From assembly GCF_000378165.1 (NCBI RefSeq), contig NZ_KB899337.1:62001-126000 (forward strand): DNA of 64,000 nucleotides. The letters are read 5' to 3'. Of this stretch, positions 1-64,000 are shown in pieces. The DNA comes from Saccharibacter floricola DSM 15669. GTDB lineage: Bacteria > Pseudomonadota > Alphaproteobacteria > Acetobacterales > Acetobacteraceae. Both the position numbers and the translations under genes were made by a program. The stretch's first letter is position 1. Each line of letters opens with the position of its first letter. The notes under the pieces are model-generated. The model had not been told where the DNA came from, ran no database searches, and saw only the letters and a list, made by a program, of their open reading frames with translations.

Positions 1-3000
1 TGTGAGAAGGAGCCGTGGAGGGGCTGCGTCGAACCCATGAGCGCAGAGTTTGGGCGCAGCGCTCCATGAAGAGATAAATCACTGGCGTGGTAAAGAGGGT
101 GAGCAGCTGGGATAGCAGGAGGCCAAAGACAATCGAAACGCCAAGAGGACGCCGTAATTCTGCGCCTGTACCATGGCTCAAGACGAGTGGGAGAGCTCCG
201 AAGAGAGCGGCTAAGGTCGTCATGAGAATAGGGCGGAAGCGTAGCAGAGCGGCTCGTCGGATAGCATCAATGGGAGCCAGGCCTTCTTGACGTTCGGCAC
301 TGAGGGAGAAGTCGATCATCATGATCGCGTTCTTTTTGACGATACCGATCAGCAGAACAATGCCGATGATCCCCATAATATCCAGCGACATTCCAAAGGC
401 GTATAGTCCTAAGAGCGCTCCAATGGCTGCGGAAGGTAGCGTGGATAGGATCGTAACGGGATGGATGAAGCTTTCATACAAAATCCCCAACACAATATAA
501 ACGGCGACCAAAGCGGCGATGACAAGCCCGAGTTCATTGCCCAAAGAGTTCTTGAAAGCCGCAGCCGTCCCTTGGAAGGCCGTTTGGAAAGAGCCAGGAA
601 GGCCAATTTTATCGCGGATACGTTCAATCGCTGAGGTGGCTTCTCCCAGAGCATGTCCTTGGCGCACGTTGAAGGAGATCGTTGTGGCGGGGAATTGGCC
701 GTAATGGGTAATCAGCAGCGGTGAGAGCGTGCGTGAAAGCTGCGTGACTTGAGAGAGCGGCACCAAACCAGAGGTTGGTTGGCGTGCCGGTCCTGTTGTG
801 CTGCCTCCAGCAGCCGAAGAAATGCCGGGAAGATAAAGCTGAGAGAGGCTGTTTTGGCTGGTTTGAAAAACAGGGTCTGCTTCTAAAATAACGCGATATT
901 GGTTGGATTGAGTGTAAATCGTCGAGACTTGGCGCTGCCCAAAACTATCATAGAGTAGATTATCAACCGTTTGAGGCGTGATGGAATAGCGGGCGCCATT
1001 GGTGCGGTCCAGTGTGATCATGGCGGTAAGGCCATCCGATTGAAGGTCGGATGTCACACCATCAATGGAGGGTTCATTTTGCAGGGCAGCCATAAATTTT
1101 GGCACCCAGATGCCAAATTCGTCATAATCTGGCGTTTCCAGCATAAACTGATAGTGCATGGCAGAAACGGTGGAATCTAACGAGAGATCCTGAACCGGTT
1201 GTGTGTAAAGCTGCGTATCGACGATGTCGTGGCTTTCGGCTGAGAGGCGCTGAAGAATGGTATGAAGGTCGCTGCTGCGTTCTTCTTTGGGTTTTAGGTT
1301 GATGAGGAAGCGGCCCACATTAAGCGTCATGTTCTGCCCATCAACACCAACGAACGAGGAGAGGCTGACGACGTCTGGATCTTGTAAGAGACGGCGGCCT
1401 AACGCGGCTTGGCGTTCCTTCATGGCGTCAAAAGAAATATTGGGGCTCATGGACGAGATGCCCTGAATGACGCCCGTATCTTGTTCAGGAAAGAAGCCTT
1501 TAGGGATTTCCCATGCTAAAAAACCAGTGAGCAGAACGGTGCCGAGCGTGACGACGAGGGTCAGAGGTTGGTGGCGCAGCACGACGTCCAGAGCGCGGCC
1601 ATAGCGCTCGATGAGCGCATTCATAAAACGATTGACGTAAGAAGCGAAACGCTCAAGACGGCTCGGATGACCCGTCGTTTTATGCTCGCTGAGCATCCGT
1701 GCGCACATCATGGGCACAAGGGTGATGGAGACAATGGCTGAGAGCACAATCGTCACAGCGAGTGTCATAGCAAATTCGTGGAAAAGGCGGCCCACAACAT
1801 CGCTCATAAAGAGTAGTGGGATGAGCACTGCGATTAAGGAGACGGTGAGCGAGATAATCGTAAAGCCGATTTCTTGCGCACCCTTAAGGGCCGCAGTGCG
1901 TCGGTCATCACCAGCTTCAACAAAACGAGCGATATTTTCAATCACGACAATCGCATCATCCACCACAAAGCCGGAGGCGATGGTCAGGGACATGAGTGAG
2001 AGATTATCCAGCGAAAAGCCCAGCATATACATGGCCGCTAAGGTGCCGATGAGCGAGAGCGGGACCGAAAGACCGGGGATAATGGTTGCGGGGATGTTGC
2101 ATAGGAAAAGGAAGATCACCCCCACCACGAGCAGCATGGCCAGCACAAGCTCAAAGCCGACATCTTCAACAGAGGCACGGATAGTCGTGGTGCGGTCTGT
2201 AAGAGGCGTAATATTAATTCCGGGGGGAAGATCTTGGCGCAAACGAGGCAGAATGGCGCGTACGTTATCGGCAACTGAAATCACATTCGCACCGGGCTGC
2301 CGCTGCACATTGAGGATGAGCGCAGGCGTGCGATTAGCCCAAGCCGCGAGCTGGGCATTTTCAGCACCTTCGACGACTTGCCCGACGTCGCGCAGGCGTA
2401 TAGGGCCATTATTTTGGTAGGCAATGACTTGGTTCATTAACTGATCAACGGACTTAATTTGTCCATCAATCCGCAGAGATGTGGCATGTTGAGGGCCGTC
2501 AAAAGTCCCTGTGGGGGAATTGACGTTGATGGTGCCGATAATGGTGCGAACCGTATCAAGAGCAATCCCGTATGAGGTCAGTTTGGGGATGTTGATCTGG
2601 ATACGATAGGCCTTACGGTTTCCCCCCGATAATGTGACGAGGCCAACACCCGATATTTGACTAATTTTCTGCTCAAGACGCGTATTAACGTAATCTTCCA
2701 CTTCTGTCAGTGGCAGCGTTTTGGAGGTTATCCCAAGTGTTAATACGGGCGTGTCCGCTGGGTTGACCTTGGCATAGATTGGCGGCGCGGGAAGATCGCT
2801 CGGCAAGAGAGAGCCCGCGTTGTTAATGGCGGCCTGAACCTCTTGCTCGGCAATATCCATCTGCATATCCAGCCCAAAGCGTAGCGTGATGACTGACGCC
2901 CCGCCGGAGGATTGAGAGGTCATCTGATCGAGGCCCGCCATTTGCCCAAGCTGTGTCTCGAGCGGGGCCGTGACGGATGTGCCCATGACATCAGGGCTTG

Positions 3001-3160
3001 CACCCGGATAGAAGGTAGAAACTGTAATGGTTGGGTATTCGACTTGTGGGAGCGCTGAAATTGGGAGGAAATGGTAGCCCAATAGCCCTGCTAACAGGAG
3101 AGCGACCATCAGTAGGCTGGTCGCAACAGGACGCTCAATGAAGAGGCGGGAGGGATTCAC
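1..3160 (-). CDS. RND multidrug efflux permease (MdtB/AcrB family), C-terminus cut by window edge
   Basis: Inner-membrane proton-driven pump of the resistance-nodulation-division family, expected to work with the adaptor encoded just upstream and an outer-membrane channel not seen here. The frame stays open for 1053 codons to the window edge. Family members are about 1030-1050 residues, so only a few are missing. The N-terminus has the usual cytoplasmic FIERPVAT segment followed by the first membrane helix and the periplasmic motif YPGASP. The proton-relay pair DD lies in VVDDAIVVIEN at about residue 400. The second half repeats the fold. The start is a GTG at 3160: an in-frame TGA lies 12 bp upstream and FIERP follows directly. 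A GAAGG lies 11-15 bp upstream. Substrate range cannot be read from sequence; the MdtB/MdtC branch is my best guess. Confidence 0.93.
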   Translation of the reverse strand, partial: MNPSRLFIERPVATSLLMVALLLAGLLGYHFLPISALPQVEYPTITVSTFYPGASPDVMGTSVTAPLETQLGQMAGLDQMTSQSSGGASVITLRFGLDMQMDIAEQEVQAAINNAGSLLPSDLPAPPIYAKVNPADTPVLTLGITSKTLPLTEVEDYVNTRLEQKISQISGVGLVTLSGGNRKAYRIQINIPKLTSYGIALDTVRTIIGTINVNSPTGTFDGPQHATSLRIDGQIKSVDQLMNQVIAYQNNGPIRLRDVGQVVEGAENAQLAAWANRTPALILNVQRQPGANVISVADNVRAILPRLRQDLPPGINITPLTDRTTTIRASVEDVGFELVLAMLLVVGVIFLFLCNIPATIIPGLSVPLSLIGTLAAMYMLGFSLDNLSLMSLTIASGFVVDDAIVVIENIARFVEAGDDRRTAALKGAQEIGFTIISLTVSLIAVLIPLLFMSDVVGRLFHEFAMTLAVTIVLSAIVSITLVPMMCARMLSEHKTTGHPSRLERFASYVNRFMNALIERYGRALDVVLRHQPLTLVVTLGTVLLTGFLAWEIPKGFFPEQDTGVIQGISSMSPNISFDAMKERQAALGRRLLQDPDVVSLSSFVGVDGQNMTLNVGRFLINLKPKEERSSDLHTILQRLSAESHDIVDTQLYTQPVQDLSLDSTVSAMHYQFMLETPDYDEFGIWVPKFMAALQNEPSIDGVTSDLQSDGLTAMITLDRTNGARYSITPQTVDNLLYDSFGQRQVSTIYTQSNQYRVILEADPVFQTSQNSLSQLYLPGISSAAGGSTTGPARQPTSGLVPLSQVTQLSRTLSPLLITHYGQFPATTISFNVRQGHALGEATSAIERIRDKIGLPGSFQTAFQGTAAAFKNSLGNELGLVIAALVAVYIVLGILYESFIHPVTILSTLPSAAIGALLGLYAFGMSLDIMGIIGIVLLIGIVKKNAIMMIDFSLSAERQEGLAPIDAIRRAALLRFRPILMTTLAALFGALPLVLSHGTGAELRRPLGVSIVFGLLLSQLLTLFTTPVIYLFMERCAQTLRSWVRRSPSTAPSH

Positions 3161-3215
3161 GCGGCAGAACCTTCAGACAGCAAGGGCATCAATAATAAAC
3201 AGCGAAGCAAACACA

Positions 3216-4397
3216 TTATGGGGTGGCTTGCCCCTCTGTGGGGGCGCTGCTTGGGGCGATAAAAACTTTACTCCCGGGGCGGAGGTGGTTGATCCCATCG
3301 GTAACGACTTTTTCACCCTCCTGAAGGCCAGATTGAATGACGGTATCAGTATCGTTGCTATAGCCAGTTTTGACCGTGCGGATTGAGACCGTCATATCCT
3401 TGTCGACAACGTAGAGGAAGGTGCCATCAGGGCCCGTTTGAACCGAACTACCAGGAACGATCAGGGCTTTTTGGAGTGTTTGTACGAGAAGATGGGCATT
3501 GACGAATTCATTAGGGAAGAGGCGTTCATCTTCGTTTGTGAAAATACCGCGTAGACGAACAGTTCCCGTAGCCGTATCAATTTGGCTATCCAGCGCTTTA
3601 ACCGTTCCCGAGGCGAGTTTTTGTGAGTTATCGCTATTCCACGCCTCGACGGGAAGGCTGTCATGCGTTCTGAGCTGTTCTTGCACGCTGGGCAAGTCAT
3701 TCTGAGGCAAGGTAAAGATGACAGAGATAGGCTGCATCTGCGTGAGGGTCGTTAAACCGCCTGACTGCCCAATAGTCACATAATTTCCCGCATCAAGTGC
3801 ACGAATACCGACACGTCCATCAACAGGGGCGATGATATGACAGTACATCACATTAAGTTCAGCATTGCGGACATTGGCTTCATCGACTTTTACCTGTCCT
3901 TCAAGTTGCTGGACGGTAAATTCTTGGTCTCGCGCTGTCATGGCGGCAACGGAGTTTTGACGAATCAGGCGTTGATAACGCGCATTGTCAACGCGAGCCC
4001 GTGCGAGTTGTGCGCGGTCGGCTGTGAGTGTTCCTTCATATTGATGTAAAGAAGCTTCATAAGGACGTGGGTCAATAAGCTCGAGAATGTCACCTCGGTG
4101 AACATGCTGCCCCTCTTGGTAATAGACCGTGAGAATATGGCCATTAACGCGGGGTGTGATGGTCACATTCGTAATGGGAACGACGGTGCCCAGAAGCTGT
4201 AAAATAACAGGAACATCTTTACGATGTGCGGGAACCACAGCCACCGCTTGCGGCGCCCCTTGTGCTGAAGAGGGGTGAGATTTTTTAGAGGAGGAGTGTG
4301 TGTAGAAAAGACGCAGCCCAACAAGGAGAAGGAGTACACATCCTATAACCACCCAGACAATACGATAGCGAGAGCGGGCTGGAGGATTGGTGCTCAT
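3216..4397 (-). CDS. RND efflux periplasmic adaptor subunit (HlyD/MdtA family)
   Basis: Membrane-fusion protein linking the RND permease to an outer-membrane channel; 393 residues, normal for the family. One N-terminal membrane anchor (about residues 10-27) precedes the periplasmic part. Then come the lipoyl/biotinyl-like half motif (PRVNGHILTVYYQEGQHV), an alpha-helical hairpin (about residues 125-175), the second lipoyl half (IIAPVDGRVG) and the beta-barrel and membrane-proximal domains. It lies 55 bp upstream of the permease gene on the same strand, so the two form an operon. No lipobox cysteine is visible, so it is anchored by the helix and is not a lipoprotein. No regulator gene lies next to the operon in this window. 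Confidence 0.93.
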   Translation of the reverse strand: MSTNPPARSRYRIVWVVIGCVLLLLVGLRLFYTHSSSKKSHPSSAQGAPQAVAVVPAHRKDVPVILQLLGTVVPITNVTITPRVNGHILTVYYQEGQHVHRGDILELIDPRPYEASLHQYEGTLTADRAQLARARVDNARYQRLIRQNSVAAMTARDQEFTVQQLEGQVKVDEANVRNAELNVMYCHIIAPVDGRVGIRALDAGNYVTIGQSGGLTTLTQMQPISVIFTLPQNDLPSVQEQLRTHDSLPVEAWNSDNSQKLASGTVKALDSQIDTATGTVRLRGIFTNEDERLFPNEFVNAHLLVQTLQKALIVPGSSVQTGPDGTFLYVVDKDMTVSIRTVKTGYSNDTDTVIQSGLQEGEKVVTDGINHLRPGSKVFIAPSSAPTEGQATP

Positions 4398-4742
4398 GGG
4401 CGTTTGTCTCTTCCTCGTAAAACAGGGATATTCCTCTATAGCGTTGAGTTTCGCAATAATTCAATTGGTGGGGAAGTTACGTGTTTTTAATACGGCCTTA
4501 AATTCTAGGCTTTTGGTTGGGAAATAGTACGTTTTTCCTTCGTGGGAGGTAAGTGGTTTGCACGCATTTTCATAAAATAATAACATGAGCTTATGATACT
4601 GTCATGGAGCATAACCGTTTTTACCTCTTGTAGTTTAACTAGAGCAGTTTCATATCTCTTAAGTAGGTTATGTTACAGTACGTAGTCGAGTGTAACGTGG
4701 GGGTGTAGAGCTCCTGAAGTTGCGCATAACAAGGAGACAATC
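4398..4742. other. Divergent intergenic region between efflux operon and csbD-like gene
   Basis: About 345 bp without a credible gene. It is AT-richer than its surroundings and must carry the promoters of the efflux operon (leftward) and the csbD-like gene (rightward). A GTTACA/TGTAAC inverted pair with a 13-bp gap lies at 4672-4696, 47-71 bp before the csbD-like start. I cannot assign it to a regulator. An AAGGAG ribosome binding site lies at 4731-4736. Confidence 0.5.
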
Positions 4743-5033
4743 ATGGTCGGTACAACACAAAACAAGGCAGAAGGTTTGCTTGATGAGGCAACTGGTCGTG
4801 TAAAAGACGCCGTCGGTGGTGCAACAGGTGACCTTGGAAAGCAGGTTGACGGTAAATTTGACCAGGCTGCAGGAAAAGCGCGTCAGGAATTTTCTGACTT
4901 GTATGATGCGAATGAAGGCGCAGTAGAAGCGGCGACATGTTTTGTTCGTGAGCGGCCGCTTGTTTCTCTCCTGATTGCTTCGTTGGTTGGTCTCGTGATT
5001 GGACGTTTAGTCCTCAAGCGCTGCAAGTCCTAA
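4743..5033 (+). CDS. CsbD-like stress-response protein with C-terminal membrane anchor
   Basis: A 96-residue protein of unknown exact function. Residues 8-50 are hydrophilic, lysine/aspartate/glycine-rich and repetitive (NKAEGLLDEATGRVKDAVGG), as in the CsbD family of general stress proteins. The C-terminus (about residues 72-92) is one hydrophobic helix with the glycine pattern LVGLVIGRLVL, as in DUF883/ElaB-type proteins. It may therefore be a CsbD/DUF883-like hybrid that sits on the inner membrane. The ATG follows AAGGAG with 6 bp spacing. The gene is monocistronic, with a hairpin downstream. Many proteobacteria induce such genes in stationary phase or osmotic stress; nothing in this sequence proves that here. 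Confidence 0.75.
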   Translation: MVGTTQNKAEGLLDEATGRVKDAVGGATGDLGKQVDGKFDQAAGKARQEFSDLYDANEGAVEAATCFVRERPLVSLLIASLVGLVIGRLVLKRCKS

Positions 5034-5091
5034 AAGCGTAGGCGACGTGCGCAGAACTCCTCTTTAAGAGGGGGGTTAGCTTGTATGTGAA

Positions 5092-5140
5092 TAAAATAGG
5101 CTTTCGGGGCGCTTTATATCGCTTTGGAAGCCTATTTTAT
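5092..5140 (+). terminator. Hairpin downstream of csbD-like gene
   Basis: The arms AAATAGGCTT and AAGCCTATTT pair perfectly around a loop of about 22 bases, ending in a short T-rich stretch. It lies about 60 bp after the csbD-like stop codon. The long loop makes it a weaker candidate than the other terminators in this window. Confidence 0.6.
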
Positions 5141-5189
5141 GATAGGTACGCGTTCTCATAGTGTGTAGACAACGTCAAAAGAGGCCCGG

Positions 5190-5915
5190 TTGTCATTTAT
5201 GGAATGGTTTTACGAACAGAATGGTCAGCAAGTCGGCCCCGTATCGCGGACTGAAGTTATCCGTTTGATTGTACAACGACGTATACAGCCCCATACTTTG
5301 GTATGGACGCCTGACTTTGGCGACCAGTGGCGTCCGGCGATCAAAGCTGGTCTTATGGTTTCTCTTTCTGGGCGGTTCCGGCACAATAATGCGGCGGAGA
5401 GCGATGAGCAGGGGGATAATCACACAGCGGCTCTTCCCTCTCTTTGGGCGTGGATTTATCTGATTGTCCCAAATGGGTTGGCATTGCTGATTCAATATAT
5501 TGCTTACACAAAAGGCACGATTGAGACACCTTTGCTTCCGGTTCTGTTTGTCTATGCTATTTCTTTTATAGCACTCATGATGGACCGTCGCATTTTGCAA
5601 GCATCAGCGGTGCAACCTCCTTCTGTGTGGTGGTATTTTTTCTTTCCGGGGTATTTTATCATGCGCCGGGAGCGACTTGGCCGCGGGCGGGTTCTTGCTG
5701 CGTGTGCGGTTTTAGTTTTTGCATTAAAGGTAGCTGCTTCTCTTTCTTTATCATGGCCGATTTTAGAAAAGATGGTTCATACCAATATGACGCAGATGCA
5801 GCAGGGTACACATGCTCCTCAGCAGCAGAAGGTTCCTTCTCAACCTCCTGCATCTTCCCAGCCGCATACAGATGACGGGAAAGATCCTTCGTCGGAAAAT
5901 GATACGACGATTTAG
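5190..5915 (+). CDS. GYF_2 (DUF4339) domain membrane protein
   Basis: A 241-residue protein. The N-terminus (about residues 4-55) has the GYF_2 pattern: WFYEQNGQQVGPVSRTEV, then a conserved tryptophan region (TLVWTPDFGDQWRPA). This domain is often joined to membrane helices in bacteria and is thought to bind peptides. Three or four hydrophobic segments follow between about residues 85 and 195. The tail is low-complexity and rich in Q, P, S and T. The TTG at 5190 is preceded by GAGG with 5 bp spacing; an in-frame ATG at 5199 is the alternative. The gene stands alone between two terminators. Its biological role is unknown. Confidence 0.75.
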   Translation: MSFMEWFYEQNGQQVGPVSRTEVIRLIVQRRIQPHTLVWTPDFGDQWRPAIKAGLMVSLSGRFRHNNAAESDEQGDNHTAALPSLWAWIYLIVPNGLALLIQYIAYTKGTIETPLLPVLFVYAISFIALMMDRRILQASAVQPPSVWWYFFFPGYFIMRRERLGRGRVLAACAVLVFALKVAASLSLSWPILEKMVHTNMTQMQQGTHAPQQQKVPSQPPASSQPHTDDGKDPSSENDTTI

Positions 5916-5942
5916 CATAATCGTTTAAAGCGTTGAGATGAG

Positions 5943-5985
5943 AAAAAACCCATCGGCCCTTTAACGAGGCCGGTGGGTTTTTGTT
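5943..5985. terminator. Rho-independent terminator after the GYF-domain gene
   Basis: Stem ACCCATCGGCC/GGCCGGTGGGT with a 7-8 base loop, an A-run on the left and TTTTTGTTTG on the right. It can therefore act in both directions. One G-T wobble lies in the stem. Confidence 0.85.
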
Positions 5986-6087
5986 TGAAGTATGGGGAAT
6001 AGAAGTGTGATGAAGGGGAAATAACAGGGCGGTAGAAATATTTTATACCTTGACATGCCTATTTTATAAAAAAAGGGCTTCCCTTTC

Positions 6088-6113
6088 GACTCGGAGTGAT
6101 TCAGAAACGACTC
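6088..6113. promoter_or_regulatory. Cluster of three GANTC methylation sites upstream of rnhB-ccrM
   Basis: GACTC at 6088, GATTC at 6098 and GACTC at 6109, so site starts are 10 and 11 bp apart, about one helical turn each. They end 45 bp before the rnhB start codon, in the leader of the operon that encodes the GANTC methyltransferase. Random sequence would give one site per 256 bp. In Caulobacter, GANTC methylation near the ccrM promoter affects its expression. A similar feedback here is my inference. Confidence 0.6.
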
Positions 6114-6158
6114 GTGGAGTAACCGTGTCGTTATGTATGACGAGTAAGAGGGGCAATA

Positions 6159-6794
6159 ATGCCAGATTACGAGCTTGAAAGAAAATATGGCGGGCTTGTT
6201 GCTGGCGTTGATGAAGTAGGTCGTGGGCCTTTGGCAGGGCCGGTTGTTGCGGCAGCTGTGGCCTTTAGACAAGCACCATCTTCTGAGCTGTCTCTTTTAC
6301 TGGATGATTCTAAAAAGCTTACGACCCGTAAGAGAGAGAAGGCGTATCAGGCGCTCTGCCAGAGCCAAGAGGCGTATTGGGCGCTGGGCGCGGCATCGGT
6401 CGATGAAATTGACCAGATCAATATCGGCCAAGCCTGCTTCCTTGCGATGAAGCGTGCTGTTGATCGCTTGGCGCTCATTATGGGGAGGGCTCCAGACTTA
6501 GCGCTAGTTGATGGCAACCGTGCGCCCCAGCTTCTTTGCCCCGTTACAACGGTGATTGGTGGAGATGGGGTTAGCCTTTCCATTGCAGCGGCTTCTGTAT
6601 TAGCGAAGGTGGTGCGGGATCGGATGATGGCACGTTTGGCGATACGCTATCCGGGTTACGGTTGGGAGCGTAATGCGGGTTATGGCACGGTTGCTCATAT
6701 GACAGGTCTTAAAACGGAGGGAGTAACCCTCCATCATCGGCGTGCGTTTGCTCCCATACGGCGCCTGATAGAAGCAGAGGTTCGCGTAGCATGA
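6159..6794 (+). CDS. rnhB: Ribonuclease HII
   Basis: Cytoplasmic endonuclease that cuts RNA in RNA-DNA hybrids and starts removal of single ribonucleotides from DNA. It has 211 residues, typical for bacterial RNase HII. The catalytic Asp-Glu pair is in [14 protein letters not shown] (D18, E19). The further acidic residues are in ALVDGN at about residue 120 and in the [14 protein letters not shown] region. The ATG has GAGG 7-8 bp upstream. Its last 4 bp overlap the ccrM start (ATGA), which suggests translational coupling. The rnhB-ccrM pairing is common in alphaproteobacteria. Confidence 0.97.
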
Positions 6795-7876
6795 CAGCCG
6801 AAATGCCCATTAACCGGATTCTTCGCGGTGAGTGTGTGGAGGTCATGAAAGACCTGCCTGATGGAAGTGTGGACTGCGTGTTTGCTGATCCGCCTTATAA
6901 CCTACAGCTTCGTGGAGAGCTCCGTCGGCCTGATGAGACTGTGGTTGATGGTGTTAATGATGCGTGGGATAAATTCGCCGATTATAAAACCTACGATGAT
7001 TTTACCCGTCAGTGGCTGAGCGAAGCGCGGCGCGTGCTTCACAAGGATGGAACGCTTTGGGTTATCGGCTCTTATCACAATATTTTCCGGATTGGGGCGA
7101 TCCTTCAGGATCTCGGCTATTGGATTTTGAACGATATTGTCTGGCGGAAGTCGAACCCAATGCCCAATTTCCGTGGGCGGCGTTTTACCAATGCCCACGA
7201 GACGTTAATTTGGGCAGCTCGAAGCCCGCAAAGCAAATATCGCTTTAATTATCAGGTGATGAAGGCGCTCAATGACGACCTTCAGATGCGTTCAGACTGG
7301 TATTTGCCCCTGTGCACGGGTAATGAGCGTTTACGTAATGATCATGGGGTAAAGCTTCATCCAACACAAAAGCCGGAGAGCTTGCTCCATCGTGCCTTGC
7401 TAGCGGCAACGACAGTTGATGATGTGGTGTTGGATCCTTTTTGTGGCACAGGGACGACGCCAGCTGTCGCTAAACGTTTGGGGCGCCGCTATCTTGCGAT
7501 TGAGCGCCATCCTGATTATGTCAAAGCGGCCGAACAGCGCCTTGAAGAGACGCAGCGTTTACCTGCAGATCAGCTTGAAGTCACACCAGCGAAGCGTGAA
7601 ATGCCGCGCATTCCATTCGGGTCGTTTGTGGAAAGTGGAACGTTGCCACCCGGAACAGTACTCCATGACCGTCAGCGTCGTTTAAAGGCGACTGTGGCGC
7701 CGGATGGCACGTTGGTTTCTGGGAAGCATCGGGGGTCTATCCATAAACTTGGGGCTCTCTTGACCCAGGCAGCGTCCTGCAATGGATGGACATTTTGGTA
7801 TTTTGAGCGTGATCAAAAATGGATCCCGCTTGATACGTTGCGTCAAGAGAGTTACGCGCTCCGTCAAACGGCGTAA
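6791..7876 (+). CDS. ccrM: Cell-cycle-type adenine-specific DNA methyltransferase (GANTC)
   Basis: Transfers a methyl group from S-adenosylmethionine to adenine in GANTC. In alphaproteobacteria this orphan (no restriction partner) methylase links replication state to transcription. It has 361 residues, matching CcrM. Catalytic motif IV DPPY is at residues 33-36 and the SAM-binding motif DPFCGTGTT at about 215-225; this order is the beta class. The C-terminal 80-90 residues ([15 protein letters not shown] onward) form the extra domain typical of CcrM and needed for DNA recognition. The start overlaps the rnhB stop, and no restriction gene is adjacent. The GANTC cluster at 6088-6113 may regulate the pair. 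Confidence 0.95.
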
Positions 7877-8019
7877 GAGAGGAGTGTCACAAGATCTCTG
7901 TCGTTGGGTCTGGCATTATATGGTGGTGGATAAAGCCGGATGGCATGAGCTGAGGTGGTTGGATTACCGTTTATGATCGCGTGTCTGTTTATCAATGCTT
8001 GGTGATTTAAACGTGATGT

Positions 8020-8061
8020 AAAAAAGGGGGAGTGCCAGATAGTGGCACTCCCCCTTTTTTT
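8020..8061. terminator. Strong bidirectional terminator between ccrM and the ankyrin gene
   Basis: Perfect 17-bp stem (AAAAAGGGGGAGTGCCA with its complement) around the 5-base loop GATAG, with A- and T-runs on the two sides. It serves the convergent ccrM and ankyrin genes. Confidence 0.93.
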
Positions 8062-8105
8062 AGGACTGATAGAGCCCATGCACGTTATTAAATAGGCTGG
8101 CAATA

Positions 8106-8819
8106 TTATGGCTGTGGGGTCAGCTTATGGCGCACAACATTCATTCGGGTATGACGCACATGCGGACGTGGTGCTGGGGCTGTGCTGGGGTGCGGCGCGT
8201 TAGGATCACCAAAGCCTAAGAAGCCCATATCAGGCTGTGGGCGTCCGGGATCGTCAAAGGTGCGTGCCGTCGGTGCAACGGCGGAAATACCTGTGCTTCC
8301 CTCAACATTAAGATGACCATTGCCGTGCTCTTGGGTGATCGCATCATGCTTGACATCGGTCGTAATACGCCCATCAGGGTTGTAGGTGCGCAAGGATAGA
8401 AGAAGGAACATGATGTCATTGCGGCCAAGATCAATCGCGAGGTCAAGCGGTGTCTGGTCTAGGACATTATGGGCGTTCATATCCGCCCCGCGGCTTAAGG
8501 CTTCTTTCGCTGCGATGAGGGAGCCACGATTAACAGCGTCAAAGAGGGCCCCCGTTGGGTTGAGATCCATACGGGAATGGCCTTGGTCTGAATCTTCAGA
8601 ATCAGACCCCGGCAGAGCGGATGGAGGTGCTGCGCGACGGGCCGCTTTACGAGCCTCAGCTTTTTTTTGGGCGTCCATAGCCTCTTGTTCCGCCTCTGCT
8701 TCATCAGCGGACTGAGCATGAGCGGCGTGCCATGGCGTAAAAGCCAAGGGAGCAAAGGCAAAAGCCGCAAGAAAGAATAAATGCGGCAGACGGGGCAAGG
8801 CAGGAACGAACGATCGCAT
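8106..8819 (-). CDS. Exported ankyrin-repeat protein
   Basis: A 237-residue protein. A signal peptide is visible (RSF start, hydrophobic LFFLAAFAFAPLAF, then a likely cleavage after AHA near residue 35). Next comes a charged Ala/Glu/Lys stretch (about 36-80). About two ankyrin-type repeats follow at 90-150: GALFDAVNRGSLIAAKEALS and the DQTPLDLAIDLGRNDIMFLL pattern. The C-terminus is rich in Pro and His. Ankyrin repeats bind proteins, so a periplasmic interaction role is likely; the partner is unknown. It lies 90 bp downstream of the VWA/MoxR operon on the same strand and could be its last member. Confidence 0.7.
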   Translation of the reverse strand: MRSFVPALPRLPHLFFLAAFAFAPLAFTPWHAAHAQSADEAEAEQEAMDAQKKAEARKAARRAAPPSALPGSDSEDSDQGHSRMDLNPTGALFDAVNRGSLIAAKEALSRGADMNAHNVLDQTPLDLAIDLGRNDIMFLLLSLRTYNPDGRITTDVKHDAITQEHGNGHLNVEGSTGISAVAPTARTFDDPGRPQPDMGFLGFGDPNAPHPSTAPAPRPHVRHTRMNVVRHKLTPQP

Positions 8820-8909
8820 GATGGAGAGTATAGCCTCTTCTCAAGCCGGAAGCGAATAAAGGATACTGTCGTAACAGTGATAATACATTTCAATAAGCTC
8901 TTCTACCGA

Positions 8910-10994
8910 TTAACGCCCTTCACGCCACCAGCCAAGAGCTAAAAGTAAGAGAATGACAGGTAAAATGCCCCATGAGGGTAATAAAGGCGTTTCACGGGTG
9001 GCACCAGCAACTGTTATTTGATGGCGAGGGAGGCCCATCCAGTCTGGGCCATGGAGCGCTGTTTGATCCGTTATTGAGCGGATCGTTGGTGTCGCTGCTC
9101 CATCAAGCCAATAGATGCCTCCTGAGGATGCGGTCACAAGAGGGCTGAGAATGTGCGTTGTGCTGCGAAGATCAGCATTCTCAACAGGGTCAGGATCACC
9201 CGAAACTGCAAAAGCTGTTAGCGCGTCTTGATGGATTGTCCAGATATGAGCGTTATGCGTGTCCTCTTCTGAAAGAGGGAGTGCGCCTCGTAAGACGGAA
9301 CGGTGAGGTTGTGGCGTGAGCATAAGGCTCTGGTGGGTGCCAGAAGGTGTCAAAATATCAGCTGAACGCGGGGCTGAGTGCTGCTCAAGATGACGTTCTA
9401 CGGTCAGGGTTTGACCGTTAATATGAGCATCTAGGCGGTTTTCTTCTAAGTCTGGCTCTTTCATAAGCCAATGAGATAAACGCCGCAGAAGCTCAGCCTG
9501 TGGGCCGCCTCCTTGTTCCCCGCGAGACCAGAGCCAGGCTTGGTCGGTCAGCATCATCGCAACGCGCCCTTGGTCTACATGATTGAGCAGCAAGAGGGGT
9601 GATCCGTGTGGGGTGGCAAGCAGGCTCGTGCCACGTGATTGGTCGGGTTTGAGTGCACGATACCATGACCCCCATTCTTTCCCCCATGGCCCTGTGCGCG
9701 GTAAGCCGCTTGTGACGGGGTGTTCTTCTCCTTCAGGGGTAAGGCGAGGATGAAATGCTTCTGCGATCATCCCGTTACTGGGGATATGAGCGGGGAGGAC
9801 ATCGCGCAAAGACGTATCTTGTAAGCTCCCATCTTGGAGCATCTCTGGCCCAGCGGTTACGAGCAACCCGCCGCCTTTGCGGACATAGTTGGCGATATTG
9901 GCAAGATACGCATCGGGAAGAATGTTCTGATTACGAAAACCATCGAGAATGATGAGGTCAAAGCTGCGGATTTTTTGTTCAAACAGCTCATGTGTTGGAA
10001 AAGGAATCAGCGCAAGATCAGAGATTGGTGTGTCATCTTCTGTATCGGGCGACCGCAAAATGGTGAAATGGACGAGGTCAACCGAAGGATCTGCCTTGAG
10101 AAGTTGGCGCCAAACACGGGCGGCCTGATTAGGCACACCGGAGACAAGCAGCACACGCAAACGATCACGCACACCATGAATACGGAGCACAATGGAATTA
10201 TTGCGCGTGGAGACATCGTCAGAACGTGGTGTGACGTACACGTCTTTCATCGTGTCGCCGACATGAGTGATGGGGATGGTTAGATCAACAGGCTGTCCAG
10301 CGATGGAATGTGCGAGCAGGACAGAACGGCCATCGGGACGATGCTCCATAATATCGGCAGGCTGACCGGGGGATGTGCCAAGGTCATCGACTTGCAAGCG
10401 GATATGCGCATCTTGACCGACAATCACGTAAGGAGGTTCATTCAGAACACGAAGGCGGCGATCAACTTCTTCCCCCTTTGCCGTCAGGAGAAGATGGAGA
10501 GGTAGAGGATTGCCTTGGCTTCCTTTAAGCGACGCGGGAAGTTGCGGAGGGGTGTCGTGGTTCATCCCATCGGTGAGGAGGAAAACACCGGTTAGATTTG
10601 GGTAATTGAGGGCTTCGCGCTCAATTGTTTGGAAAAGCTGTGTTCCATTCCCATTGCCACCTGAGACATCCACACGATGGAGGTGAAGGTTCGTCAGCTT
10701 ACCCGCTTGAGCTGTAATGTCATTGACGGCACGCTCGGTTAAATTGTGACGATCACGAACGCTCATAGAAGGCGATTGATCAACGACCAAAAGTGCTTCT
10801 TGAGGTTGTGGACGCAGCAGCGGATGGGCAATTTGTGGGCCACTGAGCCAGAGTAGCATCAGCAGCATCGCACTGACACGCCAAATGAGGCCGGGGATGC
10901 GTTTCCAAAGACCATAGGTGAGTAGTGCGAGAATGCAGAGCGCTGCACTCATCAAACCAAGAGGAGAGAAGACGGGTGTCCAATCAAGGGTCAT
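8910..10994 (-). CDS. Membrane-anchored VWA / glutamine-amidotransferase-like protein of a MoxR operon
   Basis: A 694-residue inner-membrane protein. Two N-terminal helices (about residues 10-30 and 37-55) are followed by a von Willebrand A-like domain with a metal-site motif (VDQSPSMS, DxSxS form, near residue 72) and LLTDG. The middle contains a class I glutamine-amidotransferase-like fold segment (FDLIILDGF, then YVRKGGGLLVTAGPEM). The last hydrophobic helix is near the C-terminus (PSWGILPVILLLLALGWW). The start overlaps the stop of the preceding gene by one base (TGATG), so they are coupled. Such proteins accompany MoxR/DUF58/BatA genes; their biochemical role is not established. Function here is unknown beyond membership of that module. 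Confidence 0.75.
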   Translation of the reverse strand: MTLDWTPVFSPLGLMSAALCILALLTYGLWKRIPGLIWRVSAMLLMLLWLSGPQIAHPLLRPQPQEALLVVDQSPSMSVRDRHNLTERAVNDITAQAGKLTNLHLHRVDVSGGNGNGTQLFQTIEREALNYPNLTGVFLLTDGMNHDTPPQLPASLKGSQGNPLPLHLLLTAKGEEVDRRLRVLNEPPYVIVGQDAHIRLQVDDLGTSPGQPADIMEHRPDGRSVLLAHSIAGQPVDLTIPITHVGDTMKDVYVTPRSDDVSTRNNSIVLRIHGVRDRLRVLLVSGVPNQAARVWRQLLKADPSVDLVHFTILRSPDTEDDTPISDLALIPFPTHELFEQKIRSFDLIILDGFRNQNILPDAYLANIANYVRKGGGLLVTAGPEMLQDGSLQDTSLRDVLPAHIPSNGMIAEAFHPRLTPEGEEHPVTSGLPRTGPWGKEWGSWYRALKPDQSRGTSLLATPHGSPLLLLNHVDQGRVAMMLTDQAWLWSRGEQGGGPQAELLRRLSHWLMKEPDLEENRLDAHINGQTLTVERHLEQHSAPRSADILTPSGTHQSLMLTPQPHRSVLRGALPLSEEDTHNAHIWTIHQDALTAFAVSGDPDPVENADLRSTTHILSPLVTASSGGIYWLDGAATPTIRSITDQTALHGPDWMGLPRHQITVAGATRETPLLPSWGILPVILLLLALGWWREGR

Positions 10995-13741
10995 CAGGGG
11001 CCTTCCTCGCCAGTAGGCTGCTGAGTGTCATCTTGGGTGTTCTTGAGGCGGTGAAGCATCTCGGGGTAATGACGCTGGTCATTTTTATAATTGCCCGTGA
11101 GTGCATAAATCACAGCATTAAAGCCAAAGCGATAGGCTAGTGTACGTTGGCTATCACCATCGGGCACAACGGCAAAAGGCGGATGACCCTGTTGGTCAAT
11201 CGCCCAAGCATGGGCCCAGTCCCCATTACCGATAATGACAGGGCTAACATTCTCTCCGTTTTCGTCACCAAAGCGTGCGACATAAACGGGTTGCCCCGAC
11301 ACGCGGCCCGGATAGTCGTGTAGGAGGTAAAAAGCATGAGACAATGTGTGTGTGTCATCAATGGTGGTGAGCGGGGGAATGTCGAGCTCTTCTGTCACAC
11401 GTTTAATGGCTCTGCGTGTTGCGTCCCCATTACTATTATCGAGAATGCTGCCAGCCCCCATTTCGTCTAACAATAGAAGGCCACCATGATGAATATAGTC
11501 GTTGAGAGCAGCGTTCTGAGCTGGGCTGGGTTGGGCATTTGGTAAAATGGGCCAGTAAATAAGCGGATAAAAAGCGAGATCATCATGCCCAGGGGTCACG
11601 CCAATCGGGGCGCCAAGATGGGCCGTGCTGCGATGATTCACAAAATGTGTCAGTCCTTCTAGCCCCTGTCGGGTGGCTTCGTCAGTTGGTGCATCGCCTG
11701 TCACGACATACGCTAAATGAATGTCTAGCGCACCAGTAGGGACGGTATCAGAGGAAGCTGAAAAAGCGGCGTTTCCTGCAAAAGAGACGCCACCAATCAC
11801 CATAGCAACCCGGAAGAGAGGCAGAAATCCCTGACGGCCCAGAGAGCAGAGAATGTCCACACCAAGAAACACGAGTGCGAGCACACTAAGAAGAGGCCAA
11901 AGGGGCCAGTCAGGTGTGACAAAGTCAGGATTTTGAAGCGTGCCCAAGACAGGTTCATCATGTAAAGGCGAGGCGCCATCGGCAAGATTGAGTGGTTGAA
12001 GCTGTTCGGCAGGGCCATATAGCCCCGCAGGGTGAGTGGCATCAACGTGCCGGTTTTTGCTGTTAAGCGGGCGCGTACTAGTATCCGCGGGGCCTAACGT
12101 GCCTCGTGCGGTCAGAATCTTCCATGCGGGAAGGTCTGTATTGCGTGCGAGAACGCGATGGTCGGACTGGGCAAGGCTTGGCGCGTTAGTGACGAGACGT
12201 TCCAGCATTTGAGGGAAAAGACCTGATAGTGGGAGGGTCGACCAATCTGCCGTTGGTGTTGTGTGGAACAGGACGACCATACCGCGTCCTTCACGACGTG
12301 CGGTGACGAGGGGAGTGCCGTCGGTCAATGTTGCCCAAACATGCTCTTGGAGGTCATTCGTGGGTTGGGCCAATACTTGCCGTGTGACGGTAACTTCTTT
12401 GGGAATGGTGAGGCCTGCAAAGGGTGAATGAATCGGGAAATGAGCTAATCCCTGCGGCGAGCCCCATGACATTGGCCCGCCAAGTTGACGCATGCCGTGC
12501 AGAAGGGGGACGGGTAGAAGAGCGCGATCCGTGTCTGAAAAAGAATTTTCATCACGATGGGCGAGATCCGTCCCAGCAAAACGAACCAGTACACCGCCTT
12601 TTTGAACCCATGTGAGCGCATCATGTTGAGTGTCTGGATCCGTTAAGGTTCCATCTGGTGCCATTACAATGGAAAGCGGGCTGGTGAGCAGAGATTTCAA
12701 ATCTCCACTACGCACGGCACCTTGTTTGCTCATGGCTTCAGTCAGGTAAAAGGCTGTGCCCGTTAGCGGGGCATTATCGCCGCCAAGATGTAAAATTCCG
12801 ACAGGATGTTGATGTTGCCCGCCATTGAATAAGAATGTGCCAGCCGGCGGGGGAACAGCTGGCGCACTCACGGCGTCTAAAGACGTTGCTAAAGCGGCAG
12901 GCAAGGTCAGAGCGCTGGGCGTGCCTGTTTGCGCTGTCCAATGAGCGAGGGTGCTGACTTGCCCTTGTTCATTCACTGTTAGGCCATGAAGCGATAATGG
13001 ATGTGACGGACAATGAGGGAGTGTTTCGGCAAGAATGGACGGCGCTTGTTGATGTGAGGGGGCACGGTTAAGGCGAATAAGATCGCACCGCTCCCAGCGA
13101 ATATCACGCACATCATGGGCATTCTGGATGGCCTTTTGAAGGGCGTTGTCACCGTCCTGTGCAAGGCCGTCAGAGAGGATAACAAGGCTGGAATGCGCAA
13201 GCTCCTGATGCAGCGCGGCGTTGTTAAGCTGCTGGGCCATTGCAGAGCGGTCAACGGCCCAAGGCCGAGCGTGTACCGTACGCAGATAGCGCTCTAATGC
13301 GAGGTGATCACGTGGATGAACACTCTCGGGGAAAGGGCCGCCGGGATCATGCGCGGTGAGCAGAACGGTCACGGATCCGCCCGCTTGAAGGGTTTTATCA
13401 CCGAGAATTTGTGCTGTTGTGCGGCGCTCTTCCCAATGGGGCATGGAGGCCCAGCCATTATCAAGGATGATCACCAAGGAAGATGGGCTTGGTTGAGCCT
13501 GCTTCATCAGCCAAAGGGGTTGGCTAAAGGTGACAATAACGAGGATGAGTGCGGCCATCCGTAAAAGCAATAACCAGAGCGGGGTGCGAGCACTATCTTG
13601 TCGTTTTGGGGCAAGTTGACGCAGGAGAAGCAGTGATGAAAATCGTTTTTCTCGCGGTTGAGGCGGTGTGGCTTTAACGAGCCAAATCAACCCAGGCAGG
13701 AGAAGAAGAAAGAAGAGAAGAGCAGGCGTTAGAAAGCTCAT
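10994..13741 (-). CDS. BatA-like N-terminal / DUF4159 C-terminal membrane protein
   Basis: A 915-residue protein. The N-terminus has the BatA (aerotolerance regulator) two-helix region (FLTPALLFFLLLLPGLIWLV, then LLLLRMAALILVIVTF) and a VWA-like segment (IILDNGWASM; the metal-site serines are degenerate). A helix at about residues 615-650 precedes the DUF4159 domain (DIHLAYVVTGDAPTDEATRQ through GGLLLLDEMG, and NAVIYALTGNYKNDQRH near the end). This fused form is common in alphaproteobacteria. It overlaps its upstream neighbour by 4 bp and its downstream neighbour by 1 bp. Probable role: membrane scaffold for the MoxR chaperone module. The client is not identifiable. Confidence 0.8.
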   Translation of the reverse strand: MSFLTPALLFFLLLLPGLIWLVKATPPQPREKRFSSLLLLRQLAPKRQDSARTPLWLLLLRMAALILVIVTFSQPLWLMKQAQPSPSSLVIILDNGWASMPHWEERRTTAQILGDKTLQAGGSVTVLLTAHDPGGPFPESVHPRDHLALERYLRTVHARPWAVDRSAMAQQLNNAALHQELAHSSLVILSDGLAQDGDNALQKAIQNAHDVRDIRWERCDLIRLNRAPSHQQAPSILAETLPHCPSHPLSLHGLTVNEQGQVSTLAHWTAQTGTPSALTLPAALATSLDAVSAPAVPPPAGTFLFNGGQHQHPVGILHLGGDNAPLTGTAFYLTEAMSKQGAVRSGDLKSLLTSPLSIVMAPDGTLTDPDTQHDALTWVQKGGVLVRFAGTDLAHRDENSFSDTDRALLPVPLLHGMRQLGGPMSWGSPQGLAHFPIHSPFAGLTIPKEVTVTRQVLAQPTNDLQEHVWATLTDGTPLVTARREGRGMVVLFHTTPTADWSTLPLSGLFPQMLERLVTNAPSLAQSDHRVLARNTDLPAWKILTARGTLGPADTSTRPLNSKNRHVDATHPAGLYGPAEQLQPLNLADGASPLHDEPVLGTLQNPDFVTPDWPLWPLLSVLALVFLGVDILCSLGRQGFLPLFRVAMVIGGVSFAGNAAFSASSDTVPTGALDIHLAYVVTGDAPTDEATRQGLEGLTHFVNHRSTAHLGAPIGVTPGHDDLAFYPLIYWPILPNAQPSPAQNAALNDYIHHGGLLLLDEMGAGSILDNSNGDATRRAIKRVTEELDIPPLTTIDDTHTLSHAFYLLHDYPGRVSGQPVYVARFGDENGENVSPVIIGNGDWAHAWAIDQQGHPPFAVVPDGDSQRTLAYRFGFNAVIYALTGNYKNDQRHYPEMLHRLKNTQDDTQQPTGEEGP

Positions 13742-14628
13742 CGTTTCTCTCCCAGCACGTGATGAAGGCGCATGAGTGATGCTCCCATAGGCTGATCTGT
13801 GCGGTAGGGAATGAAAGAGGTTGATCGCCCACCGTGAGAGAGGCGTGCTAGGTGGTTTTTGAGATGCTGCTGATAGGTCTCGCGCAAGCTGCTGACAGCA
13901 GGAAGGGTGAGCGTATTGGGCTCTTCATCACTTTTAAAACGTACATGCCCCGTATAGGCGGAAAAGTCGCGCTCTTGTGGGTCAAAGACACCAAAGAGAG
14001 CGGTGATGCCAAGCCGTTTTTGCGTGGCGGTAAGCAGCGCATCAAGCTCGTGTTCCGGCCATAAAAAATCACTTGCCATGATAAGAGAGGCCTGAGGCGA
14101 TGCATGGTGAAGCGTAGGGTTGGGGGGCGCCTCTATGAGGTCATGGGCAAGCCGAGGGAGATGTTGCGGTCCGCTATAGCAGCGTGGGCCACCGAGAACA
14201 CCAACGCGTTCGCCTGCTTTAAGCGCGGCTTGGCCTAATGTAAGGAGCGCTGTGATGGCTGCATCACGTTTGGTGGATAGCGTATCTGTTGAGCGCCACT
14301 CCATGGAAGGTGAACGGTCTGCCCATAAGAGAAGTTGCCGCGCGGACTGACGTTCGCGTTCACGAACCCATAAGGTTTCGGGGTTGGGGGAGCGTGCTGA
14401 TTGTTTCCAATCCACCAAAGTCGCTGGTTCAAGGGGCATATGAGGGCGGTATTGCCAAAAATCCTCACCATGCCCTGCTTTTCGCCCGCCATGCCGTCCA
14501 GCCTCAAGCGCTGTTGCAAGCTTACCTGCTGAAAGGATCAGCTCCGGTAGAGGGCTGTGATGGTTCGCAGCCGGGGAGGAACGCTTAGCCTGCGGCAAGA
14601 GAGAGCGGAGGAAGGACGGGATAGGCAC
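13738..14628 (-). CDS. DUF58 domain-containing protein
   Basis: A 296-residue protein with the DUF58 signature around residues 45-90: RHGGRKAGHGEDFWQYR, then the conserved tryptophan-serine region DWKQSAR. The last two thirds resemble a VWA fold (LLWADRSPSM). DUF58 proteins are regularly encoded directly after MoxR ATPases. The start is a GTG with AAAGGAGA upstream, 26 bp after the moxR stop. It shares 4 bp with the next gene. No membrane helix is visible, so it is probably cytoplasmic. Confidence 0.85.
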   Translation of the reverse strand: MPIPSFLRSLLPQAKRSSPAANHHSPLPELILSAGKLATALEAGRHGGRKAGHGEDFWQYRPHMPLEPATLVDWKQSARSPNPETLWVRERERQSARQLLLWADRSPSMEWRSTDTLSTKRDAAITALLTLGQAALKAGERVGVLGGPRCYSGPQHLPRLAHDLIEAPPNPTLHHASPQASLIMASDFLWPEHELDALLTATQKRLGITALFGVFDPQERDFSAYTGHVRFKSDEEPNTLTLPAVSSLRETYQQHLKNHLARLSHGGRSTSFIPYRTDQPMGASLMRLHHVLGEKR

Positions 14629-14654
14629 GGTGGTAGCGTCTCCTTTGCCCCGGC

Positions 14655-15683
14655 TTAGGAACGTGCTGAGAGTTGGTCTGCAATGAGGCGTTCGGCTGTC
14701 ATGCCTTCAGCCTGTGCACCATAGTTGACACCCAGACGGTGGGCTAAGACTGGAATAGCCAAAGCTCGTACATCATCCACACTGGGGGATAAACGTCCAC
14801 CAAGCAAGGCGCGGGCACGCGTAGCGGTCATGAGTGTTTGAGCCGCACGCGGGCCGGGGCCATAATCAAGCGCTTTACGCACATCGTCGCGTGCGCTTTC
14901 ATCGTTTGGTCGTAATCCACGAACGAGATCCAAAATAGCATCAAGCACTTTTTCCCCAACCGGAAGACGACGCACGAGGTCTTGCGCATCAAGAAGGTCG
15001 TTATGGGAAAGGAGGCGCTGGGGTTTGGCCCGGCGTTCGCCTGTGGTTTGGATCAGCATATCACGCTCTGCAGCCCGTGCGGGGAAGTCGAGCGTAATTT
15101 GCATCATAAACCGGTCAAGCTGTGCTTCAGGGAGGGGGTATGTCCCTTCTTGCTCAATCGGGTTCTGTGTAGCCAAAACATGGAAGGGTTCGGGCAAGGC
15201 CCACGTTTTTCCACCTTGCGTTACGTGGTTTTCAGCCATGGCTTGCAGAAGTGCTGACTGAGTGCGTGGGCTGGCACGATTGATCTCGTCAGCAAGAACG
15301 AGCTGACCAAAAATAGGGCCGGGCAGGAAGCGGAAATGACGCTTGCCGTGTTCATCCTGCTCTAAAATCTCAGCCCCGGTAATGTCGCTGGGCATCAGAT
15401 CAGGTGTGAACTGAATACGAGAACTTTTGAGCCCCATAATCTGCGCGCAGCTTGTCACGAGCAAGGTCTTACCAAGCCCGGGCGCTCCCATAAGGAGGGC
15501 GTGCCCTCCGCTGAGAATAGTCGTGACGACATGTTCAATCACGTTTTGCTGACCAAGGACGGTTTGTCCGATTGTAGCGACCAGCTTTTGGAGCAAAGGG
15601 GCGAGGCGATCAGCCTCAGCAATATCCTGTTCACCCTGCTCTAAGGGGCGGTTTATATCAGTAAAATGATGGTGCTCGGTCAT
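14655..15683 (-). CDS. MoxR-family AAA+ ATPase
   Basis: A 342-residue chaperone-like ATPase. Walker A is GAPGLGKT, Walker B is LVLADEINRA, and the sensor region is ATQNPIEQEGTYPLPEAQLD. The C-terminal lid domain follows. MoxR proteins act with VWA and DUF58 partners in maturing or assembling protein complexes. All three partner types follow immediately on the same strand, so this is the first gene of a four-gene operon. The ATG is preceded by GAGGGGGGAG. The complex being matured cannot be told from the sequence; the familiar methanol dehydrogenase role of MoxR has no support here. Confidence 0.93.
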   Translation of the reverse strand: MTEHHHFTDINRPLEQGEQDIAEADRLAPLLQKLVATIGQTVLGQQNVIEHVVTTILSGGHALLMGAPGLGKTLLVTSCAQIMGLKSSRIQFTPDLMPSDITGAEILEQDEHGKRHFRFLPGPIFGQLVLADEINRASPRTQSALLQAMAENHVTQGGKTWALPEPFHVLATQNPIEQEGTYPLPEAQLDRFMMQITLDFPARAAERDMLIQTTGERRAKPQRLLSHNDLLDAQDLVRRLPVGEKVLDAILDLVRGLRPNDESARDDVRKALDYGPGPRAAQTLMTATRARALLGGRLSPSVDDVRALAIPVLAHRLGVNYGAQAEGMTAERLIADQLSARS

Positions 15684-15864
15684 GCTCCCCCCTCAACGAT
15701 GGACTTGGTCATTGTCTCAAATAATACAGTCTTCTGCCAAGCTCTTTTATGCAGATTATCACTGGCATTCTTTACGATAATGGGGAAGGGGGTTTTATTG
15801 TGTCGGGATCGTCACCAATTCCAATGCAGATTAAGGTCTGGTTCTGACAAAGAAGGAGGGAAAG

Positions 15865-16476
15865 TTGAGCGATTATGCGATACGGAGGCTAGCCCCTTCT
15901 TTGGGGGAAGACCGCACCGAACAGAGCGTTTCTGAAGAGATGCCGCGTGTTCTCCCGTTTCATATCCGTCGTGACGGGACATGGTTATATCGTGGCACAG
16001 CGATCACGCGTAAAACGATGCTCTGTCTTTTCGCGTCACTGTTAGATCGTGATGAGAAAGGGGATTATTGGCTGACGACCCCCACTGAATCGGGTATTAT
16101 TCAAGTCGATGATGTGCCCCTAATGGCTGTGGAGCTCGATTTTCGTGGTCATTCCTCACGACATCAGAATCTGTGCTTGCGGACGAATATGGATGAGCTT
16201 CTCTGTGTGGGGCCAGAACATCCCCTTATCTGTGATTGGGATCGCCCTGCTTCAGATAGCACAGTGCCCTATATATATGTGCGTGCAGGCCGGGGGGAAT
16301 ACCCCATCATGGCGCGTCTCAGTCGAGCTGTCTTATTCGAGTTAGCGGCTTTGGCGACGCAAGGTTATGTCAAAGGTGAGCCCTGTTTGGGGGTTTGGAG
16401 TCAGGGAGAATTTTTCCCGTTATCCCGTCTGTCAAATGAAGAAGATGAGATGCCACCTTTGGACTGGATCTTTTAA
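15865..16476 (+). CDS. DUF1285 domain-containing protein
   Basis: A 203-residue protein with the DUF1285 pattern: FHIRRDGTWLYRGTAITRK, then an LDRDEKGDYWLTTP region and VEDVPL-type strands (here VDDVPLMAVELDF). No membrane segments or signal peptide. The family is common in alphaproteobacteria and has no established function. It often lies next to cca, as here, where cca starts 3 bp after the stop. The start is a TTG with AAGGAGGG 5 bp upstream; the ribosome-binding site decides this start. Confidence 0.85.
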   Translation: MSDYAIRRLAPSLGEDRTEQSVSEEMPRVLPFHIRRDGTWLYRGTAITRKTMLCLFASLLDRDEKGDYWLTTPTESGIIQVDDVPLMAVELDFRGHSSRHQNLCLRTNMDELLCVGPEHPLICDWDRPASDSTVPYIYVRAGRGEYPIMARLSRAVLFELAALATQGYVKGEPCLGVWSQGEFFPLSRLSNEEDEMPPLDWIF

Positions 16477-16478
16477 CG

Positions 16479-17687
16479 GTGGTCGTGTCTCCGTCATTGC
16501 TGCAGGAGCGTTTACGCCATCTTCCCGGCTTTGCTGGGCTGGAGCGTTTATGGGCGATTATTCCTACGGCGCGACTCGTGGGTGGGTCTGTTCGGGATGT
16601 GCTTTGTGGCGCGACGGTGCATGATCTTGACTTAGCCAGCCCACTCCCACCTGAAGAAGCACAGGCACGATTGGAGAAAGCCGGCGTTAAGGTGGCCCCC
16701 ACAGGGCTAGCTCATGGCACGATTACGGCAGTGATTGATCATCATCCTTACGAGGTGACGACTTTACGGCGTGATGTGGAGACGGATGGTCGGCACGCTG
16801 TGGTGGCATGGACGGATGATTGGCAGGAAGATGCCGCGCGGCGTGATTTTACTATCAATGCGATGTCGTTAGATCGGGATGGTACGCTCTATGATTTTTT
16901 CCATGGACAAGAGGATTTAGAGGCGCGTCGCGTGCGTTTCGTTGGGCAGGCTGCACAGCGGATTGAAGAAGATGCGCTGCGGGCTTTACGTTTTTTTCGT
17001 TTCCAAGCGCGGTATGGAGGAGATGTTCCTGACCGGGAAGCCTGTGCGGCGATTACGCAGCATTGTCAGAATATGGCGCAGCTTTCTGTTGAGAGGATCG
17101 CGTCTGAACTTCTCAAAATATTAGCGGGCCCCAATCTTGAATCCACAATTGGTCTTATGGATCAGACAGGTCTTTTGCGCACACTTCTTCCGCAGGCAGA
17201 ACCGTCAGGATTAGCGGCTTTGTTGGCATGTAAGGGGCAGCAGCGTGCTCTTGTGCGCCTTTATGCGCTTTCGCCTGATCCAGCGGTTGGGCAAGCGTTG
17301 AAGCTCTCCAACGTGGAGAAATCAGCTCTAAATGCGTATGCTAAAGCCCACCCTGTTCTACGTCCCGAGATGGATGATGATGATATTCGGCGCGCACGCG
17401 TTCTTCAATCGGAAGCCGTTTTGATTGACCGCACGTGGCTTGCTCAAGCGCATTATGATGCGTCCCCAGAGGACAGTTGGGGGCGTTTGCGGGCGCGTAT
17501 CGCTGCTATCGTGCAACCTGAATTTCCTCTTTCGGGGCGTGATGGGATTATGCTTGGGTTGAAACCTGGGCCAGAGCTGGGCCAATGGATAAAGAAAGCG
17601 CGGGCTTGGTGGATGGCGCAGGGCTGCCGTCCAGATCGACATGCGTGCCAGACATGGCTTATGCAGCAGCTTCCCTCCCAAGAATGA
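16479..17687 (+). CDS. cca: CCA tRNA nucleotidyltransferase (poly(A) polymerase family)
   Basis: Adds or repairs the CCA end of tRNAs. It has 402 residues. The nucleotidyltransferase head carries GGSVRD, the metal-binding DLDLA (about residues 48-52) and the RRDFTINAM motif (about 125). The RNA-binding domain follows (RIEEDALRALRFFRFQAR). The start is a GTG (another GTG lies 6 bp on), 3 bp after the DUF1285 stop, so translation is probably coupled. Class II enzymes of this type can also be poly(A) polymerases, but a single copy beside DUF1285 favours the CCA function. Confidence 0.92.
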   Translation: MVVSPSLLQERLRHLPGFAGLERLWAIIPTARLVGGSVRDVLCGATVHDLDLASPLPPEEAQARLEKAGVKVAPTGLAHGTITAVIDHHPYEVTTLRRDVETDGRHAVVAWTDDWQEDAARRDFTINAMSLDRDGTLYDFFHGQEDLEARRVRFVGQAAQRIEEDALRALRFFRFQARYGGDVPDREACAAITQHCQNMAQLSVERIASELLKILAGPNLESTIGLMDQTGLLRTLLPQAEPSGLAALLACKGQQRALVRLYALSPDPAVGQALKLSNVEKSALNAYAKAHPVLRPEMDDDDIRRARVLQSEAVLIDRTWLAQAHYDASPEDSWGRLRARIAAIVQPEFPLSGRDGIMLGLKPGPELGQWIKKARAWWMAQGCRPDRHACQTWLMQQLPSQE

Positions 17688-17706
17688 GGCTGCTAGGGTT
17701 CGCCCT

Positions 17707-19461
17707 ATGACGCAGCACAGCACAGATGATACGGCCAGTTTCGCGCTCATTGGGCGGATATGGCGTGAGGAAATTCGCCCTCATATGGGCCATGTGAGCC
17801 TGATTTTTATCCTCACGATCGCGATGGCTGTGCTTACGGCTCTTTATCCGCTGGTGATCAAGCGTGCGATTGATATGTTTGCCGCTCATGACCCGCGTAT
17901 TCTCTATCAAGTGCCAATTTTGGTCATCCTTGTCACAGGGGCGAAGGCTCTTGCACAATATGGGCAAAATGTTGCGGTGCAGAAGATGGTGATGCGCGTG
18001 GTGCGGAGCCTTCAAGGGCGCATGTTCGTGCATGCTCTAGGGGCTGATATTGCCCGGATTGAACGTGAGGCTCCTGCTCAATGGGCAGCGCGTTTTACCA
18101 GCGATGCCTTGGCAATCCGTGAAGCGCTCACACGCTCGGTAAATGCGTTGGGTGATGTCGTGACGATTGTCGGACTGGTCGCATCAATGATCTGGACAGA
18201 TTGGGAGCTCAGCGTGATTGCCGTTGTGTTGTATCCCTTGGCGACTATTCCGGTGCAAAAGTTGGGCAGGCGCGTGCGGCGTGCATCAGGTGGCATGCAA
18301 GAGCAGGTGGGACGAACCTCTGCTTTATTGACGGAAAGTTTTTCTCTTGCTCGACAAATTCGTATTTATCGGATGGAGAAGCTGGAAGAAAGCCGCATTG
18401 GTCGTGCGTTAGATCAGCTTCATGATCTATTCTTACGTATCGCGTGCAATCGTGCTCGTTTGGATCCAATGCTGGAAGTCATTGGTGGAGCGGCGATTGC
18501 TTTGGTGCTGGGTTTTGCGGGGTGGCGTTCAGCGATGGGTGGAGCCACGCTGGGTGACTTTACGGCATTTATTGCGGCTTTGTTTGCAGCATCGCGTCCT
18601 TTGCGGGCGCTAGGCTCGCTCAATACATCCCTTCAAGAAGGGTTAGCGGGCATGGCGCGCATTTTCACGGTTATTGATGAACCGGCTGCTGTTTCTGAAA
18701 AACCAAAGGCTCGCTTATTACCAGATGGGGCGGGGCATCTCGCTTTTTCCCGCGTGTCTTATCGTTATCCCGATGGGCATGAAGCGTTGTGTGATTTTGA
18801 GCTGGAGGTGACACCGGGGCAGACGGTGGCGCTTGTAGGGCCAAGTGGTGCGGGCAAGTCTACGGCTTTATCGCTTATTCCTCGCCTGCATGATGTCAGG
18901 TCAGGGGCGATTACGATGGAAGGAGTGGATCTGCGTGATCTTACCTTGGCAAGCCTGCGTGATCAGATCGCTTATGTCAGCCAAGAAACAGCGTTGTTTG
19001 ATCTATCCGTGATGGACAATATCCGCCTTGGCCGACCTACAGCGTCTGATGAGGAGGTCGTGGCCGTCTGTAAAGCAGCGGCTTTGGAGTTTGTGGATCA
19101 GCTTCCTGAAGGTATTCATACCGTCATCGGGACAGGGGGACAGCGTCTTTCCGGTGGGCAGAGGCAGCGCGTCGCGTTAGCACGCGCTTTACTGCGGAAC
19201 CCACGTTTCTTGTTGCTCGATGAAGCCACCAGTGCGCTGGATTCTGAAAATGAATCACGCGTGCAGGAAGGGCTGAGTCAATTACGCCGTGGGCGGACAA
19301 CCCTCATAGTGGCTCATCGTTTGGCGACGGTGCAAACAGCGGATAAAATTATTGTGCTGGATCAGGGAAAGATTGTGGAAGCCGGCACGCATACCGACCT
19401 CCTTCATCAAAACGGCCTTTATGCGCGGCTAGTGCGGATCCAATCCTTAGGGGCATCCTGA
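17707..19461 (+). CDS. ABC exporter, fused permease and ATPase (MsbA-like)
   Basis: A half-transporter of 584 residues: six membrane helices in the first 320 residues, then the nucleotide-binding domain. Walker A is GPSGAGKS, the Q-loop region is SQETALFD, the signature is LSGGQRQR, Walker B is FLLLDEATSALD, and the switch histidine is in IVAHRLAT. The fold fits lipid A/lipid or drug exporters that work as homodimers. Substrate is unknown, and no lpxK or kdtA lies nearby to argue for true MsbA. I use the ATG at 17707; an in-frame ATG at 17641 would lie inside cca. The 3' end overlaps rppH on the other strand by 43 bp. Confidence 0.88.
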   Translation: MTQHSTDDTASFALIGRIWREEIRPHMGHVSLIFILTIAMAVLTALYPLVIKRAIDMFAAHDPRILYQVPILVILVTGAKALAQYGQNVAVQKMVMRVVRSLQGRMFVHALGADIARIEREAPAQWAARFTSDALAIREALTRSVNALGDVVTIVGLVASMIWTDWELSVIAVVLYPLATIPVQKLGRRVRRASGGMQEQVGRTSALLTESFSLARQIRIYRMEKLEESRIGRALDQLHDLFLRIACNRARLDPMLEVIGGAAIALVLGFAGWRSAMGGATLGDFTAFIAALFAASRPLRALGSLNTSLQEGLAGMARIFTVIDEPAAVSEKPKARLLPDGAGHLAFSRVSYRYPDGHEALCDFELEVTPGQTVALVGPSGAGKSTALSLIPRLHDVRSGAITMEGVDLRDLTLASLRDQIAYVSQETALFDLSVMDNIRLGRPTASDEEVVAVCKAAALEFVDQLPEGIHTVIGTGGQRLSGGQRQRVALARALLRNPRFLLLDEATSALDSENESRVQEGLSQLRRGRTTLIVAHRLATVQTADKIIVLDQGKIVEAGTHTDLLHQNGLYARLVRIQSLGAS

Positions 19462-19937
19462 AAGACAGCGATAAGGTCAGGCAGAACAGTTTTATAGAGA
19501 TCGCCTTTAAAACCGAGATCATAGACGCCCTGTGAGATCTCTTCAGGGGAGACCCAGCGCCATGTGCTAAACTCGGCAGGGTCTTGTCCATCAAGGCGAA
19601 TGTCACTGTCTTGGCCGGTATAACCGAAGACGAACCATTTTTGCCGTTGTCCGCGATAACGTCCGCCCAATGCTTTACCGATGAGGGCAGCTGGGAGGTC
19701 ATAGGCATACCACTCTTCCCGTTCCCCTAAAAGAACGGCCTTGCTGGTTCCGATTTCTTCCATCATTTCCCGTTGAGCGGCTTGATGTGGGGTTTCCCCG
19801 TCATCAATCCCCCCTTGAGGGCATTGCCAGACCTCACCGGGGAGGTCTGCGCGCTGGGCGAAGAAAAGCTTCCCCTCTGCATTAAAGAGCGCAATGCCGA
19901 CATTGGGGCGATAGGGAAGATCGGTAGGAGTGGTCAT
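19419..19937 (-). CDS. rppH: RNA pyrophosphohydrolase (Nudix)
   Basis: Removes pyrophosphate from the 5' end of mRNAs and so opens them to decay. It has 172 residues. The Nudix box GGIDDGETPHQAAQREMMEE and following EIG fit GX5EX7REUXEEXGU exactly (about residues 42-64). PYRPNVGIALFN at the start and the WVSPEEI region are typical of RppH rather than generic Nudix enzymes. The first 4 bp overlap the ctpA stop (ATGA), so it is cotranscribed behind ctpA. The last 43 bp are antisense to the end of the ABC exporter gene. Confidence 0.93.
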   Translation of the reverse strand: MTTPTDLPYRPNVGIALFNAEGKLFFAQRADLPGEVWQCPQGGIDDGETPHQAAQREMMEEIGTSKAVLLGEREEWYAYDLPAALIGKALGGRYRGQRQKWFVFGYTGQDSDIRLDGQDPAEFSTWRWVSPEEISQGVYDLGFKGDLYKTVLPDLIAVFQDAPKDWIRTSRA

Positions 19938-21379
19938 TTTTGCGTTCCCTGTGTCTGTGGGGCCGCCGTCATGAGCGTGACGAGGCGTAATGCCTGTTGA
20001 AGTTGGAAGTCAGTTTCCGGTTTTTTCGGGTCAAAAGCCGGCCATTTTTGTGGAGGAAGACGGTCAATCTTCTTCGCTCCTTCGGGTAAATCATGACGCA
20101 GTGTTTCTTTAGTCTCTGAACTTCCGATATTCGTCAGGACATGAGCAAGGTCTGATTCATGATATGTAAAGGCGCTGTCATCATCACGTGTGGCTTGTAC
20201 AGCGATGTCTGGCGTAATGCCGAGGCCCTGAATAGAACGACCAGAGGGCGTGTAATAGCGTGCCGTCGTTAGGCGAATAGCGCCTTGGTCTCCAATAGGG
20301 AGGATTGTCTGCACAGAGCCCTTGCCGAAGGTGCGTTCACCCATAATGATCGCTCGGTGATGGTCTTTCAGGGCTCCTGAAACAATTTCACTAGCGGAAG
20401 CAGAACCCGCGTTAGTCAAGACAACAATGGGGAGACCGTGGGTAATGTCGGTATTTTTGCCGTCCCAGTGCTGATTATTTTCAGGGTGACGCCCACGGAT
20501 GGAGACAATTTCACCGTCACGAATAAAGTCGCGTGACACAGCAATGGCTTGGTCAAGCTTGCCGCCCGGGTTGGAACGCAGGTCCAGGACAAGGCCATTA
20601 AGCGTTTTCCCGGGAGTTTTAGCGACATCCTTGACGAGTTTTTCGTAAGCTTTGCGCATATCGTGCTCAAGAGCATCGTCAAACTCAGTGAGGCGAATAT
20701 AGGCCGTGCGTCCGTAAAGAGCAGAGCGCACAATCTGCGTATGAATAATTTCTCGTGCGAGGGTGAGGGTTTGTGTTTTCCCTGTTTTGGGGCGAAGGAT
20801 GGTGAGGACAATTTTAGTGCCGGGCTTCCCACGCATTTTACGCACGGACTGATCCAGCGTGAGGTCGGCAATGCTTTTATTGTCCACCATTGTAATGACA
20901 TCGCCAGGTTGAATACCGGCGCGGGCTGCGGGTGTATCGTCAATAGGAGAGACGACGCGGACATGCCCTGAATCCGCCTGAACCTGAAGGCCTAACCCGC
21001 CAAACTGCCCAGACATTTCATCTTGCATGTCTTTAAGCTGCTGTGGATCCATATAGGAAGAATGTGGGTCAAGATTGCCGACCATGCCTTGGAGGGCATT
21101 ATTGATGAGCTTCTTGTCTTTAATAGGCTCAACATATTCGGAATGAACAACATCCATGACCGTGCCGAGGAGGGTCAGCATACGAACGGTCTCGGCGTTA
21201 TTGTCTTGATCGTCGTTTTTATCATGCTGTGCCGGTTGGGCGCTGTCTGCGGTGAGGGCTGGCAGCGAATGGGCCATATCGTGGCTGTAGGCGGGGCCAA
21301 CCCCGGCCCCGAACAGGCCATATGCTAGGCCCATAACAGCACCGGTAACACCCAAAATCGGACCGGTTTTGACTATCAT
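19934..21379 (-). CDS. ctpA: S41-family C-terminal processing peptidase
   Basis: Periplasmic serine protease that trims or degrades proteins from their C-termini; 481 residues. A signal or anchor segment lies at about residues 8-28. The PDZ domain is near 110-190 (GGLGLQVQADSGHVRVVSPI, GIQPGDVI). The catalytic S41 domain has the nucleophile in NAGSASASEIV and the base lysine in FGKGSVQT. The ATG follows a GAGGATGAC stretch. It is the first gene of a ctpA-rppH unit. The envC-like gene lies 141 bp upstream on the same strand; ctpA and envC are neighbours in many alphaproteobacteria, which fits shared cell-wall work. Confidence 0.94.
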   Translation of the reverse strand: MIVKTGPILGVTGAVMGLAYGLFGAGVGPAYSHDMAHSLPALTADSAQPAQHDKNDDQDNNAETVRMLTLLGTVMDVVHSEYVEPIKDKKLINNALQGMVGNLDPHSSYMDPQQLKDMQDEMSGQFGGLGLQVQADSGHVRVVSPIDDTPAARAGIQPGDVITMVDNKSIADLTLDQSVRKMRGKPGTKIVLTILRPKTGKTQTLTLAREIIHTQIVRSALYGRTAYIRLTEFDDALEHDMRKAYEKLVKDVAKTPGKTLNGLVLDLRSNPGGKLDQAIAVSRDFIRDGEIVSIRGRHPENNQHWDGKNTDITHGLPIVVLTNAGSASASEIVSGALKDHHRAIIMGERTFGKGSVQTILPIGDQGAIRLTTARYYTPSGRSIQGLGITPDIAVQATRDDDSAFTYHESDLAHVLTNIGSSETKETLRHDLPEGAKKIDRLPPQKWPAFDPKKPETDFQLQQALRLVTLMTAAPQTQGTQK

Positions 21380-21520
21380 AATGGTGTCATCCTCACAGGG
21401 AAGAAAGGAGAAAAGTCAGGCCACAGGACTATGTCGCGGCATTAAACGGTAAAGGTAGCTTATCTCTTTTCGATGAAAGGCGAAACTCTACCGAGCATGA
21501 TTGGTGTAAAAATCAGTCTG

Positions 21521-22807
21521 TTAGGGAGAAGATGTGAGAAAAGGCATGGGGTTGGCGATGTTTGTGCCCCGGCGGAATTGTACAAAAAGATGGCCTTCTT
21601 GCTGGGGCATTACGCCTAAACGGTCATGACGTTGAATCGCTTGTTGAGTTTGCGCGGTAATATGGTCGAAACCTGCGAGAACAAAACGCTGGCTGTGCCC
21701 GCAATCAAGGATAACCATCGGCCCAAAGGAACGGAAATCTCCCGTAAAGAGGAGGCGGCCTGAACAGGGAGCATAGACTGGCGCTGAGGGGGGTGTGCGG
21801 TAGGTCAGGCCTGTTGCAGGCCCTGCTTCTGTTTCTTGCCCCCACCGGGTGATGAGTGTTCCTTGAACGGGGGAGAGGCCTTGTCCCTTAGCCAAACCAG
21901 GGCCAGTATCAAGCGCATGAAGGGCTGTTTCTGCCTGATGAGCTTGCGTGCCATGGTGCTTTCTGCGCAGCAAACGTGCTTGGTGCTGCAAATGACGGCG
22001 CGCAGCGGCTTCTTGGCGGGCTAGGCGTTCAATCGCATCGGTGAGTGAGTGCATATTGGCCCGAGACTCGTTGAGTAAGGCTCGGGAATGCGCAAGATGT
22101 TGTTGAGCTTCTTGCTGCTTTGCGAGAGCTTTCTGGGCTTGTTCTAAGCTTTCATTATGGCGTTGCTCTTGCTGTTGTTGTTGCGTTTGTATCAGTCGCG
22201 CATTTTGATCAAGCTGGGTTTGAGAGTGATGGAGAGCGAGCCGTTCACGTTGAAGCACATTGGCATGGTGCTGTATGGCCACAAGGCGAGCGTGGAGAAG
22301 AGGCAAGGCCAGAGCGGGATCTGCTGACGTTGATGATGAGGGGCGTAAGAGCTGCTCGGGGCTTTGTTGCATCTGCATAAGAGGCGGCAAAAGTGAGAGC
22401 GCTTCCTGTGTCTGAGCCGTGCCCTCTTGGTCTAATACTGTGTCGCGTGTGTCGAGCTGGGTCATTTGGCTATTGAGGCTGGCGAGCGTGGCTTGCGTGC
22501 GTTTTAACGCACGTTGGAGGCGTCGCTGCTGCCTTTTAAGTGTAGTGACTTGCTGGGTGCTTAAACGTGCCTGTTGCACATCACGCTGTGTTTGTTGCTC
22601 GCGTTCTTGGAGGTTCTGAATCTCTTGCTGCAAGTTACGTTGGAGGGCTTCGCGTGCTTCTCGGCTTTCATGCGGTGCTTGAGCATGAGAGGGAGAGTGT
22701 GCCTGACGTGAGGGGCGTGCGAGTGCTTGTGATGCTGGCACGATAAGACCTTCCCCAATGAGGGGGACGAGTAAAGAGGTTAACAGGAACTGTCTTATAC
22801 AGAGCAC
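21521..22807 (-). CDS. EnvC-like murein hydrolase activator (degenerate LytM/M23 domain)
   Basis: A 428-residue exported protein. After a signal peptide (LTSLLVPLIGEGLIVPASQA) comes a long Gln/Arg/Leu-rich coiled coil (about residues 45-290). The C-terminal M23/LytM-like domain follows (GTLITRWGQETEAGPATGLT, VYAPCSGRLLFTGDF). The zinc ligands of active M23 peptidases (HxxxD and HxH) are not present: the second site reads AGFDHI. It should therefore activate amidases, as EnvC does, and not cut peptidoglycan itself. The start is a GTG with AGAGG 8 bp upstream. It lies just upstream of ctpA. Confidence 0.85.
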   Translation of the reverse strand: MLCIRQFLLTSLLVPLIGEGLIVPASQALARPSRQAHSPSHAQAPHESREAREALQRNLQQEIQNLQEREQQTQRDVQQARLSTQQVTTLKRQQRRLQRALKRTQATLASLNSQMTQLDTRDTVLDQEGTAQTQEALSLLPPLMQMQQSPEQLLRPSSSTSADPALALPLLHARLVAIQHHANVLQRERLALHHSQTQLDQNARLIQTQQQQQEQRHNESLEQAQKALAKQQEAQQHLAHSRALLNESRANMHSLTDAIERLARQEAAARRHLQHQARLLRRKHHGTQAHQAETALHALDTGPGLAKGQGLSPVQGTLITRWGQETEAGPATGLTYRTPPSAPVYAPCSGRLLFTGDFRSFGPMVILDCGHSQRFVLAGFDHITAQTQQAIQRHDRLGVMPQQEGHLFVQFRRGTNIANPMPFLTSSP

Positions 22808-22987
22808 AGAAGCAGCCTCTTTATCCTAGGGTAACGGTTTTATGATTCTCTTACTACGCGCAAGGAGAGAAAAACGATCATTGCGCAGCACTCTTCCTTG
22901 TCAATTAACCTGTGCATAGTAGGATGATTTCCTCTCCATACAAAACCGTGTTTAAAAGACGTTGCAATGCGTAGAAAAGGGACGCTT

Positions 22988-23416
22988 ATGACTATTGAGG
23001 GTAACGAAAGATCAGACGGCCCTGGTTGCGCATGCGGAGATTTAAGCGACGAGCAGCGCCGTATTTTGCGAGACCATGGAACGGAACGAGCTGGAACCAG
23101 TCCGTTGAATGATGAAAAACGCTCCGGCCGTTATTGCTGTGCTGGGTGTGGGCATGAGCTGTTTCGTTCTGAAAAGAAATATGACAGTGGCTCCGGATGG
23201 CCGTCTTTCTTTGATGTTGAAGACAATGGGGTTGGGGTGTCAGAAGATACGCGTTTTGGGATGTATCGTGTTGAAGTACATTGCGCGTGCTGTCGTGGTC
23301 ATTTAGGGCATCTTTTTCCCGATGGGCCACTCCCAACGGGAAAGCGTTATTGCATGAATGGCCTTGCTCTTCAGTTCATTGCTGATGATGAGGCATCCAC
23401 AGAGAAAGGTTCTTAA
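22988..23416 (+). CDS. msrB: Peptide-methionine (R)-S-oxide reductase
   Basis: Repairs methionine-R-sulfoxide in oxidised proteins. It has 142 residues from the ATG at 22988, chosen because AAAAGGG lies 6 bp upstream; an in-frame ATG at 22967 has no such site. Two CxxC zinc-binding pairs are present (CCAGC region near residue 50, CACC near 96). The substrate-binding GSGWPSFFD and the catalytic cysteine in RYCMN near the C-terminus are also there. The stop overlaps the upp start (TAATG), which suggests coupling. Confidence 0.95.
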   Translation: MTIEGNERSDGPGCACGDLSDEQRRILRDHGTERAGTSPLNDEKRSGRYCCAGCGHELFRSEKKYDSGSGWPSFFDVEDNGVGVSEDTRFGMYRVEVHCACCRGHLGHLFPDGPLPTGKRYCMNGLALQFIADDEASTEKGS

Positions 23417-24063
23417 TGTCGTCATCGTCTTCTTCCATGCTGCATGTGCTGACACATCCTCTTGTCCGCCATAAATTAGCATTTCTTCGGCAGCATGATA
23501 CGCCCATTGCTGTGTTTCGTGCTTCAGTGAGAGAGCTGAGTCTCCTTCTTGCTTATGAAACATTAGAAGCTCTTCCGTTGAGAGATGCGACGGTACTTTT
23601 GCCGGATGGTACTCAGGCCGCTGTTGAACGGATGGATGAAGCGCAGATCTGTTTTGTGCCCATTTTAAGAGCGGGGTGTGGTTTGCTTGATGGCATGCTG
23701 GATCTTGTTCCTTCCGCAAGTGTTGGGCATGTCGGCATGCAGCGTCATCATGTGACGTTGGAAGCGGAAGAATATTATTTTAAAGTTCCTGACCATATCC
23801 ATCAGAAATGCTGCATTGTGTTGGACCCTATGTTGGCCACAGGGAACTCTGCCGATGCCGCCATTACACGCCTCAAACAAGCAGGGGCCAAAAATATTAT
23901 TTTTGCTTGTTTAATTGCAGCTCCTGAAGGCGTTGCTTTGCTTCAGAAAATACATCCTGATGTGCGGATTATAACCTGCTCTCTTGATGAGAAACTTGAT
24001 GAAAAAGGCTATATCGTCCCCGGGCTTGGGGATGCGGGGGATCGTTTTTTTGGAACGGATTAA
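23416..24063 (+). CDS. upp: Uracil phosphoribosyltransferase
   Basis: Pyrimidine salvage enzyme that makes UMP from uracil and PRPP. It has 215 residues, the usual length. The PRPP-binding loop is LDPMLATGNSADAAI (about residues 135-149). The uracil-binding end GLGDAGDRFFGT matches the family. It starts on the A of the msrB stop. A hairpin terminator follows within 10 bp. Confidence 0.96.
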   Translation: MSSSSSSMLHVLTHPLVRHKLAFLRQHDTPIAVFRASVRELSLLLAYETLEALPLRDATVLLPDGTQAAVERMDEAQICFVPILRAGCGLLDGMLDLVPSASVGHVGMQRHHVTLEAEEYYFKVPDHIHQKCCIVLDPMLATGNSADAAITRLKQAGAKNIIFACLIAAPEGVALLQKIHPDVRIITCSLDEKLDEKGYIVPGLGDAGDRFFGTD

Positions 24064-24070
24064 GAGGGGA

Positions 24071-24098
24071 AAGGCCCAGTAAAGACTGGGCCTTATTT
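24071..24098. terminator. Terminator of msrB-upp with a partial second copy
   Basis: Perfect 10-bp stem AAGGCCCAGT/ACTGGGCCTT with loop AAAG, followed by ATTT. The right arm is repeated as CTGGGCCTTATTTT at 24104-24117, running into the wrbA stop codon. This looks like a small tandem duplication. Confidence 0.8.
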
Positions 24099-24110
24099 AA
24101 AGGCTGGGCC

Positions 24111-24716
24111 TTATTTTACGAGGCGCGCAGCAATATCGGCAACATGCTTGCCTAAGAAACGACCGCCATCACGTTCATTCTCGCTCACTTGGCGAGAGCC
24201 GTCTGGCCCAGCGATGGTGGTGGCCCCATAGGGTGCGCCACCGCTGATCTCGCTGTTTGTGAGCTGCCCTTGGAAAGAGTAAGGCAGGCCAGTAATGACC
24301 ATTCCGTGATGGATGAGGTTTGACAAGATGGAGTAGAGGGTCGTTTCTTGCCCACCATGTTGGCTACCCGTGGACGTAAAGGCAGCGCCGACCTTCCCGA
24401 TCAGAGCCCCTTTGAGCCATAGGCCGCCAGTTTGGTCAAAGAAGTTAGCGAGCTGAGCCGGTAGACGTCCAAAGCGTGTTGGACCGCCAACGATAATACC
24501 GTCGTAATTAACGAGTTCAGAAGGCTGTGCGATCGGGGCTTTCTGATCCAGCTTAAACCCGTTTGCTTTAGCCGCGTCTTCGGGAACGAGCTCTGGAACA
24601 CGGCGAATATCGGCCTGTGCCCCAGCATCACGAACGCCAAGAGCGATGGCTTCAGCCATTGTTTCAACATGGCCATAGGTTGAATAGTAGAGGATCAAAA
24701 TGCGTGGAGAAGACAT
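24111..24716 (-). CDS. wrbA: NAD(P)H:quinone oxidoreductase, WrbA type
   Basis: FMN-dependent flavodoxin-like enzyme that reduces quinones by two electrons and so limits oxidative stress. It has 201 residues, normal for WrbA. The FMN phosphate loop is [12 protein letters not shown] (about residues 10-21). [20 protein letters not shown] and [13 protein letters not shown] are the WrbA signature regions. It is transcribed alone, with about 120 bp separating it from ilvA. Confidence 0.95.
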
Positions 24717-24839
24717 GATTCACATTCCTTAAAAAGAGATAGGCAGGGCCGGCCTATGACGTGACCATAAGCCAGCTTTTGCGCCTCTGTGAACCAACAG
24801 AGCTAAAACACATTGTTTCAATTTTGTACGAAGAAAAGC

Positions 24840-26060
24840 TTACTCTCGGCGCACCGTGTAATGTTGGGAGAGATCACTTTCGATCTGTTGGGCATGTTCA
24901 GTATCGCGTGCTTCAATCATCACAACCAGTTCAGCCGTTTGGACAGAAGGAGCGGCGAAGAGACGGTGATGAGACACTTCAATAATGTTCCCGCCAAAAT
25001 CACCAATTTTCTGCGAAATGTCCGCAAGCAACCCAGGCCGATCGGGGATCTGGAACACAAGGCGTAAGATACGACCTTCGCGGAGGAGTGAGCGTAAAAT
25101 GACATGCGCGAGAATGCGGGCATTAATATTTCCGCCGGAAATAGGAAACCCGACTTTCTTGCCCTTAAAGAAGTCGTGATTGGCTAAGATAGCGGCCAAT
25201 GGAGCTGCACCTGCGCCTTCGGAAACTTGTCGGGCTTTCTCTGCAAGCGTGGTAATTGCGCTTTCAACCTGCAACTCATCAACGACAAAAACACCATCGA
25301 GCTGATGGTCAATAATATTGAGGCAATGATGCCCCGGATGAACGACAGCGATGCCTTCTGCCAACGTTGAGCCTCCTGGCACATCCACGGGGCCTTCGGG
25401 GTAATGACGCAAAGGAGAGTAGGCAGAAACCTGAACGCCATAAATCTTCGTTTGCGGGCTAAGAGCCTTTAAAACGGTGATAAAGCCGGAGATAAGCCCG
25501 CCACCCCCGATGGGGACGACGACGAGATCAAGGTCGGGGGCATCTTCGAGCATTTCGAGTGCGCACGTGCCTTGGCCTGCGATTACGGCAGGGTCATCAA
25601 AAGGGTGAATCAGGGTGCGGTTTTCTTTTTGACGCAGCTCTTCGGCAGTAGCACAGGCTTCGTCAAAATTATCTCCAGCAAGGACGACACGCGCGCCCCA
25701 GCTTTTTGTTGCCGCAACTTTTGTAGCAGGTGTAAAGCGGGGCATCACGATGGTGGCATCAAGGTCAAGAAGGCTTGCTTGACGCGCAACACCTTGCGCA
25801 TGGTTCCCTGCTGATACAGTGATAACGCCGTGAGCCCGTTCTTCAGGCGTGAGGAGGGCCATACGGTTGGCGGCTCCACGTTCTTTGAATGAACCGATAG
25901 CCTGAAGATTGTCGAGTTTAATGCTAATGTCGGCTTCCGTAATTCGGGAAAGAGCAACATTGCGAATCGTTGGAGTACGGGCAATGGTTGCTGCAATACG
26001 TTTCTGGGCGGCGCGAACATCGTCCAGAGTGACCCGAGTATCGGAAGCACAATCAGTCAT
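24840..26060 (-). CDS. ilvA: Threonine ammonia-lyase (PLP-dependent, with C-terminal ACT domain)
   Basis: Converts threonine to 2-oxobutanoate and ammonia, the first step towards isoleucine. It has 406 residues. The PLP lysine is in IGSFKERGAAN (about residue 60), the phosphate-binding glycine loop is PIGGGGLISG, and the end carries one ACT-like domain (VFQIPDRPGLLADISQKIGD). This length fits the short type sometimes called TdcB-like. Whether it is biosynthetic and isoleucine-inhibited is not shown by the sequence. Its ATG overlaps the greA stop (TAATG), so the two are coupled. Confidence 0.92.
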   Translation of the reverse strand: MTDCASDTRVTLDDVRAAQKRIAATIARTPTIRNVALSRITEADISIKLDNLQAIGSFKERGAANRMALLTPEERAHGVITVSAGNHAQGVARQASLLDLDATIVMPRFTPATKVAATKSWGARVVLAGDNFDEACATAEELRQKENRTLIHPFDDPAVIAGQGTCALEMLEDAPDLDLVVVPIGGGGLISGFITVLKALSPQTKIYGVQVSAYSPLRHYPEGPVDVPGGSTLAEGIAVVHPGHHCLNIIDHQLDGVFVVDELQVESAITTLAEKARQVSEGAGAAPLAAILANHDFFKGKKVGFPISGGNINARILAHVILRSLLREGRILRLVFQIPDRPGLLADISQKIGDFGGNIIEVSHHRLFAAPSVQTAELVVMIEARDTEHAQQIESDLSQHYTVRRE

Positions 26061-26533
26061 TATTTATACACCACTTTCAATATTTCATATGTACGGTCTC
26101 CGCCCGGTGCGGGCACAGAGACGGAATCTCCCACATCTTTACCGATGAGGGCTTTTGCGAGCGGGGAGGAAACGGAGATCCGGCGTTCTTTGATGTCGGC
26201 TTCATGGAGGCCAACAATCTGATACGTGCTCTCTTTATCGGTTTCCTCATCCACGAGCTCAACTGTTGCGCCGAACTGCACGCGATTACCTGAAAGCGTG
26301 GAAGGGTCAATTACCTCTGCGGTGGAGATGAGACTCTCTAGCTCAAGAACGCGTCCTTCAATGAAGGACTGACGGTCACGTGCGGCGTCATATTCAGCGT
26401 TTTCTGAGAGGTCACCATGAGAGCGCGCTTCGGCAATAGCACGAATAACGGCCGGACGGGCCTCCGTCTTTAGGTGACGCAACTCGTCCTCAAGGCGTTT
26501 GAGCCCTTGGGCGGTCATGGGGCTTTTCTGCAC
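26060..26533 (-). CDS. greA: Transcription elongation factor GreA
   Basis: Rescues stalled RNA polymerase by stimulating transcript cleavage. It has 157 residues with the two expected parts. The N-terminal coiled coil carries the acidic tip in GDLSENAEYDAARDRQ; the C-terminal globular domain ends SSPLAKALIGKDVGDSV. I start it at the GTG at 26533, which follows GAGGGAAG and gives the standard QKSPMTAQG N-terminus. The frame is open upstream, but the extra 33 codons are low-complexity. It is followed without a gap by ilvA. Confidence 0.93.
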   Translation of the reverse strand: MQKSPMTAQGLKRLEDELRHLKTEARPAVIRAIAEARSHGDLSENAEYDAARDRQSFIEGRVLELESLISTAEVIDPSTLSGNRVQFGATVELVDEETDKESTYQIVGLHEADIKERRISVSSPLAKALIGKDVGDSVSVPAPGGDRTYEILKVVYK

Positions 26534-26577
26534 GGTGCTTCCCTCAAGATTAGACAATAGAACAAACAAAAACGCGC

Positions 26578-26622
26578 CGCTCCTTCCCCTTCCAGAGGGA
26601 GAACCCTGTGGAGGGGGAGGAG
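26578..26622 (-). terminator. GC-rich hairpin downstream of carB, before greA
   Basis: CTCCTTCCCC and GGGGGAGGAG pair with one G-T wobble around a 24-base loop. On the minus strand a T-rich tract (TTTTTGTTTGTT) follows 8 bases after the stem. It may end the carAB transcript or reduce read-through into greA. The gap before the T-run makes it an imperfect terminator. Confidence 0.4.
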
Positions 26623-26689
26623 TCGGCAGCAATAACGCTAAGCAGGATAAACAGCACAGAGCCTGTGCTGCAAGCCTACCGAACGTGTC

Positions 26690-29600
26690 TTAGAAGTCTC
26701 CGTGGAAGTAAGACTGTAGCGGAGCCACTCCCGGATCGCCGTTTTTAAGGGCTGCAATCGCGTAGGTAGCAGCGCGTGCACCAGCGATGGTGGTGTAGTG
26801 AGGAACCCCCATCGTGAGTGCTGAACGGCGGATATCAAAGCTATCGCGAGCAGCCTGCCCTCCTTGCGACGTGTTGATGACCATCTGCACCTCACGGGAG
26901 CGGATGGCATCGACACAATGAGGGCGCCCTTCCAACACTTTGTTGGTGCGTGTGACGGGAATGCCGGCTTCTTCGAGACGTTCAGCGGTGTGACGTGTGG
27001 CGAGGATGGTAAAGCCCATCTCCACAAGTTTCCGCGCGACGGGCTGCACATGTGCCTTGTCGCTATCACGCACAGACAGGAAGACCGTGCCTTCACTTGG
27101 GAGATTCACGCCAGCGGCAAGCTGAGACTTCGCAAAAGCCGTTTCAAACGTGCTGTCGAGGCCCATAACCTCCCCAGTCGAGCGCATTTCTGGCCCCAAG
27201 ATCGTATCAACACCAGAGAAGCGGTGGAACGGGAAGACAGCCTCTTTCACGGCGACATGAGGGGCTACGCTGCGACCATCAAGAGTGAAGTCTGTCAGCT
27301 TGGCGCCGGCCATGATGCGTGCGCCAATTTTCGCGACAGGAACACCGGTTGCTTTGGCCACGAACGGTACGGTGCGGGATGCGCGGGGGTTCACCTCAAG
27401 AACGAACACTTCATCATTCTTGATCGCGAACTGCACATTCATCAAGCCACGAATGCCAAGCTCACGCGCCATGGCTTCCGTCTGTTCTCTCAGCTCTGTG
27501 ACGAGAGCCGGTGAGAGCGTATAAGGCGGTAGGGAGCATGCAGAGTCACCGGAATGGATACCGGCTTCCTCAATATGTTCCATCACACCGGCGACATACA
27601 CATTCTCTCCGTCTGCGATGCAGTCCACATCAGCCTCAATGGCATCATTGAGGTAATGGTCGAGCAGCACGGGAGCAGAGGCGACTTCTTCGCCAGCGGC
27701 ACGCAGCACGGTGTTGAGGTAGTGCGACAACCCTGCGCGATCATAAACGATCTCCATCGCACGGCCACCGAGCACATAGGATGGACGGGCCACGACGGGA
27801 TAGCCAACCTCTTCGGCAACATCGAGCGCCATATCAGGGCGATGAGCAATGCCGTTTTTCGGCTGACGCAGCCCCAGTTTACGCAGCATCTCTTGGAAGC
27901 GTTCGCGGTCTTCTGCGCGGTCAATCGCATCAGCGGGCGTGCCCAAGAGGGTAATGCCGGCTGCTTCAAGCGCGCGGGAGAGCTTCAACGGTGTTTGCCC
28001 ACCATATTGCACGATGCAACCGAGCAGACGACCATTGGTCATTTCCGTGCGGGCGAGGGCGACAACGTCTTCCTCTGTCAGCGGCTCGAAATAGAGACGG
28101 TCGGAGCTGTCATAGTCGGTGGAAACGGTCTCTGGGTTACAGTTGACCATGATGGTTTCAAAGCCGGCTTCGCGCAGAGCATAAGCGGCATGAACACAGC
28201 AATAATCGAATTCAATCCCTTGACCAATCCGGTTAGGGCCGCCGCCGAGGATGATGACCTTATCGCGATCTGTGGGGCGGCTTTCACATTCCGGTGTGCC
28301 GAAGCCCCCTTCATAGGTGGAGTAGAGATACGGTGTGTCGGAGGCAAATTCAGCCGCGCAGGTATCAATGCGGCGATAAACAGGCTGGACGTTCAGCTTG
28401 TTGCGCAAAGCCTCAATGTCTTTGACGCTCTTGCCAGAAAGACGCGCTAATTGACGGTCTGAGAATCCCTGAGCTTTGATGTTGCGCAGGTCGATGGCGT
28501 CTTGAGGGAGGCCATCGCGCTCAATCTGACGCTCGGTTGCCACAAGAGCTTCAATCTGACGAAGGAACCAAGGCTCAAAATGGCAGGCTTCTTGGATGTC
28601 TTCCAAGGAGAGCCCGGCACGGAAAGCTTGAGCGACCATCAAGATGCGTTCTGGGCGTGGCTCAGAGAGCGCGGCGCGGTAGGCATCAGGGGAGCCATCG
28701 CCAGGCGCTTCGACAGGATCAAGCCCCGTTAAGCCCGTCTCCATAGAGCGGAGGCCCTTTTGGAGGGATTCGGCAAAGCTACGTCCCACGGACATCGCTT
28801 CCCCCACAGACTTCATTGACGTGGAGAGCAGCGCTGGCGTGCTTGGGAACTTCTCAAAGGTGAAGCGCGGAATTTTGGTGACCACATAATCAATGGTCGG
28901 CTCAAAGCTGGCAGGCGTGGTTCCGGTAATATCGTTGGTGAGCTCATCAAGCGTGTAGCCAACAGCCAGCTTTGCAGCGATCTTGGCAATCGGGAAGCCG
29001 GTTGCTTTAGAGGCTAGAGCAGAAGAGCGCGAGACGCGTGGGTTCATCTCAATGACGACGACACGGCCATCAACGGGATTGACGCCGAATTGGACGTTAG
29101 ATCCACCTGTTTCCACCCCAATCGCGCGTAAGCAGGCGATGGAAGCATCACGCATCCGCTGATATTCTTTATCTGTCAGCGTGAGGGCGGGAGCAACGGT
29201 GATGGAGTCCCCAGTATGCACACCCATTGGGTCGATATTTTCGATGGAGCATACGATGATGCAGTTATCCGCCGTGTCACGCACGACTTCCATCTCAAAC
29301 TCTTTCCACCCGATAACGGATTCTTCAATCAGAACTTCCGTCGTAGGGGAGGCGTCGAGACCGCTACGGACAATGTCATCGAACTCTTCGCGGTTATAAG
29401 CGATGCCGCCGCCTGATCCACCCATCGTAAAGGAAGGACGGATAATCGCGGGTAGACCTGTATGCTCGACCGCCTCGCGGGCTTCTTCAATCGTATGAGC
29501 GATGGTGCTGCGTGGGCTTTCCACACCGATTTTTTCCATCACTTCACGGAATTTGAAGCGATCTTCAGCGCGGTCAATCACATCAGCGCGGGCACCGATC

Positions 29601-29944
29601 AGCGCAACGCCGTGTTTTTCCAAAAAGCCTGACTTATCCAGGGCCATGGCGGCATTAAGAGCTGTTTGTCCACCCATTGTGGGCAAGACCGCATCGGGTT
29701 TCTCTTTAAGGATGATGCGTTCAACAAATTCCGGCGTGATGGGTTCAATGTAGGTCGCATCGGCCAATCCTGGATCAGTCATGATCGTGGCAGGATTGGA
29801 GTTCAGAAGAATGACGCGATAGCCTTCTTCCTTCAGAGCTTTACAGGCTTGCGCTCCGGAATAGTCGAACTCACAGGCTTGGCCGATAATGATCGGGCCA
29901 GCACCAATGATGAGGATGGAGCGGATATCAGTGCGTTTTGGCAT
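26690..29944 (-). CDS. carB: Carbamoyl-phosphate synthase large subunit
   Basis: Makes carbamoyl phosphate for arginine and pyrimidine synthesis. It has 1084 residues, the standard length. Two homologous ATP-grasp halves are visible: the first begins [20 protein letters not shown], the second [20 protein letters not shown] near residue 565. The C-terminal regulatory MGS-like domain carries [13 protein letters not shown] and [10 protein letters not shown]. It starts 3 bp after the carA stop, so carA-carB is an operon. Confidence 0.98.
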
Positions 29945-29947
29945 GTC

Positions 29948-31330
29948 TTATGCTCCTGCCTTCTGAGTTGTGCCTTGTGTGTTCGCACGACGATCCATGA
30001 CGGAAACAAAGCGTTCAAAGAGGTAAAAACTATCGGTCGGCCCCGGGCTGGCTTCTGGGTGATATTGCACCGAGAACGCTTCTTTCACCGTAGAGGCAAT
30101 CCCCTCGTTAGAGCCATCAAAGAGGCTGACATGGGTGACTTTCACCGTTTCGGGAAGGCTTTTTTCATCCACAGCAAAGCCGTGATTTTGGCTCGTAATT
30201 TCTACCTTGCCTGTGGTGATGTCCTTAACCGGTTGGTTAGCGCCGCGATGGCCGCGCTCGAGCTTATAGGTGCTGCCGCCCAGAGCGCGAGCAAGTAGCT
30301 GGTGACCAAGGCAGATCCCAAAGATAGGCACATCAGCATTCAGCACAGCCTCAATGGCTGGGACGGCATAAGTGGCGGTTGCCGCAGGGTCGCCCGGGCC
30401 GTTGGAGAGGAAGACACCTTCCGGCTTCAGGGCCAGAATCTCTTCCCCTGTTGCGGTGCCGGGGAGGACATGGACATCACACCCAGCAGAGACCAAGCTG
30501 CGGAGGATGTTATCTTTCGCCCCATAATCAAGGGCGACGACGCGGCGTTTTACGTCTTTTTCAGGACGTTGATTCTGCCATACCGTCTCTGTCCAGTGGC
30601 GTTTGCCTTGCGTGACGTCCTTGGCGAGATCCATCCCGACAAGGCCGGGCCATGTGCGTGCTTTTTCCTTCAGAGCGTCAACGTCAATCTGCCCATTGCG
30701 TGGGAAGGAGAGCACCGCTGTTTGTGGGCCTTTATCGCGGAGGGTGCGGGCGATAAAGCGCGTATCAATGCCGCTAATGCCGCTGCGCCCTTGAGCAATC
30801 AGCCACTCATTAAGGGACTTGGTAGAGCGCCAATTAGCTGGAGCGGTTACGTCCTCTTTTACGACCAAGCCGAGGGCGGCCATTGTCGGGGCTTCGTTAT
30901 CTTCAGGATTCGTGCCGACATTGCCGATATGTGGGAAGGTGAAGGTCACAATCTGCCCGGCAAAAGAAGGGTCTGTCAGTGTTTCCTGATAGCCTGTCAT
31001 ACCCGTGGAGAAGCAAAGCTCTCCAACGGCGGCGTCATTATGAGCGCCAAAGCCGCGCCCCCATAGGAGGGTGCCGTCAGCAAGGGCGAGAGCCGCTGTT
31101 GCGCCGTTTGGGCGGGTTGTATTGGAGGCGTGTGACATAGAAGGCGCTTCCTCTGAAGTGTCGTTCAGATCTGCCAGGGTAATTCCCGGCACGTGGAGGA
31201 GGGCAGGCCAGTGTTTAGCGGGCACTGTGCCGGACTGGCGCCATTTGCGCACAGCCTCGCTGCCAACACCGGTCAGCTGGGCGATTTCGGTAACGCCCCC
31301 TGCTTTTTGAATAATTGCATCAATGTTCAT
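29948..31330 (-). CDS. carA: Carbamoyl-phosphate synthase small subunit with N-terminal helix-turn-helix extension
   Basis: The glutaminase subunit that feeds ammonia to CarB. Residues 65-460 are a normal CarA: the start-like MSHASN, LADGTLLWGRGFGAH, and the class I amidotransferase nucleophile in FGICLGHQLLARAL with the His-Glu pair in QYHPEASPGPTD. Residues 1-64 are extra. IIQKAGGVTEIAQLTGVGSE followed by AVRKWRQSGTVPAKHW looks like a Cro/YdaS-type DNA-binding helix-turn-helix. The ATG at 31330 has GGAG 8 bp upstream and is well placed. The internal ATG at 31138 has a GAGG 11 bp upstream, so both a long and a short form are possible. Two dyad-symmetric repeats lie upstream (31394-31451). 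Confidence 0.93.
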   Translation of the reverse strand: MNIDAIIQKAGGVTEIAQLTGVGSEAVRKWRQSGTVPAKHWPALLHVPGITLADLNDTSEEAPSMSHASNTTRPNGATAALALADGTLLWGRGFGAHNDAAVGELCFSTGMTGYQETLTDPSFAGQIVTFTFPHIGNVGTNPEDNEAPTMAALGLVVKEDVTAPANWRSTKSLNEWLIAQGRSGISGIDTRFIARTLRDKGPQTAVLSFPRNGQIDVDALKEKARTWPGLVGMDLAKDVTQGKRHWTETVWQNQRPEKDVKRRVVALDYGAKDNILRSLVSAGCDVHVLPGTATGEEILALKPEGVFLSNGPGDPAATATYAVPAIEAVLNADVPIFGICLGHQLLARALGGSTYKLERGHRGANQPVKDITTGKVEITSQNHGFAVDEKSLPETVKVTHVSLFDGSNEGIASTVKEAFSVQYHPEASPGPTDSFYLFERFVSVMDRRANTQGTTQKAGA

Positions 31331-31393
31331 GGCTTTCTCCGCCTCGTGCCGTCCTCAGAGACCTACCGCCTAGATAGGGCATGAGAGATGAAA

Positions 31394-31451
31394 TGGGAAG
31401 TTTTTTCCGACATGAAAAGGGCAGGTCTGTGAGTTGGGAAATTTTTTCCGA
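31394..31451. promoter_or_regulatory. Two near-identical dyad-symmetric repeats between carA and yqeY
   Basis: TGGGAAGTTTTTTCCGA at 31394-31410 and TGGGAAATTTTTTCCGA at 31435-31451 match at 16 of 17 positions. Their starts are 41 bp apart, about four helical turns. Each has dyad symmetry (GGAAA-TTT-TTTCC; the first copy has one mismatch). They lie 64 and 105 bp upstream of the carA start codon and 93-134 bp upstream of yqeY. This is what a dimeric repressor or activator site looks like; the protein is unknown. Confidence 0.6.
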
Positions 31452-31543
31452 GATTCTCCCCTTTATCGACAGGGTCATAAGAGGCTGGTAGAGGTTTAAG
31501 CGTCTTTTTTGACTAAGAAAAATATCATGGCAGGAGTATGGTT

Positions 31544-31996
31544 ATGTCACTTCGCGCACGTCTTATGGACGATATTAAAGCCGCAATGAAAGCTGGGCAG
31601 TCTGAACGCGTCGCTCAGCTGCGTGCAATTACAGCGAAAGTTAAAGATTTGGACGTGGCAGCGCGTGCGAAGGATGTCGTCGTTAGTGATGAGGATATCC
31701 TTCTGGCTTTGCGTTCTATGATTAAATCGCGCTCAGAATCAGTGGAGATGTATATCAAGGGTAATCGTCCAGAATTAGCAGAAAAAGAAGAGCGTGAAAT
31801 TGAGACGATCCGTTCTTATCTGCCTGCGGAGCTGGATGATGACACTGTGAAAACGGCGATTAAAGAGGCTGTTGCTGAGGTGAAAGCCGAAAGCATGAAA
31901 GATATGGGCCGCGTGATGGCGGTGCTGAAAAAACGCTTCGGTGCTGCGCTGAATGCAGCCAAAGCCAGTGCGTTTGTTAAAGAGCATTTGGGCTAA
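31544..31996 (+). CDS. GatB/YqeY domain protein
   Basis: A 150-residue single-domain protein of the YqeY family. It resembles the C-terminal tail of the GatB subunit of the tRNA amidotransferase. Conserved blocks seen are LRARLMDDIKAAMKA, LRSMIKSRSESVEMY, and the end DMGRVMAVLKKRF with FVKEHLG. Its precise role is not established. I use the ATG at 31544, because GGAG lies 7 bp before it and only 1 bp before the ATG at 31538. Gene order carA / yqeY-dnaG-rpoD is conserved in alphaproteobacteria. A DMT transporter gene on the other strand separates it from dnaG here. Confidence 0.9.
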   Translation: MSLRARLMDDIKAAMKAGQSERVAQLRAITAKVKDLDVAARAKDVVVSDEDILLALRSMIKSRSESVEMYIKGNRPELAEKEEREIETIRSYLPAELDDDTVKTAIKEAVAEVKAESMKDMGRVMAVLKKRFGAALNAAKASAFVKEHLG

Positions 31997-32003
31997 GAGA
32001 GTT

Positions 32004-32041
32004 AAAGAAGGCAGTCTTAAAGTTACTGGGCTGCCTTCTTT
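32004..32041. terminator. Terminator after yqeY
   Basis: AAAGAAGGCAG pairs with CTGCCTTCTTT around a 16-base loop. It lies between convergent yqeY and the DMT transporter gene and can serve both. Confidence 0.8.
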
Positions 32042-32056
32042 GCATGTCGGAACACT

Positions 32057-33016
32057 TTAAGCGTGTCCGTCCGGTATATGTTTGCTAGGACGATGGGCAT
32101 ACATGCAGCTCAGCACGCTGCTGCTGACGAGGATAATCGCCAAGGCCTCGGGAAGCGTTGGCCAGCGCTGTTCCCACAAGAATCCGTAAATGAGCGAAAA
32201 GAGCGTTTCAAAGAGGATCATCCCACCGACCATTGTGAGGGGGACGAGGCGGCTCATGCGGTTCCAAAAACTGTTGGCCGCGACGGAAGCTAAGAGGCCC
32301 ATACCCATCGAAACGGCGATAAAGAGCCCCCACTTTTCCGTCGGAACGGATTGCCACAAGAAGGCAGCAGGCAGCATAAGAAGTGCCATTGCCCCCGTAA
32401 CAAGTCCGGTAAGCATATTCCATTCATGCTCACTGGTGGGGGGATTGAGCTGGTTAAGCCAGCGCGCATTGCGAATGGTGTAAGCACTCCAAGAAATCAG
32501 AGCGATGACCGCGCAGAGCAAGCCGATCATGAGAGAAAGCGCACTATGGCCCTCCGTGCTGTGGCTTGCCATGTGAAAGCCCTGCCACGCAATGCAGCTT
32601 ATGCCCGCTGTGCTCAACAGAATAGACGGCACAAGGCGTCGTAAAGGGACGGCCCCATCTTCAAGGGCTCCGACGACCGTGACGGTGACGGGTAAAAACC
32701 CAACGATCAGTGTTGGCATGGCAATGCCGCAAAGCTGAACGCTTGTGCCGAGAATGACGTAGTAGAGAATATTCCCCAAAAAGCTGAGAATAATAAGCTC
32801 GCGCCATGCCTTTCCCGTCAGGCGTGCGGTAAGGGCGCGCCAACGTGGGAGCAGGGCGACAAGCGCAAAGAGACCGTAGGTAAGATAACGCACGGTAGCC
32901 AGTTGGAGAGGGCTGAACGGTTGGATCAATGCAGGTGCTAGCAGTGCCAGTCCCCAAAGAGCCCCCGCGGCTGCGCCGCACCCAAAACCAACAAGCGTCG
33001 TGTGTTTCATACGCAA
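32057..33016 (-). CDS. DMT superfamily (EamA-type) membrane transporter
   Basis: A 319-residue inner-membrane protein with about ten hydrophobic helices in two repeated halves, as in EamA/DMT metabolite exporters. The first half opens GFGCGAAAGALWGLALLAPA; the second ends LFSLIYGFLWEQRWPTLPEA with a last helix, followed by a short basic tail (MYAHRPSKH). The start is a TTG at 33016 with GGAG 7 bp upstream, or the ATG at 33010. Substrate cannot be predicted. It interrupts the usual yqeY-dnaG neighbourhood. Confidence 0.85.
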   Translation of the reverse strand: MRMKHTTLVGFGCGAAAGALWGLALLAPALIQPFSPLQLATVRYLTYGLFALVALLPRWRALTARLTGKAWRELIILSFLGNILYYVILGTSVQLCGIAMPTLIVGFLPVTVTVVGALEDGAVPLRRLVPSILLSTAGISCIAWQGFHMASHSTEGHSALSLMIGLLCAVIALISWSAYTIRNARWLNQLNPPTSEHEWNMLTGLVTGAMALLMLPAAFLWQSVPTEKWGLFIAVSMGMGLLASVAANSFWNRMSRLVPLTMVGGMILFETLFSLIYGFLWEQRWPTLPEALAIILVSSSVLSCMYAHRPSKHIPDGHA

Positions 33017-33110
33017 AGAGTGTCTCCGTGATCTATGAGGTTAATCATGCTATGATCTGCATGATCTTATGAGATAGATCAAACGTGAATGGGCGTATCA
33101 GACGGATTTT

Positions 33111-34958
33111 ATGGCTTTCGACACACATTTTCTCGACGAACTCCGTCAACGTACCCCGTTAACGTCCCTGATTGGGCGGCGTCACAAATTAACGCGCTCT
33201 GGGCGGAACTGGAAAACATGCTGCCCATTCCATGGTGAAAAGAGCCCGTCTTTTTATATTTATGACGATCACTTCCATTGTTTTGGCTGTGGGGTGCATG
33301 GAGATGCCATTAGCTTTGTGATGCAAAGTGATGGAAGTAGCTTTCCTGAAGCCGTCGAAAAACTCGCTTCTGAAGCGGGGATGGAGATACCAAAGGACGA
33401 TCCACAGCAGGAAGAAAAAGCACGAGAGCGTCAGTCGCTTTATGATGTTTTGGCACGCGTGCAAGAGCTTTATCGCCAAAACCTCTATACAGCGGAGGGG
33501 CGAGAGGGGCTGGCCTATTTAACGAGGCGAGGCCTGAGAGAGGAAACGCTGGAGCGCTTTGGCTTGGGTTGGTCTGGTGATGGCCGCTCTCTCGTCGCCG
33601 CTTTGCGCGCTGATGGGATAACAGTTGAGCAACTCGCGCAGGTTGGTCTGATGCGCCTTGGTGAGGCGGGTCATCCTCGCGGGGAGTTGTTCTTTAACCG
33701 TGTCACGTTCCCTATTCGTGATCGGAAAGGGCGTGTGATCTCCTTTGGCGGGCGTATTCTGGGAGATGGACAGCCGAAATATCTCAATGGCCCAGAAACG
33801 CCACTTTTTTCCAAACGGCGCACGCTGTTTAACCTTGATCATGCCACACAAGCCGTCAGGAAGGGTGCTGAGCTTGTGGTGGTTGAAGGGTATATGGACG
33901 CCATCGCACTTGATCAGGCGGGCTTACAGGGCGCTGTGGCTCCTCTGGGAACGGCCCTAGGGGAGGAGCAGCTAGAGCTTCTTTGGCGTTTAACGCCACG
34001 GCCTATTATCTGCCTTGATGGAGACCAAGCCGGGCAACGCGCTGCGTTACGGGTATGTGAGGTCGCTTTGCCGCTTCTCTCAGCGGAAAAAAGCCTGAGT
34101 TTTTGCCGCTTAAGTGAAGGTGATGACCCGGATAGTTTTGTCCAGCGTGAAGGTGCTACGGCGATGGCCGAGCGTTTTGCGCATGCGCGACCGATGGTGG
34201 AGGAACTCTTTAACCTGTTAAGTGTGCGTGAGGTTAACCCGGGGCCTGAGCAAAGAGCGGCGTTGCGTGAGCGATTGATTGCTTTATCACGGCAGATTCC
34301 AGAGCGTAACTTAGCGAGTGAATATCGCAGCACGTTCTTGGATCTCTTTTTTGAGCGTTTCCGCCGTCATAAGGGGAAAAGGGGCGCGCGTTCACCGGGA
34401 AGGGTTTCTACAGGGCCGAGAGAGCCTCGCTCCGTTGCAGAAGGTGCTGTTGAGCGTCTGAATGTATTGACGGTGCTTATTGTGTGCCATCCCGCCATTT
34501 TACCCCATATTGAGCAAGCCTATACGCAGTTAATGCTGCCTGACACCTTAAACGATGTGCGGGAAGCGGTTTTGGAATGGGCCGATCAAAGCGAAGAACT
34601 AACAGCCGAAAATTGTCAGAAATGGATGCAAGAGCATGGCTTGGGAGAGGTACTCTCATCGCTTATTGATGGGCCGTTGCCGCGGACATTACGATCAGCA
34701 CGCTCTGATGATGATATGCTGAAGGTTGATGTATTGGAAAGCTGGTGGCATTTTTATGCCCTCGTGAATTTTGCGTCCTTTGAGCGTGAGGTTCAGCAGT
34801 CGGTAGAGGATGTGTTGATGGCAGCGTATTCAAAATCTTCCGACTCGAGTGAGGGCGAGCGCTTCCCAGTGAGCATATTAGCGCGTATGAAGGTTGTGGA
34901 AGCGTTAAAACGGGGTGAACAACCAGAATTAGATGAAGGAACCGACGCGCCCCCTTGA
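33111..34958 (+). CDS. dnaG: DNA primase
   Basis: Makes RNA primers for DNA replication. It has 615 residues. The N-terminal CHC2 zinc ribbon has CPFHGEKSPSF and CFGCGVHGD. The RNA polymerase core with TOPRIM follows (VVVEGYMDAIALDQ, CLDGDQAGQRA), and then the C-terminal helicase-interaction region, which is less conserved. A linker at about residues 415-445 is basic and low-complexity (RRHKGKRGARSPGR). rpoD follows on the same strand after 177 bp, as in the macromolecular synthesis operon. Confidence 0.96.
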   Translation: MAFDTHFLDELRQRTPLTSLIGRRHKLTRSGRNWKTCCPFHGEKSPSFYIYDDHFHCFGCGVHGDAISFVMQSDGSSFPEAVEKLASEAGMEIPKDDPQQEEKARERQSLYDVLARVQELYRQNLYTAEGREGLAYLTRRGLREETLERFGLGWSGDGRSLVAALRADGITVEQLAQVGLMRLGEAGHPRGELFFNRVTFPIRDRKGRVISFGGRILGDGQPKYLNGPETPLFSKRRTLFNLDHATQAVRKGAELVVVEGYMDAIALDQAGLQGAVAPLGTALGEEQLELLWRLTPRPIICLDGDQAGQRAALRVCEVALPLLSAEKSLSFCRLSEGDDPDSFVQREGATAMAERFAHARPMVEELFNLLSVREVNPGPEQRAALRERLIALSRQIPERNLASEYRSTFLDLFFERFRRHKGKRGARSPGRVSTGPREPRSVAEGAVERLNVLTVLIVCHPAILPHIEQAYTQLMLPDTLNDVREAVLEWADQSEELTAENCQKWMQEHGLGEVLSSLIDGPLPRTLRSARSDDDMLKVDVLESWWHFYALVNFASFEREVQQSVEDVLMAAYSKSSDSSEGERFPVSILARMKVVEALKRGEQPELDEGTDAPP

Positions 34959-35135
34959 AGCGCGTTTAACGGCGCCCAACACTTATGAGATAGGAGTGTG
35001 CAATAAAGGGAGTGGGGGTATTTGTTATCAAAAAAACCGATTTTACCCCCTGCCAGAGCTTGACTTGGAGCTCAGGATTGACCACTTGCACGCTGCCCAC
35101 CTACTGGCATTTGAGTAGAGTTGACGGAGAGACGC

Positions 35136-37100
35136 ATGGCCACGAAATCAGCCTCTGGAACGGATCGGAATGCACCCGAGCAGGATGGACCTCCTCTGGA
35201 TGTGCAATCAGCTGCCGTAAAGAGACTGATTGCCAAGGGACGATCAGGCGGGAGCATTACGTTTGACGAGCTGAACGCTGTTCTGCCTCAGGACAAAATG
35301 ACGTCTGAGCAGATTGAAGACGTTATGGCGGCTCTTTCTGAGATGGGCATTCAGGTTGTTGAAAATACCGACCGTGAAGAAGAGACGCCAAGTGAGACGA
35401 CCGCCACCCCGTCGGAGGCGAATGAGGAACAAAGCGAGAGCGGAAATGTCGATGCCGTAGCGGCAAGCCGCACGGATGACCCTGTGCGGATGTATCTGCG
35501 CGAGATGGGAGCCGTGGAGCTTCTTTCACGCGAAGGTGAGATTGCCATTGCCAAGCGTATTGAGGCTGGGCGGGGCGAGATGATTAACGGCCTGTGCCAT
35601 AGTCCGTTGACGTTCCGTTCTATTCTGGGTTGGTACGAGCAGCTTAAAGACGAAACTTTGCCATTGCGTGAAGTGATTGATCTTGAAGCGAGCCAAGGAG
35701 ACCCGGAAGAAGCCTCGATGGAGGGTCTCTCTGACGAGGCACCACCAGAAGAAGATAACGACGCAGATTCTGAAAACGACGAGAATGGTGAAGAGTCTGA
35801 AGGTGGCGAAGGCGGTAATGGCGAAGGCAATGGCTTGTCGCTTTCCGCTTTGGAAGAGAAGCTAAAACCAGAGATTATGCTGCTCTTTGAAGCTTTTGAG
35901 CCTTTGTATCAGAAGCTATCACGGATGCAGAACAAACGCGTTGAAGCGTTGATGGAAGGTGAAGAAGCTTCCGATCGTGCTGAGAAAAGCTACGCAAAAT
36001 TGCGGGGTGAGCTTGTCGCTTTAGTCGGGCGGATGCATCTGAACAATAATCGCATTGAAGAGCTTGTTGAGTCTATCAAAGCGCATGTGCAGCGGCTGAA
36101 TACGGTTGAAGGACGGATGCTGCGTTTGGCAGAAAGCTGCAAGATTGCGCGTGAAGACTTTATGTCCCGCTATCGCTATCATGAGCTGGATCCAGAATGG
36201 CTTGAGCAGATTACGGTTCTGCCTGGGAAGGGTTGGAAAACATTAACAACCAAGCATATGGATCAGCTGGCGTCGATGCGGAAGCAGGTAGCTGACCTTT
36301 CGTGTGAGACGGGTTTGCCTGTTGATGAGTTCCGTCAAGTTTATCAGACGATTTCGCGCGGTGAGCGTGACTCGACACGCGCGAAGAAGGAAATGATCGA
36401 GGCGAATCTGCGCTTGGTGATTTCAATTGCGAAGAAATATACAAACCGTGGATTGCAATTCTTGGATCTCATCCAAGAAGGGAATATCGGCCTGATGAAG
36501 GCGGTTGATAAATTTGAATATCGCCGTGGTTATAAGTTCTCCACCTACGCTACATGGTGGATCCGTCAGGCAATTACGCGTTCGATTGCTGATCAAGCGA
36601 AGACTATCCGTATTCCAGTTCATATGATCGAGACGATCAATAAATTGGTGCGGACATCACGTCAGATGCTGCACGAAATTGGCCGTGAACCTGCACCGGA
36701 AGAGCTCGCTGAAAAGCTCGGTATGCCGCTTGAGAAAGTGCGTAAGGTTCTGAAAATTGCTAAAGAGCCGATTTCTTTGGAAACACCGATTGGTGATGAA
36801 GAAGACAGCCATCTTGGCGACTTTATTGAGGATAAGACCGCTATTATCCCGTTGGATGCGGCTATCCAGACCAATCTGCGTGAAGCTACAACCCGCGTTC
36901 TGGCCTCGTTGACCCCACGTGAAGAGCGTGTCCTGCGGATGCGTTTCGGAATTGGGATGAACACTGACCATACATTGGAAGAAGTCGGGCAACAATTTAA
37001 CGTGACGCGTGAGCGTATTCGTCAGATTGAAGCCAAAGCGCTGCGTAAGCTGAAACATCCAAGCCGTAGCCGTAAACTCCGTTCCTTCCTTGACGATTGA
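35136..37100 (+). CDS. rpoD: RNA polymerase primary sigma factor (sigma-70)
   Basis: Housekeeping sigma factor, 654 residues. Region 1.1 is at about 20-85. An acidic low-complexity insert (Asp/Glu/Gly-rich, about 195-240) sits in the non-conserved region. Regions 2.1-2.4 include [20 protein letters not shown] and [20 protein letters not shown]. Region 3 is next, and region 4.2 has the helix-turn-helix [21 protein letters not shown] start at the ATG at 35136, which has GGAG 6 bp upstream; the TTG 15 bp earlier has no site. Confidence 0.97.
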
Positions 37101-37114
37101 TGCTGTATAGGGGA

Positions 37115-37138
37115 GATGCTCTCTAGCAAGAGGGCATC
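37115..37138 (+). terminator. Probable terminator after rpoD
   Basis: GATGCTCTCT pairs with AGAGGGCATC (one G-T wobble) around the loop AGCA. A T-rich stretch begins a few bases later. It starts 15 bp after the rpoD stop. Confidence 0.55.
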
Positions 37139-37300
37139 ATTCTCTTGCTTTTTTCCATTATTTGTGGTTAAAGGCCGCTTTCCCTGCCGTGATGATAGGC
37201 GTCTTCACGGCTATACCCGCGTCTTTTTCTTTTATGAGAAGAAGGGGTTTTAAATCGGCACTGGGCCGGTTTGGGTTGACCTTATCCGAAGGGAGTTTTC

Positions 37301-37750
37301 ATGCCACTTTACGAGACCGTGCTTATTGCACGTAACGATGTCTCTCAGGCTCAGGTTGAAACCCTGATTGAGAACATTACCTCACTGCTGGGCGAACATG
37401 GTGGTTCCGTGCGCAAGCGTGAGTTCTGGGGCCTGCGCACGCTGGCTTATCGCATCAAGAAAAACCGCAAGGGTCATTACGTCCTGCTGGGTATTGAAGC
37501 CCCGATTGACGCGATGAACGAAATGGATCGTCAGCTGAGCCTGAACGAAGATGTTCTGCGTGTTCTGACCCTTCGTGTTGATGAAATTGACGATACACCG
37601 TCACCGATTCTGTCCCGTAAGGGTGACGATCGTGGTGATCGTGGTTCCCGCGGTGGGCGTGGTGGTCGTTATGAAAGCGGTCGTAACCGCCGTCATAACA
37701 ATGACTCCTCATCCTCTGAAACGCGTGAAAACACGGCTGCAGCGGAGTAA
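37301..37750 (+). CDS. rpsF: 30S ribosomal protein S6
   Basis: Small-subunit ribosomal protein that binds S18. The core fold is residues 1-100 ([39 protein letters not shown]). The tail from about residue 108 is rich in Arg, Gly, Asp and Ser ([20 protein letters not shown]). Extended tails on S6 are usual in alphaproteobacteria. AGGGAG lies just before the ATG. First gene of the rpsF-rpsR-rplI operon. Confidence 0.97.
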
Positions 37751-37755
37751 TCAAG

Positions 37756-38040
37756 ATGGCTGATACCACGACAACCCCTGAAATCAATCCAGCAAGCCGT
37801 CGTATGGCTGTTGGTGCGCGTCGTCCTTTCTATCGTCGTCGCAAATCCTGCCCATTCTCTGGGCCGAATGCGCCGAAGATTGACCATAAGGATGTCCGTC
37901 TTCTGAGCCGTTTCCTGTCTGAGCGCGGTAAGATTGTTCCAAGCCGCATCACGGCCGTTTCGGCTAAAAAGCAGCGTGAACTGGCGCAGGCGATCAAGCG
38001 CGCCCGCTTCCTCGCTCTGCTCCCATATGTTGTAAACTGA
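37756..38040 (+). CDS. rpsR: 30S ribosomal protein S18
   Basis: A 94-residue ribosomal protein. The core motif [12 protein letters not shown] and the S18 signature around [20 protein letters not shown] are clear. It begins 5 bp after rpsF, and rplI follows after 10 bp, so the three are cotranscribed. Confidence 0.97.
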
Positions 38041-38050
38041 GGAGCACGTC

Positions 38051-38656
38051 ATGTCTCAGACTGAACTCATTCTGCTTCAGCGCGTGGAAAATCTTGGCCA
38101 GATGGGCGATATCGTCCGTGTGAAGCCAGGTTATGCCCGCAATTTCCTGCTTCCTAAAGGCAAGGCTCTTCGTGCGAACGCGGCAAACCGTGCTCGCTTT
38201 GAAAATGAGCGTGCTCAGCTGGAAGCTCAGAACCTTCGCAAGCGTGAAGAGGCCGAGCGTTTGGCCGAGCGTATGCAAGGGCTTTCTGTCACCCTGATCC
38301 GTCAGGCTGGTGATAGCGGAAGCCTCTATGGCTCTGTAACGCCTCGTGACATTGCTGCTGCTGCAACAGAAGCTGGTCTGACGGTTGCTCGTCAGCAGGT
38401 TGTGTTGGAAGAGCCGATCAAGATCCTTGGTCTGGTGGAAGCACGCGTGGCATTGCACCCAGAAGTCTCTATCCCTTTGACTGTCAATGTGGCGCGTTCT
38501 CAGGAAGAGGCTGAGCGTCAGGCTCGCGGTGAAGTTGTTGGGCAGGAAGAAGAAGAGGAAAATATCCTTGGTGATCTTCATGCTGAGCAAGCAGCCGAAG
38601 AGGCTGCTGCCGAAGCAGAGCTGCATAAAGAGGAAGAAACTCAGGCAGAAGCCTAA
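38051..38656 (+). CDS. rplI: 50S ribosomal protein L9 with acidic C-terminal tail
   Basis: Large-subunit ribosomal protein; 201 residues, about 50 longer than the E. coli form. The N-domain has [20 protein letters not shown] and [11 protein letters not shown]. The C-domain has [12 protein letters not shown] and the [12 protein letters not shown] end. The last roughly 45 residues are Glu/Ala-rich ([20 protein letters not shown]), as in several alphaproteobacteria. The preceding rpsF tail is basic, so tails of opposite charge are encoded in one operon. Confidence 0.97.
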
Positions 38657-38686
38657 GGGCTTTAGCTCTTGCAGAGCTTCCTTTGG

Positions 38687-38716
38687 AAACCCAGCGGTTC
38701 TTCCGCTGGGTTTTTT
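38687..38716 (+). terminator. Terminator of the rpsF-rpsR-rplI operon
   Basis: AACCCAGCGG/CCGCTGGGTT perfect stem, loop TTCTT, followed by a T-run. It lies about 30 bp after the rplI stop. Confidence 0.92.
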
Positions 38717-38908
38717 GCATTTAGGTGGGTTTTATAAGTGCTTTGTTATGAAAGCTCTATGAAAAAGGGAGGATAAGGCTTGTCTTCTCTGACATCTATG
38801 CCATCTTATTCGTAATGGACTTAGAATAAAAACATAACGTCACGATGGCGTTGGGTGGTTCATGACGATAAGACCCAGCGATCTGTGTGGGAGAAGGAGA
38901 GCGTCGAA

Positions 38909-40126
38909 GTGAAGCGTGTTCTGGATATCTTCCTAAAGAAATTCATACAGACAGGTACGTTAACGGTTATTTATAGCGATGGGACACAAGGCCGTTATCA
39001 GGGGAGTAAGCCTGGTGATGAGGTTGGCTTGCGTTTGCATACGACAGCAGCTGAGAAGGCTTTGGCTTTAAAGCCAGCTTTGGCGTTTGGCGAAGAATAT
39101 ATGAACGGGACGGCAACACCTGAAGGGTGTTCTCTTGAGCGCCTTATGCACGTCCTGATGTATAATTTAGAAAATAGTAATTTATTAAGCGAAGAAATTA
39201 ATAGCCGCATGCGCTATGTAGGGCGTCTTTTAAAACCGCTCAATTCGCTGAAGCGTTCGCGCAAAAATGTCGCTCATCATTATGACTTAAACGGTGATCT
39301 TTATCGTCTCTTCTTAGATAAAGACTTGCAATATTCTTGTGCATATTTTGAGCGCGATGACATGTCTCTTGATGAAGCACAAGAGGCAAAGAAACGCCAT
39401 ATTGCTGCGAAACTCCGCTTTGACCGGCCTGGTCTTGAGGTCTTGGATATTGGTTGTGGTTGGGGCGGGATGGCGCTGACCTTAGCCAAAGACTATGGGG
39501 CAAAGGTGCTCGGTATTACATTGTCGGTTGAGCAACTTCGTGTAGCCCGTGAGCGGGCTAAGGAAGCTGGTCTGGACGGTCAGGTGCGTTTTGAGCTCTT
39601 AGATTATCGCACGCTCCATCGCACATTTGACCGCATTGTTTCCGTGGGTATGTTTGAGCATGTGGGTGTTGCGCACTATGAAGCCTTTTTCAATAATATT
39701 CGGCGCTGCTTAAAACCTGATGGTGTTGCCCTTATTCACTCCATTGGGCGTATGGATGGCCCCGGAACCACGAACCCTTGGATCGCGAAATATATTTTCC
39801 CAGGTGGGTATTCTCCAGCACTCAGTGAGGCATTAGCCGCCGTGGAGCAAACGGGACTTTGGGTCGATGATTGTGAGATTTTGCGCTTGCATTACGCAAA
39901 AACTCTTGCCCATTGGCGCCAGCGTTTTGAAGCGAAACGGGACAGAGTGCGTGCAATGTATGATGATCGTTTCGTGCGGATGTTTGAGCTTTATCTAACA
40001 GCGAGTGAATTAGCGTTCCGCGTGCAAGGACATATGAACTTTCAGCTACAGCTGACACGTTCTATTGATGCGCTGCCATTGACGCGTGATTATATGTATG
40101 AAGAAGAGCACAACAAGGCGCCGTAA
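38909..40126 (+). CDS. cfa: Cyclopropane-fatty-acyl-phospholipid synthase
   Basis: SAM-dependent methylene transfer to unsaturated phospholipid acyl chains, which stabilises membranes against acid and ethanol. It has 405 residues. The SAM site is VLDIGCGWGGMALTLA, with SVGMFEHVGVAHYE and IFPGGYSPALSEAL further on, all CFA signatures. I place the start at a GTG at 38909, because GGAG lies 8-9 bp upstream and the N-terminus KRVLDIFLKKFIQTGTLTVI is family-like. A GTG at 38855 would add 18 residues and has no ribosome-binding site. It stands alone between two terminators. Confidence 0.93.
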   Translation: MKRVLDIFLKKFIQTGTLTVIYSDGTQGRYQGSKPGDEVGLRLHTTAAEKALALKPALAFGEEYMNGTATPEGCSLERLMHVLMYNLENSNLLSEEINSRMRYVGRLLKPLNSLKRSRKNVAHHYDLNGDLYRLFLDKDLQYSCAYFERDDMSLDEAQEAKKRHIAAKLRFDRPGLEVLDIGCGWGGMALTLAKDYGAKVLGITLSVEQLRVARERAKEAGLDGQVRFELLDYRTLHRTFDRIVSVGMFEHVGVAHYEAFFNNIRRCLKPDGVALIHSIGRMDGPGTTNPWIAKYIFPGGYSPALSEALAAVEQTGLWVDDCEILRLHYAKTLAHWRQRFEAKRDRVRAMYDDRFVRMFELYLTASELAFRVQGHMNFQLQLTRSIDALPLTRDYMYEEEHNKAP

Positions 40127-40155
40127 CAGGCGCGTCGGAGTGCTGTTGAGGTTGG

Positions 40156-40182
40156 AAACCGGGGGTTAGCCCCCGGTTTTTT
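40156..40182. terminator. Terminator whose stem overlaps the 3' end of rsmA
   Basis: ACCGGGGG and CCCCCGGT form a perfect stem around the loop TTAG, flanked by AAA and TTTTTT. The rsmA stop codon and its last codons (encoding KTGG) lie inside the hairpin. It terminates cfa rightwards and probably rsmA leftwards. Confidence 0.88.
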
Positions 40183-41005
40183 GTTGTCTTGCAAGGTGGC
40201 AACGGGCCAGACGATCAAATTCTGAAACAGAGAGGGTCTCGGCACGTCGGGTCGGGAGGATGTCTGCTTCTTCAAGTAAGGATAGCCCCCCGATCGGTTT
40301 TAAAGCCGTGCGTAGCATTTTGCGTCGTTGACCAAAGGCTGCCGCTGTGACTTGTTCCATAGCCTTAAAAAGCGGGCGTGATGGCTGTTGGGCATGAGGG
40401 ACGAGCACTGCGACAGCGGAGTGCACTTTAGGGGGCGGGAAAAAAGCCCCCGGTGGTAAAGTCATACCAATCGAACAATCTGCACACCATTGAGCTAAAA
40501 CAGCAAGCCGGCCATAGGCTGAGCTATTAGGGGCAGCGCAGACACGTTCTGCCACTTCTTTTTGGAACATCAAGACAAGACGTTCCCACTCTGAGGCTTG
40601 CCGAAGCCAGCTCACGAGGAGGGGAGTTGCGACATTATAAGGAAGGTTCGCAATAATTTGTCGTGGTGCAGGCCCTAAAGAAGTTGCATCAATGCGTAAG
40701 GCATCTTGCGGAACGATGGAAAGGCGAGGGCCATAATGTTCTCGCAGTTCCTCTAATAAAGGCCACGCACGCTCATCAACTTCAATAGCATGGAGACTAC
40801 TTGCTTGGCTGTCTAATAAGGCACGGGTCAGCCCACCGGGGCCCGGGCCAACTTCTACGATATGACGCCCTGCTAGCGAGCCACCCAAGCTGGCGATACG
40901 CGCGCAAACGGATGGGTCTAAAAGAAAGTGCTGTCCAAGTGATTTGCGTGCATCAAGCCCATGAGCACGAATGCTCTCACGCAGAGAGGGGAGTGTGTGT
41001 GTCAT
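40166..41005 (-). CDS. rsmA: 16S rRNA (adenine1518-N6/adenine1519-N6)-dimethyltransferase
   Basis: Dimethylates two adjacent adenines near the 3' end of 16S rRNA (KsgA). It has 279 residues. Motifs: KSLGQHFLLDPSVC at the start, VEVGPGPGGLTRALLD for SAM, the catalytic NLPYNVATPLL (about residue 115), and FFPPPKVHSAVAVL. Its ATG overlaps the surA stop by 4 bp, making it the last gene of the lptF-lptG-lptD-surA-rsmA operon. Confidence 0.97.
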   Translation of the reverse strand: MTHTLPSLRESIRAHGLDARKSLGQHFLLDPSVCARIASLGGSLAGRHIVEVGPGPGGLTRALLDSQASSLHAIEVDERAWPLLEELREHYGPRLSIVPQDALRIDATSLGPAPRQIIANLPYNVATPLLVSWLRQASEWERLVLMFQKEVAERVCAAPNSSAYGRLAVLAQWCADCSIGMTLPPGAFFPPPKVHSAVAVLVPHAQQPSRPLFKAMEQVTAAAFGQRRKMLRTALKPIGGLSLLEEADILPTRRAETLSVSEFDRLARCHLARQQKTGG

Positions 41006-42360
41006 TCGTGGCGTAGAACAGTCTGTGCTGCAGGGCGGATTTGGATAACCGCGCGACGTTGAAGGGAGCGATGCATTTGCTGAGCTGCCTGCTCAACACG
41101 TTCATTCATCATCTGGTCGGCAATTTGTCCCGGTGTTTGCTGGGCAAGATTGCGTTGCTCGCGTGAGCATACCATAAGCAAAGCGATACCATCTGTTGCA
41201 ACAAGAGGGTGCGAAGCATGACCGGTCGGAAGTTTGCCAATGACAGCCTGCATCTGCGGTGCAAGGCGTTCCATAACTTGGAGGCCTGGGTTGCTTGGCC
41301 GTTTATCTCCCATAGAGCGATTGAGTGCTTCAACAGCATCGCAGTTATGGAGAGACTGAGAGGCACTGGTTGCTTTTTGTAAGGCAAGCTTTTGTTGGTC
41401 TGTCGGGTTGCTGGGGTCGAGCTGCGAGGTGAAAGGAATAAAGGCCTGTCGCAGCCCGATAATCGTGCCGAGCTGTTTGCCAACCACACGACGCCCTTGG
41501 ACGGTAGCGATAATAAAGCCACCAGGAACTTTAATCGGGTTAGAAATAGCGCCTTCAGGCATTTGACGGATTACGTCGAGAACTTGCGGCTCAATACTAT
41601 CTTCCTGCATCCAGCCACGGGCACCACCGTCCAATGCGGCTTGGTCTTGCGAGAACTGAGCGGCAACAATTGGGAAAGGAGCCCCTTCACGGAGCTGGTT
41701 GATGATTGTTTTCGTAAAAGTCAGCTCGACTTCATCATGTCGTGGATCAGGGACAGGAACAAAAATTTCACTGACCATATATTGAGGCCGGCCTGCTTCA
41801 GCCTGAAGGGCGCGTTCTCGTTGAGCGATTTGGTCAGGTGTCACGCGGTTGCGCGCGCCAAGTTCTTCACGCAAGACTTGCATCCATCCGAGCTGAACGC
41901 GAATTTGGTCAATAAGGGTCGTGAGCGAGACACCATCGGATTTTAGGCGATTGCGCAGAGCATTTTGCGGCATGCCATTACGTGCTTCAATGTTGCTAAT
42001 AGCATTTGCAATCTGCTCGGGCTCAATATTGATATGCCGGTTGAGCATTTCCTGCATTTTGAGGCGTTCATCAATAAGTTGATGAATGATCTGCCCACGC
42101 ATGCGTTGCATAACATCTGAACTGATAGGTAACCCTGTTGAGAGCACGAAAAGACGTGCGCGTTCTTCAACATCACGCTGTGTTAGGACTTGCCCATTCA
42201 CGACAGCAATAATTTGGTCTTCCGTTGTTGAGGGAGCCTCGGTTTGTCGAGTAGAGGCTGCATTAGCAGTTGAAGCAGCCATTCCCGTGTGAGGGAAGAC
42301 TAGCATCACAGCGGCGCAGACAGAGAGGGGAAGCAAAGCAATACGCGAAGGTGAGAACAT
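41002..42360 (-). CDS. surA: Periplasmic peptidyl-prolyl isomerase/chaperone SurA
   Basis: Chaperone for outer-membrane proteins, including LptD, which its neighbouring gene encodes. It has 452 residues. A signal peptide (LLPLSVCAAVMLVFPHTGMA) leads to the SurA N-domain (IIAVVNGQVLTQRDVEERAR; LRNRLKSDGVSLTTL) and one clear rotamase-like domain (ISEIFVPVPDPR to GGFIIATVQGRRVVG). A second, degenerate one follows. It lies 3 bp after lptD and overlaps rsmA by 4 bp. Confidence 0.92.
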   Translation of the reverse strand: MFSPSRIALLPLSVCAAVMLVFPHTGMAASTANAASTRQTEAPSTTEDQIIAVVNGQVLTQRDVEERARLFVLSTGLPISSDVMQRMRGQIIHQLIDERLKMQEMLNRHINIEPEQIANAISNIEARNGMPQNALRNRLKSDGVSLTTLIDQIRVQLGWMQVLREELGARNRVTPDQIAQRERALQAEAGRPQYMVSEIFVPVPDPRHDEVELTFTKTIINQLREGAPFPIVAAQFSQDQAALDGGARGWMQEDSIEPQVLDVIRQMPEGAISNPIKVPGGFIIATVQGRRVVGKQLGTIIGLRQAFIPFTSQLDPSNPTDQQKLALQKATSASQSLHNCDAVEALNRSMGDKRPSNPGLQVMERLAPQMQAVIGKLPTGHASHPLVATDGIALLMVCSREQRNLAQQTPGQIADQMMNERVEQAAQQMHRSLQRRAVIQIRPAAQTVLRHE

Positions 42361-42363
42361 ATG

Positions 42364-44700
42364 TCAGCCGTTGATCCCAAAATTACCGATAGTCTTGAAC
42401 GTGAAGTTGAGCAGCACGGTTGAATTGCGCCGTTGTCCACCAATATAGGTGTATTGTCGAACGTAGATAACGTCTAGCCCAAAGCAGTCATTGCTATAAC
42501 CGACATCGCCGCCTGTTGCGACAAATTGCTTACGAGAGAGGCTGCGTCGTGCATAGGCTGAGAAATGATATTGACGCCAACGGGTTGAGACGCCCCCGCT
42601 CAGCTCGCTTGTTTCTTGGTTGTAAGGATTTTGAATCGCATTACCGCCTTTATTATAATTGACGTAGGAATAATAATAAGGCGTGACAGGGCCGTAAATA
42701 TACCCGCCTGTGATCCGGAATTGCGGAATACCGGCGCTAAACAGCGCTTCACCATAATCAAATTTCTTACGCCACGGGTTGTAACGTCCGCGTGCTGTAA
42801 TATCGAGATACTGATTAGGTGTAAAAGTAACACGCCCAACAGGATCTGAGAGGTGATGGTCAAGACCTGAAAAAGCAGGACGGTTGCGTGTGATATGTTG
42901 CTGGAAGCTTTCCCCGACGAGCATATCAATGGAATGGCCGTTCCATGTCCAGTTTTGGTGAATCCCCACATTACCGCGAATCCCGCCATCGAGTCGGTCG
43001 GTGCCCATATAGCGGTTAAGAGCGAAGAGGGTCGTGTCGCTGAATTCGTACGTAAAGCTATCTTCGTTGGGGAGGGAGCGCATGGCCGCACCGCCCGTGT
43101 TGGGAGAGGCAATAAATTGCACAATTGGTTCAAAGATCTGGCTACCATGACCTTTTGCGAAGGTGCGCAGGAAAGGCCAGTTCATTTTCAGAGAAACCGT
43201 TGGCTGGACTTGGCCGCTAACGTGAGAGCCTTTTTTGCCGTAAATCGGCTGTTCATTCAGGCGTGTCGAATGGTAAAGCATAGAATCGAGCCGAGCGGTC
43301 AGCAGCCATTTTTGACCAAGCCGGTTTTGGAAAGGACGATCCCATTGTAAGGCGAGTTCACCGCGTTGGTCGTTTACGCCGCGTTGACGATAGACGTAAA
43401 AGTCCGTGCTGTGGACGGTCAGGCGACCGCCGAGCGCATCGGGCTGTCCTGTAAAGTCGTAGCTAAAGCGTGGGAGAGCGTAGGGAAGCTCTTTATTGTT
43501 AATAATCCCGCGATTAAGCCCTTGATAGCCTTGAGCATCCAACATGATGTGGGAGCCAACACCAAAGCCTTCTAAATAAGCATTGGTGGGGAGGACGTCT
43601 GACCCATATCCGTTGAGGCGGTAATCGCGCATATAGTTCGCTGAACTTGCGATATTGACGTTAAAGCCAGCGCGCCAATGCCGGTCAAGATTGAAATCGC
43701 CGCTACCAAAAATATAGCCTTGAGCGCCGTGTTCTTTTCCCCCGGTAGAGCGCTCTCCAAAGGCATTATAAAAGGGGGTGTTGCGGCGTGTATCGTCTGC
43801 GATACCTGCCGTGATTTTCAGCTTCCCGAAATTGAAGCGATGGCGGTATTGAGCCGAAAGCTGTGGGCCTGTGTGGCTTGCAATGAGGGGAACGAACGTC
43901 AGATCCTGCTGATCGTCAATCACCCAATAATAAGGAAGGGTAAAATACGTTCCTAGATAGCGATCATGAGGGTTGACGTTGAAAGTCAGCAGTCCGCTAT
44001 GGCGCTTTGCTGTTGGGTCTGTGACGGCGAAATAGGGGAAGTAAAAGACAGGAAGCCCTAAAACCTTCAACCAAGCATGATTAAATTCAATATTTTGATT
44101 TTCGCGATCTTGCGTCGCTCCATAGGCTTGAAATTGCCAAAAGGGCAGCGCATCTGGGTTTTTAGCGCAGGTTTTGCAGGCAGTATAAACAGCACTTGAG
44201 AAGTCATTTACAACACCGTTGCTGCGGCGCATACCTGTTGCCGCGAGCTTGGCATTTTGCTCCATCCTGACATAGATGGCTGTGCCGATGCCATCTTTCA
44301 TACCGTGAGACAGTTCAACATGATCTGCGTATGTCGTGCTGCCATCGGGTTGAACGAGCGAGACATGGCCGCGTGCGCGCATAATCCCTGCTGCGCGATC
44401 ATAGGTAATTTCGTCCGCGCGAAGGGCTTGACCACCTTGCCAAACGCGAACATTTCCCTTCCACAGGATGATCCCCGTTTTGTCGTAGCTTTCATGGTCA
44501 GCGAGATAGGTTAGCGGGTCTTGCGGGGAAACACGACCAGGCGTTACAAGCGGGCCGCTGCTGCTTGAATGCGCATTTCCAGCATATGCTGGTGATGTGC
44601 TTCCCCATGATAAGGCAGCAAGAGCTGAGCTTGCTAAAGCAAGGCCTAGAACAGGCGTGCGCTTCCCAAAAGCGAATGGAAAGTCTCTGAGCAAAGGCAT
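42364..44700 (-). CDS. lptD: LPS-assembly protein LptD
   Basis: Outer-membrane beta-barrel that inserts lipopolysaccharide into the outer leaflet. It has 778 residues. A signal peptide of about 41 residues ends STSPAYAG. The periplasmic OstA/LptA-like jellyroll follows (ADEITYDRAAGIMRARGHVS). The barrel continues to the C-terminus, which ends in alternating strands (LLNFTFKTIGNFGING). The start at 44700 shares its A with the lptG stop (TAATG) and has GGAGG 7 bp upstream. An ATG 66 bp further up would lie inside lptG. Confidence 0.96.
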   Translation of the reverse strand: MPLLRDFPFAFGKRTPVLGLALASSALAALSWGSTSPAYAGNAHSSSSGPLVTPGRVSPQDPLTYLADHESYDKTGIILWKGNVRVWQGGQALRADEITYDRAAGIMRARGHVSLVQPDGSTTYADHVELSHGMKDGIGTAIYVRMEQNAKLAATGMRRSNGVVNDFSSAVYTACKTCAKNPDALPFWQFQAYGATQDRENQNIEFNHAWLKVLGLPVFYFPYFAVTDPTAKRHSGLLTFNVNPHDRYLGTYFTLPYYWVIDDQQDLTFVPLIASHTGPQLSAQYRHRFNFGKLKITAGIADDTRRNTPFYNAFGERSTGGKEHGAQGYIFGSGDFNLDRHWRAGFNVNIASSANYMRDYRLNGYGSDVLPTNAYLEGFGVGSHIMLDAQGYQGLNRGIINNKELPYALPRFSYDFTGQPDALGGRLTVHSTDFYVYRQRGVNDQRGELALQWDRPFQNRLGQKWLLTARLDSMLYHSTRLNEQPIYGKKGSHVSGQVQPTVSLKMNWPFLRTFAKGHGSQIFEPIVQFIASPNTGGAAMRSLPNEDSFTYEFSDTTLFALNRYMGTDRLDGGIRGNVGIHQNWTWNGHSIDMLVGESFQQHITRNRPAFSGLDHHLSDPVGRVTFTPNQYLDITARGRYNPWRKKFDYGEALFSAGIPQFRITGGYIYGPVTPYYYSYVNYNKGGNAIQNPYNQETSELSGGVSTRWRQYHFSAYARRSLSRKQFVATGGDVGYSNDCFGLDVIYVRQYTYIGGQRRNSTVLLNFTFKTIGNFGING

Positions 44701-45869
44701 TAACCATCCTCCATGTGCAACAGCAACGCTGCGGCTAGACACAGGCCCGCTCCTGTCGGGGCCCACGAAGCTAGGAGCGGCGGAAGGGCTCCTGACTTTC
44801 CGAGCTGTTCTGCGATTTTCGATACCGTAAATAAGGCAAAACCAGTTGTAATGCCAGCACCAAGCATACGGGCAACTCCACCACGCCGTGTGGATCGCAT
44901 AGAAAAGCCAGCAGATACAAGCGCCATTGTTCCTGCCAAAAGGGGTAAAGCCAACAGCGCTTGGAAATGAAGACGGTACTGAATGGTGGAAAAACCCGAA
45001 CGTGACAAGAGCTTAATAAAGCATGGAAGGGCCCAAAGAGACAATGTATCGGGCGGAGTTGTGCTGGTACGGATGCGATCAACCGTGAGTTCAGAGGGAA
45101 GAGAGAGGTGGTCTAAGGCTTGAGGGGTATGGGCCGGGAGGAGGCGAAAAGCGTTATAAAACTGCCAGTTATGATCTTTTAACTCTCCTGAAGACGCTTC
45201 TATACGATCAATAAGGTGGAAATGCTCATCAAGGCGAAAGAGGCTAATATGCTCCACTTGAAGAGAATCCCCCCTTAAATGCCCACGGCTTACATGAAGA
45301 ATTGCTTCTCCATTGGGAGTAGTGGTTGTGTCATGTTGACGAAGCCAAAGACCATTTTTCTGAAAAAAAGTTGAACTTGGTTCCCCACGGAGCAGTTTAT
45401 TGTCAAGCTGACTGGCGTGCCGAAACATAATAGATGAGAGGGGCGATAGCCCTGTTGAAACAATAACACCCAGCATAATGGCACAAAAAACTGGACTACT
45501 TAAAAATTGCCACGCCGATAGTCCTGCGGCTCTCATCACGATGAGCTCTGATGAGCGTGATAAGCGAGAGAAACAGGTCATACCGCCTAAAAGCATACCA
45601 AAAGGTAGCACATAGATAAGGTAATAAGGGGCATGAAGGGTTGAGATCAGCAGCACAACCCAAAGGCTAACGTCGGGGTGAGATGAGGCTCGTCTTAAAA
45701 CGTCAATAAAATCAAAAAGTGAAATAAGCCCAGTGAGAGCGATAGTGGTTGCTAGAGAGGTGAGGGTAAATTTTCGACCTAAATAACGGGCTAATGTTTT
45801 TGGGAAATAGGCATGATGCATGACAAGTGACTGTCTGGCCTGTGAAAATGCCCTAAAAAATGGCCTCAT
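44700..45869 (-). CDS. lptG: LPS export permease LptG
   Basis: Inner-membrane permease of the LptB2FG ABC machine that extracts LPS from the membrane. It has 389 residues: six helices with a large periplasmic domain between helices 3 and 4, as in YjgP/YjgQ. Family stretches are LARYLGRKFTLTSLATTIAL and FSRLSRSSELIVMRAAGLSA. It overlaps lptF by 4 bp and lptD by 1 bp. LptG is assigned because it is the second of the pair and directly precedes lptD. Confidence 0.93.
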   Translation of the reverse strand: MRPFFRAFSQARQSLVMHHAYFPKTLARYLGRKFTLTSLATTIALTGLISLFDFIDVLRRASSHPDVSLWVVLLISTLHAPYYLIYVLPFGMLLGGMTCFSRLSRSSELIVMRAAGLSAWQFLSSPVFCAIMLGVIVSTGLSPLSSIMFRHASQLDNKLLRGEPSSTFFQKNGLWLRQHDTTTTPNGEAILHVSRGHLRGDSLQVEHISLFRLDEHFHLIDRIEASSGELKDHNWQFYNAFRLLPAHTPQALDHLSLPSELTVDRIRTSTTPPDTLSLWALPCFIKLLSRSGFSTIQYRLHFQALLALPLLAGTMALVSAGFSMRSTRRGGVARMLGAGITTGFALFTVSKIAEQLGKSGALPPLLASWAPTGAGLCLAAALLLHMEDG

Positions 45870-47020
45870 GAGGAATGTTTCCCTTTAACAGGGCGTTTTA
45901 AAAAAGACAGACCTTTGAAGTGTTCGTGCAGTAAAAGAGCGCAGCATATGAGGATAGGTACGATAATTTCGGCCCAAAGCAATGGAACGAAGGTGAGTTG
46001 ACGGGACGCCATCCCTTTGAGCATCAATGAAAGCAATAAGAGCCCGACAACACAAAAGATGGCCATAAGGGGTCGTATAATGGAGCCATACCGTGAAAAC
46101 CCCCCACGAAGAGCACAGACTAACCCAATGATAGCGTAAGAAAGTGTTGAGAGAGGCGTCGTTAAACGTGCCCATCCTTCCACGGCGAGCTTGGCGCGAT
46201 AGCGGAGGGGAACGTAAGAGGGAGGGAAGAAAAGAGCATGAAGAGAGAGCTCGGCGGCATCTTGATCACCTTCAGCCCCCGGATGGGAAGAGCTTAGTTC
46301 AATCGTATCATGCTTGAAGTCTAGCATGCCGAGCTGCCCTGTTTGTGGGTCGATTCCCTGACGAGAGCCATTGTGCAGTACGAGATTAAGCGCGTCTCCA
46401 TGGGGGATCATGAAGGCTTCTTCAGCTAGGATCGTCGTCGGTTTGCTGGGGATGCGATTATCTTGGATGAGGACGCCTTTAAAGAAATTATCGGTTTCAT
46501 GACTTTTTACATAAATCGTCATAGTACTTGAAACCGGTGTAAAGACGCCTTCCTCTAATAAAAAAGCAGCTGCTCGATTGCGAATTTGAAATTCATAACG
46601 ATGAAACGCGTGATAGGATGCAGGGGATAGCCACAGGCTGAGCATATAGGCGAGTGTTGTCGCCATCAGTGCGCAGAGAAGCCCAGGGCGAGCGAGCTGA
46701 AGGGGAGAAAGCCCGGCGGCTCGCATAACAGTAAGTTCACGGTCTCCTGAAAGCTTATGATAGACGAAGAGAATAACCAAAAAGGTGCTGATCGGCAGAA
46801 TGACACCAACAAGGGTGGGGAGCATTAGCGAGGTGAGGTGGAGAAAAGCCCCCAAAGAAAGGCCATGCTGAACGACCATGGAGACAAAATGGAGAGATTG
46901 CGTGAGCCATATCAAAGCGACAGCCCCACCTGTGAGTGCGATGAGAGCGAAGATCAGCTGTCGAAGCATATAACGCTCAAAAAGGAGCTGCTGGGATTGA
47001 AAGAAACGGAGAGCGCGCAC
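45866..47020 (-). CDS. lptF: LPS export permease LptF
   Basis: Partner of LptG; 384 residues with the same YjgP/YjgQ architecture. LFERYMLRQLIFALIALTGG at the start and KLSGDRELTVMRAAGLSP are the diagnostic blocks. The start is a GTG with AAGG 9 bp upstream. It heads the lptF-lptG-lptD-surA-rsmA operon, which joins export of LPS, its outer-membrane receiver and the chaperone of that receiver. Confidence 0.93.
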   Translation of the reverse strand: MRALRFFQSQQLLFERYMLRQLIFALIALTGGAVALIWLTQSLHFVSMVVQHGLSLGAFLHLTSLMLPTLVGVILPISTFLVILFVYHKLSGDRELTVMRAAGLSPLQLARPGLLCALMATTLAYMLSLWLSPASYHAFHRYEFQIRNRAAAFLLEEGVFTPVSSTMTIYVKSHETDNFFKGVLIQDNRIPSKPTTILAEEAFMIPHGDALNLVLHNGSRQGIDPQTGQLGMLDFKHDTIELSSSHPGAEGDQDAAELSLHALFFPPSYVPLRYRAKLAVEGWARLTTPLSTLSYAIIGLVCALRGGFSRYGSIIRPLMAIFCVVGLLLLSLMLKGMASRQLTFVPLLWAEIIVPILICCALLLHEHFKGLSFLKRPVKGKHSS

Positions 47021-47106
47021 AGATCGTTACCTTGATAAGAGATGATCAAGCAGGCGAGGGCTAGGTAATCGCTTTTTAGATAGTCCATCCCCGTACGGAT
47101 TGTGCT

Positions 47107-47571
47107 TTATGTGTGCAGACAAAGTGCAGGATCAATCCGTGGTGGGGCGGTGAGGGTATGGACGAGTTGCGTGCCGGCGATGCCTCCTAGTAGGCCTGCT
47201 ACCAAGGCAATCACAATGGCAGCGCGACGGAGCGGGGCTTGGGCAGTATGAAAACTGGCATATTGGCTGAGCTGTGCGTTCTCTTCTTGTAGCAGTGCAT
47301 ACTCGCTTTGTAAGCGACGATGCCGGTCAGCTAAGCTATCGGGCAGTGTCGTGCTGCGCGCTAAAACGGCTTGAGCGCTTTGCTCATGTTCAGCAAGGCT
47401 TCTGAAGAGGTTCTTTAAGGTGCCACCACTGACTTTTCGCTTCCGGGCACGTTGACGGAGCGCTTCTAAGGCGGCGCTGGCCTGTCCCTGTTCTTCATCA
47501 AGTACCAAGGCCAAAATATCGGCCAGCAAGCGGATGTCTTTTTGGTCTTCTGTGAGGTGCGTGTCATCCAT
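47107..47571 (-). CDS. Hypothetical coiled-coil protein with one membrane helix
   Basis: A 154-residue protein I do not recognise. Residues 1-80 are charged and helical, residues 80-105 form a likely coiled coil (RHRRLQSEYALLQEENAQLS), and residues 115-140 are a membrane helix (AAIVIALVAGLLGGIAGTQL). A short C-terminal part follows. The start overlaps the tsaC stop by 8 bp, so it is cotranscribed with cysQ-tsaC. It probably sits in the inner membrane with its N-terminus in the cytoplasm. Confidence 0.65.
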   Translation of the reverse strand: MDDTHLTEDQKDIRLLADILALVLDEEQGQASAALEALRQRARKRKVSGGTLKNLFRSLAEHEQSAQAVLARSTTLPDSLADRHRRLQSEYALLQEENAQLSQYASFHTAQAPLRRAAIVIALVAGLLGGIAGTQLVHTLTAPPRIDPALCLHT

Positions 47572-48616
47572 CGGAGGCGTTCTCCTCTATAACCGAGCGT
47601 GGAGCCGCGGCGCGCTGTAAGCGATCCCTCAATGCAAGGCCCATACCATGAGCGGGAATGGGGGAAACGGCAATGGCTTTTAGGCCACGGCGCGTGCCTT
47701 CATGGTCTAGAAAATGAAGTCCTGAAAAAAGACGTGCTGCAGCCTCAGCAAGGTCCCCAGACGGGCTAAGATTCCATATGAGCTGTTGCGAATCGACGTG
47801 CTGGTCAGCATCGCCCAAGCAGAGATAGGCTTCCTCTGGTCGAGGAGAGGTGACATCTAAGCGAACGGGAAGAGAGGGAGCATAATGGGAGGAAAGCTGC
47901 CCCGGTGCGGTTGGACGTGATGATGAAGAGGATAGTTGGGGTGCTGGCGAAGAAAGAGGGCCACACATCTCTTCCAACGCGTCTTGTGTGACACCACCTT
48001 GTCGGAGAATGACCGGTTTGTCTCCTGTTAGGTCGAGCACAGTGCTTTCAACGCCAACAGTGCAGGGGCCTGTGTTGAGCACAGCGTCGATAAGGCCATT
48101 AAGCCCGTCTACCACATGCGCGGCTGTGGAGGGGCTGATTCGTCCTGAGCGATTGGCAGAAGGAGCGGCGACGGGGGCGTCAATCAGCGCGAGAAGTTGC
48201 TGAACAGCGCGACCGCGTGGCACACGGAGGGCAACACTTGGCAAAGCGGCAGAAGCCGTGTCGCAAATGCGGCTTTTCGGATGACGAGGCAGCACTAACG
48301 TGAGCGGCCCTGGCCAGAAATGGTCAGCCAACTGCTGAGCAAGAGTGCCTAAAGGTCCATCCAAGACTGCTTCTTCAAAAGCGCGTTCTTTAGAGGCAAA
48401 ATGATTGATCAGCGGGTTGAAGGAGGGGCGTCCTTTGACCGCAAAAACACGCGCGACGGCATGGCGAGACGTAGAAAGAGCCCCGAGCCCATAGACCGTT
48501 TCTGTGCCAAAAGCGACAACACCGCCACGTTTGATGAGGTCAGCGGCACGACGAATCCCATCATAGCTGACATCAAGCCGTTCAGTGAGAGAAGGAGAGC
48601 GGCGTTGTGCTGTCAT
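47564..48616 (-). CDS. L-threonylcarbamoyladenylate synthase (Sua5/YwlC type)
   Basis: Makes threonylcarbamoyl-AMP, the first step of the t6A37 modification of ANN-decoding tRNAs. It has 350 residues: a YrdC domain in the first 200 (LIKRGGVVAFGTETVYGLGA; KGRPSFNPLINHF) plus the C-terminal Sua5 domain (PGQLSSHYAPSLPV). The length shows it is the long Sua5 form and not the short TsaC. It overlaps cysQ by 4 bp and the small coiled-coil gene by 8 bp. Confidence 0.94.
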   Translation of the reverse strand: MTAQRRSPSLTERLDVSYDGIRRAADLIKRGGVVAFGTETVYGLGALSTSRHAVARVFAVKGRPSFNPLINHFASKERAFEEAVLDGPLGTLAQQLADHFWPGPLTLVLPRHPKSRICDTASAALPSVALRVPRGRAVQQLLALIDAPVAAPSANRSGRISPSTAAHVVDGLNGLIDAVLNTGPCTVGVESTVLDLTGDKPVILRQGGVTQDALEEMCGPLSSPAPQLSSSSSRPTAPGQLSSHYAPSLPVRLDVTSPRPEEAYLCLGDADQHVDSQQLIWNLSPSGDLAEAAARLFSGLHFLDHEGTRRGLKAIAVSPIPAHGMGLALRDRLQRAAAPRSVIEENASDG

Positions 48617-49434
48617 GAAGGGTGATCCGTCGATGTTGAGGAAGGGTGGTCACAAAAGCCAGTGCAATAGAAGGGAGGGTTCTTCCAGCCCTCTTTACCG
48701 TAGCGCAAAATATGACCGTGCTCGTCGTAAAGATGCCCGCCTGCTTCTTCCAAAATAGCCTGCGGGGCGGCTGTGTCCCATTCCATAGTAGGGCCAAAGC
48801 GCGGGTAAAAATCAGCAGCGCCTTCGGCTACACGCACGAGCTTAGCGGCCGATCCCATTCGGGTAATGGAGTGGATGGGACGCCCTGCAAGCCATTTTTG
48901 CAGCAATGTTTCAGATCCATGATGAGAGGAGGCGAGCACGCGTAGCCCTTCGTCACTCGGGGTGACGGTTTTAATGGTGTGTGTGCCCTGAGCGTCGTGG
49001 CGGAAAGCGCCTAGCCCCTTGCCACCACTATAGAATTGGGCAAAGGCGGGAAGGGCAACAGCGCCAAGAACGGGCTGGTCGTTATGAACGAGGCCGATAT
49101 TAATCGCGAAATCATCTCCCCCAGCGGCAAAGCCTTTTGTGCCATCAAGAGGGTCAATCAACCAATAATAAGACCCGGGGTGGATATGGATTCCCGCGGC
49201 GTGCTCTTCTTCAGCAATAGCGGCAATATCGGGGTATGCTTCCCGGAGTCGCGAGAGAATATGCGCTTCTGAGGCTTGGTCTGCTTCTGTCACAGGCGAT
49301 GAATCGGCCTTGATCATCGTGCGGAAGCCACGCTCCCGAATAGTGTTAACAATATCAGCAGCTTCAGAGATGACCTCTAAAGCTAAAGAAAGCAGGGCGC
49401 GGCGGTCGCGAGGGGTATCAGAAGAAACACTCAT
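48613..49434 (-). CDS. cysQ: 3'(2'),5'-bisphosphate nucleotidase
   Basis: Removes the 3' phosphate of PAP, a by-product of sulfate assimilation. It has 273 residues of the inositol monophosphatase family. The metal sites are EEEHA, DPLDGTKGF (about residues 95-103) and WDTAAPQAI. KGFAAGGDDFAINIGLV matches CysQ better than SuhB. First gene of the cysQ-tsaC-hypothetical unit. Confidence 0.92.
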   Translation of the reverse strand: MSVSSDTPRDRRALLSLALEVISEAADIVNTIRERGFRTMIKADSSPVTEADQASEAHILSRLREAYPDIAAIAEEEHAAGIHIHPGSYYWLIDPLDGTKGFAAGGDDFAINIGLVHNDQPVLGAVALPAFAQFYSGGKGLGAFRHDAQGTHTIKTVTPSDEGLRVLASSHHGSETLLQKWLAGRPIHSITRMGSAAKLVRVAEGAADFYPRFGPTMEWDTAAPQAILEEAGGHLYDEHGHILRYGKEGWKNPPFYCTGFCDHPSSTSTDHPS

Positions 49435-49581
49435 GGCTTTAACCTAACGGATTATCAAACATTCGTCACTTGCCCTCTTGTTTGTTCGCGTTCCTCTGCC
49501 GATAAGAGGGGTGGGCACACGGGAGGTCATCTTAACCTGTTGGGTGTGTCCGAGGATTTTTATTTTTGTCCCGGATAGTTC

Positions 49582-51093
49582 ATGCTCCAGCTTTCATTTG
49601 ATGTTTTCTCACATTCTGATCAATCAGCCCCTCTTTCTGTGGCGGTTTTATGCCATGGCCTGAAAGGGACGACGTCTCCCATGTTCCAGCGTTTGGATCA
49701 GGACACAGGCGGGGCGTTGTCCCGAGCCGTTCGCGTGCGTGATTTTCAGGGGAAAGAGGGACAAACTCTCTGTCTAGGCGCACCATCTGACAGCCTTGCA
49801 CAGGTGCAGATTATTGGCTGCGCTCCTGAAGATGGAGCAGACTCAAAGTCAGAAGCTCTTGTGATGGAAGAAGCTGGCGGTCGGGCGTTTCGTGCGCTTG
49901 AGAAAAGCGGCTATGCTTCCGAGCAGGGAATTATTGTCGTGCCTGATTGCTTGGCGAGCTACGCGGCCGAAGTGGCTTTGGGAGCGCGTCTGACAAGCTA
50001 TCGCTTTACGAAATATCAGTCAGAACCTTCCAAGCCTGTAAAGACGCAGCGTTTAAGCCTCGTTCTTTCAACCGAGGAAGCGGCTGAAGCGGCTTTGTCA
50101 CGCTGGACGGCTTTGCAAGCGGTTGCTGATGGCGTGTTCTTAACACGCGATCTCGTTACAGAGCCTTCCAATGTACTGTATCCTGAAAGCTTTAAAAATC
50201 GTATCGAAGCGCTCAAAGAACTAGGCTTGGATGTTGAGGTTCTTGACCGTGCGCAGATGGAAAAGCTGGGATTTGGTGCGCTTTTGGGTGTCGCGCAGGG
50301 GAGTGAGTTCGCCCCGTATACTGTGATCTTGCGTCATAATGGGGCGCCTTCTGCTGAAGATGCGCCGCTCGCCTTTATCGGGAAGGGCGTGACATTTGAT
50401 TCAGGCGGTATTTCCATCAAGCCGGCTGCTGGCATGGATGAGATGAAAGGCGATATGGGCGGTGCTGCAACGGTTGTCGGGCTGTTGAGTGCGCTGGCTC
50501 GTCGTAAAGCTGAGGTCAATGCCATTGGTGTTGTCGGGTTGGTTGAAAACATGCCATCTGGCACGGCGCAGCGTCCTGGTGACATCGTGAAAAGCCATAG
50601 CGGCCAAACGATTGAAGTCTTGAACACAGATGCTGAAGGTCGTCTCGTTTTGGCTGACCTGCTGTCTTATACGGCACAGACCTACAAGCCTGCGCTGATG
50701 GTGAACCTAGCAACCCTAACAGGGGCGATTGTTGTCGCTCTTGGGGCCGAACATGCCGGCTTGTTTAGTAATGATGATAGCTTAGCTGTGGCCTTGGTGC
50801 AGGCAGGTAGTGAAACGGGCGAGAAGCTCTGGCGGATGCCAATGGGCGAAGCTTATAACCGTGCGATTGATTCCGACGTTGCTGATATGAAGAATATCGG
50901 TGGACGTCCGGGAAGCTCCATTTTGGCTGCTGAGTTCCTCAAACGCTTTGTTGGTAAGACGCGCTGGGCGCATCTTGATATTGCAGGCACGGCGTGGCTG
51001 GACAAAGAATCAGCACTGGCAGGCAAAGGGGCGACAGGCTTTGGTGTCCAACTGCTTGATCGTTTTGTACAAGATCACGAGGCGCAGAACTAA
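49582..51093 (+). CDS. pepA: Leucyl aminopeptidase (M17)
   Basis: Cytosolic two-metal aminopeptidase; 503 residues. The metal/catalytic stretches are KGVTFDSGGISIKPAAGMDE and NTDAEGRLVLADLL, both exact family signatures. The N-terminal 160 residues form the regulatory alpha/beta domain. holC follows after 26 bp, a common pairing in alphaproteobacteria. PepA can also act as a DNA-binding accessory factor in other bacteria; nothing here shows that. Confidence 0.96.
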   Translation: MLQLSFDVFSHSDQSAPLSVAVLCHGLKGTTSPMFQRLDQDTGGALSRAVRVRDFQGKEGQTLCLGAPSDSLAQVQIIGCAPEDGADSKSEALVMEEAGGRAFRALEKSGYASEQGIIVVPDCLASYAAEVALGARLTSYRFTKYQSEPSKPVKTQRLSLVLSTEEAAEAALSRWTALQAVADGVFLTRDLVTEPSNVLYPESFKNRIEALKELGLDVEVLDRAQMEKLGFGALLGVAQGSEFAPYTVILRHNGAPSAEDAPLAFIGKGVTFDSGGISIKPAAGMDEMKGDMGGAATVVGLLSALARRKAEVNAIGVVGLVENMPSGTAQRPGDIVKSHSGQTIEVLNTDAEGRLVLADLLSYTAQTYKPALMVNLATLTGAIVVALGAEHAGLFSNDDSLAVALVQAGSETGEKLWRMPMGEAYNRAIDSDVADMKNIGGRPGSSILAAEFLKRFVGKTRWAHLDIAGTAWLDKESALAGKGATGFGVQLLDRFVQDHEAQN

Positions 51094-51119
51094 CAGCACG
51101 GTAAGAGCTGAGAGACATC

Positions 51120-51629
51120 ATGACAGAAGAGGCGTCCAGCGATCAGCCTAAGGCGCCCTCAAAAGAGGCGCCAGAGGGAAAGGCTGTGCAGGTTGGGTTT
51201 TATCATCTGACCCGCACAAGCTTAGAGGAAGCATTGCCGCGTTTGCTTGGACGCACGCTCGAGACAGGCGAAAGAGCGGTGGTGCGTTGCCCAACGGCGG
51301 CCCGCGTGACGGAGTTGGATAAGGCTTTGTGGGAGCAGCGCACCTTGCTCTGGCTCCCTCATGGTACAGCGAAGATGGGCTATGCAGCGCGGCAGCCTAT
51401 TTGGCTTTCAGCAAAAGATGAATGCCCCAACGGTGCGCGGTTTCTCTTTCGTATTGATGGTGCTGGCGAGGGGGCATTTGGTTCTATCGCCCGTGTGTTT
51501 GACCTTTTTGATGGACGTGATCATGAGGCTGTCGTGCAAGCGCGGCAGCGCTGGAAAGCGGCTAAAGCGGCGGGGTGTGAACTGACCTATTGGAAGCAGG
51601 AACCACAAGGTTGGCGACGAGCAGGATAG
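51120..51629 (+). CDS. holC: DNA polymerase III chi subunit
   Basis: Clamp-loader accessory subunit that contacts single-strand binding protein. It has 169 residues. The chi core starts at VGFYHLTRTSLEEALPRLL (about residue 26) and includes LLWLPHGTAKMGYAARQPIW and ARFLFRIDGA. The first 23 residues are polar and probably disordered. The hydrogenase-like cluster begins 7 bp downstream, so pepA-holC and that cluster may be transcribed together. Confidence 0.93.
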   Translation: MTEEASSDQPKAPSKEAPEGKAVQVGFYHLTRTSLEEALPRLLGRTLETGERAVVRCPTAARVTELDKALWEQRTLLWLPHGTAKMGYAARQPIWLSAKDECPNGARFLFRIDGAGEGAFGSIARVFDLFDGRDHEAVVQARQRWKAAKAAGCELTYWKQEPQGWRRAG

Positions 51630-51636
51630 TGTAGCG

Positions 51637-52968
51637 GTGTTCTATAGCGATTCACTGACAGTGTTTCTTGCGGGTCTTGTGTTATGCCTATTTCTTGGTG
51701 ACCGTGCGGTTCTGCATACTCTCTGGCACGGCTTACGGCCAAAAATGCGCGTGCCTCTGGATGGCCCGGCGTTAGAGCGTGCTTGTGCTTTGGGGCTCGC
51801 TTTCATCGTATTGATTGTACGCAATACGGATCTCACTGTCCTGCTCCTCGCTGTTTTAATGGTTGTATTAGGTGGGCGAACCGGGAATGTGTTTCTCCCT
51901 TTTTGGGGGATACCAGCCTTAGTGCTGTATGGCGTTTATCCATCATTATGGGGCGCCTTGTTGCTTCTTCCAGTGTTATTTTGGCCCGGTCAAAAGCGCG
52001 ATATTGCTCATGAGCAGCAATGTCTTGGTGCGCTTTTAAGTGTCGGGTTAAGTGCGCATATTACCCCTTTTCAGCCAGGTTTTTGGACACTTGGTGCTGG
52101 CAGCGTCATGATGGCATTGAGTGCATGGGGATATATGCGGAAATGGGCGGTGCTCTCTGGGCTTGTCCTCGTGTTGCGCCCTCTTTTTTTGCTGGGTGTC
52201 ATGATGGCCTCTCAAAAAGAAGGGCTTACAGCGAGCGCTCAGGCGGCGGCTTGTGCCTTATTGCTTGACCTTACCTTGTCTGTTGTGCGGGTTATTCAGC
52301 CGTCATGGCGGCTTTTGGCCTTATCTGTTCCGCCTTTGCCCGGGTTTATGGTCACTTGGCTCGGCATACATGCCACGCTTGGTTTAGTAACAGGAGCTGG
52401 GGGCTGGACTTTATCAGGTCTTGCCGTGGCGGTTATTTTGGCGCTTCTCGCTACCTTGGAGCTGATACGCTTTATCCCCACAATGCGTGCTACAGCGGTG
52501 ACACCGTCTTTTCTGCTGGTTGCGGCTTTGGTGCCGTCCTGCGTGATGGTCGCCGGTGGGCTGCTGGCTCATCATGGTGGCTATGATGGCTTGAGCACTT
52601 TTTCTTTCGCGACGATATGGTCATTCCAAGGAGGGGACGGCGCCGTGCTCGCTTTCCCGGCACTTTGGGGGCTTGTGTTGATTTTTTGGGGTGTTTTTGT
52701 GCGCCCATGGTCTCTCACGCGGCCTGTGATGTTACCAGGGACATTGCCTGTTATGACCTCAGATCGGCAACGCTGGTTAGCGTGGCTGGGTGGAGAGACG
52801 CCTTCTTTGCCTTGGAGATGGCGTCGTCAGCTCGTTGTCATGCGTTATTATGGGCGTGAAGGGAGCCGTCGTTTTCGACAGATGCAGGTGCCGGTGTCGG
52901 AAATGAGCCTAACGATTTGGCTGGTCTTTCTTGGCGCTGTGCTCGCTCTTTTGGGGCTGAGTTCATGA
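51637..52968 (+). CDS. HyfB-like antiporter-type membrane subunit of a hydrogenase-4/complex I-like complex (short form)
   Basis: A 443-residue protein with about twelve hydrophobic segments. Position in the cluster, SVPPLPGFMVTWLGIHATL (the loop seen in Mrp/NuoM/HyfB proteins) and the C-terminal basic segment after the last loop (RRQLVVMRYYGREGS) support a proton-pumping-subunit homologue. Family members of the HyfB type are about 670 residues, so this one is strongly shortened. I see no lysine inside a membrane segment, where pumping subunits have key lysines. The start is a GTG 7 bp after holC. It overlaps the next gene by 4 bp. Assignment by context and weak similarity. Confidence 0.6.
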   Translation: MFYSDSLTVFLAGLVLCLFLGDRAVLHTLWHGLRPKMRVPLDGPALERACALGLAFIVLIVRNTDLTVLLLAVLMVVLGGRTGNVFLPFWGIPALVLYGVYPSLWGALLLLPVLFWPGQKRDIAHEQQCLGALLSVGLSAHITPFQPGFWTLGAGSVMMALSAWGYMRKWAVLSGLVLVLRPLFLLGVMMASQKEGLTASAQAAACALLLDLTLSVVRVIQPSWRLLALSVPPLPGFMVTWLGIHATLGLVTGAGGWTLSGLAVAVILALLATLELIRFIPTMRATAVTPSFLLVAALVPSCVMVAGGLLAHHGGYDGLSTFSFATIWSFQGGDGAVLAFPALWGLVLIFWGVFVRPWSLTRPVMLPGTLPVMTSDRQRWLAWLGGETPSLPWRWRRQLVVMRYYGREGSRRFRQMQVPVSEMSLTIWLVFLGAVLALLGLSS

Positions 52969-53834
52969 AGCAGGATGTGTGGGCCCTTTTTGAGAATGGT
53001 TGTACAGCCTGCGCGCAGGTGGTGCTGTTGATGGTTCTAACGCCGCTCTGCGTCTGGGTGTTTGAGGAGCTGCCCTTATATCTATCAGGGCGAAGTGTGC
53101 GATCTGTTAGACTATCTTATACCCATTTTTGCACGTTACTATGGCGGGGGCTCCGCGCGGGATTCTGGCCGAGGGAAGGCATGGCCTTTGCGTTTATTAT
53201 GGTCGTGTTCTGGAGCCTTCCAGGCGTGGATGCTTTTATAGGGACGCATGAAGGGCAGTTTTTTGCACCTATGGCTGATCCCTTATTGATAGGAAGCCTT
53301 CTTTTAGTGGGGAGTGCCTGTCTCACGCCAGTTGTGCCCGTTGGGCGATATTTGGGAACGGCGCTGGTGCTATGTGTGGCCGATATTTTGCTCGTGCTTG
53401 CCGCTCCTGGCACAGATGGGTTGGTGGGTGTGCATACGGCGTTGCAGCTTACACCAGGGTCTGGCTTGGCCGGGACGAGCATATGCTGTGCGTTGGCGTT
53501 GGCTGTGGTGGCTCCTTTACCGACAGAAGCAGAGCTAACGCGTCTTTTTAGCGATGATGTATCTGTTAAGAAACGTCCTCAGCGTGACCAAAACCGTATG
53601 CTGTTGGGCCTTTATCACATGGGGTGGCTGCTCTTGGTGGCGGATCTTCTCCTTCCGGTGTTAATTGGTGGGCAAGGTTGGGCCGGGATTGTTGGTTTAG
53701 CAGCACGATTGGCGATGACGCTTGCACTCATAGTCGGGTTAAAGCTGAGTGCTGTTGAACGGTACCCGCGCTTATTGGCATTGTTGATCGGGTTGGGTTT
53801 TTTGATTGCGTTAGCCGGAAGATTTGCGACATGA
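52965..53834 (+). CDS. HyfC/NuoH-like membrane subunit
   Basis: A 289-residue hydrophobic protein with about eight segments. Order in the cluster and the loop VVAPLPTEAELTRLFSDDV, equivalent to the PFDLPEAE-type loop of NuoH/HyfC, support the call. The conserved basic N-terminal loop of HyfC (RxxxARxHxRQGP) is not recognisable here. The ATG is within the previous stop (ATGA), and its own stop overlaps the next start. NuoH-type subunits join the hydrophilic arm to the membrane arm near the quinone or proton path. This one is strongly diverged. Confidence 0.6.
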   Translation: MKQDVWALFENGCTACAQVVLLMVLTPLCVWVFEELPLYLSGRSVRSVRLSYTHFCTLLWRGLRAGFWPREGMAFAFIMVVFWSLPGVDAFIGTHEGQFFAPMADPLLIGSLLLVGSACLTPVVPVGRYLGTALVLCVADILLVLAAPGTDGLVGVHTALQLTPGSGLAGTSICCALALAVVAPLPTEAELTRLFSDDVSVKKRPQRDQNRMLLGLYHMGWLLLVADLLLPVLIGGQGWAGIVGLAARLAMTLALIVGLKLSAVERYPRLLALLIGLGFLIALAGRFAT

Positions 53835-54364
53835 CCGTCGGCTTTGCACTTGCCTTAGTGCTGGTATTAATCACGTTAGGGCGTGATGGGCGCTGGCTTC
53901 CCCTTTATGGTGTGTTGTGCGCGCTAACGGCGGCGTCATCAGGCAGTGGCATTATGGCTGTTTTGGTGGTGCTGGCGTTGCTGCTGTTTAATAGTGGGGC
54001 TTGGATCGGCTTGCGCGGTTTTTCCGCAGCACGGACATCCACGCATGTGCGGAGTGCTGAAGCGATTCTGCCTGTGGTGGCAACGCTTCTTATGCAGTTT
54101 GTCCTTGCCTTATCGGGGGCTGACCTTGGCCTTGTTCTCACCTTAGGGGTTGGGTTGGTTGTTGCTGGTTTGTGTTCGGCAGCGTGTGGGGCTCCACTCG
54201 CGCAGTTTTGTGGCCTCTTAAAAACAGCCGATGGGGTATTGATGGTGGCATGTTTGCTGGGGTCATGGGGGCTGTTTGTGACAGGAATAGCGCTATGGTC
54301 TGTCATGGCCGTTTTGGGCGTTACGCTTCTCCCTCGTCTCGCTTGGCGAAAGGTGGAGGAATAA
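53831..54364 (+). CDS. HyfE-like (NuoK-type) membrane subunit
   Basis: A 177-residue protein with about five membrane helices. HyfE is usually about 215 residues. Family resemblance is mainly positional, between the HyfC- and HyfF-like genes, and in the helix content. An acidic residue pair needed by NuoK for pumping is not evident beyond SAEAILPVVATLL. It overlaps its upstream neighbour by 4 bp; the next start is 3 bp downstream. Confidence 0.6.
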   Translation: MTVGFALALVLVLITLGRDGRWLPLYGVLCALTAASSGSGIMAVLVVLALLLFNSGAWIGLRGFSAARTSTHVRSAEAILPVVATLLMQFVLALSGADLGLVLTLGVGLVVAGLCSAACGAPLAQFCGLLKTADGVLMVACLLGSWGLFVTGIALWSVMAVLGVTLLPRLAWRKVEE

Positions 54365-54366
54365 CA

Positions 54367-55554
54367 ATGCCGGTCACGACGCTGCCCCATAGTGTTATTC
54401 CAGCAGGGATTTTCCCCTCTCCCGGGCTGTTCACATTACTATGTTGGCCCTTTTTGGTTACGTGGGTGCTGTGGGTGTCGGAGCGTGCCGGGCGTGCTCA
54501 AGAAATGGCCTATGCAGGTATGGTCATCAGTGCGCTTGGTTTGCTGGGATGCTCGCATGGTCTTGCCCTATCTGAAGGTATCGCGCTTGCTCTAGAATCC
54601 TGTGTGCCGGCCTTATTATTCATGCAGCTTCATCCCCATGGCGAGGGGAAGGGACGTCTTGGTGGGCGTGAGGGTGAACGCCTCCCTTTTCTCGTTGTTG
54701 GCTGTGTGCTGATGGGGTTTTGTTTGCGTTCCATGCTGGCTGTTACCGTTGTTATTGGAGCGGGATCAGTGTTGCTGGCGTGGTGGGACGGACGGGCTAT
54801 AAGGCGGGCGTTCCCTGCATGGATGATGGCGCGTTTGCGCCTTTGTGGCGTGGTGTTGAGTGCGTTAGGAGCCGTATTGCTGCATGGTGTTCCCTCTGAA
54901 GTGACACCGGAAGCCGCGCAGAATTTGGGGATTGTCCTCTCCGTTCTTGGGCTTGCGATGATGGCAGGACTGGGCAGCGCGGCAACAGCAGCACCCGAGC
55001 TGGATATGCTGGATGTTGGGCTGCGTTTTGCCGCCCTTACCGTGATGGTGCATTTGGCCGTGTATCCTTTAGCGCGTCATCTTATGTTGCTTTCTGGCCT
55101 TATTGCGCTGTTGATTACGATGCTCGGGCGAGGCTCTGTGTTCCCCTTATTGCCATGCCTGACGGGGCTAGGCGTGGTAGCCGCCGCGACGGAGCAAGAA
55201 ACAGCGCTCTTACTCCTTCAGGCCGGGGCTTTACTGGGGACGGTTTTGAGGGTGAGGGCGTCCTTTGACCCTAAAGAGCAAAGCACGCTGCCTGAACGTG
55301 CTCTCTTACCAGTGATGTTGGTGGTGCTTCTCCAATTAGGACATGTTTTGCCTTTAGGAGCATTGGTCATGTTGCTTCTTTGTTTAGCGTTGGGGCTGCG
55401 TGATGTTCGTTTGGCAGACCCTTCCCATCATGGTTGGCGCTTTTGGGTTGGGCAGGATCAGCAAACACGGTTATTAGTGAGCCTATTGATGATCTTGGCT
55501 TTTGTTGGTGTGTGCTTATCTGGGTGGAATACTGTACCAGGGTGGCGCGTATGA
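54367..55554 (+). CDS. HyfF-like antiporter-type membrane subunit (short form)
   Basis: A 395-residue protein with about twelve hydrophobic segments; HyfF is about 525. I start it at the ATG at 54367 with GGAGG 8 bp upstream. An in-frame ATG at 54172 would lie inside the HyfE-like gene. Only two lysines are present (GEGKGR and FDPKEQ), both in loops, so the intramembrane lysines of pumping subunits are missing. HyfF-like identity is by order in the cluster. Its stop overlaps the large-subunit start (ATGA). Confidence 0.6.
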   Translation: MPVTTLPHSVIPAGIFPSPGLFTLLCWPFLVTWVLWVSERAGRAQEMAYAGMVISALGLLGCSHGLALSEGIALALESCVPALLFMQLHPHGEGKGRLGGREGERLPFLVVGCVLMGFCLRSMLAVTVVIGAGSVLLAWWDGRAIRRAFPAWMMARLRLCGVVLSALGAVLLHGVPSEVTPEAAQNLGIVLSVLGLAMMAGLGSAATAAPELDMLDVGLRFAALTVMVHLAVYPLARHLMLLSGLIALLITMLGRGSVFPLLPCLTGLGVVAAATEQETALLLLQAGALLGTVLRVRASFDPKEQSTLPERALLPVMLVVLLQLGHVLPLGALVMLLLCLALGLRDVRLADPSHHGWRFWVGQDQQTRLLVSLLMILAFVGVCLSGWNTVPGWRV

Positions 55555-56993
55555 CCGTCATGACCGCTGTATTACAGCATAGTGAACGTGTTGGTTTGTT
55601 TCATTATCGGATAGAAACAGACCTCTGGCGCGCTTTGCTAGAGATGGTTGATAGGACCGTTACCTTTATCGCTTTATGGGTTGATGAGGACGAAGCAACG
55701 CTGCTTTTGCTCTATGATGAAAGCCCTATTTTATTGAGCACGGCTGTCGAAAAGCGCCGTTATTATGCTCCGTCACTTCGTTTCCCCGCAGCTCAATGGC
55801 ATGAACGTTTAGCGCGCGATCTTTGGGGGGTAGAGGCCCTTTCCGCGCGTGATGATCGCGCTTTGCTTGATGATGGATGCTGGCCGCTCACTTGGCCTTT
55901 AGCGCGTGAGCCGATCCCTGTGCAGGGGGAGAGAACATCACCTGACCACCGGCCGGGTATGGTGCCGTCGCGTACGGCGCTGCCGGGCTTATTGGGTGTG
56001 CGGTATGAGGTCGTCAATGGACGGGTGGAGCAGCTTGATGTGCAGATTGCACCGGGGCATCGTGGTGTACTCTCCCAACTTAAGGGACGCACAGTTGCTG
56101 AAGCATTGAAGATTATTAGTCGTGTCAATGCGGCAGGTTTTGTTGCTCATCCTTTGGCTTTTACACGTGCGGTAGAGCAAGCCCAAGCGCAGCTACCAAC
56201 ACCGCGTGAACGTGATACGCGCCTGATCTTGCTCGAGATTGAGCGTATGAGCGTGCATATGTTTGACCTTGCTCAGAGTGCGCGTGCTGCTGGAGCAGAG
56301 CTTTTAGCCACATATAGTGACCATATGCGCGAAGCTCTTGCCCAAACGTGTGAAGAGCATGGAGCATCACGTCGTTTAACCGATATGGTGCGGCCATTAG
56401 ATGAAGGTGGCTGTGCGATCTCTGAAATCGTTCCTCTTGCACAGGCTGTGATCACTGTTGTGTCAGTCTCTCTTCCGCGTCTTATTGGGCTGCATCATGT
56501 GTATGCTTCACGCTTGGAAGGGCTTGCCGTGCTCCCAACAGAGATGGCTTGGGCGTATGGGATTGGTGGGGTCGCTGGGCGTGCGAGTGGGCGGTATGTT
56601 GATCGGCGTGCGCTCGATATTGGCATGCGTCTTGATGCGCTTCGCTCATCGGGACGGCATGAAGGCTGTGCTTTGGCACGCAACCGTCAACGTTTGGCTG
56701 AAATAGGGGATTCAATTACCCTAATGGAGCGTATCCTAGCGAGCATTGGTCTTGATGATGAGGCGCAGGCTTATCCGGTGACTGATGAAGGGGTCGGTGT
56801 GGCGGAAAGCGCTCGCGGCGATATATGGTATTGGGTCACCTTACAACAAGGGAAAATTCAGAAGATCCATATACGTGACCCAGCGCTCCCCCTTCTGACG
56901 GTGCTCGGTGATATTTTAAATGGGCATAAACCAGAGGAGATTGGCGCAGCCTTGCTGTCTTTGGGTATTTCTACTGCCGGTGTGGCGTTGTGA
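55551..56993 (+). CDS. HyfG-like large subunit (NuoC-NuoD fusion) lacking the nickel-binding cysteines
   Basis: A 480-residue protein homologous to HyfG/HycE. Residues 1-125 are the NuoC-like domain (FPAAQWHERLARDLWGVEA matches the PAAxWxERExRDxxG motif). Residues 145-480 are the NuoD-like/large-subunit domain. GHRG at 169-172 and LILLEIERMSVHMFDLAQ are conserved. The N-terminal nickel motif RVCGIC is RVNAAG at 191-196, and the C-terminal DPCxxC region is SLGISTAG at 470-477. All four cysteine ligands are replaced, so no NiFe centre can form. The alignment was made by eye. The start is the ATG overlapping the previous stop. Confidence 0.85.
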   Translation: MTVMTAVLQHSERVGLFHYRIETDLWRALLEMVDRTVTFIALWVDEDEATLLLLYDESPILLSTAVEKRRYYAPSLRFPAAQWHERLARDLWGVEALSARDDRALLDDGCWPLTWPLAREPIPVQGERTSPDHRPGMVPSRTALPGLLGVRYEVVNGRVEQLDVQIAPGHRGVLSQLKGRTVAEALKIISRVNAAGFVAHPLAFTRAVEQAQAQLPTPRERDTRLILLEIERMSVHMFDLAQSARAAGAELLATYSDHMREALAQTCEEHGASRRLTDMVRPLDEGGCAISEIVPLAQAVITVVSVSLPRLIGLHHVYASRLEGLAVLPTEMAWAYGIGGVAGRASGRYVDRRALDIGMRLDALRSSGRHEGCALARNRQRLAEIGDSITLMERILASIGLDDEAQAYPVTDEGVGVAESARGDIWYWVTLQQGKIQKIHIRDPALPLLTVLGDILNGHKPEEIGAALLSLGISTAGVAL

Positions 56994-57009
56994 TAAGGAG
57001 TGTATAAGC

Positions 57010-57486
57010 ATGTCATCAGGCCCATCGACATTGCTTTTTGCTTTTATGGATGCGCAGCGTTGGCGCCCTCGTCCTGTCCCACGTAAGAGAGGGGGCATGA
57101 TCCGGCTTTATGCGTTAGAGACAGGCAGTTGTGAGGGCTGTGCCATGGAGATTGCAGCACTGAACGGCAGTACAATCCCCCTTGAAGGAAGCGGTTTCCA
57201 GCTTGTGGAGGGGCCAGAAGAAGCTGACTGGTTGCTTGTAACGGGAGCTGTGACACGCAGCAGTGCATCTGACCTCGTTGAAGCTTGGCAGGCGATGCCA
57301 GCAGGGAAGTCCATGGTGGCTGTAGGGGCTTGTGCGTTAGATGGTGGGCCTTTTCAGGCAGATTATGCCACTCTTGGTGGGCTTGAGAAGATCAGCCGGG
57401 TTTATCGCACCATTCCCGGCTGTCCACCATCGCCACGTGATATCTTTCAGGCTTTGGTTGCGTTAGCCGATGAAGGATTTTCTTGA
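57010..57486 (+). CDS. HyfI/NuoB-like small subunit with complete [4Fe-4S] ligands
   Basis: A 158-residue protein of the NuoB/hydrogenase small-subunit family. All four proximal-cluster cysteines are present: C41 and C44 in TGSCEGCAMEI, C108 in GACALDGGPF, and C138 in IPGCPPSP. The cluster between large and small subunits can therefore form, although the NiFe site cannot. The ATG has AAGGAG 8 bp upstream. It ends the cluster, and its last 40 bp overlap pssA on the opposite strand. No ferredoxin-like HyfH gene follows. Confidence 0.88.
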   Translation: MSSGPSTLLFAFMDAQRWRPRPVPRKRGGMIRLYALETGSCEGCAMEIAALNGSTIPLEGSGFQLVEGPEEADWLLVTGAVTRSSASDLVEAWQAMPAGKSMVAVGACALDGGPFQADYATLGGLEKISRVYRTIPGCPPSPRDIFQALVALADEGFS

Positions 57487-58322
57487 TCGTCATAGAACAT
57501 TCCATCGCGGGAGGCTTCAGCCTCGCGACGGAGACGCCAATAGGAACGACGCGAGAAGGGAAGCATACCAAGATAGATAAGCCCTGCGGCTGCTAGGGCG
57601 CCCCAAGGTTCTGCAACGAGAATAGCCGCGTAAAGCCCCGTTCCGAGGAGGAGGGGTAAAATATAAAGTGTGGGTACTTTAAAATTTTTGAACGACCAAA
57701 TAGGCACCGTTGAGACAAGCAGAAACGCGGTGCCGACGAGACAGGCTGCAGAAAGCCACGGCGTATGAGAGAATTGTGCAATCTCAGGCAGGCCATTACG
57801 CTCCGCTTCTAACCCGAGAAAGACGGGGAAAAGCGCTAAGAGAGCGCCGGCTGGAGCTGGCACTCCGCTGAAGAAGTTCGCAGCATATTCGGGGGCATTA
57901 TCGTCATCAAGCGTTGCGTTAAAGCGGGCTAAGCGCAACGCCATGCAGACGGTAAACATAATAAACGGCACGAAGGCGAAGCGGCTTGTTGGATGCAACG
58001 CCCACATCATCAACACGAAAGGGGGCGCGACACCGAAGCAGACGAAGTCTGACAGGCTGTCAAACTCCGCACCGAAACGGGATGTCCCGTGTAAAAGGCG
58101 TGCAATACGCCCATCCAGCCCGTCCATGCAGGCTGCCACGAGCAACGCAATTGCTGCATGAGAAAAATGCCCAAGAAGAGCAAATTTAATGCTGCTTAAA
58201 CCGGCGCACAGACCAATCATGGTGAGTATATTAGGGACAAGTCGATTAAAAGACAGGCCCCGTACACGCCGACGTCTGCGCCGGCGTTTTAGGACGGATT
58301 TAGGAGAAGAGCTCTCTGTCAT
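57447..58322 (-). CDS. pssA: CDP-diacylglycerol-serine O-phosphatidyltransferase
   Basis: Makes phosphatidylserine, the precursor of phosphatidylethanolamine, in the inner membrane. It has 291 residues with about eight hydrophobic segments. The CDP-alcohol motif DG-x2-AR-x8-G-x3-D-x3-D is seen as DGLDGRIARLLHG followed by FGAEFDSLSD. The basic N-terminus (VLKRRRRRRRVRGLSFNRLV) is typical of the proteobacterial PssA. The start at 58322 lies 10 bp after the psd stop. It forms an operon with psd. Confidence 0.94.
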   Translation of the reverse strand: MTESSSPKSVLKRRRRRRRVRGLSFNRLVPNILTMIGLCAGLSSIKFALLGHFSHAAIALLVAACMDGLDGRIARLLHGTSRFGAEFDSLSDFVCFGVAPPFVLMMWALHPTSRFAFVPFIMFTVCMALRLARFNATLDDDNAPEYAANFFSGVPAPAGALLALFPVFLGLEAERNGLPEIAQFSHTPWLSAACLVGTAFLLVSTVPIWSFKNFKVPTLYILPLLLGTGLYAAILVAEPWGALAAAGLIYLGMLPFSRRSYWRLRREAEASRDGMFYDDQENPSSANATKA

Positions 58323-58332
58323 GCTGATGCTT

Positions 58333-59010
58333 TCACAGTTCCGCAATAACCGTTTCGCCCCCAATCATGGTCTGCCCAACCCGAACTTTAGGGGTCACAC
58401 CGGGGGGAAGATAAATGTCTGTGCGGGAGCCAAAGCGGATCAAACCAAAGAGATCCCCTGCTTTGAGTGTATCCCCTTCAGAGACATCGCAGAGAATGCG
58501 CCGCGCAATCAGCCCAGCAATCTGCACAACAGCGATCTGCCGGCCATCAGCCATGGTTACGCAGAGCTCATTACGCTCATTATGTTCCGAGGCTTTGTCG
58601 AGGCTGGCGTTTAGGAAGCGTCCAGAATGATAGGCACGCTTGGTAATCGTGCCATCAACAGGGATTCGGTTGACATGCACATTCAGCACGGAAAGGAAGG
58701 TGGACACGCGCCACACAGGCTCATCGCCCATCTCTAATGCTGGAGGAGGGGCGACGCGTGTGACAGAGGTGATACGGCCATCCGCACTGGCAAGCACGAG
58801 CTTTCCATCTTCAGGAGGGAAGCGCTTGGGATTGCGGAAGAAATACAGGCAAAACCCGGTAAAGGCGAGGCCGGCTGTACCCAGTGCGCGGGTAAAGCGC
58901 CAAGGGGTTGCACGCCCTAAAAGCCCCACAAGCATACCTCCTCCTAGAAAAGGAGTGGCTGCGCGATGAGGGGGGGATAGGACGAGTTTAAAAGACTGGA
59001 TCAGTGACAT
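58333..59010 (-). CDS. psd: Phosphatidylserine decarboxylase proenzyme
   Basis: Converts phosphatidylserine to phosphatidylethanolamine. It has 225 residues, the short type found in alphaproteobacteria. Self-cleavage should occur at the G-S bond in [12 protein letters not shown], near the C-terminus; the serine becomes the pyruvoyl group. FRNPKRFPP and the [12 protein letters not shown] region are family signatures. Start at the ATG 59010 ([16 protein letters not shown]). It directly precedes pssA, so the two steps are coexpressed. Confidence 0.94.
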
Positions 59011-59675
59011 AATGCTTACTCTTACGATACCGGTGCGGTGGGTCAAGGACTTGACGCATTCTGAAGACGCTCTGTGAGGCTTTCTTCATCTATATAGGGC
59101 AAAAAGGAGATGAACCGGGACGTATATGTCACGCAATGACCTTTTCTACGGCCCTTTAGAGACTAACATTTTAAGCGAGTGATAAACAATGATCTCATAG
59201 TGGCTGTTTTGCCGTTTTGATTGTATCATGGATTAAAGCGCGTAGGGCGATGTTGCTGTAGCAGGTTTGTGATATGTCTTAATGTTTGAATGCTGCTTTG
59301 AACGATTTTGAGCATCTGGCGAGTGAAGGGCAACCGTAGGTTACTCCTGTATGATACCTCTACCAGCCATCAGAATTTGATCAATATGAGTGGGAGTGGC
59401 ATAGTGAGATGTTATTACTCATGCGGTCTTTGAGGTCACTCTCTACGCGATAGTGATGAGATGGCTTTGGTATGCGCCGTCTGTCTAACCTTTCGGCAAG
59501 AAGTCAGTTATGGCCGAGCAGGGGTATCATCGTTCAAAATGATGCTCTTTTCTGTGCGTAAACAGAACTCCAATATTTTGATCGTCATGCATGTTCTGCA
59601 CAAAAGATGAACCGCGATTATCGTGGGAAAACGGTGACGTGAGCATGGATATAATGAAAGAAAGGACACTATATT
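59011..59675. other. 665-bp intergenic region without a recognisable gene
   Basis: This is the longest gap in the window, between divergent psd and gloB. It must hold both promoters. A ribosome-binding-like AAGGAG at 59104 is followed by two tiny frames (59110-59139, 9 codons; 59126-59182, 18 codons). Parts of the minus strand around 59230-59340 read as a short amphipathic helical peptide but have no clean start. I cannot tell decayed coding sequence from plain regulatory DNA. Confidence 0.5.
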
Positions 59676-60386
59676 ATGGATATTAAGATTCAAGCTGTTC
59701 CTGTTTTGAAAGACAATTATGCGTGGCTTCTCCACTCGGAAGCTGGAGGAACTATTGTTGTCGACCCTGGTCAATCAGAGCCTGTGCGTAAGGCGCTAGG
59801 AGATCGACGGTTAGATGCTATTCTTCTCACCCATTACCATAGTGATCACACAGCGGGGGCTGATGCGCTGAAGCAGGCTTATGGCGCGATGATTTACGGC
59901 CCAGATAATGTCGCAGCTTCTGTCGATACGGCGGTAAAAGGGGGAGAGCAGCTGACATTTGCTGGGGTCAAGATTGATGTTCTTTCCACGCCAGGTCATG
60001 CGGAAGGCCATGTGTCCTATGTACAGCCCGACGTGCCGGCTTTATTCACAGGTGATGTGCTCTTTAGTGGGGGGTGTGGGCGTTTATTTGACGGCACAGC
60101 GGCGGAGATGTTCGCGAGTTTACGTCTTTATGATCCCTTACCGGATAACACATTGGTTTGCGCAGGGCACGAATATACAGAGGCGAACCTAGCTTTTATT
60201 GCGGCTCATACAGCGCAGCCTAATGACGCTTTTCAGCAGCGCTATCGGGAGGTAAAAGCGCTTCGGGAGCAGGGGAAGCCCACCTTGCCTGTCGCGTTAA
60301 AAGTGGAGCGAGAGACAAACCCGTTCCTTCAGGCGCGCACGGTTGAGGAACTCGCTCATTGGCGCCACCTGAAAGATCAAGCGTAA
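59676..60386 (+). CDS. gloB: Hydroxyacylglutathione hydrolase (glyoxalase II)
   Basis: Hydrolyses S-D-lactoylglutathione in methylglyoxal detoxification. It has 236 residues. The metallo-beta-lactamase fold is shown by LTHYHSDHTAGADA (metal-binding THxHxDH), STPGHAEGHVSYV, LFTGDVLFSGGCGR and CAGHEYTEAN. The C-terminal substrate-binding segment with LKVERETNPFLQA is present. AAAGGA lies before the ATG. It converges on nadC with 3 bp between them. Confidence 0.95.
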   Translation: MDIKIQAVPVLKDNYAWLLHSEAGGTIVVDPGQSEPVRKALGDRRLDAILLTHYHSDHTAGADALKQAYGAMIYGPDNVAASVDTAVKGGEQLTFAGVKIDVLSTPGHAEGHVSYVQPDVPALFTGDVLFSGGCGRLFDGTAAEMFASLRLYDPLPDNTLVCAGHEYTEANLAFIAAHTAQPNDAFQQRYREVKALREQGKPTLPVALKVERETNPFLQARTVEELAHWRHLKDQA

Positions 60387-60389
60387 CAA

Positions 60390-61250
60390 TCAGGCGTCGA
60401 TATCAAGGCCGATATCAAGAGCGGTGACGCTATGAGTTAGCCAGCCGAGGGAGAGGACATCAACCCCAGTTTCAGCCTTAGAGCGCGCTGTATCGGGGGT
60501 GATGCCTCCTGATGCTTCGGCAATGGCACGACCATTGATCATGGAAACCGCGCGGCGGAGTTGGTCGGGGTCCATATTATCCAGAAGATAGGCATCAGCT
60601 CCACCGCATGACAAAGCTTCTTCAAGCTGCTCAAGGGCATCCACTTCCAGCTCGATCTTCATCAAATGCCCGGCCCGCCCGCGAGCCGCTTTCAGGGCTT
60701 CCTTAATCGTACCACCGAGCAGGGCAATGTGATTGTCTTTGAGCATAATCGCGTCATCCAGCCGATGACGATGGTTGCTTCCCCCACCAGCACGCACGGC
60801 GTATTTTTGCACGGCGCGTAAACCGGGAAGGGTTTTGCGGGTGCAGCAGACATCAACGCCTGTGCCTTTCACCGCATGAACAATGGCTGCTGTTGTGCTG
60901 GCAATCCCGCTCAGATGGGAGAGCAGATTAAGAGCGACACGCTCACCTCCCAAAATAGCAGCGGCAGAGCCCTCAACTGTGGCCAGAGCATCACCGGGTT
61001 TAATGATCGCTCCTTCTGCCATAAGGGGTGTAAAGTGCGTAGCTCCGTCAAGCGCATGAAAGGCGAGGTGGGCACCGGGTAGTCCCGCAAGGACACCATG
61101 ATGGCGCGCTCGGAAGACAGCGCGAAGTGTTTTTTGATGACCAAGGAGTGCTTGGGTGGTGACATCCCCGCCTGTCCCAAAATCTTCACGCAAAGCGGTG
61201 GTGACGAGGGGTTCCCAAAGAAGGTCGGGGAGGAAAAGGGCAGCGGTCAT
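60390..61250 (-). CDS. nadC: Nicotinate-nucleotide diphosphorylase (carboxylating)
   Basis: Quinolinate phosphoribosyltransferase, third step of NAD synthesis from aspartate. It has 286 residues. Blocks: LREDFGTGGDVTTQALLGHQ, CTRKTLPGLRAVQKYAVRAG, GGSNHRHRLDDAIMLKDNHI and EASGGITPDTA. It lies 11 bp downstream of nadB in the nadA-nadB-nadC operon. Confidence 0.97.
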   Translation of the reverse strand: MTAALFLPDLLWEPLVTTALREDFGTGGDVTTQALLGHQKTLRAVFRARHHGVLAGLPGAHLAFHALDGATHFTPLMAEGAIIKPGDALATVEGSAAAILGGERVALNLLSHLSGIASTTAAIVHAVKGTGVDVCCTRKTLPGLRAVQKYAVRAGGGSNHRHRLDDAIMLKDNHIALLGGTIKEALKAARGRAGHLMKIELEVDALEQLEEALSCGGADAYLLDNMDPDQLRRAVSMINGRAIAEASGGITPDTARSKAETGVDVLSLGWLTHSVTALDIGLDIDA

Positions 61251-61261
61251 GAGTGAAGCTT

Positions 61262-62731
61262 TCAGGCAGAGGGGAGATCGACAAGTGTCCAGCTTTGGCG
61301 CTGGGGAGAGCGGCTTGTTGGAGCGTCTTCACGCCAATGACTGCCACGGCTCTCTGTGCGATGAAGGGCAGCCCAAGCGATAAAGGAGGCAGTCAGAGCT
61401 GGGCCATAATGGCGCGCTAGCGGGAGTGCTTTTTCTAACAGGGCGCGTAATCCGTCTTCATGGCGCAAAATTCCCGCCTGCTCTTCCATCAGATCGTTTA
61501 GTGTCCATGTGGGAGACAAGAAAGGAACGCGCGGCGTTGGCGCGCTGAGTGGGATGAAAGGCGTGCTGTGCGCGTCAATATCTTCGGCAATCCATTTCCC
61601 GCAGACGAGCGCCTCAAGGAGAGAGTTGCTCGCTAAACGGTTCGCGCCGTGTAGCCCTGTGCAGGCCACTTCACCATTCGCCCATAATCCTGGGAGGGAA
61701 CTGCGGCCATGATGGTCAACAGCGATACCGCCCATATGGTAATGCATGGCCGGTTTAACGGGGAGGCGCTGCGTGTCTGGGTCTAACCCCGCTGCATGGC
61801 AGGCTTTGGTAATAGCAGGGAAGCGGGCGCTGAAGGGGCGGCCTTTGAAATGACGCCCATCAAGATAAACCTGATGACCGGCTTTCAGTTGAGCGGCGAT
61901 CGCACGACTAACGACATCACGAGGGGCCAGCTCTTTGGTAAAGCGTTCGCCATTTTCTAAGACGAGAGGGGCACCAGCGCCACGCACGGCTTCACTAATG
62001 AGAGGGCGACGTGTTTGTGTTGGGCCAGCCGCTAGGGAGGTCGGATGGAATTGCGTAAATTCCATATCTCCCAAACGTGCCCCGGCCAAGGCAGCATGGG
62101 CGATGCCCATCCCTTTGTTGCTCAGAGGGATAGTGGTGTGGCGATAGAGCCCGCCACAGCTCCCAGTGGCGAGAATGCAGCATTGTGTGGGGATAAATCC
62201 GCCGGACACCCACACCCCACGCAGTAACCCATCTTCATGATGGAGCCCTTCGAGAGTTTGGCCTGTCAGCACATGAATGCGCGATGTTGCGCGTACTTTT
62301 TCCCACAATGAAGAGGTAATATAAGCACCGCTTTGATCGCCTCCTGCATAAACAACGCGCGGTCGGCTATGCGCCCCTTCGAGATGAAGGGCGAGAGAGC
62401 CCGATTCATCACGAGCAAGCGGCACACCCCAGCGAAGGAGCGTTTCAACAGCAGAGGGGCCGGCTTGCGTGATCGCTCGCACGATCGCTTCATCACAAAG
62501 ACCAGCACCTGCGCGGAGTGTATCGCGTGCATGATCCTCAGGGGTATCATCCGGCCCAATGGCCGCAGCCATTCCGCCTTGGGCGAGCTGGGTGGAGGAG
62601 CCCTCACCGTTGGAGTGAGGAGAGAGCAGCACGCATGGTTGTTTGAGGTGGAGCGCCACAGACAGGCCCGCTAAGCCGGAGCCAATAATGACGGGCCAGC
62701 CTGTGTAGGAAGAAAGGAGCGGATCTGTCAT
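61262..62731 (-). CDS. nadB: L-aspartate oxidase
   Basis: FAD enzyme that oxidises aspartate to iminoaspartate, first step of de novo NAD synthesis. It has 489 residues. The FAD Rossmann motif is VIIGSGLAGLSVAL. Family stretches are STQLAQGGMAAAI, MEFTQFHPTSL, HYHMGGIAVDHHGRSSLPGL and GLHGANRLASNSLLEALVCG. Its C-terminal domain is somewhat short but complete. It starts 48 bp after nadA, with a hairpin in the gap. Confidence 0.96.
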   Translation of the reverse strand: MTDPLLSSYTGWPVIIGSGLAGLSVALHLKQPCVLLSPHSNGEGSSTQLAQGGMAAAIGPDDTPEDHARDTLRAGAGLCDEAIVRAITQAGPSAVETLLRWGVPLARDESGSLALHLEGAHSRPRVVYAGGDQSGAYITSSLWEKVRATSRIHVLTGQTLEGLHHEDGLLRGVWVSGGFIPTQCCILATGSCGGLYRHTTIPLSNKGMGIAHAALAGARLGDMEFTQFHPTSLAAGPTQTRRPLISEAVRGAGAPLVLENGERFTKELAPRDVVSRAIAAQLKAGHQVYLDGRHFKGRPFSARFPAITKACHAAGLDPDTQRLPVKPAMHYHMGGIAVDHHGRSSLPGLWANGEVACTGLHGANRLASNSLLEALVCGKWIAEDIDAHSTPFIPLSAPTPRVPFLSPTWTLNDLMEEQAGILRHEDGLRALLEKALPLARHYGPALTASFIAWAALHRTESRGSHWREDAPTSRSPQRQSWTLVDLPSA

Positions 62732-62750
62732 AGGAGGTCTGCCTCAATGT

Positions 62751-62773
62751 TCTCCAGAGGGGGCCTCTGGAGA
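62751..62773 (-). other. Hairpin between nadA and nadB
   Basis: TCTCCAGAGG and CCTCTGGAGA form a perfect 10-bp stem with a 3-base loop (CCC on the minus strand). No T-run follows, so it is not a standard terminator. It may stabilise the nadA mRNA end or tune nadB translation. Confidence 0.6.
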
Positions 62774-62779
62774 GGGTGG

Positions 62780-63769
62780 TTAGAGGGCGAGCATCCGTTC
62801 GACGGAACGACGAGCAGGCTCTTGATGCTCAGCGGCGATGGTGACTTCTGTGCTCATTGTTTCCAGCGACCGACGAATGTTCTTTAACGTAATGCGCTTC
62901 ATATGAGGGCATAGATTGCAGGGACGTACAAACTGCGTGTCTGGGAACATCGTCGAAAGGTTATCGCTCATAGAGCATTCAGTAATGAGCAACACCTTAT
63001 CAGGATGATTATTCTCAATATAGCTGATCATACTCGCTGTAGAGCCTGCGTGATCGGCTTCAGCAACGACTTCTGGTGCACATTCTGGGTGAGCAATGAC
63101 GTGGAGGCTGTCTTTATGCATGCGCCGATATTGGCGGATCTCTGGTGGGGTGAAGCGCTCATGCACTTCGCAGCGTGCCGACCATGTGTGCATTTTAATA
63201 CCCGTTTCGTTTTCAATATTACGAGCGAGATATTCATCTGGGATCATAATAACCTCGGGCACACCAAGGCTTTCAACAACGCGGCGGGCGTTCCCCGAGG
63301 TGCAACACACGTCCGTTTCGGCTTTTACAGCAGCAGAACTATTGACGTAGGTGACGACGGGAACACCGGGATGGCGTGCTCTGAGTGTGCGAACATTCTC
63401 CGCTGTGATGCCCTCAGCGAGGGAGCAGCCGGCCATTTCATCGGGGATGAGCACGGTTTTCTCTGGGTTCAGCATTTTCACGGTTTCAGCCATGAAATGC
63501 ACCCCAGCCATAAGGACGACCTGTTGTTTAATATTTTGTGCTTCACGCGCTAGGGCGAGGCTGTCTCCACGAATATCGGCGACACCGTGGAAGATCTCTG
63601 GCGTTTGGTAATTATGGGCCAAAATGACAGCATCATGCTTATGTTTAAGCGCGAGGATGGCTTCGATGTCATCAGCAAAAAGCTGCTCCCAATCTTCCCG
63701 CGCCATGAGGGAAGAAACCGGACGATAGAGATCATCACGTGACGGAAGAGCGACGGTGGCCTGCACCAT
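62780..63769 (-). CDS. nadA: Quinolinate synthase
   Basis: [4Fe-4S] enzyme that condenses iminoaspartate with dihydroxyacetone phosphate to quinolinate. It has 329 residues. The three cluster cysteines are in DEMAGCSLAEG, the TDVCCTSGNA region and RPCNLCPHMKRI. VILAHNYQTPEI and GDSLALAREAQ are substrate-site blocks. AAGGA lies about 10 bp before the ATG. First gene of nadA-nadB-nadC, preceded by an inverted repeat at 63795-63815. Confidence 0.97.
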   Translation of the reverse strand: MVQATVALPSRDDLYRPVSSLMAREDWEQLFADDIEAILALKHKHDAVILAHNYQTPEIFHGVADIRGDSLALAREAQNIKQQVVLMAGVHFMAETVKMLNPEKTVLIPDEMAGCSLAEGITAENVRTLRARHPGVPVVTYVNSSAAVKAETDVCCTSGNARRVVESLGVPEVIMIPDEYLARNIENETGIKMHTWSARCEVHERFTPPEIRQYRRMHKDSLHVIAHPECAPEVVAEADHAGSTASMISYIENNHPDKVLLITECSMSDNLSTMFPDTQFVRPCNLCPHMKRITLKNIRRSLETMSTEVTIAAEHQEPARRSVERMLAL

Positions 63770-63794
63770 AATAGAGAAATCCTTATGAATGTTC

Positions 63795-63815
63795 TTATAC
63801 TCAGTATGAGCATAA
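63795..63815. promoter_or_regulatory. Inverted repeat upstream of nadA, candidate NrtR operator
   Basis: TTATACTC and GAGCATAA are inverted repeats with a 5-base centre (AGTAT) and one mismatch. They lie 26 bp upstream of the nadA start codon and 50 bp downstream of the probable nrtR stop. The position fits a repressor site over the promoter. Assignment to NrtR is inferred from the neighbouring gene. Confidence 0.5.
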
Positions 63816-63864
63816 AAGAGCGCATAAGAAAAGGGTTTCTAGAAAAAGAGAGATTAAAAGCGCG

Positions 63865-64000
63865 TTAATCCAGCGGAAGCATGGCCCCGCTGAGGTAACA
63901 AGAGGTCGCTGCTTCTGGGCGAAAATGATAGAGCTTAGCAGGACGTCCGGGCGCGCTTGCATCACGTTCGCCGCTTTCTTCAACGAGTTTTTGATGGAGG
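63865..64000 (-). CDS. C-terminal part of a probable NrtR-type (Nudix-related) regulator
   Basis: Only the last 44 codons are inside the window. The stretch ending ASAPGRPAKLYHFRPEAA matches the tail of the winged-helix domain of NrtR regulators, where RPAxLYxF is characteristic. It lies about 95 bp upstream of nadA on the same strand, and NrtR is known to repress NAD synthesis genes in other bacteria. The Nudix domain itself would lie beyond the edge, so the call rests on a short segment and on context. Another winged-helix regulator is possible. Confidence 0.5.
   Translation of the reverse strand, partial: LHQKLVEESGERDASAPGRPAKLYHFRPEAATSCYLSGAMLPLD

Follow-up and report, generated by a model that had tools for sequence, protein, structure and literature searches.

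Six genes of Saccharibacter floricola DSM 15669 encode a complex that, judged by its sequence, belongs to the known Ehr kind of energy-converting hydrogenase-related complexes, and the branch in which it falls is, at the aligned positions, without most of the residues by which the proton path of HyfB, HyfF and HyfE is recognised. This branch looks restricted to the family Acetobacteraceae and is apparently new. The genes lie in a 64,000-nucleotide stretch of DNA (the window), in which six open reading frames on the forward strand (51637-57486) encode hyfB/C/E/F/G/I-like subunits (Table 1). An earlier reading made from the letters alone (the sequence-only reading) had described six overlapping genes, which was slightly too strong: the six open frames stand as placed, with 4 bp overlaps at the hyfB-hyfC, hyfC-hyfE and hyfF-hyfG junctions, but 2 bp separate hyfE from hyfF, whose ATG is at 54367, and 16 bp separate hyfG from hyfI. 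holC is possibly co-transcribed with hyfB. Neither promoter-like sites (7, compared with 4.4 +/- 2.2 in shuffles) nor terminator-like sites (11, compared with 12.3 +/- 4.0) gave a clear signal.

Table 1. Features of the six-gene locus and its surroundings
Feature	Position	Strand	Basis or remark
holC (DNA polymerase III chi), context only	51120..51629	+	PF04364 3.2e-32; 7 bp 5' of hyfB
hyfB-like antiporter-type membrane subunit	51637..52968	+	443 aa; AF2 model best with HycC 7z0t_C
hyfC-like membrane subunit, NuoH/HycD type	52965..53834	+	profile vs HycD 7z0s_D 2.5e-23
hyfE-like membrane subunit, 177 aa	53831..54364	+	position; E. coli HyfE via family members
hyfF-like antiporter-type membrane subunit, 395 aa	54367..55554	+	position; E. 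coli HyfF via L051/L069
hyfG-like large subunit, NuoC + NuoD type domains, without NiFe cysteines	55551..56993	+	HycE profile, Foldseek
RVNAAG, hyfG-like residues 191-196, in place of RVCGIC	56121..56138	+	alignment with E. coli HyfG
SLGISTAG, hyfG-like residues 470-477, in place of DPCxxC region	56958..56981	+	alignment with E. coli HyfG
hyfI-like small subunit, four [4Fe-4S] cysteines C41, C44, C108, C138	57010..57486	+	PF01058 5.6e-23
nadC, context only	60390..61250	-	PF01729 3.2e-55
nadB, context only	61262..62731	-	PF00890 1.6e-74; TIGR00551 444.5 bits, just under cut-off 452.75
nadA	62780..63769	-	PF02445 2e-105
nrtR	directly upstream of nadA, outside window (L110 1866-2750)		NrtR_WHD 2.5e-21

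The large subunit has no NiFe site

The large subunit (480 aa) had been read as HyfG-like with NuoC and NuoD domains, and both profile and predicted structure bear this out. A 36-row profile matched HycE in the PDB (7z0s, 8.1e-55), HycE was also the top Foldseek match (1.5e-22) of the AF2 model (pLDDT 89), and Pfam returned PF00346 (3.5e-10) together with PF00329 (7e-4), the latter just under its own cut-off. The same profile matched the large chain of the membrane-bound sulfane reductase, MBS (6u8y_L, 3.2e-34). As the sequence-only reading had stated, both NiFe cysteine pairs are gone: the four NiFe columns of the alignment hold N, G, S and G in the window protein and four cysteines in E. coli HyfG, our positive control. 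None of the 41 Acetobacteraceae large subunits has a CxxC pair, with both pairs present in E. coli HyfG, and a single row (L070) has one Cys at these columns. Since the cysteines of the window protein sit only at residues 110, 267, 288 and 373, it also has no CxxC pair displaced to another place, a possibility that the earlier reading had itself raised. A loss as an event of the lineage of the window is not supported, since all 41 relatives are without the pairs, and a recent loss is ruled out.

The quinone-site residues of NuoD, which we take to be those corresponding to Nqo4 His38 and Tyr87, are retained only in part. H170 stands at the His position and is invariant across 36 rows, and in the profile alignment A194 occupies the position of the Nqo4 Tyr.

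The Fe-S site is conserved in the closest clade

In the small subunit, the cysteines are exactly the four that had been proposed as [4Fe-4S] ligands (Table 1). All four are present in 21 of the 21 members of the closest clade, which makes a redox role for the complex plausible, and in 40 of the 43 small subunits read. One genus (G100 and G157) retains the operon with one of the four left; the loss of the other three suggests that redox work is dispensable for operon retention there. The gene for the small subunit is relocated elsewhere in the genome in ten of the 21 closest-clade members, and its loss from half of the clade, considered at one point, is thereby ruled out. None of the six genes encodes a ferredoxin-type subunit.

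The complex is maintained by selection

The complex is not in recent decay: CxxC pairs are found in 0 of 41 large subunits, dN/dS is low (0.064-0.119 for the six genes), and the closest clade combines complete gene sets (21/21) with the four cluster cysteines. The proposal of an intact complex is thus supported by the search of other Acetobacteraceae that it had called for, and the dN/dS values indicate purifying selection, far from the value near 1 named there as the mark of a decaying hydrogenase. In a tree, the proton-path-poor branch comprises 33 of the 41 Acetobacteraceae large subunits (support 80/96), with E. coli HyfG falling on the side of canonical Ehr. A search of 385 genomes of the class with the HyfF profile, aimed at the eroded type outside the family, gave matches in five genomes, namely three Acetobacteraceae and two weak ones (G285, G320). 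The complex would be an old, vertically inherited type of Ehr.

Most recognisable residues of the HyfB, HyfF and HyfE proton path are missing

For the four membrane proteins (HyfB/C/E/F-like), Pfam and NCBIfam models gave no match up to an E value of 1. An iterated HMM search started from E. coli HyfC reached the HyfC-like protein at 3.6e-30, in addition to the profile match to HycD (Table 1), and the HyfE- and HyfF-like proteins connect to their E. coli counterparts only via intermediate family members. The HyfF profile and the HyfB-like sequence had no match in the PDB. Compared with E. coli, the HyfF-like protein has 395 aa versus 526 aa, and the HyfB-like protein is about a third shorter (443 aa versus 672 aa). 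The AF2 model of the latter (pLDDT 77) reached a best Foldseek E value of only 0.3; VIA-align ranked HycC (7z0t_C) first, with Z 19.6 for 323 aligned residues, starting at residue 70 of the chain, and gave Z 18.0 with the MbsD-like fold of 6u8y_X.

We then compared the places of the proton path across the branch. At the HyfB TM12 and TM8 places charge is absent from every row (0/32 each), as it is at the HyfE Glu place (0/31), and an acid stands at the HyfF TM12 place in one of 32 (Asp in L058); L041, for which the profile yielded no HyfB, is outside the HyfB counts, and L053 and L055 contribute no separate HyfB. All eight residues are present in L061, an Acetobacteraceae member with a canonical Ehr. 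After a recount, loss of the entire path was narrowed to most recognisable residues of HyfB, HyfF and HyfE, because acids of the HyfC loop are present at places unmatched to the reference, L057 and L070 retain the HyfF TM5 Glu, L058 has its HyfF TM12 Asp, and all 32 rows show only a gap in the HyfB TM5 column. An Asp adjoins the HyfE Glu place in the window protein and several relatives. Membrane subunits devoid of buried charge are ruled out as well, their hydrophobic segments containing as many charged residues as those of E. coli.

Genome context

The Acetobacteraceae that carry this complex are obligate aerobes, with laboratory species among them. HypD, the NiFe maturation factor, is absent from the window genome and from 24 of 26 genomes (control search positive in 4 of 14 named genomes), and the window genome has no PF00384 match for a molybdopterin oxidoreductase or formate dehydrogenase. 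Lacking both the NiFe ligands and HypD, the complex cannot be a [NiFe] hydrogenase. The genome has one PF00346 and one PF01058 match, both from the six genes, and is without NuoD and complex I; replacement of complex I is ruled out as a rule, since two PF01058 genes are present in many members of the clade. No NADH-oxidising module lies near the complex, which is surrounded by genes of the pepA and holC types, phospholipid genes and nad genes.

hyfI lies near nadA in 15 of 43 genomes: 1.2-1.4 kb upstream with nrtR in between in seven, and 4.8-8.5 kb away in eight (the window and seven relatives). The other 28 show no such closeness. This makes a link to NAD synthesis a lead from gene order, weakened by one genome (G040) that has the complex without NadA and without a NadB over the cut-off.

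Discussion

We tentatively favour, with less than even confidence, a membrane-bound electron-transfer unit with one [4Fe-4S] cluster that would be neither a hydrogenase nor a canonical ion pump. A substrate or carrier would reach the cluster via the former NiFe cavity, which small residues now line. Electrons would move between the cluster and a partner, for which ubiquinone close to HyfC is a candidate, and no ions would be pumped in the canonical way. More weakly, the overlap of hyfI with the gene preceding nadA in several genera suggests that the amount of the complex may be tied to NAD metabolism. Of the earlier wording, a redox or coupling complex, the redox part stays plausible, given the four cysteines in 21/21; coupling has only partial support, because most HyfB/HyfF/HyfE proton-path residues are gone, with the charge count and the HyfC loop as counterpoints.

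A structural, assembly or sensing partner that is no longer a redox enzyme is somewhat unlikely. It has a precedent within Acetobacteraceae, whose deranged bc1 and COX1-like proteins are retained without cofactor ligands (PMC10715153), and G100 and G157 lost three of the four cluster Cys yet keep the operon; the missing ferredoxin-type gene also fits. The conserved cysteines of the closest clade stand against it, as does a window genome without a complex I to stabilise. We consider it fairly unlikely that the complex pumps ions by a redox reaction, as Ehr is usually understood, along a proton or sodium path rebuilt from other residues: the E. coli-like charge count, the Asp beside the HyfE Glu place, the HyfC loop acids and the retained antiporter-like fold would suit such a path, whereas the nearly complete absence of charge at the HyfB TM12 and TM8, HyfE Glu and HyfF TM12 places and the shortened HyfB argue against it.

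The proximity of hyfI to nadA would agree with the complex as electron acceptor of the L-aspartate oxidase NadB, passing aspartate electrons to ubiquinone and tying it to NAD synthesis. G040 weakens NadB as an obligatory donor, however, and with 28/43 genomes showing no closeness this role is improbable. Very improbable is a hydrogenase that is decaying towards loss, which would explain the high divergence and the lack of family-model matches for the membrane subunits but is at odds with the dN/dS values, the complete sets and the persistence of the genes in genomes near 2 Mb in size. Several observations sit uneasily with the one-cluster electron-transfer unit, namely G100/G157, the undiminished charge, the lost quinone Tyr, the HyfC loop acids, the two rows with HyfF TM5 Glu and G040.

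Ehr is reported from many lineages, and the present set forms a graded series: a canonical complex (L061), a branch without most canonical pump residues and a genus without most cluster ligands. Selection appears to keep the large subunit, the Fe-S subunit and the membrane anchor, and not the NiFe site or the proton path. The series also opens the Ehr question to testing by simple deletions.

Comparison with known systems

Ehr complexes, for instance Rv0082-Rv0087 of M. tuberculosis and those of comammox Nitrospira, have group-4-like subunits without NiFe ligands and a role that is at most suspected (PMC6349859, PMC6728331, PMC10284858); the literature suspects that a redox reaction is coupled to charge translocation. 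The window complex has the group-4-type large and small subunits, no NiFe CxxC pairs, and antiporter-like and NuoH-like membrane subunits, in agreement with the Ehr-like assignment of the sequence-only reading, and its branch, which comes from Acetobacteraceae, differs in being additionally without most canonical HyfB/HyfF/HyfE proton-path residues. With E. coli hydrogenase-4 and formate hydrogenlyase (Hyf, Hyc) it shares the gene order B, C, E, F, G, I and its best matches (HycE, HycD, HycC); unlike them, it has no NiFe cysteines, HypD or PF00384 protein, and no hyfA/D/H/J among the six genes, so the two CxxC pairs, HypD and the molybdopterin formate dehydrogenase of a group 4 [NiFe] hydrogenase or FHL are all missing. 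Complex I has the same NuoC/D-, NuoB-, NuoH- and NuoL/M/N-type folds, but the six genes include no NADH module and Ala replaces the Nqo4 Tyr. MBS, which is marked by ferredoxin-linked sulfane reduction at the proximal cluster, has the MbsD-like fold and a matching large chain, and its chemistry on clusters alone would be a parallel. It differs in that the window's six include no ferredoxin-type gene and that the bacteria here are obligate aerobes. The deranged bc1 and COX1-like proteins are likewise Acetobacteraceae respiratory proteins retained after loss of cofactor ligands (PMC10715153, in whose searchable part 'hyf' has no match and 'hydrogenase' one unrelated match). The window complex differs from them in retaining its Fe-S ligands, and adds to the reported respiratory derangement of this family a case with a conserved Fe-S site.

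Absence of the nickel ligands across the family

A large-subunit match was found in 194 of 200 Acetobacteraceae genomes, a count that also includes NuoD of complex I. From the better matches we took 40 loci, each of which yielded a large subunit, and aligned these and the window (41 rows) with E. coli HyfG. The CxxC pair was kept in 0/41 large subunits, with a single Cys in one row. The loss of the NiFe ligands is thus old. In the large-subunit tree, rooted at the midpoint for drawing only, the window falls within a 21-row branch (92/78; 100/100 once locus L041 was added) nested in a 33-row branch (80/96), and E. coli HyfG lies on the opposite side, among the canonical Ehr rows, on a long branch (2.96). 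Two canonical Ehr rows, L061 and L053, carry stray Cys (SFNCSYSG, SFNCSCSG) next to where DPCxxC once stood, perhaps as a remnant of that motif.

Re-reading the window confirmed the motif positions and cysteines of the sequence-only reading, and a search for a displaced CxxC in the large subunit found none. The six genes had also been described as overlapping, which holds at three of the five junctions; the other two have no overlap. The window genome (2.38 Mb, 42 contigs) has no PF00384 protein, and its single PF00346 match is the large subunit of the complex. HypD was missing from 24 of 26 genomes tested, being present in G143 and G076.

Selection and distribution

Against the 94% relative L033, dN/dS was 0.064–0.119 across the six genes, far from the value near 1 expected of a decaying hydrogenase, and 0.009–0.159 for the eight neighbouring genes with a match; two further neighbours, which we take to be lptD and lptF, had no match in the L033 stretch compared. 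With the more distant L034, dS was saturated for many genes. The dS values of hyfB, hyfC and hyfF against L033 (0.35–0.42) were above those of hyfE, hyfG, hyfI and the flanking genes (0.03–0.24). Among named organisms, Saccharibacter sp. EH611 has the closest large subunit (94%).

The HyfF profile of the window's branch matched 35/200 Acetobacteraceae genomes (18/102 genera) and, across the class, 5/385 genomes, three of them Acetobacteraceae. The complex is retained in genomes of ~2 Mb. G285 (L107) and G320 (L106), each from another alphaproteobacterial family, gave weak HyfF-profile matches.

Features of the locus in gene order, followed by features of compared loci (dN/dS, window versus L033)
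Feature	Strand	Position	dN/dS	Remark
pepA (presumed name)	+			precedes holC
holC	+
hyfB to hyfI	+	51637-57486		six-gene set
hyfB	+		0.104
hyfC	+		0.076
hyfE	+		0.067
hyfF	+		0.103
hyfG	+		0.119
hyfI	+		0.064
Stretch from hyfB to hyfF		51637-55554
CDP-alcohol phosphatidyltransferase gene	-			downstream of hyfI
Phosphatidylserine decarboxylase gene	-			downstream of hyfI
One gene	+
nadC	-
nadB	-
nadA	-
nrtR				directly upstream of nadA, outside the window
Small subunit, G100/G157 genus		L108 9274-9894
Relocated hyfI of G037		L095 7059-7553
365-aa frame	-	L110 2747-3844		outside the window

The small subunit and its relocation

Reading 43 Ehr small subunits showed the full set of four cluster cysteines in 40 (36/38 in one set, 4/4 in another, and not in G157, which keeps one), including 21/21 in the window's clade. 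The three exceptions lie outside that clade: G001, whose first cluster Cys is Ser, and G100 (L071) with its congener G157, both genomes of the genus, which have lost three of the four and retain the Ehr operon. The complex of this genus would be an almost metal-free Ehr member.

In 10 of the 21 clade members hyfI stands apart from hyfG, yet is present elsewhere in the genome, three times a few kb downstream and seven times at a distant site; in L035, one of the three, a TonB-receptor gene separates the two. Seven genomes from four genera (G008, G022, G046, G085, G126, G149, G192) carry hyfI and nadA on one strand, with hyfI 1.2–1.4 kb upstream. The hyfI stop overlaps the next start codon by 4 bp in six of these loci and by more in G126, and the following frame carries an NrtR winged-helix domain in all three scanned (L094, L097, L098). 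Because the six of these genomes present in the tree form one branch (100/99), hyfI probably arrived upstream of nadA in one event and was kept since. Eight genomes, including the window's, have hyfI 4.8–8.5 kb from nadA and form another branch (88/84). A NUDIX gene adjoins hyfI in L045, L094 and L098; those of L045, L047 and L098 resemble ADP-ribose diphosphatase-type models weakly, with matches below the cut-off. Closeness of hyfI and nadA was not seen in 28 of 43 nadA-bearing genomes, many with the two on separate contigs, and an eighth relocated hyfI, in G037, is 59 kb from nadA. We regard a connection of the complex to NAD metabolism as a lead, one that G040, which has the complex and no NadA, also speaks against.

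Near the relocated hyfI of G037 (~2 kb) lies an amino-acid kinase/PUA gene. The 365-aa frame of L110, which has no Pfam match, overlaps the nrtR start and occupies the position held by hyfI in other genera.

A second loss in the membrane subunits

We traced eight columns charged in E. coli, which we take to be the proton-path residues: HyfB TM5 E142, TM7 K221, TM8 K252 and TM12 E407; HyfF E143, K232 and E406; and HyfE E159. The canonical Ehr L061 (G143) retains all eight and L054 five. Within the 33-row branch, HyfB is charged in 0/32 rows at TM12 and at TM8 (18 of the latter gaps), has one Lys and seven acids at TM7, where the region is badly aligned, and is a gap in 32/32 rows at TM5. Among 32 HyfF rows, TM5 has Glu in two (L057, L070) and His in L069, TM7 one His and TM12 one Asp. 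The HyfE Glu column is charged in 0/31 rows, with an Asp one position later in the window and several relatives. The HyfC loop has acids at several places, mostly unmatched, and is not a clean loss. These columns point to a second loss in this branch, of most of the canonical proton path. HyfB TM12 is the firmest case (E. coli IPPLNGFISEW, L061 LPPSSGFAGEW, window VPPLPGFMVTW). HyfB has shortened from 672 aa in E. coli to 443 aa in the window, and its predicted model aligns best structurally with HycC.

Possible modes of action and known systems

The sequences show an intact complex that has no hydrogenase chemistry, carries one Fe-S site and has lost most of its canonical proton path. We tentatively favour electron transfer by the single cluster at the now empty NiFe cavity, for which the membrane part would serve as anchor and perhaps quinone contact. 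A rebuilt ion path is rather unlikely, though charged residues within hydrophobic segments are not below the E. coli count (HyfB: window 8, E. coli 7). That NadB donates electrons to the complex is very doubtful, since G040 has the complex and neither NadA nor NadB over the cut-off; its one sub-cut-off NadB match is a 604-residue frame, which we infer to be a succinate dehydrogenase flavoprotein. Decay, set against the dN/dS values, is highly improbable.

Three papers describe Ehr without NiFe ligands, with function unknown or suspected (PMC6349859, PMC10284858, PMC6728331). Rv0079-Rv0087 is treated in PMC6901956, and PMC10715153 has no match to 'hyf'. Among the matches listed in the open-licence literature, no publication on the complex in Acetobacteraceae was found. 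Marreiros et al. 2013, cited in PMC12361115, is reportedly the founding Ehr paper. Next after one-cluster electron transfer in our ranking, though still on the unlikely side, is a structural or sensing role, which would have its precedent within the family, in that suggested for the deranged bc1 of Acetobacteraceae.
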